Positions 1-38,314 of a DNA stretch of 38,314 nucleotides are shown here, in pieces. The stretch covers positions 1-38,314 of the forward strand of contig NZ_JABEQJ010000039.1 of assembly GCF_014174255.1 (NCBI RefSeq), written 5' to 3'. The first letter of the stretch is position 1. Each line of letters opens with the position of its first letter. The notes under the pieces were generated by a model. It worked only from the letters and a program-made list of their open reading frames with translations, did not search any database and was not told the DNA's origin. A program made the position numbers and the translations under genes. The stretch comes from Gluconacetobacter sacchari (lineage in GTDB: Bacteria; Pseudomonadota; Alphaproteobacteria; Acetobacterales; Acetobacteraceae).

Positions 1-69
1 TTCAATCAGTCGTTCCCAGATCGCCCATGTTTCGTCCGTGAAAGTGCCTGTTCCGTTTCCTTCTTTCAT
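1..69 (-). CDS. Transposase N-terminus, IS5-like (partial at window edge)
   Basis: Only the first 23 codons are inside the window, read leftward from the ATG at 69. They encode MKEGNGTGTFTDETWAIWER and then LIE. A short 'FTDETWAIWERLIE' start resembles the beginning of IS5-family (DDE) transposases common in alphaproteobacteria, but 23 residues are too few for a firm family call. The frame runs out of the window with no stop. If correct, an insertion sequence flanks the peptide operon on its left and its terminal repeat should lie between 70 and about 130; I could not define the repeat. Confidence 0.45.
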   Translation of the reverse strand, partial: MKEGNGTGTFTDETWAIWERLIE

Positions 70-72
70 CCC

Positions 73-78
73 TACAAT
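73..78 (+). promoter_or_regulatory. Possible -10 box for the peptide operon
   Basis: TACAAT matches the sigma-70 -10 consensus at five of six positions and lies about 90 bases before the peptide gene. No good -35 is visible at the right distance; a second weak pair (TTCAAG at 90-95 and TAAATA at 113-118, 17-base spacer) is an alternative. This is a guess from sequence only. The promoter could also lie further left, in the IS-like DNA. Confidence 0.22.
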
Positions 79-170
79 ATGGGAAGAATTTCAAGCGCTA
101 ACAGGGCCTAGCTAAATAGCCTCCGGGAGACTTGGTTCGGTTCAAATCAAACCACAAGAGAGGAAGGCAC

Positions 171-380
171 ATGATTATCTCGACCAAAACCATCTCCGAA
201 ATGGTAAAGAGCAACTACGGAATGAAATCTGTAGAAATCGAACGATCCAACGCTCGTGTGGTGGTTTCTGTCTCCGCCCGCGATCTGGACACGGCGCGAA
301 TGAATACAGCGCCCATTCCGGCTTCCAAGTTCGGCCTTGAAGTTCTGTGCGGCGCGAGCTGCGCAGTGGGCGCGATGTAA
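171..380 (+). CDS. Small peptide, candidate precursor or scaffold (69 aa)
   Basis: A 69-residue peptide starting at the ATG at 171, behind a good Shine-Dalgarno (AGAGGA, 158-164). A longer frame from a TTG at 132 exists but lacks such a site. The first ~40 residues are polar and helix-prone (MIISTKTISEMVKSNYGMKS onward), followed by an IP-AS segment and a short hydrophobic, Cys/Gly/Ala-rich tail, LEVLCGASCAVGAM. That layout of a leader plus a small-residue tail is typical of ribosomally made precursor peptides. It is the first gene of an operon rich in amide-forming enzymes and is separated from them by a strong stem-loop, an arrangement that often lets precursors be over-expressed. No known RiPP leader family (Nif11, lasso, lanthipeptide) is recognised. 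Role as substrate or scaffold is inferred from position and composition; it could also be an unrelated small protein. Confidence 0.6.
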   Translation: MIISTKTISEMVKSNYGMKSVEIERSNARVVVSVSARDLDTARMNTAPIPASKFGLEVLCGASCAVGAM

Positions 381-398
381 ATTGCGACCAGAAATACC

Positions 399-422
399 GA
401 AGCGGACCGTAAGGTCCGCTTC
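399..422 (+). promoter_or_regulatory. Stem-loop between peptide gene and enzymes
   Basis: Perfect 10-bp inverted repeat GAAGCGGACC/GGTCCGCTTC around a GTAA loop, beginning 18 bases after the peptide stop codon and ending 29 bases before the peptidase gene. There is no T-run after it on the plus strand, so it is not a canonical intrinsic terminator. Likely roles are protecting the 3' end of a short peptide mRNA or partial termination that lowers enzyme expression relative to the peptide. Confidence 0.75.
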
Positions 423-451
423 ACAAAACGACTGGATGCAAAGTAGACGAA

Positions 452-1921
452 ATGAAGATCGAATCTCGGATGATCGAAATCGTTAACGGAATCAGCAATT
501 CAGATCGAACGCAGGCCAGTAACGCCACTAGGATGACCTGTCAGAATTTGATGGATTACGTTAAGTCATTTCTTCCTTCTGCCTCCTGTCATATTCATGA
601 CTTTGCCGCTTCCCCCGAGGCTCGTCCGCTAGGGTTCGCTGCTCCGGCCTCTTGGGAGCTGATCACAGGCACCGTGTCTTTTTCTAGACCCGATGCAACA
701 CCGGTCCGTTTGGACCACGCCGCCCATCCGATGTTGGTTGCAACCAATTCCTGTGCATCCACTGGAGTTTTGCCGGTATGCGCTCCGACCGACACCTCGC
801 CGGCCGGAAAATTAGTTCTCCTGAGCGGCCCCAAGGAGCAGTTCCCGGCTCAGCTTGCCGCCGCCGCCCGAGGAAACGCTGCCGGCGTGGCGTCCGCCGC
901 CTTCTCAAAGCGAATCTGCCAAAAGGAAGCGCGCGGTCGTATCGAACTGTCGTCGTACTCCGACTTGTTCGCGCTCAGCCTCACTCCGTCGGAGCACCAC
1001 TATCTGGCCGCAGCCCTTGAGGCCGGACCGGTTGCCGCCGAAGTGGCCATAGCGATCGACCAATTAGGCTGCGTGCCAGTATTGGAAATTCGCACCGATC
1101 CCGCAGCCTGCAAAGAAATTCTACTGTGCGCTCATATCTGCCACTTGCGTCCTGGCGCCAACGACAATGCATCCGGTGTGGCGCTGCTGTGTGAGCTATT
1201 GCGCACCGCCGCTGAATCACTGCCGGCGGTTCGGCTAGTTTTCGCACCCGAATTCACCGGAATGTCCGCTTATTTGGCCGCCACCGCCGTCAAACCCGTC
1301 TTTGTTGTCAATGTGGACATGGTGGGTGGCGATCCGGCCATCACCGGCGCGCAGTTGGAGCTCGAATGTTCACCGCCCTATCTGCACCACCCGCTGCAAG
1401 ATCGCCTCGCCGAGCTATTCAGCTCCTCACCAGAACTCGGCTGCCGGGTGACCGCGTTCAAGGGTTATTCCGACCACGCCTTGTTCGCGTCGAAAGCAGT
1501 CGCTGTGCCTGCGGTCCTCATCGGACAAACCGGTGATGTCTACAACCATACCGATTTGGATCGGGTGGAGAATCTGTGCCCAGATCAGATGGCAAGCCTC
1601 TGCAAGCTACTCACCCGTTTCTTGGTCGAGGCCGCACCTTATTACGACGTCCCCGGCTTCCCAGTCACTTCGGCACAGTCGAAGGACGCTTGGCCCTTCA
1701 ATATTTACGCTTTGTTCGATGCCTGCGACGAAGCTATGGCCCAAGACATCCGTACCCGCCTTACCGACAACAAAGAAACATACGCGCGGTTGCAACGAGC
1801 CTATCTTGCCGCGCAGTGGCATCAAGAGTCCCTTGGCGATTCCTGGGCCGAAAATGTGATTGCCAACTTTCGACAAGCGGGCCGACACAGCCACGGAAGA
1901 CATCATGCTGGACAACGTTGA
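452..1921 (+). CDS. PA/M28-type zinc aminopeptidase (DUF4910-like)
   Basis: 489-aa protein. Residues about 65-200 look like a protease-associated (PA) insert, and about 205-385 form an M28-like zinc peptidase fold. Likely metal ligands and catalytic residues: H228 and H231 in AHICHLRPGANDNASG with D238, E267 in FAPEFTG, D289 in VDMVGG, and H366 or D368 in YNHTD. The HxxPGANDNASG segment is typical of the DUF4910 branch of M28 enzymes, many of which lie in biosynthetic loci. No signal peptide is visible, so it probably acts in the cytoplasm. It follows the small peptide gene directly, so the simplest inference is that it trims or releases that peptide or a peptide conjugate. Its last 17 bases overlap the next gene from 1905, implying translational coupling. 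The ATG at 452 has only a weak ribosome site; an in-frame ATG at 470 is an alternative. Confidence 0.75.
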   Translation: MKIESRMIEIVNGISNSDRTQASNATRMTCQNLMDYVKSFLPSASCHIHDFAASPEARPLGFAAPASWELITGTVSFSRPDATPVRLDHAAHPMLVATNSCASTGVLPVCAPTDTSPAGKLVLLSGPKEQFPAQLAAAARGNAAGVASAAFSKRICQKEARGRIELSSYSDLFALSLTPSEHHYLAAALEAGPVAAEVAIAIDQLGCVPVLEIRTDPAACKEILLCAHICHLRPGANDNASGVALLCELLRTAAESLPAVRLVFAPEFTGMSAYLAATAVKPVFVVNVDMVGGDPAITGAQLELECSPPYLHHPLQDRLAELFSSSPELGCRVTAFKGYSDHALFASKAVAVPAVLIGQTGDVYNHTDLDRVENLCPDQMASLCKLLTRFLVEAAPYYDVPGFPVTSAQSKDAWPFNIYALFDACDEAMAQDIRTRLTDNKETYARLQRAYLAAQWHQESLGDSWAENVIANFRQAGRHSHGRHHAGQR

Positions 1922-2906
1922 TGGCGCATTTCATGATCCGGTATTCCTGACAGCCATGTTTGGCGGAAGGTGGCGTCGATACCGGTCCGCATCGCCGCAT
2001 GGCTCCTTCCACCACACGCCGGTGCTGCAACCCATAGGTAGCACGGGATACTACTGTGCCGAGGCCTGGCGAGGGTATGCTGAACCGGCGGTTCCAACCG
2101 ACCGGGCGCGAGTCCGAGAAGCATTCATCTCCTACTCCTCGTGGTGTAGTCAGCAATCCCTGGTGTGTGAGTTGCTCAGACTTGATCCGCTTGGGAAACT
2201 ACGCGCGCTCGCGGACGACATCCCCAATGGCCGGATCGTCGACGGCCAGCCGGTCGCGGTGCTCGACACGCCCAGCGACATGGACCACTATCGAGCGCAA
2301 TTACCTGCGGCATGTCGGCGGAGCCTGCGGTCCGCCGAGAGGCGTCTGGAAGCCCGGATCATTGCGCCAAGCGAGCTCAGCAGCCTGACAGCCGCCGCCA
2401 CTCTGCACGCGGAAACCTTGCGGCGGGTGCGAGCGGCGGACAAATGGTTCGTCCAGGCCACCGACCTGCAATCACTCAGCACGTTGCCAGGGTTTATGAA
2501 TATCGGCGTCTTCAACCGTTCGACCGGCAAGATAGCGAGCTTCGCCGGATGCCTGATTGAAAGCGGTCGGTTGCACATTCTGTTGGTTGGCAATGACCTA
2601 CTGACGGACAGCAAAGGGGCATCGGACTTGCTCTATGAGGCAATCGTTGCATGCGCCGTGGAAAGCGGCACTACGGCACGCCCTATACACAGAATCTATT
2701 TCGGCGGCGGGCGAAGCCTAGGCGGGGGCGATTCATTGATGCGGTTCAAGTTGAAATTCAGCCTCGGCAGAGCGGTACCTTGCACCTATCTGGCACTGGT
2801 CCACGATCCCGCCGCCGCCGCTAGGCTGTCGGTCTCGTTCGAACGGGGGCCCTCGTCCGAACCGCTGTCGGAAGTTCAGCGGACCTGCTTTCCATTTTTG
2901 AGTTAG
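1905..2906 (+). CDS. FemAB/GNAT-fold acyl- or aminoacyl-transferase
   Basis: 333-aa protein from the ATG at 1905 (GGAAG seven bases upstream); a longer frame from a TTG at 1860 overlaps the peptidase more and is less likely. The C-terminal half has the GNAT layout, ending in GGGRSLGGGDSLMRFKLKF at about residues 267-285. This Gly-rich loop followed by 'FK..FS' is characteristic of the Acetyltransf_6/FemAB-like branch, which includes enzymes that move amino acids from aminoacyl-tRNA onto peptides as well as ordinary acyl-CoA enzymes. Which donor is used here cannot be read from the sequence. In this operon it could extend or cap the small peptide or a small-molecule intermediate. Eleven bases separate it from the next gene. 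Confidence 0.7.
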   Translation: MLDNVDGAFHDPVFLTAMFGGRWRRYRSASPHGSFHHTPVLQPIGSTGYYCAEAWRGYAEPAVPTDRARVREAFISYSSWCSQQSLVCELLRLDPLGKLRALADDIPNGRIVDGQPVAVLDTPSDMDHYRAQLPAACRRSLRSAERRLEARIIAPSELSSLTAAATLHAETLRRVRAADKWFVQATDLQSLSTLPGFMNIGVFNRSTGKIASFAGCLIESGRLHILLVGNDLLTDSKGASDLLYEAIVACAVESGTTARPIHRIYFGGGRSLGGGDSLMRFKLKFSLGRAVPCTYLALVHDPAAAARLSVSFERGPSSEPLSEVQRTCFPFLS

Positions 2907-2916
2907 GAGTCTCTCC

Positions 2917-4119
2917 ATGAAAGTCACTTCGCTTAACCGGCTTCCGAGCGTCACTCTGGTCACCACCCATGGTCGGATGACTATCGAACCATTGAACCAA
3001 CGTGAAACCTTGTTTGAACTCATCGCCAGGGTGGGGATTCCTTGGAGCGCAATTTCCGCGTTTTCGTCCCGACCGGATGGCGAACTGGTTTTGTTGCCCA
3101 GCCTAGACGCACCCTTTTCCAGCATGCGAGACAGCTCGGAAATCCTATTGCATTTCAACAGAAACGTGAACCCGGACCTGTTCAACATCCAGAAATACGA
3201 TATCGCCAAAGCCGAAGACGGTCCCGAGGTGAGCAGTTACCTGTACCAGCAGATCGATAATGACGCCGGCACGGTCCAGCATATTCTCAAAGGCCTATCG
3301 CAGACCGAGTGTCAGGAGTTGGTCCGCCAGCATGTTCATAATTTCATCACGGAGAACTTCTCCGCCGGAACATCGTTCGTTATCGGAATCTCCGGCGGCG
3401 GCGATAGCAACGCTATGCTGATGGCCATGACCTCCTTCGACGCATTCGACATCTCCATACAGCCAGTCATCCTCAAAGGCGTCGCCGATTGGGACGCCGG
3501 AGTTCCCCGCGCCCAAGAGCTGTGCCGGAATTACGGTCTCGACTTACGCGTGCTGGAAGAGACCGAGGTGCGAGATATTTGCGGCATACGCCACGACCGG
3601 GACTTGATCCACACCTATGAAGCGAGTTTTCCCGGAGACGATTTCGAGTTCCTGGGCACCTTCTTGATACGCCGGGCACTGAGCCACATGGCGGCTAAAA
3701 CAGGATCCATCGTGTGTACAGGGCTTAATTTTGAAGACATTCTTGCGGAGTGCCTCTATCGCGTCTGTTCGGGCAAGCCACCCTTGTCCTTTCCCGTGCG
3801 ACAGCTTAGGTCGACCCGGTTCGCATACCCGCTGTGGATGACGCCGAAGAAAATCATCGACGGATGTTTCCCTAAACTCTCATTAGACAATTACGAGATG
3901 CGCTACCCGTGCTTCTCCGCTGGCCGGAACCTCTATTACATGATGGCTTATACGCTTCAGTCCAAATTCCCAGGTAGCGCCGAGAGACTGGTAAAGGGCA
4001 TGCGTGAATTGGTCGACAAACGGGGCAACGATATCCAGGAAAGTGATATCTTTGGCGCCATTCTGAACGAGGGCGTATCGTTGGAAGTATCTGAGCGCTT
4101 CAACCGTCTCATGGGCTAA
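2917..4119 (+). CDS. PP-loop ATPase with N-terminal beta-grasp-like domain
   Basis: 400-aa protein with a good TAGGAG site nine bases before the ATG. Residues 159-165 are SGGGDSN, a variant of the SGGxDS PP-loop of N-type ATP pyrophosphatases (asparagine synthetase, GMP synthetase, TilS, thiolation enzymes), which adenylate a carboxyl or carbonyl and let a nucleophile attack. Residues about 10-85 form a separate region (SVTLVTTHGRMTIEP..., ILLHFNRNVN) that by eye resembles a ubiquitin-like/MoaD-type beta-grasp fold; this is a weak inference. No glutamine amidotransferase domain is fused, so the nucleophile may be free ammonia, an amine or a sulfur donor. Residues 160 to 330 hold the nucleotide fold and conserved C-terminal helices. 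It stands between the transferase and the ATP-grasp ligase and probably performs an activation step on the same pathway. Product unknown. Confidence 0.7.
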   Translation: MKVTSLNRLPSVTLVTTHGRMTIEPLNQRETLFELIARVGIPWSAISAFSSRPDGELVLLPSLDAPFSSMRDSSEILLHFNRNVNPDLFNIQKYDIAKAEDGPEVSSYLYQQIDNDAGTVQHILKGLSQTECQELVRQHVHNFITENFSAGTSFVIGISGGGDSNAMLMAMTSFDAFDISIQPVILKGVADWDAGVPRAQELCRNYGLDLRVLEETEVRDICGIRHDRDLIHTYEASFPGDDFEFLGTFLIRRALSHMAAKTGSIVCTGLNFEDILAECLYRVCSGKPPLSFPVRQLRSTRFAYPLWMTPKKIIDGCFPKLSLDNYEMRYPCFSAGRNLYYMMAYTLQSKFPGSAERLVKGMRELVDKRGNDIQESDIFGAILNEGVSLEVSERFNRLMG

Positions 4120-4124
4120 ATCGC

Positions 4125-5351
4125 ATGAAACGCAACACATGTCTGATCGTCGATCCAGCCTCGACGGGGGTGCATCTCGCCCCTGCTCTGCGCAGGCTCG
4201 GCGTCCGCGTAGCGGCAGGGTTTTCCAACACAGGAGCGCCCCTTGATCCAGACATCTACGAGCAGTCGGTGGAAGTCGGCGACGGCAGCATATGGCCGGA
4301 GGCATTGGACCCCGCTCGCGTACTGCGAGTGATCGCCGGGTCCGATCCGGGTGTCTTACCGGCCGACCGGCTGACGGAACTCGCCGGGATTCCCGGTCTG
4401 AACGATCCGGCCTTATCGAGTGCAAGGCGGGACAAATGGGCAATGGGTGAAGCGCTGCGCAATGCCGGCACCCCTAGTGCCCGTCAGGCTTTGCTGACGA
4501 ACAGGCAAGAGGTCGAAACGTGGATCACCAAGAATCCTGGGGCGTCGGTCGCGGTGAAGCCACGCAGAGGTATGGCCTCCGACCAGGTCATCCTTTGCCA
4601 TTCCGACACGGAAACACGCACTGCCGCCGACGCGCTGTTGGGCACGATCGACTTTTTCGGCAACGACAACACTACTGTGCTAGTACAAGAGTTTCTACAG
4701 GGCGCGGAATTCATGGTCGATACGGTTTCGCGGGACGGTACCCATTACGTCACAGGGGTCTGGCAAGCTTGGCGTCAGCGCAGCGGGAAGGTACTGCCGC
4801 TGCAAGCTGACGCCGCCGATCCGGCATCTTCTGAAGCGCAGCGTGTCGTGGCCTATTGCAGTGATGTGCTGGACGCGTTGGGAGTTGCCAATGGGCCGGC
4901 GCACACGGAAATTATGCTGGTTTCCGGGCGGGGCCCGGTTTTAGTAGAATTGAATGCCCGATTCCATGGTTCATTGGACCTAGGCTATGCGCGCCGGGTC
5001 TTCGGCATTGATCAGGTCACGGAAACGGCGCGGTCAATTGCAGACACGGACTGGCGCGGCCCGAACCAGATGCTGGAGCTGAAGAGCTTTGGCCGAAAGA
5101 TCTATTTGCATTCGCCCATATCCGGAATCGCCGCGCGCGCTCCTGATTATTCGGCGTTAGAACGGCTGGGTAGCTTCCACTCTATCCGCAGTCGGATAGT
5201 TCCTGGGAAAGAGTTTTTGGCGACCGAAAGCCTGTCAACCTGCCCGGCAACGTTGTTCTTAGTAGCCGAAAGCGAGGCCGAGATCACCGCTGATACGCAA
5301 AAGGTGCGGGAACTCGAGGCCGCTATCTACCGCCACATTGTTTCTGACTAA
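4125..5351 (+). CDS. ATP-grasp carboxylate-amine ligase
   Basis: 408-aa ATP-grasp protein starting five bases after the PP-loop gene. The N-terminus (CLIVDPASTGVHLAPALR) matches the substrate-binding start of BacD/DdaF-type L-amino acid ligases. The ATP-binding lysine region is VAVKPRRGMASDQV, the central clamp is VQEFLQGAEFMVDTVSRDG, and the metal-binding end is ELNARFHGSLD at about residues 275-285. These enzymes form an acyl-phosphate and then an amide or peptide bond. A related ATP-grasp enzyme joins a nonribosomal cap to a ribosomal peptide in pheganomycin biosynthesis, so joining a small acid to the operon's peptide is one possibility; making a dipeptide-like small molecule is another. 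Substrate specificity is not predictable here. Confidence 0.8.
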   Translation: MKRNTCLIVDPASTGVHLAPALRRLGVRVAAGFSNTGAPLDPDIYEQSVEVGDGSIWPEALDPARVLRVIAGSDPGVLPADRLTELAGIPGLNDPALSSARRDKWAMGEALRNAGTPSARQALLTNRQEVETWITKNPGASVAVKPRRGMASDQVILCHSDTETRTAADALLGTIDFFGNDNTTVLVQEFLQGAEFMVDTVSRDGTHYVTGVWQAWRQRSGKVLPLQADAADPASSEAQRVVAYCSDVLDALGVANGPAHTEIMLVSGRGPVLVELNARFHGSLDLGYARRVFGIDQVTETARSIADTDWRGPNQMLELKSFGRKIYLHSPISGIAARAPDYSALERLGSFHSIRSRIVPGKEFLATESLSTCPATLFLVAESEAEITADTQKVRELEAAIYRHIVSD

Positions 5352-5355
5352 AGGC

Positions 5356-7281
5356 ATGGTGGGGATAGCAATCGTCGGAGCCGGGGCATTGGGAACATAT
5401 GCCATGGAGCGACTCGCGGCACTCGCGTTGCACGGGATGCTAGACGCCTCGGCCGTGGATGTCCGGATTTTTGAACGAACAGGCCGCTTCGGCGACGGCG
5501 AGGTGTATGATGTGGGCCAACCAAAGACTAATCTGCTCAACACTTCTGCCGGGGAGCTCGCGCTCGGCGCCGACAACACGGTGGAACAGGCCAAGTCGCG
5601 ACTGCTTCCAGGATGGAATAATAGCTTTCTTGACTGGTGCCATAGGCGTTTTCGAGAAACAGGCGACACTATATATGATGTCGAGGCGGGCGACGCTCCG
5701 CCCCGCGCGGTGTATGGCGAAGCGTTGAAGGGGGTGTTGGGGTCCCACGTTGATTTGCTTCGTAAGATTGGAGCGACCGTGTCTCTGATCCCGGCAGAGG
5801 TCACCGCGATCGAACCTGCCGGACACCGCAGCTTTAACATCTCAGCCGAGCTTGACGGCCGGACCTGCTTGTTCCGTGCCGATGAGATCTTGCTAGTGAC
5901 CGGTCACGCCCGAAGGCCGGACGCACCTGCCGGAGGCGGAAAAAGTTACGCCGCCAACCCGTACCCGATCAACCTGTCGTGCTCCTGCTCTGTTGTGCCG
6001 CCCGGGTCGCATGTTGGCATCCGTGGCATGGGTTTGTCGGCAATAGATCTCATCCTCGCCCTTACCGAAGGGCGGGGCGGCGGGTTTGAACCGGACGAAA
6101 CATCTTCTCGACGAGGCGCGCTGAGGTACCTTCCTTGCGGACGCGAGCCCGCCAAGATCGTCGCCACCAGTCGAGGAGGCTTGTTTACGCGCGCGCGCAG
6201 TTGGCTCGGCGCTGGCAATACGCGCCTGCGCACCCGCGCCTGGTTCTTTACTCCCGAAGCGGTCGACCGGTTGCGCCGGACTGCGGACGGAACCGCAGCA
6301 GGGGGAAAGATCGATGCCAATCGAGGCTTGATGCCACTTATCGTGCTCGAGATGGCCGCCTTATTCCATGCCGTTGCCGCCGGAGATATTTCGAAATGCC
6401 CTTTTTCGGTTGGTGGTGGTGTCAGCCGTCTGTATGAGGATTTGCTGAACGGGCGGTCCGTTGAAATCGACGCGCTCGTTGACCAAGCGAATGCCGAAGC
6501 CGGGAGCCACGCCTCGTTCCGTCCGGAGTTCTTTTTTGACCCGCTGGCTTATTTTGGCGGGACCGCTGCGGATCAGACAGCCGTATTAATTAGACTCATC
6601 GAAGTCGACAATGCTCAGGCACTGCTTGGCGCCAACCGATCTCCGCACAAAGCGGCGGCAGAGGGCGTTTGGCGCGATCTTCGCAGCGTTTTCTCCTATG
6701 CGGTCGACCAAGGCGGCTTGACTCCGACTAGCCATCGGGACTTTGTCGAAAAATTGTATCGATATCATAATCACCTGTCAAACGGTGCCTCTCTGGCAGT
6801 CATGGAAAAAGTACTGGCACTGTTGCGAGCCGGCGTGTTGGACGTGTCGGTCAGCCGGGATCCTACATGGTCGCACGATGCCAAGAGCGGCCAATGGGTG
6901 GCGGTGGGCGCTGGGGACGCCATGCGGCGGGTGGACCACTTGATCGAGGCGAGCATCCCCACAATCGGACAGGCACATTGCGCTTCCCAGTTGCACCGGC
7001 AAATGTTTCAGAGTGGCATTTTACAACGGTTTAAAAATACGCTCGGCTTGGAGACATATGTTCCTGGCGGTGTGGCAACGGACGGCAGCTTCCATCCGTT
7101 GGGCGCTGCAAGCCCGTGGCGGGAAGCCATGACGGTCCTGGGAGCGCAACTCGACGGGGCTGTGTTCTTTCAGCCCAGCGCCGCCAAAGTGAATTGTAAC
7201 GACGGCAATCTGAATAAAGTTGCTGCATGGACCAATGGCGTTGCCGCGCGCGCTGGCCGAAAAACGGAAGCAGTGTCATGA
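5356..7281 (+). CDS. FAD/NAD(P)-binding oxidoreductase (NAD_binding_9 type)
   Basis: 641 aa from the ATG at 5356, five bases after the ATP-grasp stop, with AAAGG just upstream; a TTG at 5338 gives a longer, overlapping and less likely form. The N-terminus MVGIAIVGAGALGTYAMERL carries the GxGxxG dinucleotide fold at residues 8-13. A second Gly-rich nucleotide motif, GIRGMGLSAID, lies at about 221-231, as in two-dinucleotide flavoproteins. The long start, with 'NLLNTSAGELALG' after the first fold, resembles the FAD-NAD(P)-binding family (pfam13454), whose members occur in siderophore and other secondary-metabolite loci. A hydroxylation or oxidation step is the natural inference. The C-terminal ~250 residues have no domain I recognise. 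Its stop overlaps the next start (ATGA), indicating coupled translation. Confidence 0.75.
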   Translation: MVGIAIVGAGALGTYAMERLAALALHGMLDASAVDVRIFERTGRFGDGEVYDVGQPKTNLLNTSAGELALGADNTVEQAKSRLLPGWNNSFLDWCHRRFRETGDTIYDVEAGDAPPRAVYGEALKGVLGSHVDLLRKIGATVSLIPAEVTAIEPAGHRSFNISAELDGRTCLFRADEILLVTGHARRPDAPAGGGKSYAANPYPINLSCSCSVVPPGSHVGIRGMGLSAIDLILALTEGRGGGFEPDETSSRRGALRYLPCGREPAKIVATSRGGLFTRARSWLGAGNTRLRTRAWFFTPEAVDRLRRTADGTAAGGKIDANRGLMPLIVLEMAALFHAVAAGDISKCPFSVGGGVSRLYEDLLNGRSVEIDALVDQANAEAGSHASFRPEFFFDPLAYFGGTAADQTAVLIRLIEVDNAQALLGANRSPHKAAAEGVWRDLRSVFSYAVDQGGLTPTSHRDFVEKLYRYHNHLSNGASLAVMEKVLALLRAGVLDVSVSRDPTWSHDAKSGQWVAVGAGDAMRRVDHLIEASIPTIGQAHCASQLHRQMFQSGILQRFKNTLGLETYVPGGVATDGSFHPLGAASPWREAMTVLGAQLDGAVFFQPSAAKVNCNDGNLNKVAAWTNGVAARAGRKTEAVS

Positions 7282-8345
7282 TACCGGATTTGCTTCCCGA
7301 CCTGACCCGTATCCGTGGCTGGGTGCGCGACTTGATCGCCGCGCAAGACTGCGCGAGAAAGAAATCAATTGTTTTGCTGGCGGTGGATGGGATTCGGTAT
7401 GCGGATGTCGAACGGCATTGGCGTGCGGCGGACCGATTGCAGCGGATTGCGTCCGTCTTCCCGACAACCTCGTCCTCCTGTTGGCTAAGTGCGATGACCG
7501 GTGACGGCGTGGAGCGGCATGGCTGCGTGGGCGTGGTTTTCCGGCCGCACACGACGAGCGAGATGATCAACGTCTTTACTCATCCAGAAGGTTTCGCGCG
7601 GGAAGGAGAACAAACCCTGTTCCACGATGCGGCGCAACATGGACTTACGCCAGTGGCTCTGTCGAGCGACCTTGGCGCAATTGATTGCGGCTGGCGAGAT
7701 CGGTTGCTCAACGGGGCGTACATCACTCCCTCTCCTCTGCATTTCCATGCACCATGCGGCGCGGACACTCCGATGGACGTTGATGGATTCATTGATCGGC
7801 TAAACTCCGACCTGGAGCGCATCGTGGCGCGGTCGGAACGAGTGTTCGGATGGATTTTCCTGGATATCGACCGCTACATTCATCGTCACGGCTATGACCG
7901 CGCCGTGGGCCGCTACTTGTTGGGCCTGAACCGACTAGCGTGCGAATGGGCAAAAAAAGGTCTAATCATCGCGGCGCATTCTGACCATGGGTTGGTCGAG
8001 ACCATCCATTCGCCTACCCTGGAACACTACCTAGACCAGATCATCAAGCGCTATGGATTGGAAATGGGCGGTGCCGGACGCACTCGGTGGCTGTATGTGC
8101 CGCAATCGGTGAATACACTGGCGATTATGAACGAACTTGCAGCAAACATGCCCGAACACGTAGAGGTAGCCAAGCGGTCCGATTACTTCGCGCCGTCTGA
8201 GCAGATCGCCGCCAGAGTGGGAGAAGTGCTCCTGATCGCCCGCTCCAAGCGCTTTCTTGCAGAACCCGGCGTCCTGTTCGATCACGGTTCGCTAACGAAG
8301 GATGAATGGGATATCCCCTTTGCTGTTTGGGGAGTGGGCAGATGA
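7278..8345 (+). CDS. Alkaline-phosphatase-superfamily phosphodiesterase/phosphatase
   Basis: 355 aa from the ATG at 7278, overlapping the previous stop by four bases (ATGA); the in-frame ATG at 7227 would overlap by 55 bases and lacks the GGAAG site. Superfamily signs: first metal aspartate D37 in LLAVDGIRYADV, candidate nucleophile T64 in FPTTSSSCWLS, a middle metal site FLDIDRYIHRHG at about 194-205, and HSDHG at about 234-238. This is the metal-ligand order of type I phosphodiesterases, phosphonoacetate hydrolases and phosphopentomutase relatives. No signal peptide, so probably cytoplasmic. In the operon it may hydrolyse a phosphorylated or nucleotidylated intermediate. It is translationally coupled to the PLP enzyme that follows. 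Confidence 0.7.
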   Translation: MIPDLLPDLTRIRGWVRDLIAAQDCARKKSIVLLAVDGIRYADVERHWRAADRLQRIASVFPTTSSSCWLSAMTGDGVERHGCVGVVFRPHTTSEMINVFTHPEGFAREGEQTLFHDAAQHGLTPVALSSDLGAIDCGWRDRLLNGAYITPSPLHFHAPCGADTPMDVDGFIDRLNSDLERIVARSERVFGWIFLDIDRYIHRHGYDRAVGRYLLGLNRLACEWAKKGLIIAAHSDHGLVETIHSPTLEHYLDQIIKRYGLEMGGAGRTRWLYVPQSVNTLAIMNELAANMPEHVEVAKRSDYFAPSEQIAARVGEVLLIARSKRFLAEPGVLFDHGSLTKDEWDIPFAVWGVGR

Positions 8346-9415
8346 ACTACGGGCTGGGCATCGACAGCTATGGCGCCAGCTTTTCCGGCGATGACGGGGC
8401 TGGCTTGGCGCTGACCTGGACCAGCGACGAGCGAAGCCAACTGGACATCGACCTTGATGGGTTCTTGACATCGCGATTGGCGACCGAAGCCGAGCAAGGC
8501 GCTCCGCTGCTGCGAAAATATGCCGTGAACGATCCCTACGGCGCACTCGCCATGCACGCGGCAACGACCGAATTTCTGGAGGTAGCCCTCGCGGCAGATC
8601 AAATCACTTGTGCCGCAGGCGTAATCGGCTTGTTGAACGCTCTTGCCAGCTTGGTGGGCGGTGGACTGTGCCATTTGGACGATGTCTATCGGGACCTACC
8701 CGCATGGTCATGGAACCGGGGCTTCGCCGTCACATCCGCTCCCAGCTTGCGCGCTGCCATTGGTCGGCAGTGGCAGATGCTGCTGCTTGAATATCCGTCT
8801 TTTTTGGAAACCGGTGAGCCCTTAGATATCTTCTTGGCCGACGCCTGCGCTGTCGCGGCGGAGCGGAATGGAATTGTTGTGGTTGATGAATCCAACGCCA
8901 ATTACCTGCCCCCACGCAGAAGCTTGTCTGCGCGGGTGAACCAACTGAGCAATCTCGTTGTGCTCCGGGGATTTTCCAAGGCGTACGGGCTGGGTTCGCT
9001 TCGCTTGGGCGTTGCTATCTGTTCAAGGAACATGACGGCGAGACTGCGTTCCGTGATTGCGCCATTAGCCGTATCGCCTATAAGCCTTGATCTTGGTGCG
9101 GCGGTCTGGTCCCAAGGAGACATCATGAGCCGATTGCGCTCCCGGATCGCAGTGGAAAAAACCGCGATGAAGCAACGACTGGTCCAAGTCGGTATAGTTG
9201 ATCATAGCGCCGAACACCCGCATCTGCCTTACGTCCTGCTTTCCCCCGACACTCGATCGATCCAAGCGCTTTCCGGCGCGGGGATCCGCGGAAAGTTCCA
9301 CTTCACCGCGGGGACGAGGGGTGAGAATCAGTATTTTCGCTTGAGCGTTCCGCTGCATCCCGAGCGGGTGCAGCGCTTCAATGATCTGATGGCCGCAATC
9401 ACACCATCCCTTTGA
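8342..9415 (+). CDS. PLP-dependent aminotransferase/decarboxylase, HisC/CobD-like
   Basis: 357 aa from the ATG at 8342, sharing ATGA with the previous stop and preceded by GGGGAG; the upstream ATG at 8306 overlaps more. Fold-type I PLP enzyme: N63 and Y66 in AVNDPYG, D182 in VVDESNANYLPP (binds the pyridine nitrogen), Schiff-base lysine K213 in RGFSKAYGLGSLRLG and R221 near the phosphate. This FSKAYG-LRLG pattern is shared by histidinol-phosphate aminotransferase and the threonine-phosphate decarboxylase CobD, both acting on phosphorylated amino compounds. Next to a phosphohydrolase, a phosphorylated intermediate is plausible. Last gene of the operon; its 3' end overlaps the convergent transporter by 17 bases. 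Confidence 0.8.
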   Translation: MNYGLGIDSYGASFSGDDGAGLALTWTSDERSQLDIDLDGFLTSRLATEAEQGAPLLRKYAVNDPYGALAMHAATTEFLEVALAADQITCAAGVIGLLNALASLVGGGLCHLDDVYRDLPAWSWNRGFAVTSAPSLRAAIGRQWQMLLLEYPSFLETGEPLDIFLADACAVAAERNGIVVVDESNANYLPPRRSLSARVNQLSNLVVLRGFSKAYGLGSLRLGVAICSRNMTARLRSVIAPLAVSPISLDLGAAVWSQGDIMSRLRSRIAVEKTAMKQRLVQVGIVDHSAEHPHLPYVLLSPDTRSIQALSGAGIRGKFHFTAGTRGENQYFRLSVPLHPERVQRFNDLMAAITPSL

Positions 9416-10577
9416 GTAAAGGCCCGCTGGTCAACAGTGCCGTCGCGCAGATTCCTGCCGCCAATAGGAAACCTGCCCCACCGTCTAACGCAGAACTGGC
9501 AGTCAGGCTGACGGCGACGAAGGCGCCTGCTCCCTCGCCGATCCCGACGACGACGGAATAGACCGTCAAAGCGGCGACATGACGGCTCGCCGGAACCCCG
9601 ACGGTGGCTTGGCCGATCAGACTGGGCAGCAGAGAACTCTCTGCTAGAGCCCAGAGCACTACGGCGACAGCGAGCATTACCGGGTGCTTCAGCAGGACCG
9701 GTAGCAAAAAGGCGACTAGATACAAGCCGAACCCGAGCTGGATGCGGATCCCCACGCCAAAATGCATCCGTTCCATCCATTGGTTCAACGGATAGGAAGT
9801 AGCGATGACAATCACCGCGTTCAGCCCAAGCAGCACTCCGCCCCAATTTTCCAGCCTAAGATGATAAGTGGCATATAAGGCGACTGAATTGTACATGAAT
9901 GCATAGCTGAAATAACCGATCGACGTGCAAATTAATAAGCGCCGTAGTTCGGGCAATCTGAGACAATAAAATACCCCAGAAACAATGGTCTCTTGAGGAT
10001 GCAAGTCCGGAATCAGGCTTCGGAAGCCAAACACGGCGGCCGCTGTGGCTGCTAACAATAGAGCAAAGGCGTAAAATGGCGACATGCCGTTTGCGGCGGT
10101 CAGCAGATAAAACGCGGCCGGCGGCCCGATCATTGCGGCGAAGTTGGTCGCAGTGGACAGTTTACTATATTTGAGAAACCGGCTTTCCGTTGTCCGTTTC
10201 ATATTGGCGGTCAAGCTCCGGACCGACACACTGTTCGCCCCGTTGGCGAGATTGAAGATCGTGATGGCAGTGCAGATGGCAGCTGCGTTCTTCAAGTGGG
10301 GAAGAATGCACAAGGCGGCGGCGGCGGTCAAACTGCTCAAGACTAACACATTACGCAGTGGCAAACGGTCAATAGCCGACGAGACAAACACCCTGCCCAG
10401 CTTCCCCATTACGGATGCCGCAAAAAGCACAGTAGCGATGGTAGAGGTTTTCAACGTTGTGTGACCGATCAGAAAAACCGGCAGGACCGCGAAAACACCG
10501 AAATACACCGTTGCCGCAGAAGTGAATTGGCCGAAGACAAGCTGTGTTAATCTGTCGCGATTCTTAAGCACGTTCAT
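9399..10577 (-). CDS. MFS transporter, probable product exporter
   Basis: 392-residue hydrophobic protein with many alternating membrane helices and short polar loops, including KLGRVFVSSAIDRLPLRN between early helices, a loop of the kind seen in the major facilitator superfamily. The ATG at 10577 has GAGGA eight bases upstream; the TTG at 10583 is a less likely start. It is convergent with the enzyme operon and overlaps its last gene by 17 bases, so it has its own promoter on the right. MFS proteins at the edge of biosynthetic loci commonly export the product or give self-resistance. Substrate unknown. Confidence 0.75.
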   Translation of the reverse strand: MNVLKNRDRLTQLVFGQFTSAATVYFGVFAVLPVFLIGHTTLKTSTIATVLFAASVMGKLGRVFVSSAIDRLPLRNVLVLSSLTAAAALCILPHLKNAAAICTAITIFNLANGANSVSVRSLTANMKRTTESRFLKYSKLSTATNFAAMIGPPAAFYLLTAANGMSPFYAFALLLAATAAAVFGFRSLIPDLHPQETIVSGVFYCLRLPELRRLLICTSIGYFSYAFMYNSVALYATYHLRLENWGGVLLGLNAVIVIATSYPLNQWMERMHFGVGIRIQLGFGLYLVAFLLPVLLKHPVMLAVAVVLWALAESSLLPSLIGQATVGVPASRHVAALTVYSVVVGIGEGAGAFVAVSLTASSALDGGAGFLLAAGICATALLTSGPLLKGMV

Positions 10578-10802
10578 TCTCAATTCCTCGGTCAGGACAC
10601 TAGCCCGTCTTATTTCTTGGGCATGCTAGGGATTCGGCGACGGATGCCGCGTAAACTGCTGATTGTGTTTATGGATCTGGCGTTGAAGCCATCCAGGCAC
10701 ACGATCACGATAAGTCGCACCCTGATTACCGACGATAGGGATAGAGGTGACCCCGTCTGTTCGGACAGCTTTTAGGGATGAATAAGCTATACCCTGTGAT
10801 TG
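10578..10802. other. Gap between transporter and IS debris
   Basis: About 225 bases with no convincing gene. It should hold the transporter promoter near its left end. TGACCCCGTCTGTTCGGACAGC at about 10757-10778 begins like IS3-family terminal repeats and could be the outer end of the IS fragment that follows; I cannot confirm it without a matching second repeat. Confidence 0.4.
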
Positions 10803-11070
10803 TCATGCCACCCTTCTGACGGCGTTGCTGTTGCCCATCTGGTCGGGGGTTAACCCCGGACCAGATGGCGTCGGCATCTTATGATACGCCTTATCGGGCC
10901 TGCGTCCAGCCAGTGCCGAGTGCGGACGCTGCCCGTTATGATGGGCGATCCATCCGGCAAGCCCGGCTCGCTGTTCCGATCCTGTCTCGCACGCATGAAA
11001 ACAGACGCATTCGTATTTCAGGGATCGCCACAGGCGTTCAATGATCACGTTGTCCAGCCAGCGAGCTCGC
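10803..11070 (-). pseudogene. IS3-family OrfB transposase, 3' remnant
   Basis: The minus-strand frame ends with ARWLDNVIIERLWRSLKYE, then RAGLAGWIAHHNGQRPHSAL and AGRRPDKAY. This is the C-terminal end of the IS3-family DDE transposase, with the catalytic Glu in IIERLWRSLKYE. Everything upstream of 'GRARWLDN' (at about 11,068) no longer matches IS3, so the first two catalytic aspartates are gone and the gene is dead. It joins directly to an IS110-type fragment. It marks the border between the biosynthetic operon and the conjugative element. Confidence 0.8.
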
Positions 11071-11650
11071 CCGTTCGCAGCTCGTCGAGGCACGCACGCC
11101 GGTCCCGTCGTGGCGGCTGGTAACCCCCCGGATACCTTGACCGAACGACAGGCCCTTGACGCGGTTGATGTGCCGGGTCCGCTCGCCCACCAGGACCTTA
11201 CGTTCCCGACCGTGATGTCGGCGGTCTTCCTCTTCGCGCGACGGAGGACGGACGATGGAGCAGACCCGCGCTGCCCCGCGTTTGAACGCCAGCAGGGTAC
11301 GGACCAGCATTTCGAAGTCGAAACGATCCGTCTTCGCACGCCGATGCTTGCGGGAAACCACGATCGACGCCGCATCGACGACGTAACTCTCTATCCAGTC
11401 CTCCCGCTTCAACGCCCGGTCGATCCAGAAGCCATCCAGGCCGGCTTCCTGGATGACCACCAGCGAGAAGAGCCTTCTCTCGCGGGCGCGGGCCCTCTCG
11501 CGCAAAGCAGTGACGCAGGTGAAGAGGCGCGCAATGTCGCTGCCTTGTGACCTGCCAGCTCGATTTTCCGAGTTCCAGGGAGACAACAATCGCGCCAAGA
11601 TCGACGCGGATAGCGGCCGGAGTCGCGGGATGATCGGATGCCTTGTGCAT
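11071..11650 (-). pseudogene. IS110-family transposase, frameshifted 5' fragment
   Basis: The start at 11650 encodes MHKASDHPATPAAIRVDLGA followed by IVVSLELGKSSWQVT, the usual IS110 opening. It then shifts frame and continues as ARLFTCVTALRERARARERR, LVVIQEAGLDGFWIDRAL, KTDRFDFEMLVRTLLAFKRG and RHINRVKGLSFGQGI. These are N-terminal DEDD-domain motifs of IS110 transposases. A third frame carries CLDELRTG at the end. At least two frame changes and loss of the C-terminal serine domain make it non-functional. It breaks at about 11,070 exactly where IS3 sequence begins. Confidence 0.8.
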
Positions 11651-11715
11651 GGTCTTGCCCTCCAGAGAGTTTCAGCAAGCACACTCTGACACGGCACGGC
11701 TCGCTATCCACCTCC

Positions 11716-11844
11716 TCATGGGATCTGACAATCATAGTTGACGCCGAGGTTGTATTCCCTCTCGGTGACTGAAACGGTGAAAACGGGCATGTCCGCCTTA
11801 CCCGAGGCGTTACGGCACGCGACCGCAATATGGAAAGTCTCCAT
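11716..11844 (-). CDS. Hypothetical 42-aa protein
   Basis: A short frame encoding METFHIAVACRNASGKADMP and then VFTVSVTEREYNLGVNYDCQIP. It has a clean AAGGAG Shine-Dalgarno eight bases before the ATG at 11844, which is why I prefer this start over an upstream in-frame ATG at 11925. It lies between the IS remnants and the helicase, on the same strand as the element. No motif recognised; alternating hydrophobic residues suggest a small beta-sheet protein. Confidence 0.5.
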   Translation of the reverse strand: METFHIAVACRNASGKADMPVFTVSVTEREYNLGVNYDCQIP

Positions 11845-11934
11845 TTTGATGACTCCTTGCCTGATGTTCGAGGTTATGGCGACGGAAAAGAGTGATATGC
11901 CGGCGATCAAGTGGATCGCCGGCATATATAGGGA

Positions 11935-14220
11935 TCACGCGGCCAGAAGCTGCCTGGCGAGCGCGACTTCGATGGAATCTCCGTCCTGATTGAGGACGTC
12001 GAGCCCGGATTCAGGCACGTCGCCCGATGTGCTCTGCGAGACCATGATCTTTCTGGCCATGAGGCCCAGGCACGTCATTTGCGAAGTGCCCGCGTAGCCG
12101 AGAAAAATGACCCGGACGGCAAGCTTCTGTCCGATGCGCCATGACCGGCGAGCGGCCTGCTGCAATGAGTAGACGTTGTAACCGCTCTGCATGAACACGA
12201 TCGTCGGAAATTCCAGAAGGTCGAGACCAGTCTTGACCAGTTCCGGGTTCGTGATGAGGACATCAATCCCCCGGTCCAGCTGCTCGGCGATCCAGTCTTC
12301 CCGGCGGGACGCATCCACGCTCGCGCGCAGCACGGCCACCTTGAAGCCCTCCTGTTCCAGCAGCATCTTGAGGCGCGACGTCGTATCGCGGGTGCCGGTG
12401 TAGACCGAGTAGACGAGGGTCTTGCGCCCTTCTGCCTTCTCCTGCCGGCAGATCTCGATCAACTCGCGCTCCTTGGGCATGATCTCCAGCTCGTTGAACT
12501 GAGCTGGAACGAACGCCAGGGTGTGGCGTGTACGCGGATGAACGACGGTTTCCGCCCGAAAGCAGCAATCCGCCCACGCGAGGAGGACGTTGAGCACCAC
12601 ACCGAGAAGCGTGGTGTCGCGCTTCGCCAGAGCCTGCTTCAGCTCGGCAGTGAGGCGCGAAGCCAGATCCCGATAGGCCGTGGCTTGCTCGGCATCCATG
12701 GCGACTTCACGGAATTCCTCGTCGTAGGGCGGCAGCACATTGCCGCCGATATCCTTCAGCTTGAGAAAGACGGTGAATGGCAGGACGCACCGCATCACGC
12801 CCTTGGGACCAAACCCCGGGGCTTTGACGGTACGCACCGTGACCTTCGAGCCCCGGGCCGTCTTGTGCGCGGCGCCGGTGCTCTCGGAATAGATGTCCTT
12901 CAGGACGCCATGATCGCGCATGAAGGCCATGGCGGCCGAGGTCATGCTGCCGCTCTTGTTCGGCCGGTAGCCGTCCTCGATCATCCTGCCCGGCAGGGCC
13001 CGGAACAGCAGGTAGAAGAGATCGTCGCCATAGCCGCCCATCAGCGTGCCGGTGAGCAGCAGCGTTCTGGTCGCCTTTGCGGCGAGCACGCCCATGGCCT
13101 GACCCTGTGCGGAGCCGCCGTTCTTGTACTCATGCGCCTCGTCGGCGATGAGCAGGTCGAACGTGCCCTGCGGCAGGTATCTCTTGATGAATTCGGACGG
13201 CTGATAGCCGCCTTCGCCAAAGCCGAACTCCATGTTGGCCATCGCACGCTCCATGCGATGGGCCTGACGGTCGGAAAAAACGAGTTCGCCGTGGGCGTCC
13301 ATCAGGTTGATGAACTCGTGGATATTGTCGCCCAGCATGGAAGCCAGGAAACCGTCTCCAAACGTCTTCATCAGCCGCTGGGCGGTAACCGCCCCGATGG
13401 TCGGGATGCGTTTGAGCGCCTTGAGCACGGCCGAGGACTGGTCGCTGGCAGATAGACCTCGTGGCCGGATCAGGGTCCACAGGGGGGCAGCGCAATGGCT
13501 GCACTTCCTGCGGTAATCCTCGGCGTCGAGTTCGACCGGCCTGACCGGTTCGCCGTCGAGATCGGTGATGACATGGCCGCAATCGGGGCAGAGGCCGATG
13601 TCGCCGTCTGCACTGCGCCGGCGGGTGAAGGCGGGCTTCCAGTGAAACCCCATCCGCATCCGCACGCGGCCGAGGACGAAGAACTCCTGCCCCTGCGCGG
13701 GGACGCCGAGTTGCTGCCGCAGCTTGATGAGCTTGACCAGCGTGTCCGGTCCGTTGAGGACCCAGACCCTGGCGCCGGCCACCGTCTCCTGGATCGCACG
13801 CCGCCATTTGTAGACCAGATGCGGCGGTGAGAGGATCAGGGTGCGACGATAGCCCTCGGCATGGAGTACGGCGGCCGTCGCGATACCGACGGTCGTCTTG
13901 CCGCAGCCCATCTCGCCGTTGACGATCGCGGCGCGCTCGCCCCGGTCGATCAGCAGTTCGGTCACAGCGTGGACCACATCGGCCTGGGCGTCGAACAGGC
14001 GACGCTTGAGCCCGGCCAGAACGATCTGGCGGAATGCTTTCGGGCGTCCGGTATAGACCGGTGGATTGGCGCGGTTCAGCGAGTCCAGCAACTCGTCGCC
14101 GAATTCGGCGACGAAGTCCGGCAGGCTGACGGTAACAGGAGATGCCGCCGCGTCGAGCAGGTCGTCCTGCATGGAGGCGGTTTCGGCGGGAGAAGAAAGA
14201 GTATCGGATTCGAGGGACAT
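11935..14220 (-). CDS. SNF2-like DEAD/DEAH-box helicase of the ICE
   Basis: 761 aa with GGAGCATCACC before the ATG. Walker A is GEMGCGKTT at residues 102-110, motif II is LLIADEAHEYKNGG at about 360, and the C-terminal helicase domain has VLITNPELVKTGLDLLEF and QQAARRSWRIGQKLAVRV, typical of SNF2/RapA-type superfamily 2 enzymes. Between motifs Ia and II lies an insert with paired cysteines (CPDCG and CSHC, about 205-245) that looks like a zinc ribbon. Large helicases of this type occur with DUF6094 methyltransferases in plasmids and conjugative elements. Proposed role is DNA remodelling during transfer or maintenance. Its 5' leader carries a terminator-like hairpin, listed separately. Confidence 0.8.
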   Translation of the reverse strand: MSLESDTLSSPAETASMQDDLLDAAASPVTVSLPDFVAEFGDELLDSLNRANPPVYTGRPKAFRQIVLAGLKRRLFDAQADVVHAVTELLIDRGERAAIVNGEMGCGKTTVGIATAAVLHAEGYRRTLILSPPHLVYKWRRAIQETVAGARVWVLNGPDTLVKLIKLRQQLGVPAQGQEFFVLGRVRMRMGFHWKPAFTRRRSADGDIGLCPDCGHVITDLDGEPVRPVELDAEDYRRKCSHCAAPLWTLIRPRGLSASDQSSAVLKALKRIPTIGAVTAQRLMKTFGDGFLASMLGDNIHEFINLMDAHGELVFSDRQAHRMERAMANMEFGFGEGGYQPSEFIKRYLPQGTFDLLIADEAHEYKNGGSAQGQAMGVLAAKATRTLLLTGTLMGGYGDDLFYLLFRALPGRMIEDGYRPNKSGSMTSAAMAFMRDHGVLKDIYSESTGAAHKTARGSKVTVRTVKAPGFGPKGVMRCVLPFTVFLKLKDIGGNVLPPYDEEFREVAMDAEQATAYRDLASRLTAELKQALAKRDTTLLGVVLNVLLAWADCCFRAETVVHPRTRHTLAFVPAQFNELEIMPKERELIEICRQEKAEGRKTLVYSVYTGTRDTTSRLKMLLEQEGFKVAVLRASVDASRREDWIAEQLDRGIDVLITNPELVKTGLDLLEFPTIVFMQSGYNVYSLQQAARRSWRIGQKLAVRVIFLGYAGTSQMTCLGLMARKIMVSQSTSGDVPESGLDVLNQDGDSIEVALARQLLAA

Positions 14221-14231
14221 GGTGATGCTCC

Positions 14232-14276
14232 AAAAAAAGGGGCACGCACCTCCCTCGCGGGGCGATAACGTGCCCC
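14232..14276 (-). terminator. Intrinsic-terminator-like hairpin before helicase gene
   Basis: In the minus sense: GGGGCACG (14276-14269), a 22-base loop that can itself pair, CGTGCCCC (14246-14239), then seven Ts (14238-14232), then GGAGC and the helicase ATG at 14220. The T-run ends only 11 bases before the start codon. It may end read-through from the upstream genes or act as a leader attenuator. Confidence 0.7.
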
Positions 14277-14335
14277 GGATTGGGATGAAGCGAACGGCGA
14301 TGAGCCGCGCGCGGATGTGGAAGAAGAATCGGCCG

Positions 14336-14662
14336 TTAGAAGCTCAGATCCTCTTCGGGCAGCTGAACGACGGTGACGGTACGGTCAGCGTTGGTGACGA
14401 CCGCGATCAGCAGACGCGGCGTGATCGCATAATGCGAGATCAGGACGTTATCGGACTGCAATGCGTCGAGATTCGCATGACGCTGATCGTCTCTGACATC
14501 GCCCCAGTCGCCCCGGATGTGGCGCTGGACATAATGCAGAGGCTCGATCAGCCCCTTGCGGTCCAGCCATTGGACCTTGTTGCTGAGTCTGAGGCTGCCG
14601 AAAGGGAAGAGCGGCGGGGCTGTCTGGGGATAGTCCAGACCGGCGAACAGGTTTTTGAACAT
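14336..14662 (-). CDS. Conserved ICE/plasmid protein (108 aa), function unknown
   Basis: 108 aa starting MFKNLFAGLDYPQTAPPLFP. The segment DWGDVRDDQRHANLDAL followed by LLIAVVTNADRTVTVVQLPE matches a widespread plasmid/ICE family that databases often label, misleadingly, as a type I restriction subunit; there is no methyltransferase motif. It lies between the helicase and the DUF6094 methyltransferase, with its own hairpin (GCTTCC-CGT-GGAAGC, about 14,691) upstream. A housekeeping role for the element is likely; mechanism unknown. Confidence 0.65.
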   Translation of the reverse strand: MFKNLFAGLDYPQTAPPLFPFGSLRLSNKVQWLDRKGLIEPLHYVQRHIRGDWGDVRDDQRHANLDALQSDNVLISHYAITPRLLIAVVTNADRTVTVVQLPEEDLSF

Positions 14663-14717
14663 GGAAAGGAATCCTTCCTTGATAGTGCGCTTCCACGGGA
14701 AGCAGGGATGAACTGGA

Positions 14718-15827
14718 TCAGCGGATCGTGAGCACCTCTCCCCGCGTCGGGGAGGCCGGCGTCATGTCCCAGGCCCGGATGACCGGAACGAACTTGTCAG
14801 TGAGGATGCGGGTTTCGGCCACGGAACCGTCCTCGCGTTCCGTGTACTGCGTCTGCGACGTCTTTTCCTTGTGGGTGTCACCCTTGACGACCAGTACGCG
14901 CCCGTTTTTGGAACGAACGACACCGGAGATCGCACCCGCCGCGAGAGCCAGGGCGAGATGCCAGTGTGACAAGGCGCGCGCCGGGGGGCGCTGAGATTGC
15001 TGCGCGGCCCCGAGATGCGTGTCGAGCATTGGCCAGAGTCCTTGCAGCCGGCCGATCTCGTCGGCGAACTGCTCGGGCTCCATCGTCACGCGGAAGAACT
15101 GCTCCGGCTCCGAAGGGCTGGCGGGGACCATGTAGGGCAGGAACGGCCAGTCAGGCGGCAGTTCCTCGGCGTCGACATCAGCTTGCCCGATCTGCAGCAG
15201 CAGACCGCGCATGGTCTTGGTCACGTCGGACATCTGGTCGCGCTGACGAACGCGGCGTCCGAAGATGACGACCTGTTTGAACTGCGTTTCCACCGCCCGG
15301 TAGATGCGCAGGTCGGTGAAGTGGCGTGTGAGCCAGCCGACCAGTTCGTCGTCGAGCACGTAATGCGGCACGATGAAGATCAGTACGCCGCCATATTGCA
15401 GGAAGGGAAGCGAGCGCTGGTAGAACAGCTTTTCCAGACGCGGGCGCCCCTGGCCCTGATAGCCGATATTGCAGTCCATCCCTTTCGACAGATCGCCGTA
15501 AGGCGGGTTGAGCCACAACAGGCCAAAAGCCTGCCGCGAGATCAATGTGTCCATCAGATCGCCATGGATACAGCGATCGACCAGTTGCCGTGCGTGACGC
15601 GCGCGCTCGGCATCGTATTCGACCGCGAATGCCTGGACCTGTTCGCGCCCGAGGGCATGAGCGGCTTCGGCGATCGCAACGCCTTCGCCGGCGCAGGGAT
15701 CGAGGATGTTCATCGGGCTGACACCAGGAGCCAGTGCGGAGAGCACGCGCTCGATCGTCGGTTCATCGGTCGGAAAATAGCCGTTCCTGGCGAAATTGCG
15801 CGCAAGGCGCGGGAACATGAGAGCCAT
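14718..15827 (-). CDS. DUF6094-type SAM-dependent DNA methyltransferase
   Basis: 369 aa, ATG at 15827 with GGAGACATCCC upstream. Motif I is ILDPCAGEG (residues 41-49), binding S-adenosylmethionine. The catalytic motif is LLWLNPPYGDLSKG (NPPY at 107-110), the signature of amino-methyltransferases acting on adenine or cytosine N4. N-terminal LARNFARNGYFPTDEPTIER is typical of the DUF6094 family of plasmids and ICEs, where it pairs with a large helicase as here. No cognate nuclease is nearby, so self-protection of the element against host restriction is the likeliest purpose. The last ~60 residues (KEKTSQTQYTERE) are polar and unassigned. Confidence 0.8.
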   Translation of the reverse strand: MALMFPRLARNFARNGYFPTDEPTIERVLSALAPGVSPMNILDPCAGEGVAIAEAAHALGREQVQAFAVEYDAERARHARQLVDRCIHGDLMDTLISRQAFGLLWLNPPYGDLSKGMDCNIGYQGQGRPRLEKLFYQRSLPFLQYGGVLIFIVPHYVLDDELVGWLTRHFTDLRIYRAVETQFKQVVIFGRRVRQRDQMSDVTKTMRGLLLQIGQADVDAEELPPDWPFLPYMVPASPSEPEQFFRVTMEPEQFADEIGRLQGLWPMLDTHLGAAQQSQRPPARALSHWHLALALAAGAISGVVRSKNGRVLVVKGDTHKEKTSQTQYTEREDGSVAETRILTDKFVPVIRAWDMTPASPTRGEVLTIR

Positions 15828-15895
15828 GGGATGTCTCCACGATGACGGTGAGGAAGGGGGACCGACCCTGATGAGCGGGTCTGCATGAAAGTCGG

Positions 15896-16546
15896 CTATG
15901 CGACACGCAGCAGCGGCGACACCGAAGCCAGTGGACTGTCGTCGGCGCGTAATTCACCGCTACGGATGAGGCCGCCGAGGGCGACGGTCAGAGCCGGGAC
16001 GTCGATCGCCAGCCGATGGCCTTCCAGCGGCCCGAGGGCGAGCGGGAGATAGCCGAGCATGTCCTGGGCGTAGAGGAGGTCCAGGACGGTTTCGCGCCAG
16101 TGATCGAGCAGGGGAAGTGGGCAGGTTTCCTTGACCAGCGTCCACAGCCGGTCGCGGTGGCGGAGAGAGTGACGCGGCAGAAGAGCCAGCGCACTGGCAT
16201 TGGCTTTGTCCGGACGCACGCAACGGCGGTCGAACAGCCAGAGATGAACGATGGAGCCGAACAGGGTCCGCCGATAGGCCCGCGTGGAGCGCTTTTCGAG
16301 CATGTCGACATTGCCGACAAAAATCGGGGTCTTGCTTCCGTCCTCGGCGACGATCTGGAACTGGTCGAGGCCCCGTTCGTCACGCCCGAGGGTCAGGCGT
16401 GCCAGGAATTCCTGGATGGCCGTGTCACGGGCCCAGACGGACAGGAAAACGAGGCCGTTGCGCTCGTCGGCGATGCAGGCATCGGCCATGAGATCAGAAC
16501 ATTCGTTGATACGATAGAGCAGTTTGGAAGAAGTGGTTGCGGGCAT
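15896..16546 (-). CDS. Conserved hypothetical ICE protein (216 aa)
   Basis: I place the start at the ATG at 16546 (MPATTSSKLLYRINECSDLM), behind CAGGGAAA. A longer in-frame extension to 17167 overlaps another gene and reads as random sequence. Ends TASVSPLLRVA-like (SPLASVSPLLRVA). No catalytic motif seen; mixed alpha/beta with a basic centre (RRTLFGSIVHLWLFDRR). The position between the DUF6094 and DUF6927 genes suggests an element-specific accessory function. I do not recognise the family. Confidence 0.6.
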   Translation of the reverse strand: MPATTSSKLLYRINECSDLMADACIADERNGLVFLSVWARDTAIQEFLARLTLGRDERGLDQFQIVAEDGSKTPIFVGNVDMLEKRSTRAYRRTLFGSIVHLWLFDRRCVRPDKANASALALLPRHSLRHRDRLWTLVKETCPLPLLDHWRETVLDLLYAQDMLGYLPLALGPLEGHRLAIDVPALTVALGGLIRSGELRADDSPLASVSPLLRVA

Positions 16547-16629
16547 GGCGAATTTCCCTGGAAAAGGAAGCAGCACCGCCCGGCAGGGACAGTACTGCCC
16601 CATTGGGTTGGAAGGATTGGGCCTGCCGA

Positions 16630-17028
16630 TCAGATCGAGGCAGGCGCTGTCGGCGAAGTCGCGGAATGGTGTTCTTCGTGCCAGGTACGAACCCCCGCGC
16701 GCCACTCGGCGGATTGTTCGGGCGCCATGTCCAGAAAACGCAACGGGCACGAGTAATAGTAGGGGTGCATGGCCTCTTCGAGCGGCTTGTAGCCCCACAT
16801 ATTTCCGCTCCGTTCCAGGAGGTCGCAGCGGATATAAATGAGGGAATCGCCGGGCTTGAGATGAGGATGTACGCCGTCGACCCGCGCGGTGACCCTGACC
16901 AACGACCACAGCACGTTCTCGTGCAGGGCGTGGTCCAGGACCTGGGTGAACGCGCGTTCGGTCGTTTCCGACCAGGTGAGTTCCCGGATCAGTTCTTCCC
17001 GGGATTGGAGCGAAAAATACCAGCCCAT
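16630..17028 (-). CDS. DUF6927 family protein (132 aa)
   Basis: ATG at 17028 with a strong GGAGGT site; upstream in-frame sequence is non-coding in character. MGWYFSLQSREELIRELTW at the start and LEEAMHPYYYSCPLRFLDMA with EWRAGVR near the end are the hallmark of the DUF6927 family in alphaproteobacterial plasmids and ICEs. CDLLERSGNMWGYKPLEE lies in the middle. Function unknown. Confidence 0.7.
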   Translation of the reverse strand: MGWYFSLQSREELIRELTWSETTERAFTQVLDHALHENVLWSLVRVTARVDGVHPHLKPGDSLIYIRCDLLERSGNMWGYKPLEEAMHPYYYSCPLRFLDMAPEQSAEWRAGVRTWHEEHHSATSPTAPASI

Positions 17029-17117
17029 AAAAGACCTCCATTGAAAATGTCGGAGATCCGCCCCGAGGGGATGAATCCCCGACGGGTGAGAGAGGGCCGT
17101 TCGCACGGCATGAGGGT

Positions 17118-17723
17118 TCAGGTGGCCAGACGCCATTCCTGAGCCAGAGGGGTGAACGTATATCCAAGCACGCCGAGACGATCGCACTGCTGACGCAGGC
17201 GCTGGCGATCGACTGTCGGATCGAGTTTCACGGTCTCGCCAAGCGGCCAGAGCGTGTCGAAGAGCGTCTTGTCAGCATCTTCGTCTCGGGCTTTGGTCTC
17301 CGCGGGCGGTGCGGCACCGAACGGTGTCGTATCGACCAGGGGATCTCGGCGATCTCGTGTCCTCGCCTTTCTCGAAGGTCTGACGTCAGACGATGCTGGT
17401 GTCTGGGTTTCCTCGTCGATCGGGTCGACTTCCTGCGGACTCAGTCGCTGGGCATCGTCAGCGCTCAGGGCGTCGATATTGGAGAGGGTCATGCCGCCAA
17501 GCAGCGCACGGATTTCAATGACCATGCGGCCATTGGTCGTATAGGTGGAAGGGCGAATTTCGGCGATGCCGAAATCACCTTCATATTGTCCTTCGGCGTA
17601 TTGCTCGAGTTCGGCGTTCTTGACGACGAACTCGCCGATGGAGGTTGCAAGGCGGCCGACATTGAAATCGCCGTTGCGACCGTGAATGGTCTTGATGGCC
17701 AGGCGGCCGGGGATCGTAATCAT
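17118..17723 (-). CDS. DUF3275 family ICE protein (201 aa)
   Basis: ATG at 17723 after GAGGA. N-terminal MITIPGRLAIKTIHGRNGDF and the following GRLATSIGEFVVKNAELEQY with GDFGIAEI match DUF3275, known almost only from integrating conjugative elements. The middle (about 95-150) is an acidic, Ser/Pro-rich linker with a basic KARTRDRRD patch. The C-terminus VDRQRLRQQCDRLGVLGYTF forms a small helical tail. It is directly downstream of the STY4534-type gene, as in PFGI-1-type elements. Confidence 0.75.
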   Translation of the reverse strand: MITIPGRLAIKTIHGRNGDFNVGRLATSIGEFVVKNAELEQYAEGQYEGDFGIAEIRPSTYTTNGRMVIEIRALLGGMTLSNIDALSADDAQRLSPQEVDPIDEETQTPASSDVRPSRKARTRDRRDPLVDTTPFGAAPPAETKARDEDADKTLFDTLWPLGETVKLDPTVDRQRLRQQCDRLGVLGYTFTPLAQEWRLAT

Positions 17724-17791
17724 GGGGGCGTCCTCGCAGGATGATGCCTCGGTCACACGCTGACGCGGGGCGTCAGGCGCGGGCTGAGGCA

Positions 17792-17818
17792 GCAAGACCC
17801 CGATGATCGGGGTCTTGC
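17792..17818. terminator. Perfect 12-bp stem-loop after STY4534-type gene
   Basis: GCAAGACCCCGA, loop TGA, TCGGGGTCTTGC, starting eight bases beyond the stop at 17826 (minus sense). The stem is GC-rich and perfect, but no T-run follows on either strand. It may stabilise an mRNA end, act as an RNase III-type site, or weakly terminate between the STY4534-type and DUF3275 genes. Confidence 0.65.
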
Positions 17819-17825
17819 CGGAAGA

Positions 17826-18371
17826 TCAGAAGGAATCGGCAAGCGCCGGTACCGGAGTATCGGCGGCGTCTTCCTCGGGCGTATCGGATGCGGGCGCGGA
17901 AATTCCGGGCGTGGCAGCGTCCTGGGAGGGGGATGAGGCAGGGGCCTGGGGCACCTGGTCGCTGGTCTCGGTCGGCTTGGGCTCGGCCTTGTAGACGAGC
18001 TTGCCGTCGATCTTGATCCAGCTGACGAAGAGCAGGCGGGCCTTGAGGCTGACGCCCTGCTCACCGGCACGCTTCCCCTTGGCGTAGGTGAAGATGTCGG
18101 TCCAGAGATCGCCGAGGCGAAAGCCGATCAGGACTTTCTTCTCGCTCTCGACCGCCTGGACGCAACGGCGGATAAGGTGCTGGGCTTCGGAGCCTGAAAC
18201 GCGCGTATCGAAACGCACGTAGGAGGCATCGTTGGCCGGACCGTTCAGGGCTGCGATGTCGCAGGCCAGAAACGGCGCGCCTTTCTTGGGCTTCACCTCA
18301 CGGATCCGGTTGAGATAGCCGAGGCCGGTGATGTGCAGGTCAAAAAAACTGGATTCGTTGGACGTGGTCAT
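17826..18371 (-). CDS. STY4534-family ICE replication protein (DUF3577)
   Basis: 181 aa from the ATG at 18371 (CTGGAGATCCACC upstream). SSFFDLHITGLGYLNRIREV, then KKGAPFLACDIAALNGPAND and KVLIGFRLGDLW, are typical of the DUF3577/STY4534 family. Its OB-like beta pattern has led to an annotation as an ICE replication protein. The last ~45 residues are a Pro/Ser/Ala/Glu-rich tail resembling the acidic tails of single-strand-binding proteins. The 5' leader carries structured RNA element A and a CACACC/GGTGTG hairpin close to the ribosome site. Confidence 0.75.
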   Translation of the reverse strand: MTTSNESSFFDLHITGLGYLNRIREVKPKKGAPFLACDIAALNGPANDASYVRFDTRVSGSEAQHLIRRCVQAVESEKKVLIGFRLGDLWTDIFTYAKGKRAGEQGVSLKARLLFVSWIKIDGKLVYKAEPKPTETSDQVPQAPASSPSQDAATPGISAPASDTPEEDAADTPVPALADSF

Positions 18372-18399
18372 GGTGGATCTCCAGAAAAGAGAGCGGAGA

Positions 18400-18426
18400 C
18401 ACACCCGACCCTGACGGGGAGGTGTG
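18400..18426 (-). promoter_or_regulatory. Hairpin in the STY4534-type gene leader
   Basis: CACACC (18400-18405) pairs with GGTGTG (18421-18426) across a 15-base loop, followed in the minus sense by a pyrimidine tract and TTTTCTGGAGATCC, then the ATG. The TTTTCTGGAGA string is shared with the leader of the gene at 21,667-22,383. Confidence 0.5.
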
Positions 18427-18494
18427 AAACCCCCGCGTGGGTTGATGAAACGATGTTCAGGCATCGCCATCGTTGACGATGGCCGTTCGCGCAT

Positions 18495-18605
18495 GGATGC
18501 CGGTGCGAACCGGGATGATCTACGTGGTGAGAACCACGTCGCAGTCTCGAGGATCATGACTGCCTGGGCATGCGGCTGAAAACATCAGCGGGCATGCTGG
18601 CAGGG
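18495..18605 (-). ncRNA. Structured leader RNA element, copy A
   Basis: A multi-stem region upstream of the STY4534-type gene. On the plus strand: CCGGT-gcga-ACCGG (18500-18513); ACGTGGT-gaga-ACCACGT (18522-18539); one base; GCAGTCTCGA (18541-18550), seven bases, GACTGCCTGGG (18558-18568), in which GCAGTC pairs with GACTGC; then GCATGC-g-GCTGA-aaaca-TCAGC-gg-GCATGC (18568-18597) and CATGCTGGCAGG. Copy B (20,938-21,050) has the same 21 conserved bases, the same one-base linker, and neighbouring stems of different sequence that still pair. That covariation supports a folded RNA, read on the minus strand with the genes. Function unknown; a cis-regulator or protein-binding leader is likely. Confidence 0.6.
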
Positions 18606-18714
18606 TCGCACGCGACTGTAATCCCCCGTGGGCAACAATATGCACCGGGGGTACTTCCTGTTTGCCGTCATGGTGGGGGCAGAGTTGTGGGGCACGCGCC
18701 TCTTTGCAAGCCGC
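18606..18714. other. Gap after the YniB-like gene
   Basis: Short stretch between leader element A and the stop of the membrane protein gene. It contains no gene I can support and no clear terminator. CCCCGTGGGCAACAATATGC then ACCGGGGG could pair as a weak hairpin. Confidence 0.3.
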
Positions 18715-19284
18715 CTACTGCAGACCGAGGAGGTGGCCGATGATTGTAACGCAGAGCGGGAAGACGATACCGGTGACAAGGCTCCAGAGAGGTCCGTCGC
18801 GAAACCCGTGGGTCAGCTTGTTTTCTGTCTCACGGGCCTGGTTGATCTGATTGATCGTGACATCGCCACCGGCTTGAATGTTGCCGATCGATTGCGAGGA
18901 GATGTTGGCGCCGACCAGTTGCTGCAATGTCAGAATATGTTCAGCCTGGGCGATCAATCGAAAATTGCCGAGCGCGCGATCTCTGAGCCAGGCGCCCACT
19001 AGGCAGAAGCTGAGAGCGGTGAGCCCGGCCAGATTAAAGAATGGAACCGGCATATCAAAAGACGGCTCCGGTGCCACCATCCACACGCCTCTGAACCAGG
19101 CGTAATGAGCATAAAGATATTTTATTTCTTGAATAAATGGGAAGAGAATTGGCCTCAATATCGCAGGGTCCGTAAAATAGGCGTATTTTACATATTCGGA
19201 GATTGGTATAAGAAGCCCTATAATGCAGAACGATATTCCAATATATTTGGAACGTGATGCGCGTTTGCGCGCAATTTGCAACAT
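18715..19284 (-). CDS. YniB-like membrane protein with Gly-Asp-Val-Thr-Ile tail
   Basis: 189 aa with an AGGAG-like site. The layout resembles E. coli YniB: helix 1 (YIGISFCIIGLLIPISEYV), a periplasmic-type loop LFPFIQEIKYLYAHYAWFRG with aromatic residues, helix 2 (FFNLAGLTALSFCLVGAWL), and a basic cytoplasmic region. Unlike YniB, the C-terminus continues with ISSQSIGNIQAGGDVTINQI and a last hydrophobic helix (LWSLVTGIVFPLCVTIIGHL). The GNIQAGGDVTINQ stretch resembles short beta-type repeats seen next to membrane helices in some bacterial defence and signalling proteins (weak inference). It looks like cargo within the conserved ICE genes. Confidence 0.55.
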   Translation of the reverse strand: MLQIARKRASRSKYIGISFCIIGLLIPISEYVKYAYFTDPAILRPILFPFIQEIKYLYAHYAWFRGVWMVAPEPSFDMPVPFFNLAGLTALSFCLVGAWLRDRALGNFRLIAQAEHILTLQQLVGANISSQSIGNIQAGGDVTINQINQARETENKLTHGFRDGPLWSLVTGIVFPLCVTIIGHLLGLQ

Positions 19285-19436
19285 GCGGCCGATTTCTCCT
19301 ATCGTGGAGTGGTGTCTGGAACACGGTAGCGGTGCGAAGGATGCGCGCCAAGACCTCGTATCAGGCTGCTGTTCAACAGCACTGCCGCGATGTCATGACG
19401 CGGAGCTACGGACAGCCGATCGCGGACGTGCGGCGT

Positions 19437-19464
19437 AAAAAAGCCCCCGCAGATCTGCGGGGGC
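19437..19464 (-). terminator. Intrinsic terminator after DUF3085 gene
   Basis: GCCCCCGCAGA/TCTGCGGGGGC is a perfect 22-base palindrome at 19443-19464, followed in the minus sense by six Ts (19442-19437). It stands 19 bases past the DUF3085 stop. A textbook rho-independent terminator that separates the genes to its right from the YniB-like gene. Confidence 0.9.
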
Positions 19465-19482
19465 CGTAAGCATTTGCTGCTC

Positions 19483-19839
19483 TCAGGGGATAGGCGGCAC
19501 CGCCAGTAGCGACAATTGCGTCGGGCTGGCGGACAGTTCGAGATCGTCGTCGCTCTCCAGGATGCGGAGGAAGACGCCCTCCTTCGGGTCGAAAAACTCG
19601 CCGAAATCGTCTCCGCCAAGTTCCGCGCGAACCAGTTCCCACCAGTCGTCGAACGGGTCGACATCCGGGTTGCAACCGACCGCGTAGGCGAGCAGTTTGT
19701 GGCGCCCCGTCTCGGTGCGTTCTCCGCGTTCGGAGAGGAAATAGGTCCCTTGATCCTTGGCGAGGATGACACGGCATTGATTGGCGATCGCTTCGGCCAG
19801 CACGGGGCGAAGATCGGCGCCTTTGAATCGTAGTGACAT
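19483..19839 (-). CDS. DUF3085 family ICE protein (118 aa)
   Basis: ATG at 19839 (MSLRFKGADLRPVLAEAIAN), with GGAG upstream. The block LLAYAVGCNPDVDPFDDWWE and the acidic FGEFFDPKEG segment match DUF3085 proteins, found in conjugative elements and plasmids. Small and acidic; function unknown. It is preceded by a terminator-like hairpin and followed by a strong terminator, so it may be a single-gene transcription unit or be controlled by attenuation. Confidence 0.7.
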   Translation of the reverse strand: MSLRFKGADLRPVLAEAIANQCRVILAKDQGTYFLSERGERTETGRHKLLAYAVGCNPDVDPFDDWWELVRAELGGDDFGEFFDPKEGVFLRILESDDDLELSASPTQLSLLAVPPIP

Positions 19840-19861
19840 GGATGGATTCTCCGGTTTTGGG

Positions 19862-19915
19862 AAAAAAAGCTCTCCACCCGAAGGATAGAGAGCCTGCAAG
19901 ACGTGTTTGCAGGCT
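19862..19915 (-). terminator. Tandem hairpins with UUCG loop and T7 run before DUF3085 gene
   Basis: In the minus sense: AGCCTGCAA pairs with TTGCAGGCT (19915-19907 with 19899-19891). A second hairpin, GCTCTC...CC-TTCG-GG...GAGAGC (19893-19869), follows with the very stable C(UUCG)G loop, then seven Ts (19868-19862). The DUF3085 ATG follows 22 bases later with its own GGAG. It has the form of an intrinsic terminator or attenuator placed in a 5' leader. Confidence 0.75.
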
Positions 19916-20052
19916 GTTTGGAACCGATGATTGGGACAATTGGCATCAACAGCGGTACTTCCGGGTTTCAGGCCCGGATTCGAAGCGCGTATCCTTATGG
20001 GTGGTGGTTTCGTTGCGCGAGCAGATGACCAGGCGGTCCTGAACGCTGGAAA

Positions 20053-20865
20053 TCACGCCGCTGGCGCCTGGCGCTGACGGGTTTGCTTTTTGTCGACGAC
20101 GCAGACCTTGATCTGGCGCCAGCTTCCGTCATCGATCAGGCTTTCCAGAACGGCGCCGAGATCGTCGAAATACACATCGTCGATGCGTTCGATCGTCTCC
20201 GTGCCGCGATGCAGTTCGACAACGTAGGTATCTCGGCCGCGATCATAGAGGATCGCGACCTGACCGCAGAATTTCGCGGTGGTGACCGAAAAGCCGATCG
20301 TGGGCGGCGTGGCGATAATATTGGCAGGGCTGGGATCGACCACAGTGAAGTCTCGCGCGCCAGCATCGACAAGCATATGCGTGATGCGCCGGAAGCCATC
20401 CGGGGCGGGCAATTGTTCAAGCTGGCTGATCAGATCGGCCAGCTCGGGACAATCGGGAGACGGGACCGGGAGTTTGGCCGGCGCCGAACCGAGTATGTAT
20501 GTCTTTGAGGTACAAGATGTGCCGTCCGACAAATTCCGGGTCTGCACCTCCGGCGTGTCCGCTCGCAGGCCGTCGAAGCGGCGTCTGGCATACGGTTCGA
20601 CGTGAATTTTAGCCCCATCGTCGGGTGCGACGGTGACGAGCTGACGATCGAGTACGGCGAACTGGGTGCGTCCAGTCTTGACGATGATGGCATCACGGGT
20701 CGTGGCGACGACCGTGCCGTCGAACGGGTTCGGGTCGACATAAAAACCCAGCGTCGAGCGCTTGGGCTGACCATCATAGATGGCGAACTGGAATCTGCGG
20801 GCGTTGGAGGGCACATGGCCACGAACCAGCGTCGGCATCTGTTCACGAATGGATTGGGTGTCCAT
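20053..20865 (-). CDS. Conserved hypothetical ICE protein (270 aa)
   Basis: Start ATG at 20865 (MDTQSIREQMPTLVRGHVPS); the longer frame to 21039 runs through leader element B and is unlikely. Beta-rich N-terminal half (RFQFAIYDGQPKRSTLGFYV, VVATTRDAIIVKTGRTQFAV), then a second domain with ILYDRGRDTYVVELHRGTE and a basic C-terminus (VVDKKQTRQRQ). No catalytic motif recognised. Its Shine-Dalgarno GGGAG is part of the AGCTCCC/GGGAGCT hairpin, and it has the second copy of the structured leader, so its expression looks regulated like that of the STY4534-type gene. Confidence 0.6.
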   Translation of the reverse strand: MDTQSIREQMPTLVRGHVPSNARRFQFAIYDGQPKRSTLGFYVDPNPFDGTVVATTRDAIIVKTGRTQFAVLDRQLVTVAPDDGAKIHVEPYARRRFDGLRADTPEVQTRNLSDGTSCTSKTYILGSAPAKLPVPSPDCPELADLISQLEQLPAPDGFRRITHMLVDAGARDFTVVDPSPANIIATPPTIGFSVTTAKFCGQVAILYDRGRDTYVVELHRGTETIERIDDVYFDDLGAVLESLIDDGSWRQIKVCVVDKKQTRQRQAPAA

Positions 20866-20870
20866 GGAAA

Positions 20871-20895
20871 AGCTCCCTTGAATGCCAGGGGAGCT
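20871..20895 (-). promoter_or_regulatory. Hairpin covering the Shine-Dalgarno of the 20053-20865 gene
   Basis: In the minus sense AGCTCCC (20895-20889) pairs with GGGAGCT (20877-20871); the GGGAG of the second arm is the only good ribosome site before the ATG at 20865. Pairing would hide the site, which suggests translational control. Confidence 0.55.
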
Positions 20896-20937
20896 GCGCC
20901 CGCAAGGGAACAGGGTCCCCTTTGAGGCGTGATGGAC

Positions 20938-21050
20938 GCGGGATGCGTCCGGTGAGGCGGGATGACCGTCACGGTGTGCCGTGATGCAGTCTCGAAGGTC
21001 TCGACTGCCTGGGATGTTGCCGGCAACGCCGGCGAACATGCGTGCAGGAT
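20938..21050 (-). ncRNA. Structured leader RNA element, copy B
   Basis: On the plus strand: GGACGC-gggat-GCGTCC (20934-20950), TCACGG-tgtg-CCGTGA (20969-20984), one base, GCAGTCTCGA (20986-20995), seven bases, GACTGCCTGGG (21003-21013), then ATGTT-GCCGGC-aac-GCCGGC-g-AACAT (21014-21039) and CATGCGTGCAGG. Same order and spacing as copy A at 18,495-18,605; the central stem is identical, the two flanking stems differ in sequence but keep their pairing. About 75-185 bases upstream of the 20053-20865 gene, read on the minus strand. Confidence 0.6.
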
Positions 21051-21149
21051 TGCGCGCGGGCGCCGGGGATGCGGCTGAAAAACGGAAGAGAGCGACCTTC
21101 GTCTTGTCACAAACCGCGCGTCGCCCATGAGGCCGGAGAGCCGACGGGA

Positions 21150-21575
21150 TCAGGTCTCAGGCACGAAGCGGTGCGTTCGGAAGGCGGGAAAGAACAGATG
21201 CGTCCATCGGTCGCCCGGTGTGTGGCCACCGTCGAAACGCACCAGCGCATAGTGATACAGGCCGTCATCGAGCAGATCGCGGATGGCAACAGACCGAAGA
21301 CCTGTATCGGTCTTCCGGCGTGCCATGACTCGCGCGTCGCACGTGATGTCCACCTGTGCGAGACTGGCGAGACAGGAGCGGAACTGCTGATCGAAGTCAT
21401 TCCCGTCGTCAGGCTCTCCGAACACGTCCCTCCAGCCGAGATCCGGCATCATATCGCGGAGGCAGGAAGGATCGTTCTGTTGATCGGCATGGTCGATCAT
21501 GGGCGTGATGACCTGTGCGGTCGATAGGTCGGTCTGATTGGCGGCCGTGCCATCGTGTGAATGGGAACGTGACAT
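21150..21575 (-). CDS. Hypothetical ICE protein (141 aa)
   Basis: ATG at 21575 with AAGGAG upstream. Polar N-terminus (MSRSHSHDGTAANQTDLSTA), acidic centre (DVFGEPDDGNDFDQQFRS) and a beta-rich C-terminus (GLYHYALVRFDGGHTPGDRW). No family recognised. The strong SD and the shared leader architecture support it as a real gene. Confidence 0.5.
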   Translation of the reverse strand: MSRSHSHDGTAANQTDLSTAQVITPMIDHADQQNDPSCLRDMMPDLGWRDVFGEPDDGNDFDQQFRSCLASLAQVDITCDARVMARRKTDTGLRSVAIRDLLDDGLYHYALVRFDGGHTPGDRWTHLFFPAFRTHRFVPET

Positions 21576-21595
21576 GGGGATACTCCTTCGTCGAG

Positions 21596-21633
21596 ACGCG
21601 AGCGCCGCATCACTGTCGGATTGGCGCTCGCGT
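21596..21633 (-). promoter_or_regulatory. 11-bp stem-loop before the 21150-21575 gene
   Basis: ACGCGAGCGCC (21596-21606) pairs perfectly with GGCGCTCGCGT (21623-21633) around a 16-base loop. It lies between the 22 kb gene's stop and the AAGGAG of the next gene. No T-run follows, so processing or partial termination is as likely as full termination. Confidence 0.65.
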
Positions 21634-21666
21634 GTGCTCAGAGATATTGGTTTTTGAAAATGCCGA

Positions 21667-22383
21667 TTATGGCTCGTAGAGTTCGAGCCCTTCGAGGTCT
21701 GGAGCATCCTGGTCGAAGATCAGAATGCGGATATCGGCCTCGCCCGCGCGTTGCAGAATGTCGGCAAGAACCACGGGCAAACCACGGTCCAGGTTCTCTT
21801 GCCGCAACTCCTGGGGGGTGATGCCGTCGAGACGCAGATTGTCGTCGGTCCACGGCGTGGCGAACAGTTTCACGCCGACGGCCGGGCTGTCGGTGATAGG
21901 GAAGACGATGAACGGGAAGCCCGTAGGTGTGTGCTCGGTTGCCAGGCTGGTGAGGTATTCCCACGCTTCGCCGGTGAGATGGGCCGCGCTGATTTCCCAG
22001 CTGCGGCTGTAGACTCCGGTCTCGAAACTCAGGCGGCGCACGGTCTCCCGCGCCGCCTCGGGAGAACCGGCATCGCCGATATGAATTGGCTGGCCATCGA
22101 AATCGTCGCCGTAAACGGCGTAGAGAATGGCGCGGACGACACCCGCGTTGCCTTTGGTCGGCTCGATCCCGGAAGTGCCGGTGTCCCGGTCGCCGGGAAT
22201 TACGGCGAAATCAAGCGTTACAATGCAGCGTGAGTGCAGCAAATCGTCGTCGCTGAAATGGACTTGCTCGGTATGAACCGGCCGCCGCAGAAGTGGGTAA
22301 TCGGCTCCGGTGTCGATGCAGAGCATGCGCACGACGCGCAGGTTCTGATAGCCGCGGGCAAACGGATTGATTTCGTGTGACAT
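21667..22383 (-). CDS. Conserved hypothetical ICE protein (238 aa), possibly DUF5983-like
   Basis: Starts MSHEINPFARGYQNLRVVRM with CTGGAG upstream. The C-terminal third, with WEISAAHLTGEAWEYLTSLA and GFPFIVFPI, resembles by eye the 'SxAHL...' core of DUF5983 plasmid proteins (weak). The rest, including RPVHTEQVHFSDDDLLH, is unassigned. It ends in acidic DQDAPDLEGLELYEP. No enzyme motif. Confidence 0.55.
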   Translation of the reverse strand: MSHEINPFARGYQNLRVVRMLCIDTGADYPLLRRPVHTEQVHFSDDDLLHSRCIVTLDFAVIPGDRDTGTSGIEPTKGNAGVVRAILYAVYGDDFDGQPIHIGDAGSPEAARETVRRLSFETGVYSRSWEISAAHLTGEAWEYLTSLATEHTPTGFPFIVFPITDSPAVGVKLFATPWTDDNLRLDGITPQELRQENLDRGLPVVLADILQRAGEADIRILIFDQDAPDLEGLELYEP

Positions 22384-22424
22384 GGGAATTCTCCAGAAAA
22401 TGGTCGCTGGAGGCCCCTGATGCC

Positions 22425-22491
22425 GGGGTCGGACCCCAGCGGGTGAGAAGGGACGTGGATGGTTACGGGGCGTTTTCCGGCGTCGCGCCGG
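22425..22491 (-). promoter_or_regulatory. Two hairpins in the leader of the 21667-22383 gene
   Basis: CCGGCG-tcg-CGCCGG (22477-22491), followed in the minus sense by AAAACG, and GGGGT-cgg-ACCCC (22425-22437). The pair fits the recurring hairpin-then-SD leader pattern of this region. Confidence 0.45.
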
Positions 22492-22510
22492 TAAGGAACT
22501 TGTTGACCCG

Positions 22511-22795
22511 TCAGGCCGTCAGGTCGTCGGACTTCGCCAGAGCCGCGAGAACGACATTGGGGGACAAGGCATCGGCGACCCGTTCGTAAATGACCGGGGC
22601 TTCGCTGTAGCAGACGGCTTCGGCGGTGCCGTCACCGATGGGAAAACGCGTGATATCCACGTCATCCGCATCCTGCGTGTCATAGTCGACGACGACGACA
22701 CGAGGCTCTGGCAGGGTGGCGGGCCATCCCTGAAGAACGACGGCAATGACGAGGCCGCCTTCGAGGGCAACCGCGATGGAAGGTGTTTCAGACAT
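22511..22795 (-). CDS. Hypothetical ICE protein (94 aa)
   Basis: ATG at 22795 (MSETPSIAVALEGGLVIAVV), AAGGAG seven bases upstream. Alternating beta-strand pattern (VVLQGWPATLPEPRVVVVDY) and acidic middle (DTQDADDVDITRFPIGDG). Similar small proteins are frequent in alphaproteobacterial plasmids, but I cannot name a family. Confidence 0.5.
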   Translation of the reverse strand: MSETPSIAVALEGGLVIAVVLQGWPATLPEPRVVVVDYDTQDADDVDITRFPIGDGTAEAVCYSEAPVIYERVADALSPNVVLAALAKSDDLTA

Positions 22796-23060
22796 GATCG
22801 CTCCTTCGGGAAACAGAGAGGCAGACGACCTCGCATGAGGCGCTGCCAAATCAGGTTGGAGTGGAAGAAATTCGCAGCGGGAGAATGCGAACACTCGGCC
22901 GTCGGGGCAGATGCAATCGGCGCCGGAGCGCGGAGAAAGGCCGCATCGACGCCTGACAGGCGCGCGTCCGCAACCTGATGCGAGGCGGACGAGGTGTGGT
23001 CCACGCGGAGTCATCCGCGTCGCAGCCCGGGGACCGTGGCTGCTGGCATGTGCCGACGGG
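22796..23060. other. Gap between Dcm-type gene and the 94-aa gene
   Basis: 265 bases. CCTC-atgc-GAGG (about 22,828) and TTCGCA (22871-22876) pairing with TGCGAA (22886-22891) are small inverted repeats in the 94-aa gene's leader. I see no further gene; the long frames on both strands here are shadows. Confidence 0.4.
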
Positions 23061-24602
23061 TCAGCGCGTGCGGAGATCAGGATCGATGTGGTGCGCCGTG
23101 GCGTCGCTTGCCAATGCGCTGTTCCCGCCCTCCCCGTTATGCAGGACGTTCTTCAGGCGGTGCCCGAGCCACCCCATGCACGGCACGGCCATGGAATTGC
23201 CGATGGCCTTGTAGCGGGGTGCATCCGCGGCGGGTTTGCCGCGGTAGGGCACCAGCGTGTAGCCGTCGGGCAGGCCTTGCAGGCGCTCGCATTCGACCGG
23301 CATCAGACGACGGACCCGCCATGTCGACCAGGGTGGCGTTCCGCGCTCGGGGGTATAGAGAAGCTGCGTGCTGCAGGCGGGCGCTACAATATGTCCCTTG
23401 TCGCCGCCGCCGCTGCTGGCGCGCAGAGCCGGGGAGAGCGCCCCGCCCAGTTCGGCGCGGACACCATCCGCGCGTCCGCGAAATGTGACGCTGACCACCA
23501 TCGGGCGGCCCTGGCCCGGTTTGCCGCCCCCGGTGGACAGCGCCCCCGCGATCTGGCCGTGGCCGGATTCGAAGCGGACTTCGCCGCGCGTGTTCTGCGC
23601 GAACGCCGCGATGGGTGGGCAGGCCACGATGGGCACGCCCTTTCCGGTGCCGTCCTCGCCGCTTCCCTTACCGCCGTTGGCCGTGCTCAGCGTGTGGCTG
23701 ATGGAGCCCGCGACCGATTGTACCATGAAGGTTTCGACGTCGAAGTCGTTCTTCGGGCCGGCCGCCGCGGTCAGGCAGGCCGCGACATCGATCGAGCCCC
23801 GCGTATTGCCGCCGCCAAAGGAGAGTGTGATCGGGTCATAAGGACCCTTCACCCGGGCATAGTCACTCGGGACGCGAGAGCTTGGCGCAGCAGCATCGGC
23901 AGGTTCTTGCCACGGCGCGAAGCCCTGCGCAGGATCCCGGCGCAGGCCTTCGGACTCAAAAAGTACTGCGGCGGGATCGACGTCGTCTCGACCACTTGCC
24001 ACAAGAAACACGCGGCGGCGTCGTTGGGCGACTCCGAAATATTGGGCGTCGAGCACACGCCATGCGATGCGGCGGCGGGGACCAGACACGTGACCCGCGT
24101 ATGTCCACTTTCCCCCTGGCGGCTCGAGCGCGCGGTCTTCTCCGGCCAGGAGGCCCAGAAAGAGGCCGAAGGCGTTGTCGCGGGCGCTGAGGACGCCGGG
24201 CACATTTTCCCAGACGAGCGTCGAGCGCGGGCGGCGGGTTTCGGTGCGGACCTGATCGATGGCATTGGCAAGCTCCACATAGGCGAGGGTGAGCGCTCCG
24301 CGCGGATCGGCCAGGCCCTGGCGGAATCCCGCGACGCTGAAGGACTGGCAGGGGGTTCCTCCGACCAGGATGTCCGGCGCGACCGTGCTGCCGTCGCGAA
24401 TTTTCGGGGCGAGAGTGGTCATGTCGCCCAGGTTCGGAACGTCGGGGTAATGGTGTGCGAGCACCGCGCACGGAAAGGGTTCGATCTCGGCGAACCAGGC
24501 GGGTCGCAGGCCGGCCGGCTGCCAGGCGAGGGTCACGGCCTCGATGCCGCTGCACACGCTGCCATAAAGCAGGGCGGGCGGCGCACTGTGTCCAGAGTTC
24601 AT
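23061..24602 (-). CDS. DNA cytosine-5 methyltransferase (Dcm-like)
   Basis: 513 aa, ATG at 24602 with AGGAG nine bases upstream. All main C5 motifs are visible: I (YGSVCSGIEAVTLAWQ), IV with catalytic C85 in GGTPCQSFSVAG, VI ENVPG (132-136), VIII AQRRRRVFLVA, and a C-terminal motif X region YKAIGNSMAVPCMGWL. The region between VIII and IX (about residues 215-420) is a long target-recognition section. No restriction partner is adjacent; with two other methyltransferases here it probably shields the element from host restriction. The start has a hairpin leader, like its neighbours. Confidence 0.85.
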   Translation of the reverse strand: MNSGHSAPPALLYGSVCSGIEAVTLAWQPAGLRPAWFAEIEPFPCAVLAHHYPDVPNLGDMTTLAPKIRDGSTVAPDILVGGTPCQSFSVAGFRQGLADPRGALTLAYVELANAIDQVRTETRRPRSTLVWENVPGVLSARDNAFGLFLGLLAGEDRALEPPGGKWTYAGHVSGPRRRIAWRVLDAQYFGVAQRRRRVFLVASGRDDVDPAAVLFESEGLRRDPAQGFAPWQEPADAAAPSSRVPSDYARVKGPYDPITLSFGGGNTRGSIDVAACLTAAAGPKNDFDVETFMVQSVAGSISHTLSTANGGKGSGEDGTGKGVPIVACPPIAAFAQNTRGEVRFESGHGQIAGALSTGGGKPGQGRPMVVSVTFRGRADGVRAELGGALSPALRASSGGGDKGHIVAPACSTQLLYTPERGTPPWSTWRVRRLMPVECERLQGLPDGYTLVPYRGKPAADAPRYKAIGNSMAVPCMGWLGHRLKNVLHNGEGGNSALASDATAHHIDPDLRTR

Positions 24603-24646
24603 TTTGGGTGTCTCCTGTTCGGGTATCGGGAAAGCAGGAGCAAGGC

Positions 24647-24671
24647 GCCGCGGCCCGTATGGGACCGCGGC
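24647..24671 (-). promoter_or_regulatory. Strong stem-loop before the cytosine methyltransferase gene
   Basis: GCCGCGG-CCC-gtat-GGG-a-CCGCGGC: ten base pairs with one bulge and a tetraloop, about 45 bases before the start codon and 25 before AGGAG in the minus sense. Confidence 0.6.
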
Positions 24672-25213
24672 TGTCGAGAACAGGACCACCCGTGGGCTGG
24701 TCCGGCATCGGGCTGTCGTCAGGGCCGTTCGCCGGCGCAGCAATCGCACCCGACCCGTTTCGTGGCTGGGGTCGGCATTCGCTGGCGCACATCCGCGCAC
24801 AAAAGGAGCCCGTTCTTTCCCCGGCGGGCACCGGAACGGAGTACCGTCAACCAGAAGAGGTCTCCCGAACCCTCATGCGCGGGCGACCAGGGATCGGGGG
24901 ACCCCTTCCGATGAACGGAAGATAGTGAAGGGGGCGGCGAGGGATGCGCCGGAACAGAGAGGCGCCTTCCAGACCCGCGGCGAGGATCACTCGCGCAGGA
25001 CGCGCGCCTCGTGGTGGAAGGAATGGCGCGCTGGCTCTCCCGCTGGGCTGCGGGATCTGGGCCATGCCGCCGGGTGGGCGCACATGGCTCAATGGGGAAC
25101 CTGACGATGTCTGGTATCGATCGGGAGCGAGCAGCGCAGGCATCAAATCGTTCCAGGCAGGATCCTGAAATGGATGTGTCGCTCTGGCCGCCCGGTCGTC
25201 GTTTCCGCCGCGC
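24672..25213. other. Gap of ~540 bases between topoisomerase and methyltransferase
   Basis: No gene I can support: the frames here lack credible starts and family resemblance. Contents are hairpins: GGACCA...TGGTCC near 24,684-24,704, and CTTCCG-atgaa-CGGAAG (24905-24921), flanked by CCCC and GGGG, which could end the topoisomerase mRNA. A promoter for the Dcm-type gene may also lie here. Confidence 0.4.
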
Positions 25214-27205
25214 TCAGGGATGGCGTTTACGGGCGCTGCCCCGCTTTTGCGTCTGGAGCGTCCCGTCACAGGTCGGATAGGTGCTGCACGACCAGAATGG
25301 CCCATTCTTGCCGGTGCGCTGACGGGTGGGCGCGCCGCATTTCGGACACGCGGGCGTGGAGGGCATCGCGATGGTCAGTGTCGCGCCGCGAAATTGCTGG
25401 ACCAGCTGAGCGATCCATGTGGATTGGCGCGCAATGAAATCATCCAGCGTCATCTGTCCGGACTCGATCATGTCGAGGGCCTGTTCCCAGATGGCTGTCG
25501 TGGCGGGGTCGACAATGGCGGCCGGCACCGCGTCGATCAGGGTGAACGCGGCCTCGGATGCGCGGACGGCGCGTCCCTTCTTGACCAGATAGCCACGCCC
25601 GACCAGACCATTGATGATCCCGGCCCGCGTCGCTTCCGTGCCGATACCGGTAGTGTCCTTCAGCTTCTGCTTCAGGCGCGGATCGGTGACGAGTTTGGCC
25701 ACGCCCTTCATCGCCTTGACCAGTTCTCCCTGCGTGTATGGTCTGGGCGGCAGCGTTTTTTGCACTTTGAGATCGACGGCATCGATCCGGCATGAGGCGC
25801 CGGATTGCAAGGGGGGCAGGATCTGGCTGCGGGGCGCGTTGTCGTCACCATCGCCTCCGACCGGCGCCGGCTCGACCAGGGCCTGGCGCCAGCCCTGCAC
25901 GACGACCTGCTTGCCGACAGCCCGCAGGGTTTGATCGGCGCAGGTCAGGTGCGCGGTAGTACGATCATATTCGTGCGGCGGCAGGAACTGGGCCAGGTAA
26001 TGCGCGCGGATCAGCGCGTAGACGGCGCGCTCCTTCGCACTCATGGCCGACAGGTCGGCGGGTTCCAGCGTCGGGATGATGCCATGGTGGGCGCTGACCT
26101 TGCTGTCGTCCCAGGCGCGGGAACGCTGGGCAGGGTCGAGCTGATCGATCAGGGGGCGCAGGCCCGGATCGGTTTTGACGAGGCTGGCGAGGACGGTCGG
26201 CACTTCGGCCAGCATGCTCTCGGGCAGGTGGCCGGAATCCGACCGCGGGTAGGTCGTGGCCTTGTGTGTCTCGTAGAGCGCCTGGGCGATATCCAGCGTT
26301 TCCTGCACGTCGAGCCCCAGCTGTCGCGAGCAGAGTTCCTGAAGCGTGCCAAGATCGAAGGGCAGCGGCGCGCCTTCGCGCACGCGCTCGGTTTCGACAG
26401 ACAAGACCCGCGCCGTGCCGGCGGCACGCATGCGTTCCGCCGCCTGCTGTGCGACCGGCTGTTGCAGGCAGCGACCGGCCTCGTCGGTGCTATTTTCCGG
26501 GGGCACCCAACCAGCAAGAAAGCACTGGGTGCCGGCGGACAGGGTTGCGTCGATCGTCCAGTAGGGAACCGAGACGAAACGCGTGATCTCGCGGTCACGG
26601 TCGACGACGAGCTTGAGTGTTGGCGTCTGGACCCGGCCAACGGACAGCACACCCGTATAGCCCGCCTGACGACCGAGCAGGGTGAACAGCCGGCTGAGAT
26701 TCATACCAATGAGCCAGTCTGCCCGGGAGCGCGCGAGAGCGGAGTAATAGAGCGGCAGGGTTTCGGCCGAGGGTTTGAGCGCGCCAAGCGCCTTGCGGAT
26801 GGACACATCGTTGAGCGCCGAGAGCCACAGGCGCTGGATCGGGCCGCGATAGCCGCAGAGATCCAGGATCTCTCGCGCGATCATTTCGCCTTCGCGATCG
26901 GCGTCGGTGGCGATGACGATTTCCGTGGCCCGACCTACGCATTGCCGGACGATTTTGAGTTGCGTGGCCGTCGAGGGTTTGGGCTCGACACGCCAGCGCT
27001 CGGGGATGATCGGCAGTTGTTCGAGCCTCCAACGCCTGTATCCCTCATCGTAGGCTTCGGGCTGCGCGGCCTCGACCAGATGACCGATGCACCAGGTCAC
27101 GACAATGCCCGAACCGGTATAGCAACCTGATCCCCGTTGCCGGGCGCCCAGCACGCGGGCGATGTCCTTGCCCTGAGATGGCTTCTCGCACAGATAGACG
27201 CGCAT
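25214..27205 (-). CDS. topB: DNA topoisomerase III of the ICE
   Basis: 663 aa, ATG at 27205 with a perfect GGAGG. Type IA topoisomerase: TOPRIM start MRVYLCEKPSQGKDIARVLG, acidic triad IATDADREGEM (D101, D103, E105), SVGRVQTPTLKLV at about 188-200, and the active-site tyrosine Y319 in ATTYPRSDSGHLPESM. The C-terminus holds one zinc finger, CPKCGAPTRQRTGKNGPFWS and then CSTYPTCDG. TopB homologues in PFGI-1/SPI-7-type ICEs lie beside SSB and act in element DNA processing; here vapBC separates the two. The gene is likely part of the same leftward transcription. Confidence 0.9.
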   Translation of the reverse strand: MRVYLCEKPSQGKDIARVLGARQRGSGCYTGSGIVVTWCIGHLVEAAQPEAYDEGYRRWRLEQLPIIPERWRVEPKPSTATQLKIVRQCVGRATEIVIATDADREGEMIAREILDLCGYRGPIQRLWLSALNDVSIRKALGALKPSAETLPLYYSALARSRADWLIGMNLSRLFTLLGRQAGYTGVLSVGRVQTPTLKLVVDRDREITRFVSVPYWTIDATLSAGTQCFLAGWVPPENSTDEAGRCLQQPVAQQAAERMRAAGTARVLSVETERVREGAPLPFDLGTLQELCSRQLGLDVQETLDIAQALYETHKATTYPRSDSGHLPESMLAEVPTVLASLVKTDPGLRPLIDQLDPAQRSRAWDDSKVSAHHGIIPTLEPADLSAMSAKERAVYALIRAHYLAQFLPPHEYDRTTAHLTCADQTLRAVGKQVVVQGWRQALVEPAPVGGDGDDNAPRSQILPPLQSGASCRIDAVDLKVQKTLPPRPYTQGELVKAMKGVAKLVTDPRLKQKLKDTTGIGTEATRAGIINGLVGRGYLVKKGRAVRASEAAFTLIDAVPAAIVDPATTAIWEQALDMIESGQMTLDDFIARQSTWIAQLVQQFRGATLTIAMPSTPACPKCGAPTRQRTGKNGPFWSCSTYPTCDGTLQTQKRGSARKRHP

Positions 27206-27386
27206 GAAACCTCCGGGTTCGGATGAATGGGGCGGTGGCTCACCAGCAACCCGCCACGATCATCCCCGGTGCGCGCGCGGGCGACAGCAAACAACGCGCA
27301 CGCCGCACTTTCCCGTTGTCGCTGCCCGACGGGGAGGCCGCCGATCCGGCGGGGCGCGGCAATCCTTGCCCCGTGGGTCGGGACGA

Positions 27387-27411
27387 TGATATATTCATTT
27401 GCTATATATCA
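27387..27411 (+). promoter_or_regulatory. Inverted repeat, probable VapB operator
   Basis: TGATATAT (27387-27394), nine bases, ATATATCA (27404-27411), ending 23 bases before the antitoxin ATG. Antitoxins of this class usually repress their own operon through such palindromes. Confidence 0.65.
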
Positions 27412-27434
27412 ACTCGGTTGCTGGAGTACTCGCC

Positions 27435-27677
27435 ATGGACACCGCCAAGATTTTCTGGTCGGGACGCTCGCAGGCGGTCCGCCTGCCGAAAGAGTTCCGT
27501 CTCGACGCCGATGAGGTCCGGATTCGCCGTCATGGGGCGTCGATCATTCTTGAGCCGGTCGCTCAAGACTGGGCTTGGCTGAAGGAGGTCACAGGCCCCG
27601 TCGATGAGGAATTCGAGCGGGCTGTGACGGAGCCCGTCGCGCAGCAGGACCGGCCCGAACTGGATTTCTTTCGGTGA
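27435..27677 (+). CDS. vapB: VapB-type antitoxin (AbrB/SpoVT fold)
   Basis: 80 aa from the ATG at 27435, GGAG eight bases upstream; an upstream in-frame start at 27399 falls in the operator. MDTAKIFWSGRSQAVRLPKE is the classic swapped-hairpin AbrB DNA-binding start, followed by FRLDADEVRIRRHGASIILE. The C-terminal tail (EPVAQQDRPELDFFR) should bind and inhibit the toxin. Its stop overlaps the toxin's GTG start (GTGA). A stability cassette inserted on the plus strand between topB and ssb. Confidence 0.85.
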   Translation: MDTAKIFWSGRSQAVRLPKEFRLDADEVRIRRHGASIILEPVAQDWAWLKEVTGPVDEEFERAVTEPVAQQDRPELDFFR

Positions 27678-28066
27678 AATATCTGCTCGACAGCAACGCC
27701 GTGATCGCGTTGCTGAAAGGCCATCCGGGGTTTCTCTCCCGGCTGCACCAGCATACGCCTTCCGATTTCGGCCTGTCCGCGATCGTGACGCATGAGCTTT
27801 ATTATGGAGCCTATAAGGGGAGTCGACGGGCGGAGAACCTCGCCCGCGTGGACGCCCTGCGCTTCGCGGTGCTGGAGTTCGATCGGGAGGACTCCCTGCG
27901 CGCGGGCGAATTGCGCGCGCTTCTGGCGCAGGCCGGGACGCCCATCGGTCCTCTCGACGTGCTGATCGCCGGACAGGCATGGGCACGCGGTCTGATCCTG
28001 ATTACCCATAATGTCCGCGAATTTCAGCGCGTGGCGCAGATCCAGGTCGAGGATTGGCAGGATTGA
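27674..28066 (+). CDS. vapC: VapC-type PIN-domain toxin ribonuclease
   Basis: 130 aa with a GTG start overlapping the antitoxin stop. PIN-domain acidic residues: D6 in YLLDSNAVIALLKG, E41 in VTHELYYGA, D95 in GPLDVLIAG, and the THN motif (N113) in LILITHNVREF. VapC enzymes cut tRNA or rRNA when free of VapB. Length and motifs are complete, so it looks active. Confidence 0.88.
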   Translation: MKYLLDSNAVIALLKGHPGFLSRLHQHTPSDFGLSAIVTHELYYGAYKGSRRAENLARVDALRFAVLEFDREDSLRAGELRALLAQAGTPIGPLDVLIAGQAWARGLILITHNVREFQRVAQIQVEDWQD

Positions 28067-28125
28067 GGGTGGCGCGGCGTGACAGGGGCGGCCGTGCGTT
28101 GGCGCAGCCACCCCTGTGAACACGC

Positions 28126-28509
28126 CTACCGTTCCGTCACAGGCTTTGCACCGAGCGTCACGGCCTCAATGCGATAGGGCAGAATGCCGACGCGGCGGGC
28201 TTCAACCTTGAAGGTAACCCGTTCATTCTCCTCGGCATCTTCCCATTCATCCCGCACGGTGCGCCCCTCGACCAGCACGCGCATCCCCTTCTGGTAGAGC
28301 GTCTGCCAGCGTTCGGCGTCACGATGCCAGAGTTCGACCGGTGCCCAGAAGCCACCGCGATCTTCGTAGGTGCCGTCCTTTTTCGGCACCGGATTGTCGA
28401 AATAGACGTTCAGGCGCAGCAGGCGGCGCGGTTCGTCGTTGCCGTTGGCGAATTCGCGATATTCGGGCGCGGAGCCGATATTGCCCTCGCCGCTGAAATG
28501 GGTGCTCAT
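28126..28509 (-). CDS. ssb: Single-stranded DNA-binding protein of the ICE
   Basis: 127 aa with an OB fold: MSTHFSGEGNIGSAPEYREF, then RLLRLNVYFDNPVP and WAPVELWHRDAERWQTLYQK plus GMRVLVEGR. It differs from housekeeping SSB in lacking a long Gly-rich linker and the acidic DDDIPF tip, as usual for ICE-encoded SSB. Last gene of a four-gene block in which each start overlaps the previous stop as ATGA. Confidence 0.85.
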   Translation of the reverse strand: MSTHFSGEGNIGSAPEYREFANGNDEPRRLLRLNVYFDNPVPKKDGTYEDRGGFWAPVELWHRDAERWQTLYQKGMRVLVEGRTVRDEWEDAEENERVTFKVEARRVGILPYRIEAVTLGAKPVTER

Positions 28510-29513
28510 GATGCTGTCTCCGTGATGCTGGCGCTGGCCCCTTGGGGGGACTGCTCGTTGTGGAGGTCGAGGAACGACGGGTTCAGCTCACAGCCGATGA
28601 ACCGTCGTCTGAGCCGGGTTGCAGCAGTGGCCGTGCGTCCGCTGCCCATGAATGGATCGAGAACGATACCGCCGATGCGCGAACCGGCCAGAACGCAGGG
28701 CGTGACGAGCGCGTCGGGAAACACCGCGAAATGGTCGCTTGTGGAGGGCTGGGTCGCGATGGTCCAGACGTCGCGCCGGTTGTGGTGTCCGCGCGCACCG
28801 ATCTGATGCAGGCGACCGCGGATGCTGCCATTCGGGCCGGAGGAGCGTTCGCCCGGAGGCTGGCGCACCGGCCGGAGATTGCCTGGAGCGCGGGGATCGG
28901 ACGAGGGCTCGCTGATGGCGCCCCGGTCGAAATAATACCGTCGCGATTTACTGAGCAGGAACAGATATTCGTGCGCCCGGGTGCAGCGATCGGTCACGCT
29001 CTCCGGCATCGGGTTGGGCTTGGCCCAGATGATGTCCTGACGCAGATACCAGCCGTCGTTGCGGAGCGCGAACGCCAGCATCCATGGTATGCCGATCAGA
29101 TCCTTGCCTTTGAGCCCGTGTGGCGCGGGGGACCAGTGGCCGCCGCGCGGTCCCGTTGCCGTCGTGCCCATCGCTTGCCACCGCTGGCCCTGCCTGCCGC
29201 CGCCCGATTTCCCGGTTCCCGCGTAGCTGTCGCCGATATTGAGCCAGAGGGTGCCGTCGTCGGCCATGAGCCGGCCGACTTCGCGAAAGACGCCTACAAG
29301 GCTGGTGATGAAGGCGTCCGGAGTGTTTTCGGTGCCGATTTCGGCGGCCTGGTCCGGATGATCGGGTGGCAGGTAGCGGCGGAGCCCGAAATAGGGCGGA
29401 CTCGTCACGCACATGTTCACGCGGACACCGTCGTCAGCCATCTGGCGCAGCAACACACGGCAATCACCGACATGGGTGCGGTCGAGCCAAACGGAGGCCG
29501 GGGTGCTGGTCAT
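28506..29513 (-). CDS. Site-specific DNA methyltransferase (N6-adenine or N4-cytosine, beta type)
   Basis: 335 aa. Catalytic TSPPY at residues 37-41 (VNMCVTSPPYFGLRRY) precedes the SAM-binding DPFMGSGRTATAA near 290, the beta-class order. LWLNIGDSYAGTG and the middle KPNPMPESVTDRCTRAHEYL are typical of this family in ICEs and phages. No restriction enzyme is nearby. Start and stop both share ATGA overlaps with DUF3158 and ssb, so it is co-translated with core replication genes rather than being casual cargo. Confidence 0.85.
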   Translation of the reverse strand: MTSTPASVWLDRTHVGDCRVLLRQMADDGVRVNMCVTSPPYFGLRRYLPPDHPDQAAEIGTENTPDAFITSLVGVFREVGRLMADDGTLWLNIGDSYAGTGKSGGGRQGQRWQAMGTTATGPRGGHWSPAPHGLKGKDLIGIPWMLAFALRNDGWYLRQDIIWAKPNPMPESVTDRCTRAHEYLFLLSKSRRYYFDRGAISEPSSDPRAPGNLRPVRQPPGERSSGPNGSIRGRLHQIGARGHHNRRDVWTIATQPSTSDHFAVFPDALVTPCVLAGSRIGGIVLDPFMGSGRTATAATRLRRRFIGCELNPSFLDLHNEQSPQGASASITETAS

Positions 29514-30019
29514 GTTACCGCCCTCGCATCCAGGAGTTCCGCCCGATGCGCCCGAACCGCGTCCGCCTCGGCCAGCTTGTCGGCGCAGTCCCGGGCCTGG
29601 CGCGCGAGTGTATGCAGTAGGCTGATCTGCATGTTCAGGGTGATCCGCTGGCTCTCCATCGCATGGAGATCGTCCAGCAGGGAGGCAGGCGTCGTTGGGT
29701 CAGCCATAAGGGCCTGCCACAGCGCGACCCCCATCTTCGAACGGTCGCGGTTGCGCCAGCGCAGAAAGGTCGTGCCTGCGCCAGTGGGTTGCTGGGCCAG
29801 TTGCACGCCGAGCAGCGCAAACGGGTAACGGTCCGCCTGCGCCAGGATCCGTCGCTGCGCCAGTCCGATGAGGTCGTCCCGAAGGGCTGAGCATTGGCTG
29901 GCCCAGGTCTCCAACCCCTTACCTTTAAAAGGTTGTAAAAGGCCTTTTAGGTAGGCCGCGTGTTCCAGACGCTGGAAGTCCGTGTGTTCCAGCGGGGTGA
30001 AATGAGGCCGGTCGGTCAT
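29510..30019 (-). CDS. DUF3158 family ICE protein (169 aa)
   Basis: Contains LEHAAYLKGLLQPFKGKGLE followed by TWASQCSALRDDLIGLAQRR, the hallmark start of DUF3158 proteins, known from PFGI-1-type elements and always near ssb. Mostly helical, probably DNA-associated. The codons for KGLLQPFKGKG contain an unusually AT-rich palindromic stretch (about 29,927-29,952), apparently forced by the amino acids. ATGA overlap at both ends. Confidence 0.8.
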   Translation of the reverse strand: MTDRPHFTPLEHTDFQRLEHAAYLKGLLQPFKGKGLETWASQCSALRDDLIGLAQRRILAQADRYPFALLGVQLAQQPTGAGTTFLRWRNRDRSKMGVALWQALMADPTTPASLLDDLHAMESQRITLNMQISLLHTLARQARDCADKLAEADAVRAHRAELLDARAVT

Positions 30020-30834
30020 TCTGGCGCACCTTCCTCATCGGCGGCCGCGGTCGTGTCGCCTGGCGTCTCGCCGGCCGTATCCAGAGATGCGTCCACCGAT
30101 TCCACAGGCGTTGGCTCAGTCTCGGAGGTGCTACGCGCAGAAGCCGAGGTCACGGGCGATCGTCGGGAGATGGGCGGTGCGAAACGCGAGCGGCGCGTGC
30201 CTTCCAGCACATCCTGCGGCAGTTCGCCGAATTTCTCGATCGCCGCGCGCCCTGCGGCATTCTTCGAGGCGAAATCGTCGCGCGTGCAGCCCGAATAGCG
30301 ATATTGCTGGGCCAGGCTGAACAGGCTGCGCAGCGCATGCGCGCCCTCGTTGAGCCAGCGCTCCAGGGTGGAGCGGTCGATCAGCGCCGTGTGATGGGCG
30401 AGGATCAGTTTCCGGGCCAGCTCATCGTAATCGGCCAGCAGGTAGAGCGCCATGAAACCGAGTTGCGAGGAGATGAAAAGCGGCAGCTTGACCGGCTGGA
30501 CATTCAGATTCTCGCCGACGCTCAGGGCGGACGGAAGCCCTGCCAGAGCCTGATCGACCTGTTCGCGGAGCGTCTGGAGCTGGTCCCGGGTGGTGTTCAG
30601 CTTCTCTTCGATGCGCAGCATCCACCAGTCGCTGTACGGATCGTCCTGTTCGGCGCCACGTTTCATCCGGTTCATGACGGCGACATAGCCGTTGAGGCCG
30701 ACAATGGCCGCCTTACCATCGGCCGCGGCGCGACCGTGCCAGATCCGCGACGCGTGGTGGGTATGCAATGTCAGCGACATCGTGCTCCGCAGGGAGCCGA
30801 GATTCAGTTGCAGGGTTTCCGTGGGACTGGCCAT
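30016..30834 (-). CDS. TIGR03761-family ICE protein (PFL_4669)
   Basis: Start taken at 30834 (MASPTETLQLNLGSLRSTMS), with GAGGCGG upstream; an ATG at 30870 is a less supported alternative. LTLHTHHASRIWHGRAAADG, then KAAIVGLNGYVAVMNRMKRG and DPYSDWWMLRIEEKL, are the TIGR03761 signature, a protein of unknown function found beside STY4528-type genes and DUF3158 in integrating conjugative elements. The last ~60 residues are a Ser/Thr/Pro/Glu-rich tail. First gene of the ATGA-linked block, downstream of three palindromic modules that may control it. Confidence 0.8.
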   Translation of the reverse strand: MASPTETLQLNLGSLRSTMSLTLHTHHASRIWHGRAAADGKAAIVGLNGYVAVMNRMKRGAEQDDPYSDWWMLRIEEKLNTTRDQLQTLREQVDQALAGLPSALSVGENLNVQPVKLPLFISSQLGFMALYLLADYDELARKLILAHHTALIDRSTLERWLNEGAHALRSLFSLAQQYRYSGCTRDDFASKNAAGRAAIEKFGELPQDVLEGTRRSRFAPPISRRSPVTSASARSTSETEPTPVESVDASLDTAGETPGDTTAAADEEGAPE

Positions 30835-30956
30835 CAGCACCGCCTCGCAATAGGGGGAAGGCGCCACCATCCGGGTGGTCGGGAAGGCCGTCAGTCGCCA
30901 AACCGCATCGGCGCCCGGCCGGATAGACCGTCAGCCCGTTGCGGCGTGACGCGCCC

Positions 30957-30990
30957 GGAAGGCTGCGTGTCGCGCTATACCCGGGGTATA
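30957..30990. repeat. TATACCC module 1
   Basis: GGAAGGC at 30957-30963 and, exactly 19 bases from its first base, the palindrome TATACCC-G-GGGTATA (30976-30990). First of three equal modules in the TIGR03761/hipBA intergenic region. A fourth GGAAGGCCGTCAGTCG at 30882 has no palindrome. Confidence 0.75.
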
Positions 30991-31065
30991 AATGCTGGAG
31001 GCGGTAATTCCGCCGGGTGGGGACGGCGCATGGGTTTGCTACGACCGTAGGCGTGAGCCGGTTCT

Positions 31066-31099
31066 GGAAGGCCGTCGGTTGCATTATACCCAGGGTATA
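31066..31099. repeat. TATACCC module 2
   Basis: GGAAGGC at 31066-31072, palindrome TATACCC-A-GGGTATA at 31085-31099; offset 19 as in module 1, from which it is 109 bases distant. Confidence 0.75.
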
Positions 31100-31196
31100 G
31101 ATGACGCTGCCGGACTTGATGCCGGCCGCTCTGACGGGCCGGTCGGCGTGCAGACCATGACGCGGCGCGACATGCGTGGGGGCCGGAACCGTCGTC

Positions 31197-31230
31197 GGAA
31201 GGCTGTCTGTGACGTTATACCCTGGGTATA
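31197..31230. repeat. TATACCC module 3
   Basis: GGAAGGC at 31197-31203, palindrome TATACCC-T-GGGTATA at 31216-31230; offset 19 again, 131 bases after module 2. The central base differs in each copy (G, A, T), as expected of a dimeric-protein site. Confidence 0.75.
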
Positions 31231-31343
31231 ATTTGCCCCGGACACGTCATCGTGCCCGTGGGGACGGCGGGACAGAGGCGAGCGGGCAACGGGGTCATTC
31301 TCAGGGGTGAGCGGTGGCTCCGGCCCGGTCCGGTTGTCGGACT

Positions 31344-31432
31344 CTCCTGCCCAGCCCAGGCGCGGAACGCGCCACGCAGGGCTTGCATGATCCCGAACAG
31401 ATGCCCAGCAGGGTCTTGCAATGGTTCCGCTG
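31344..31432 (-). pseudogene. Diverged remnant of the replication gene's 3' end
   Basis: On the minus strand this encodes DPAGHLFGIMQALRGAFRAW followed by AGQ, clearly related to NPAGYLFGIVQKALRGEFRAW at the C-terminus of the intact STY4528-type protein (33,200-33,290). DNA similarity by eye is about three quarters, with one codon lost, so it is not a fresh duplication. It lacks the rest of the gene. It lies just left of hipBA while the intact end lies just right, so hipBA probably entered by recombination at this sequence. Confidence 0.65.
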
Positions 31433-31455
31433 TCCTTGAACTGAAATGGAATCAT

Positions 31456-31498
31456 TCATATATGACGTGTTAAGACATCTAACTGGTCATATACGGAC
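31456..31498 (+). promoter_or_regulatory. hipBA operator/promoter region
   Basis: TCATATATGA at 31456-31465 and a related GTCATATACGGAC at 31486-31498, just before the antitoxin ATG at 31506. Position and symmetry fit autorepression by the HTH antitoxin. The same palindrome recurs after hipA (33116-33127). Confidence 0.65.
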
Positions 31499-31505
31499 AA
31501 ATACG

Positions 31506-31883
31506 ATGGGATCGCCCAAGGTAAAGCCGGCGCTTGAGCGGCTGGGACGCGATGTGCGGCAGGCGCGTCTGCGGCGCGGGATCGCTGTGGCGGATCTCGC
31601 GGCGCGCGCCGGAACCTCGCCGAGTTCCATTGGCCGCCTCGAACGGGGCGATCCGGGCGTCGCCATCGGGACACTGGCCGACGTGCTGGTCGTGCTGGGT
31701 CTTCTGGAGCGTCTGGCGGACCTGATCGACATTCGCAAGGACGAGCTGGGGCTGGCGCTGACGACGGAACACGGACCGCGTCGCGGACGTTCGTTTGCGG
31801 CGCGGCTCCGCAGGCAGAAGGCGCAACCGGCTGGACAGCAGGATCAGCAGGACGTCGTGGACCCTGAAGGGGCATCGTTCTGA
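31506..31883 (+). CDS. hipB: HipB-type antitoxin (XRE helix-turn-helix)
   Basis: 125 aa from the ATG at 31506; the frame extends back to 31446 through the operator, so the shorter form is preferred. Residues about 10-65 form a XRE HTH: LGRDVRQARLRRGIAVADLA, then TSPSSIGRLERGDPGVAIGT. The basic, Gln-rich tail (RRQKAQPAGQQDQQD) is likely flexible. Its stop and the hipA ATG overlap (TGATG). It should bind HipA and the TCATATATGA palindromes. Confidence 0.8.
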   Translation: MGSPKVKPALERLGRDVRQARLRRGIAVADLAARAGTSPSSIGRLERGDPGVAIGTLADVLVVLGLLERLADLIDIRKDELGLALTTEHGPRRGRSFAARLRRQKAQPAGQQDQQDVVDPEGASF

Positions 31884-33115
31884 TGGCTGAGTTCCTTGCC
31901 CAGGTTGCCCTCGGAGAGAGCCTGACGCCGGTTGGTCAGCTACGTTTCACGCATGCCGGGCCGCGGCAGTTTTCGACCTTCGCCTACGATGCCGCCTGGA
32001 TCGAGAACTCCCGCGCCTTCGCCATGGAGCCGGATCTGTCGCTCGAGGGAGGGCCGTTTCACCGGTCGGGCCAGTCGGGACATATGCGTGACGCTTTGCC
32101 CGGTGCTTTTGCTGACGCCGCTCCGGACAGTTGGGGGCGCAGGTTGCTGGAACGCGCCTACGGCAATGGCCTCAACGAGTTCCAGTATCTGACGCTTGCC
32201 GACGATGTCTGCCGGCAGGGCGCGATGCGGTTTCTGGACAGCGAGGGCGCGATCATTCGCGGCAAGGCGACGGACTCCGTCCCCCGCCTGGTCGATCTGG
32301 AAGCCATCACGGCGATCGCCCGAGCCTATGAGCAAGGCGAGGACATTTCGGCCGAACAGATGCAGGCGCTGGCGGGCGCGGGCGGCTCCGGTGGCGCCCG
32401 TCCCAAGGCCAATGTCAGGGATGGCGATGTACTCTGGCTGGCGAAGTTCACCTCGGTTCACGATCAGCAGCCCGTCGAGCGTGTCGAGGTCGCCACGCTT
32501 CGTCTGGCGGAAGCCTGCGGCATCCGCACGCCTGCGACGCGACTGGAACTGGCGGACACGCCGTTCCCCGTAGCGTTGATCCAGCGCTTCGATCGGCGCG
32601 GGACGAGCCGGATTCCCTACATCTCGGCGCGTACAGCTCTGGGCAAGACCGGAGCGGAGCTGGGCTCCTACACCGAGATCGTCGATTTCATGCGGGCCTC
32701 GTCATCGGACCCCATGGCGGACTTCCGCGAACTCTACCGGCGTCTGATCTTCACGATCCTCGTGTCGAACAAGGATGATCACCTGAAAAACCACGGTTTC
32801 CTCTATGTGGGGGCCGGCCAATGGCGTCTGTCACCGGTGTTCGATGTGAACCCGGCGCCGGATCGCAACCCGCATCTTGAGACGGCGATCCTTGAGGGTG
32901 GCCCTCATGATCGGTCGATCGATCTGGCGCTGGAGGCGTGCGCGTTCTTCGAGATCCCCGAGCCGGAGGCGCGGCAGGCGATCCGTGCGATGGCGCAGCG
33001 CATCTCGGACGGGTGGCGGGAAGCCTTCCGTGAGGTTGGTGTCTGGGGCGCACAGGCGCGCCACTATGAGCCGGCTTTCGCGAGTGACCAGATGCAGGCG
33101 GCGCTTACAATTTAG
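31883..33115 (+). CDS. hipA: HipA-type Ser/Thr kinase toxin
   Basis: 410 aa. The kinase signs are the glycine loop region AGAGGSGGARPKANV, the catalytic loop SNKDDHLKNHGFLY at about 294-307, and the metal-binding VFDVNPAPD shortly after. The N-terminal ~110 residues (HipA_N/Couple_HipA part) include SLEGGPFHRSG and PDSWGRRLLERAYG. HipA toxins phosphorylate glutamyl-tRNA synthetase or other aminoacyl-tRNA synthetases and cause dormancy. Domain order and length are complete. In this element it probably serves stable maintenance. Confidence 0.85.
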   Translation: MAEFLAQVALGESLTPVGQLRFTHAGPRQFSTFAYDAAWIENSRAFAMEPDLSLEGGPFHRSGQSGHMRDALPGAFADAAPDSWGRRLLERAYGNGLNEFQYLTLADDVCRQGAMRFLDSEGAIIRGKATDSVPRLVDLEAITAIARAYEQGEDISAEQMQALAGAGGSGGARPKANVRDGDVLWLAKFTSVHDQQPVERVEVATLRLAEACGIRTPATRLELADTPFPVALIQRFDRRGTSRIPYISARTALGKTGAELGSYTEIVDFMRASSSDPMADFRELYRRLIFTILVSNKDDHLKNHGFLYVGAGQWRLSPVFDVNPAPDRNPHLETAILEGGPHDRSIDLALEACAFFEIPEPEARQAIRAMAQRISDGWREAFREVGVWGAQARHYEPAFASDQMQAALTI

Positions 33116-33127
33116 GTCATATATGAC
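33116..33127. promoter_or_regulatory. Second HipB-type palindrome after hipA
   Basis: GTCATATATGAC begins on the first base after the hipA stop codon; GATATGACC at 33152-33160 looks like a further half site. It is close to the 3' end of the replication gene, so it is not an obvious promoter. It could be a second HipB site that loops the operon, or a relic of how the cassette inserted. Confidence 0.6.
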
Positions 33128-33182
33128 AAATTGAGTGACTTTTCCTCCCAGATATGACCGATACGTCGCAAGCGGTGTGGGC

Positions 33183-34277
33183 TTAATCGTTTGAATCCCG
33201 CTGTCCGGCCCAGGCGCGAAATTCTCCGCGTAGCGCCTTCTGCACGATCCCGAACAGATACCCGGCAGGATTGCGGATCGGCGTGCTGTCGCAGCGGGCG
33301 TCCCATTCGTCGAGGATGGGCTGATGCAGCGCGCTGTCGATCGCCTGCAAGGCCGCCAGGACGCCGGCCTGTTGCTCAGGGGTGAGCGTCATGAAGCGTT
33401 CCGGCGGTGTCAGCGCACCGCGCGCGCGATGTACAGGCCGTACAGTATGTATTTTTTTATTGTCTTCTTTACGTACAGTACGGTCCGTCTTCGGATTCCG
33501 AAGAGAGCCGTTTTCCGCGGAGTCTGGACCGACTTCGGAATCCGAAGAAGGGCGCCGCCGATTCCGAAGACGGTGCGCTCGACCCTCTTCGGAATCAGGA
33601 TTACCCACAGCCTGTGGATAACTTGCGGAGAGCAGTCCATCCTGTGCCGACAGCCGTTGCGCGATCGTGCGCAGACGCGTGGGCAGGATCTGATGCCTCA
33701 GAGCGTCGTCTTCGGTGATTTCCTTCAGCACCAGCATGCCGATCCGTTGCAGCGACACGCTGGCGTGCGTGAGCGCCCGGCCGACCAGATCCAAATAGTC
33801 CATGTCGAGCTGAATCCCCTCGTAAGGGGTGAGAGGTTCGTCGTGCAGGACATAGAGATTGCCGAGGACGCGACCGGACACCGGATCGCGGCGGCGGCGC
33901 GCCAGGCTGATCCAGCGGGTCAGGCGCATGGCCGTCAGGGCACGGGCGACAGTTTCGTGGGAGGCGCGCCCGGCGCCAGGCATGGAGGCGAGAAAGGGAG
34001 CAAGCTCGTCGTAGCTCGGAAACGCCGTGACGCCATCGTCATTGAGCAGCAGGCGGAAAACCTGCCAGGCATTGCGTTCCAGCGGCGTCAGGCGGCGGTC
34101 AAGAATAAGACCGCGCGGCACGGCGTCATGGCGGTTGCCCGAGAAGAGGAGGCCGTCAGTGCGCGCGGTGGCAGGCCGGGCTGTGTCGTGTGCTCGCTCG
34201 GCCTGCATGCGGTGCAGGGCGTCGTCGAACAGGGCGCCCAGCATTGCGGGACCGCGTGGCGGTCGTGAACGGGTCAT
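33183..34277 (-). CDS. STY4528-family ICE replication protein
   Basis: 364 aa starting two bases after the DUF2857 stop. The N-terminal half (RRLTPLERNAWQVFRLLLND, then GRASHETVARALTAMRLTRW) is a winged-helix region as in replication initiators. The centre (DMDYLDLVGRALTHASVSLQ) is conserved in STY4528 proteins. Residues about 215-285 are a low-complexity, charged linker whose DNA carries the repeat array listed as a candidate origin. The C-terminal part (NPAGYLFGIVQKALRGEFRA) is conserved and has a diverged partial copy left of hipBA. Family members lie next to DUF2857 and ParB in PFGI-1-type ICEs. Role in initiating element replication is the family's accepted label, not shown here. Confidence 0.75.
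   Translation of the reverse strand: MTRSRPPRGPAMLGALFDDALHRMQAERAHDTARPATARTDGLLFSGNRHDAVPRGLILDRRLTPLERNAWQVFRLLLNDDGVTAFPSYDELAPFLASMPGAGRASHETVARALTAMRLTRWISLARRRRDPVSGRVLGNLYVLHDEPLTPYEGIQLDMDYLDLVGRALTHASVSLQRIGMLVLKEITEDDALRHQILPTRLRTIAQRLSAQDGLLSASYPQAVGNPDSEEGRAHRLRNRRRPSSDSEVGPDSAENGSLRNPKTDRTVRKEDNKKIHTVRPVHRARGALTPPERFMTLTPEQQAGVLAALQAIDSALHQPILDEWDARCDSTPIRNPAGYLFGIVQKALRGEFRAWAGQRDSND
33431..33621. other. Candidate replication origin inside the STY4528-type gene
   Basis: In order: CGTACAGTA (33439-33447), an AT-rich tract ATTTTTTTATTG (33451-33462) with flanks, CGTACAGTA again (33472-33480); palindromes CTTCGGATTCCGAAG (33489-33503) and CTTCGGAATCCGAAG (33533-33547); half sites ATTCCGAAG (33561-33569) and CTTCGGAAT (33587-33595); then two DnaA-type boxes facing each other, TTACCCACA (33601-33609) and TGTGGATAA (33613-33621, a perfect consensus in reverse). 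The palindromes are read in different frames (SDSE versus LRNP), so the repeat is kept at DNA level. Phage lambda's origin is likewise embedded in the linker of its initiator gene O. Function inferred. Confidence 0.6.
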
Positions 34278-34279
34278 GG

Positions 34280-34840
34280 TTAGATCTGGCCTTCATCGAT
34301 CCATCCACGAATGGCGCTCCAGACGACGGATAATGGCAGGCCGGTGCTTTCGGCGAGGTCGGCGGCCAGCGCGAACATCGCCGTCTCGTCCTGCAGCGGG
34401 ATGTCGCGCGCCTTCACGGCGGCACTCCAGGTTTCCCATAATGTCGCGTCCTGCTCTTCGGTCAGGACGGGATGGCGGCCCTTACGCTTCGGCAATCCGA
34501 TGACGGCGCGTCGCAGCGCGATTTCCTGATGCGTCAGCCCGTAGAAGCGGGTGATCAGTTCAGTGCTGGCGCCAAGGCGGAGCAGTCGGTCGATCTCCTC
34601 GACCTCCCGGGCGACGTTGTCCACCTGCTGCAGCAGACGTCGCAGTTCCTCGCGGTTGATCGTCACCGCGCACCAGCATATCGCGGCGTTGGCGAGAATG
34701 CTGGCCATCGCCGGGTTCTTCAGGGCGTCCAGATCCTGGGCATCGAACCCCATCGAGCGCGCCCGCCGCAACTGGCCGTTGCGTAGATCGTGCAATGCCT
34801 GGGCGATCACCGCCTGATTGAGGGGATGGGGACCGGACAT
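34280..34840 (-). CDS. DUF2857 family ICE protein (186 aa)
   Basis: MSGPHPLNQAVIAQALHDLR, then RSMGFDAQDLDALKNPAMAS and TRFYGLTHQEIALRRAVIGL, are typical of DUF2857, which sits between ParB and the STY4528-type gene in PFGI-1/SPI-7-type elements. The latter segment has a helix-turn-helix look, so a DNA-binding role is plausible. AGGGA lies before the ATG at 34840, 12 bases after the parB stop. Confidence 0.75.
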   Translation of the reverse strand: MSGPHPLNQAVIAQALHDLRNGQLRRARSMGFDAQDLDALKNPAMASILANAAICWCAVTINREELRRLLQQVDNVAREVEEIDRLLRLGASTELITRFYGLTHQEIALRRAVIGLPKRKGRHPVLTEEQDATLWETWSAAVKARDIPLQDETAMFALAADLAESTGLPLSVVWSAIRGWIDEGQI

Positions 34841-34852
34841 CGCAGCCTGTCC

Positions 34853-36517
34853 CTACAATCCGGGCATGGCGGCGTCGCCCGAATTCGGTTGCGCGTCGAT
34901 GTCCATCAGGCGGCGTCCCAGCCGGATCAGGCGGAAGAGCTTGACCAGTCCGGCGTCGCTCAGCCGCAAGAAGCTTTCTTCGGGCGTGTCCGAGCCGATC
35001 AGGAGGGAGCGGAGATCGCCGGGCAGGCCCGCCGGACCCGACGGTGAAACCGGCGAACCGCTCAGCATCCGCAACAGAGCCAGCACAATCTGCGCCATGG
35101 CCGGTGCATCGTCGGACGCTACCATTTGTGGGGCGAACGGGCACGCGAAACCGAGGCCCGTGTCGTCTTCGGTTACGCTGTCGTCATCGAGACCCGCTTC
35201 ATGCGCGATTTCACGGGCGAACTGCGCGATATGCAGACGAAGATGCTCCGGCGTGTCCAGTTCGGGTTCGATGTGCCAGACGTCTGAAATCGGATAGAGG
35301 CCACCGGCACGAACGGGAATGGCGTGCAGGACTGCGTCTCCGAAATCATGGAGGGCTTCACCCGTGTGTCCGGCAACCAGACGCTGAATGGCGTCGAGCC
35401 GATCACTGCCCGGCACGGTCGAGACCACATGGGCCTCAATCCGTGCGACTGGCGTGGCATCGATGGGCGTGTCGTCCACGATGTACGTCGGTGGAGGCTC
35501 CGCTGCATGCATGACGTCGGCGCGCTCGGCAGGGGGCGGCTGCGAAGGTACTTTCGACTGGACCGACTGTTGTTCCGACGGCGCGGATGCCGGTGGCTGG
35601 GAAGGCGTCGGCGCTTCGGCCGCGAGCGCCTGCCAGCGCCGGTCGGAATCGACGATCTCAAGGGCGAGCGTGTCGTAATTCTCGCCCAACAGATCCGCCA
35701 TCTGACCCACCAGCTCGTCCTGCACGTGCTGCGTCGAGAACTGGCCGGGGTCCGCGTCGAAGCCTGCAAGCACGTCCTGGAACAGGGTTGGAAAATCGGC
35801 GTTGTCGGGGGTGGTCGTCGTTCGGCTCTCCCATGTCCGGGCGGCGGACCGGCGCAAGGCGGTCAGTTGCTCGATCTGGTGGCGACCCAGCCCGGCATAG
35901 AGGACGTTTGGAATAGCGGGCAGAAGGTACTGGATCGCCTCCTGCATGCGGCTGATATGCGGTTGCGGAACAGGATAGCCATCGGCCCGGAGACGCCGCG
36001 CGAGATCCGATTGCGTCAGTGTCTTGCCCGTCTCCGTTTCATACAATTCGCGCGCCTTGGCGACGCCGAGCGCCCGTTCGATGAAGGTCAGGCCACCATG
36101 CAGCTCGTTTTCCGCGAGGTGGCCGGTCAGGGCGAGGATCTCCCCGCGCTGGGGCCAGGGCCGGAAGAGGCAGGAAATTCGGTAGAATCGCTCGTCGCGA
36201 GTCTCGGCCCACAGGTCGCGGAGAATGGCGAGGCGCGTATTTCCGCCATTGCGGATGATGTAATGGTCGGTGCCTGGCCGACGGGTGATCGGTGGCGGCG
36301 CATCGAGGCCGCGCTCGCGAATGGAAGCCTTGATGTCGTCGTAGAGCGGATTGCGGGTGATGCGCGGGTCGAGTTCATAGGACCGAAGCTGGTCGAGCGT
36401 CACCACCATCGGGGTATCCGCCACGGGGTCGCTCAGGCGCTCGGCGGCTTGCCCGGTATGATGGAAGCCGTCGTTCACCAGGCGCGCGGCCATATCCTGG
36501 GGGGAGAGATCAGCCAT
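34853..36517 (-). CDS. parB: ICE-type ParB family protein (PFGI-1 class)
   Basis: 554 aa from the ATG at 36517, overlapping the HicA-like gene by eight bases. A ParB N-terminal nuclease-like fold spans about 35-105 (VVTLDQLRSYELDPRITRNP, HYIIRNGGNTRLAILRDLWA). A HTH region (LTQSDLARRLRADGYPVPQP) follows at about 150-185. The C-terminal half is long, variable and Pro/Ser/Ala-rich in the middle. Its size and its place beside DUF2857 match the PFGI-1-class ParB (TIGR03764) rather than chromosomal ParB. It should act with ParA in segregation of the excised element. No matching parS is identified; the TATACCC modules are one candidate. Confidence 0.82.
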   Translation of the reverse strand: MADLSPQDMAARLVNDGFHHTGQAAERLSDPVADTPMVVTLDQLRSYELDPRITRNPLYDDIKASIRERGLDAPPPITRRPGTDHYIIRNGGNTRLAILRDLWAETRDERFYRISCLFRPWPQRGEILALTGHLAENELHGGLTFIERALGVAKARELYETETGKTLTQSDLARRLRADGYPVPQPHISRMQEAIQYLLPAIPNVLYAGLGRHQIEQLTALRRSAARTWESRTTTTPDNADFPTLFQDVLAGFDADPGQFSTQHVQDELVGQMADLLGENYDTLALEIVDSDRRWQALAAEAPTPSQPPASAPSEQQSVQSKVPSQPPPAERADVMHAAEPPPTYIVDDTPIDATPVARIEAHVVSTVPGSDRLDAIQRLVAGHTGEALHDFGDAVLHAIPVRAGGLYPISDVWHIEPELDTPEHLRLHIAQFAREIAHEAGLDDDSVTEDDTGLGFACPFAPQMVASDDAPAMAQIVLALLRMLSGSPVSPSGPAGLPGDLRSLLIGSDTPEESFLRLSDAGLVKLFRLIRLGRRLMDIDAQPNSGDAAMPGL

Positions 36518-36761
36518 GACCGCGTGCTCCCTTCCGATCGGCGGTGGCATGGCGTTGCACGCGGCGCAGCATCGCACGCGCGTTCCGGCCGGCACGATGA
36601 TCGCTGGCGGTCGTGCTGGTGTAGATCGGGGGCAGCCCCTCCTTGACGAATTTCAGGTGTCCCCCGGCCGTGCGATGGACGCTCCAGCCCGCGCTCAGCG
36701 CGTATTCGATCAGAGGCAGCAGCCGTTTATGGCCTCGGGCGAGTTCACGCGCGTTCGACAT
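36510..36761 (-). CDS. HicA-like small RNA-binding-fold protein
   Basis: 83 aa, ATG at 36761 lying inside the 3' end of parA; its own end overlaps parB. GWSVHRTAGGHLKFVKEGLP and then YTSTTASDHRAGRNARAMLR mirror the dsRBD-like HicA toxin fold with its 'GSHxxF' histidine (here GGHLKF). No HicB antitoxin follows; instead it is wedged between parA and parB, so it is probably a conserved part of the partition operon, not a free toxin. Confidence 0.65.
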   Translation of the reverse strand: MSNARELARGHKRLLPLIEYALSAGWSVHRTAGGHLKFVKEGLPPIYTSTTASDHRAGRNARAMLRRVQRHATADRKGARGHG

Positions 36762-37614
36762 TGACGCTCCCCCCTCGTATCTTGCCGTTGACCTGGGCGA
36801 AGCGGTCCCGCCATTGCGGGCACAGCTCCGTTGCGACATCGCGCATGGCCTCCAGCGCGGAAGGGGCAAGCCGCCCGGACGGCCGCCGGTGTTCGACCCG
36901 GTGCGCCGGCAAGCCCTGCGTGGCCGCACGGGCGATGGATTCGATGGAAGGCATCTGGGCCTCCATCAGATGGATCGCGGCTTCGGGATCGTCAGGGAAA
37001 ATGAGCCGTAATCCATCTCCGACGAGACGGGCCGTGGAGGAGATCGCGGGCACGCGGTTGATCAGGAGATGCAGCGGCGGCGGTTCGATCCCGAGACGGC
37101 GAAACGGAGCCAGGTCGGAGACCAGTTGCAGCGTGCCGCGGCGCAACTCGCGCGCCGCGAGGATTTCCGGCGTCACCGGGGACATCGCCAGATCGGAAGC
37201 CAGCAGCGCCATTTCCAGCACGACGCTGCGTGCGCCCTGGGTGTCGATCAGCAGCAGGTCATAATGCGGCCGAAAAATCGGGAGCAGGTTGCGCAATCTC
37301 AGGCGACCGTCGGGCGCATGCAGCAGCAGCGTGCCCAGCTGGTGCTGCGGATCGTTGGAGAGGATCACGTCAAGGCGCGAAATCACCGTGTGGGAAACGA
37401 GCGTTGCCAGATCGGACTCGTTGTGGGCCAGCAGTTCATACACACCAGCTGGCGCGCGGTGATCGAGCGCATAGTAAGACGAGAGAGTGGGCTGTGCGTC
37501 GAGGTCGAGCAACAGAACGCGCAGGCCGGCATCGGCGGCGAAACCGCCGAGATTGGCCGCCATGGTTGTCTTGCCCACGCCACCTTTGGTCGATACGATG
37601 CAGATACTGTACAT
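36745..37614 (-). CDS. parA: ParA-type partition ATPase
   Basis: 289 aa, AGGAG before the ATG at 37614. Deviant Walker A KGGVGKTTMAANLGGF (residues 10-17 core), the A' motif RVLLLDLDAQPTLSSYY, and Walker B DLLLIDTQGARS are all present. ParA proteins of this class move ParB-bound DNA along the nucleoid. First gene of the leftward partition-replication operon parA, hicA-like, parB, DUF2857, STY4528-type. Overlaps the HicA-like gene by 17 bases. Confidence 0.88.
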   Translation of the reverse strand: MYSICIVSTKGGVGKTTMAANLGGFAADAGLRVLLLDLDAQPTLSSYYALDHRAPAGVYELLAHNESDLATLVSHTVISRLDVILSNDPQHQLGTLLLHAPDGRLRLRNLLPIFRPHYDLLLIDTQGARSVVLEMALLASDLAMSPVTPEILAARELRRGTLQLVSDLAPFRRLGIEPPPLHLLINRVPAISSTARLVGDGLRLIFPDDPEAAIHLMEAQMPSIESIARAATQGLPAHRVEHRRPSGRLAPSALEAMRDVATELCPQWRDRFAQVNGKIRGGSVNVERA

Positions 37615-37647
37615 GACATGCTCCTGATGAAGACGGGGGGAGCAGGG

Positions 37648-37902
37648 TCAGGATCGTTCCTTGAGGCGTGCGACGATCCAGCGATCGATTTCATCCGAGT
37701 CCCAGCCGACGGCACGGATGCCGATGCGGATGGGCCTGGGGAAGGTGCCGGCCTTCATGAGCTTGTAGATATGCGCTCGCTTGAAACCGGTTTTGATTTC
37801 GACCTCCGATCGCCTCAGAACACGGCGTTCGGGCGAAGACGTTCCTTCTCGCACGTTACGATCCTTCCCTGACGCTCTATGGAACTTCCGTATGCTCTTC
37901 AT
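37648..37902 (-). CDS. alpA: AlpA-family excisionase/regulator
   Basis: 84 aa. LRRSEVEIKTGFKRAHIYKL, then MKAGTFPRPIRIGIRAVGWD and SDEIDRWIVARL, form the MerR-like winged helix of AlpA regulators, which control integrase expression or excision in ICEs and phages. The first ~25 residues are basic and less conserved, so translation could start later. It lies 33 bases before parA on the same strand. Usual order places the integrase further right, outside the window. Confidence 0.82.
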   Translation of the reverse strand: MKSIRKFHRASGKDRNVREGTSSPERRVLRRSEVEIKTGFKRAHIYKLMKAGTFPRPIRIGIRAVGWDSDEIDRWIVARLKERS

Positions 37903-37938
37903 CAGGCGGCAGCGCCGGCTGCCGCATTTGTCAAAGCG

Positions 37939-37958
37939 AATAGGGCGCGGACCCTATT
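37939..37958. promoter_or_regulatory. Inverted repeat upstream of alpA
   Basis: AATAGGG-cgcgga-CCCTATT, 7-bp arms, about 37 bases before the alpA start. Symmetry and place fit an operator for AlpA or another regulator; it could equally be a short hairpin. Confidence 0.5.
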
Positions 37959-38199
37959 GGTTAGCGGCCCGCGCAGACCCAGAGGAAGGTGAGATGCGGG
38001 CCAGAATGACTATGGTCCGCAGAGACCTCCAATAAAGTGGTAATTCGATCGGGCGGTCGTGATTTGGTGAATGGGCGAAGAGAAAAAATAAAAAATAGCA
38101 GTTCGGTCTGGCTGATTTCCGCATCTCGAACCTGGCCGCTCCAAGGAATGTCTAATACTTTTGGTGCTGAATTTTGCAAAATTGATACGGAATTGTTTC
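37959..38199. other. Intergenic region right of alpA
   Basis: No gene I can support. It is more AT-rich than its surroundings, with an A-rich run near 38,083-38,098, and probably contains divergent promoters for alpA and the frame that begins at 38,200. No tRNA or att-type repeat is seen. Confidence 0.35.
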
Positions 38200-38314
38200 A
38201 TGTCTAGCCCGGAAATCTCACACGGGAAGGTGCATCGGGCTCTGAAATCGGCGAAAGTTCTTGTTGGAAAAGCAAAATCCGCGAGCGAGGCCAGAGACCC
38301 GATGCAGACAGAGT
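38200..38314 (+). CDS. Possible start of an unidentified gene (partial)
   Basis: An ATG at 38200 opens a frame that stays open for 38 codons to the window edge: MSSPEISHGKVHRALKSAKV, then LVGKAKSASEARDPMQTE. The sequence is basic and helix-prone; the ribosome site (ACGGAAT) is weak. It is divergent from alpA. No family recognised; a longer sequence is required to judge it. Confidence 0.35.
   Translation, partial: MSSPEISHGKVHRALKSAKVLVGKAKSASEARDPMQTE

Follow-up and report, generated by a model that had tools for sequence, protein, structure and literature searches.

Organization of the operon

A gene for a 69-aa peptide lies next to a set of enzyme genes in Gluconacetobacter sacchari, which raises the question of whether this peptide is a substrate for one of the encoded enzymes and, if so, which enzyme defines the pathway. 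The window that we analyzed is an entire contig of 38,314 bases, and because it is the whole contig, any gene upstream of base 1 is out of view. All nine ORFs of the annotated region were verified (Table 1). The operon proposed by an initial annotation, made from the DNA sequence alone, is real, and its family assignments mostly hold when assessed using Pfam and named models. In line with the statement of that annotation that no classical RiPP maturase is encoded, LanB/PEARL, YcaO, radical-SAM and lasso-cyclase types are all unmatched among the nine window proteins.

The peptide gene is preceded by a Shine-Dalgarno-like AGGAAGG. At 7278-7281 and at 8342-8345, likely internal ATG starts create 4-bp overlaps of sequence ATGA, and further likely ATG starts were found for the FemAB/GNAT-like and FAD-NAD(P)-binding proteins. 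The gap that separates the peptide gene from the enzyme genes is predicted to fold into a hairpin (positions 381-451, −28.6 kcal/mol, z −7.2, not equaled by any of 200 shuffles). Most relatives also display a hairpin there, as assessed by folding hand-chosen stretches, which for Dyella and Pantoea covered part of the gap.

Table 1. Features of the operon and the basis for their assignment
Feature	Coordinates	Strand	Basis
69-aa putative precursor/scaffold peptide	171..380	+	Homologues in related loci, profile search
RNA hairpin, 10-bp stem, between peptide gene and first enzyme gene	399..422	+	Folding
M28/DUF4910 peptidase	452..1921	+	PF04389 1.5e-11, PF16254 5.9e-08
FemAB/GNAT-like transferase, likely start ATG 1905	1860..2906	+	Pfam matches of Phaeobacter homologue
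Signature beta-grasp + TtuA/TilS-like PP-loop ATPase	2917..4119	+	Fold comparison
ATP-grasp ligase, near L-amino-acid ligases/DdaF	4125..5351	+	ATP-grasp_3 3.6e-10
FAD-NAD(P)-binding protein, likely start ATG 5356	5338..7281	+	PF13454
Alkaline-phosphatase superfamily/phosphodiesterase-type hydrolase (AlkP), likely start ATG 7278	7227..8345	+	Phosphodiest PF01663
CobD/HisC-like PLP enzyme, likely start ATG 8342	8306..9415	+	Family models
MFS transporter, predicted exporter; convergent with PLP gene, 17-bp overlap	9399..10583	-	Pfam

A conserved peptide accompanies the PP-loop gene

Among 289 genomes sampled from the class of the host, the peptide and the PP-loop enzyme were found in the same three genomes. 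A significant peptide homologue is present at eight of 11 PP-loop loci, two loci on a single contig (L004 and L008) being counted once. The Xenorhabdus and Geobacillus PP-loop loci have a small ORF in the position of the peptide that does not match the peptide profile, and no peptide was detected at the Paenarthrobacter locus. Distribution is sporadic, with one of 14 genomes positive in the genus of the host. A chance ORF was rejected as an explanation for the peptide, which has homologues in related loci as assessed by both tblastn and profile searches. Indeed, a tblastn search of the Dyella locus alone with the window peptide gave a match at 2.7e-16, and a profile built without genome G096 detects the peptide of G096 at 1.4e-24.

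Conservation is strongest in the C-terminal part of the peptide. Two motifs are apparent, an N-terminal [NKG][FY]x[LM]K and a C-terminal SKxGLExxCGASC, and seven residues (K19, L39, R43, S52, E57, G61 and S63) are invariant in all eight copies. The Siliceabacter copy was trimmed by hand to begin at residue 29 of a 90-aa ORF; a possible start codon, GTG, is found one position later, at residue 30, and none at residue 29 itself. The Xenorhabdus small ORF featured in an earlier peptide alignment and lies outside the eight-copy invariance counts, and the Geobacillus one is in neither. The window peptide ends in CGASCAVGAM, with Cys60 and Cys64 close to the end, and not in Cys as initially annotated. 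Across the eight copies the final residue is variable (M, F, H, L, M, Q, Q, M) and never Cys. Judged by sequence, the peptide represents a conserved family that is linked with the PP-loop gene.

Beyond these two genes, an M28/DUF4910 peptidase is found at six of the 11 PP-loop loci, a CobD/HisC-like PLP enzyme at five, an AlkP hydrolase at four and the FAD protein at three, its homologues including those in the Pantoea and G096 clusters; one of the inspections behind these counts covered gene lists other than that of locus L027. For the FemAB-like, ATP-grasp and MFS proteins of the window, tblastn (E 1e-3) returned no homologue in loci L003-L013, and L008 carries a distantly similar ATP-grasp. 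On this comparison of gene content, the recurring set is the peptide, the beta-grasp/PP-loop enzyme, the M28/DUF4910 peptidase and the PLP enzyme. The initial annotation had defined the operon by three amide-forming enzyme types, which we rejected as a family signature because the FemAB-like and ATP-grasp proteins lack homologues in the other loci searched. It had also named, as grounds against itself, homologous operons without a peptide or a peptide of an unrelated family, and the outcome at the eight loci, together with all three PP-loop genomes of the class sample, favored it. Its overall reading is retained as regards the peptide as a conserved partner and abandoned as regards the three-enzyme set and the terminal Cys.

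The signature enzyme combines a beta-grasp domain with a PP-loop ATPase

By sequence, the PP-loop protein yields NAD-synthase matches that are all sub-threshold, and its predicted fold is clearly of the PP-loop type. It comprises a beta-grasp domain (about residues 1-90) followed by a TtuA/TilS-like ATPase (residues 93-400), and the SGGxDS loop is present. In an alignment with NcsA, the CSFC of NcsA is opposite non-Cys residues, and what we take to be the third [4Fe-4S] ligand of NcsA falls beyond the aligned region. Its predicted fold suggests that the signature enzyme links a ubiquitin-like beta-grasp domain with a TtuA/TilS-like ATPase that lacks the thiolase CxxC. Since this CxxC is missing, sulfur insertion is disfavored. 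Cys317 is kept in all nine rows of alignment A3. In four plasmid records the enzyme is labeled "hypothetical protein" and nothing more.

Other enzymes of the operon

The FemAB/GNAT-like protein has no Pfam match of its own. Its label is supported indirectly, because the matches are carried by a Phaeobacter homologue (32.8% identity, E 6e-33), i.e. Acetyltransf_6 at 5e-08 and FemAB at 0.015, the latter below cut-off. The M28/DUF4910 peptidase, predicted to remove the leader or release the product, keeps its His, Asp and Glu motifs in six aligned sequences, and the PLP enzyme keeps its SKA[YW] lysine and the Asp of DESN in five; the roles of these residues are presumed. The AlkP hydrolase retains VFPxTS, HxDHG and DxDxxIH motifs in four aligned sequences. 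The ATP-grasp protein matches PDB 30vh (E 3.5e-37). The named models closest to it are PRK07206 and DdaF, both under curated cut-offs. It resembles dapdiamide synthase DdaF and L-amino-acid ligases (DdaF model, E 2.8e-46), a likeness that scores 158 against a curated cut-off of 840 bits and concerns one gene of the cluster only.

A proposed pathway and its alternatives

We favor, with a probability of about 0.6, a RiPP-like cluster in which a ribosomal peptide serves as substrate or scaffold and the class-defining beta-grasp/PP-loop ATPase adenylates a peptide carboxylate. In favor of this reading, the peptide is conserved, and it both co-occurs and co-diverges with the PP-loop gene; the predicted fold of the enzyme, the absence of the CxxC and the recurring gene set also fit. 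In addition, eight of 11 loci pair a short conserved gene for a putative precursor with a predicted modifying enzyme, an arrangement expected of RiPP pathways. Very probably, the PP-loop enzyme uses the peptide as a substrate or carrier, and we infer that this enzyme modifies it. In the proposed pathway, the peptide leader, with invariant K19, L39 and R43, would dock on the enzyme, where the beta-grasp domain may receive it. The PP-loop domain would then use ATP to form an acyl-adenylate at a peptide carboxylate, with the Glu57 side chain as the likeliest site and the C-terminal carboxylate as the alternative. Glu57 is favored because it is the acidic core residue found in all eight peptides, and we name it as the activated site with considerable doubt. 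The adenylate might be attacked by invariant Ser63 or another residue, closing a ring, or by an external amine or phosphorylated/nucleotide group. The PLP, FAD and AlkP enzymes, here with the FemAB-like and ATP-grasp proteins, could build or decorate the attached unit, the M28/DUF4910 peptidase could cut the leader or free the product, and the transporter could export it. That the cluster represents a new RiPP class, in which a tRNA-thiolation-like module was repurposed to activate the invariant Glu for ring closure or for a phosphorylated/nucleotide-like unit, is a tentative extension.

Alternatively, the peptide might be a reusable scaffold, as in pearlin- or amino-group-carrier-like systems, to which an amino acid is attached, to be modified there by the PLP, FAD, AlkP, FemAB-like and ATP-grasp enzymes until the M28 peptidase releases it. 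Carrier-peptide logic has precedent in what is described for 3-thiaglutamate (PMC9303977), the peptide is of carrier-like length, the peptidase recurs at six of 11 loci, and the window encodes a FemAB/GNAT-like protein and an amino-acid-ligase-like ATP-grasp. However, no window protein matches LanB-type PEARL, and neither the FemAB-like nor the ATP-grasp protein has homologues in the loci searched. Moreover, the terminal residue varies while E57, G61 and S63 are fixed, which is mildly against a conserved carrier end, and we consider this scaffold doubtful. It is unlikely that the product is a microcin C-like peptide-nucleotide, formed by the PP-loop enzyme coupling a peptide carboxylate to a nucleotide or phosphate group before tailoring, trimming and export. 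An AlkP/phosphodiesterase at four loci would fit such a product, as would NTP_transf_5 in Pantoea and G096, an NTP_transf_2/polymerase-beta type in Geobacillus and Janthinobacterium, a nucleoside phosphorylase in Geobacillus and an adenosine deaminase near the Siliceabacter locus, and the Xenorhabdus locus resembles the minimal microcin C set as outlined in PMC6495379. Further candidates are below Pfam cut-offs (thymidylate-kinase-like in Pantoea, NDK-like in G096) or known by annotation alone (SurE in Pantoea), AlkP and nucleotidyltransferase proteins serve in many other roles, the PP-loop protein is not ThiF-like, and the peptide, unlike MccA, has no C-terminal Asn, its end being variable.

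Two further explanations were considered. The PP-loop enzyme might modify tRNA or another nucleic acid, as do TtuA, NcsA and TilS, with the peptide as regulator, accessory subunit or partner rather than substrate; this is improbable given the missing CxxC ligands, the neighboring genes for a transporter and for peptidase, PLP, FAD and ATP-grasp proteins, sporadic occurrence within the genus, and a peptide best conserved C-terminally, as a substrate would be. The operon adjoins DNA methylases, a HipA-like gene and an integrase-core ORF, as it might if a mobile island carried it for defense or as a toxin-antitoxin system, yet the gene content is biosynthetic and PADLOC-DB returned a single weak match for the nine proteins (the PP-loop protein, E 0.0069), making such cargo highly improbable.

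The preferred reading, modification of a ribosome-made peptide by the PP-loop enzyme, looks like an apparent new route to a natural product. In the open-licence literature we found nothing relevant on RiPPs with this combination of PP-loop, ATP-grasp, M28 and FemAB enzymes, on PP-loop enzymes with RiPP precursor peptides or on DUF4910 biosynthetic clusters, an absence that is weak because it concerns open-licence papers only. The PP-loop enzyme is outside the RiPP-neighborhood identifiers given in one recent RRE survey (PMC12710340). If it acts on the peptide, this would be a RiPP-like pathway whose defining enzyme is beyond those identifiers, and such clusters could therefore escape notice. 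Genomes could be mined with the peptide and the PP-loop enzyme as a gene pair, and because E57 and S63 of the core are invariant, the chemistry is open to direct testing in vitro. If true, the pathway would show how a tRNA-modifying-type ATPase with a ubiquitin-like domain turned to peptide modification.

Comparison with known systems

LysW-type amino-group carriers have a conserved EDWGE-type C terminus, a motif that the C termini of the peptides lack, and membership in this group was rejected. MccB is a ThiF-like enzyme. The PP-loop protein has no ThiF match and the peptide no C-terminal Asn, so microcin C membership was rejected as well; the FAD protein matches ThiF at E 0.12, below cut-off. 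As described in PMC6495379, the minimal microcin C set is a precursor, an adenylating enzyme and an export pump, and the precursors are mostly 7 or 8 residues long with Asn at the end, whereas the peptide here has 69 aa, varies at its end and is paired with a PP-loop enzyme. The MFS gene is, from its family, a candidate export pump.

Pearlins of the 3-thiaglutamate type share with this operon the logic of a small peptide, modifying enzymes, a metalloprotease and a transporter, in the account of PMC9303977, but the signature enzyme here is unrelated. PEARL membership was rejected, there being no LanB-type match among the nine window proteins, with the region upstream of the contig start out of view. 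As for graspetides and pheganomycin-type products, the window does encode an ATP-grasp, for which no homologue was found at E 1e-3 in loci L003-L013, and L008 encodes a distantly similar one.

For lasso peptides, PMC6784204 gives adenylation of an Asp/Glu side chain in the ribosomal precursor as the predicted task of an AsnB homologue that depends on ATP, and PMC2922099 places AsnB in the PP-loop superfamily. Lasso membership was rejected, since the nine window proteins have no PF00733 (Asn_synthase) match at E 1; nor do they have a Pfam match to a lasso-type leader peptidase, the view again beginning at the contig start. The likeness lies in the side chain, an Asp/Glu with predicted adenylation there and invariant Glu57 here, whereas the fold here comes closest to the TtuA/TilS branch and includes a beta-grasp domain. 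Within that branch, the CxxC of the [4Fe-4S] site of TtuA and NcsA is absent here, while the SGGxDS PP-loop fold is common to both. Finally, compared with TtuA/TtuB, the NcsA thiolases and TilS, the beta-grasp is not a free sulfur carrier but lies within the same chain as the ATPase.

Results

Protein families of the operon

The window is a single contig of 38,314 bases from a draft genome and begins 170 bp before the peptide gene, so genes upstream of the latter may be missing. Pfam and NCBIfam backed six assignments of the initial annotation: M28/DUF4910, ATP-grasp, FAD-NAD(P) (PF13454), AlkP-type Phosphodiest, CobD/HisC-like PLP, and MFS. The models closest to the ATP-grasp protein, PRK07206 and DdaF, both matched below cut-off, and the PP-loop protein gave only sub-threshold NAD-synthase matches by sequence. 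The FemAB-like label has indirect support: the protein has no Pfam/NCBIfam match of its own, but its Phaeobacter homologue matches Acetyltransf_6. Motifs of the PLP, AlkP, and M28 proteins, which we take to be catalytic, are kept in alignments of 5, 4, and 6 sequences, respectively.

Features of the window and of related stretches (L-numbers, DNA stretches around homologues; G096, a genome of the class sample)
Feature	Location	Description
Operon	window 171-10583	nine genes
Integrase-core ORF	window 10803-11375	rve_3, 2.4e-10; adjoins MFS gene; probably a transposase piece
Region resembling a mobile genomic island	window 11935-37614	DUF6094 methyltransferase, C5 and N6/N4 DNA methylases, topoisomerase, ParA-like ATPase, helicase (identified via annotated-record match); top plasmid match Tistrella mobilis, 80.5% over 14% of 22-kb query
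HipA-like kinase gene	window 31883-33115	HipA_C, 2.4e-44
G096 cluster	L025:1954-11256	also NtaA/DmoA-type monooxygenase, amidase, NDK-like protein (a second in L023), NTP_transf_5, beta-eliminating lyase, aspartate-dehydrogenase-like protein
Janthinobacterium DUF455 protein	L009:11303-12388	near PP-loop gene; nucleotidyltransferase close by
Geobacillus DUF455 protein	L012:1291-2424	near PP-loop gene; nucleotidyltransferase close by
Paenarthrobacter PP-loop enzyme relative	L013:8689-9897	on plasmid
Phaeobacter FemAB-like homologue	L032:4818-13356	different cluster, with radical SAM/SPASM protein, MATE transporter, alcohol-dehydrogenase-type protein
Deefgea relative of window FAD protein	L034:3457-7894	gene row with SbnA, SbnB, ThrH phosphatase

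The peptide as partner of the PP-loop gene

PP-loop loci came from a genome-contig scan (5), plasmid tblastn (4), and a class search (genomes G096 and G250). As G250 and L008, a Paracaedibacteraceae MAG, are one contig, there are 11 distinct loci including the window. A peptide homologue adjoins the PP-loop gene, or lies within about 9 kb of it, in eight: the window, Dyella, the Myxococcales, Siliceabacter, and Paracaedibacteraceae MAGs, the Pantoea plasmid, G096, and Janthinobacterium. The window peptide matched five of these by tblastn at 4e-09 to 2.7e-16, each search being against a single locus. Profiles built without the target found the G096 peptide at 1.4e-24 and that of Janthinobacterium at 4e-4 (2.3e-06 in another profile search). 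Annotated ORFs just 5' of the PP-loop gene in Xenorhabdus (56 aa) and Geobacillus (47 aa) did not match the peptide profile (E 6 and 4.9), nor did a profile search give a significant match in the Paenarthrobacter locus. Two unannotated ORFs downstream of the PP-loop gene of this last locus resemble, by eye, an iron-dependent oxygenase and a P450, and the enzyme family may therefore serve other pathways.

The PP-loop protein was detected in three of 289 genomes of the window's class (E 1e-10), and these three are also the ones that carry the peptide (E 1e-4). Pairwise identities co-vary with those of the PP-loop protein for both the peptide (r 0.86, P 0.006, 7 taxa) and M28 (r 0.84, P 0.03, 6 taxa). 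These sequence comparisons show that the peptide is a conserved partner of the PP-loop gene.

Gene content of related loci

M28/DUF4910 is present in 6/11 loci (window, Dyella, Myxococcales, Siliceabacter, Pantoea, and G096), the CobD/HisC-like PLP protein in five (the same except Siliceabacter), AlkP in four (window, Myxococcales, Pantoea, and G096), and the FAD protein in three (window, Pantoea, and G096). No tblastn homologue of the window FemAB-like, ATP-grasp, or MFS proteins was found in related loci L003-L013; gene absences are weak evidence because contig ends cut the flanks in several MAG loci. Recurring nucleotide/phosphate-type enzymes above cut-off are NTP_transf_5, NTP_transf_2/polymerase-beta, nucleoside phosphorylase, adenosine deaminase, and AlkP; thymidylate-kinase-like and NDK-like matches are below cut-off, and SurE is from annotation. 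SbnA and SbnB act in 2,3-diaminopropionate synthesis, and the Deefgea gene row gives a hint of the chemistry of the FAD protein.

Anatomy of the peptide

The window peptide, initially described as Cys-ending, actually terminates in CGASCAVGAM. In all eight aligned peptides K19, L39, R43, S52, E57, G61, and S63 are invariant and position 40 is D or E; C60 is found in seven and C64 in six. The final residues are M, F, H, L, M, Q, Q, and M. This conservation indicates a fixed N-terminal motif and C-terminal core with a variable extreme end. The Pantoea and G096 peptides share C-terminal ICGASCETGAQ, and their loci have in common an FAD protein, AlkP, an LLM-type monooxygenase, an amidase, and NTP_transf_5, a hint that the peptide end varies with the set of tailoring genes.

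A strong hairpin was predicted by folding 3' of the window peptide gene (z -7.2). Nine other stretches gave z of -2.1, -0.7, -3.0, -2.3, -3.8, -5.4, -3.6, -2.6, and -4.3; z is thus <= -2 in 9/10, in a set confined to the window and its relatives. The Myxococcales and G096 hairpins may be no more than terminators.

Distribution

The operon is sporadic (1/14 genomes of its own genus), four related PP-loop loci are on plasmids, and operon GC (0.56-0.59) is below that of most of the contig past 12 kb (0.61-0.66; one 2-kb block 0.575), consistent with horizontal transfer.

Discussion

The analysis established the conservation of the peptide, its co-occurrence and co-divergence with the PP-loop gene, the predicted fold of the PP-loop enzyme, and the enzyme's missing CxxC; the mechanism proposed next is an inference. 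The PP-loop enzyme would make an acyl-adenylate on the peptide, more probably at Glu57 than at the C-terminus, since Glu57 is invariant whereas the final residue varies. In microcin C, the modification site is the C-terminus and terminal Asn is required (PMC6495379). The adenylate may be attacked by Ser63 or another residue, closing a ring, or by an amine or phospho unit from outside the peptide. M28 would then trim the peptide, and a transporter would export the product.

By analogy, the operon would work like a RiPP or carrier-peptide pathway. No description of such a system was found in the open-licence papers searched, and features that define lasso peptides, pearlins, microcin C, or LysW carriers were looked for among the nine operon genes and not found. 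The cluster is a candidate RiPP class and not a categorically new one, because precursor, ATP-dependent activation, peptidase, and exporter follow a known plan.
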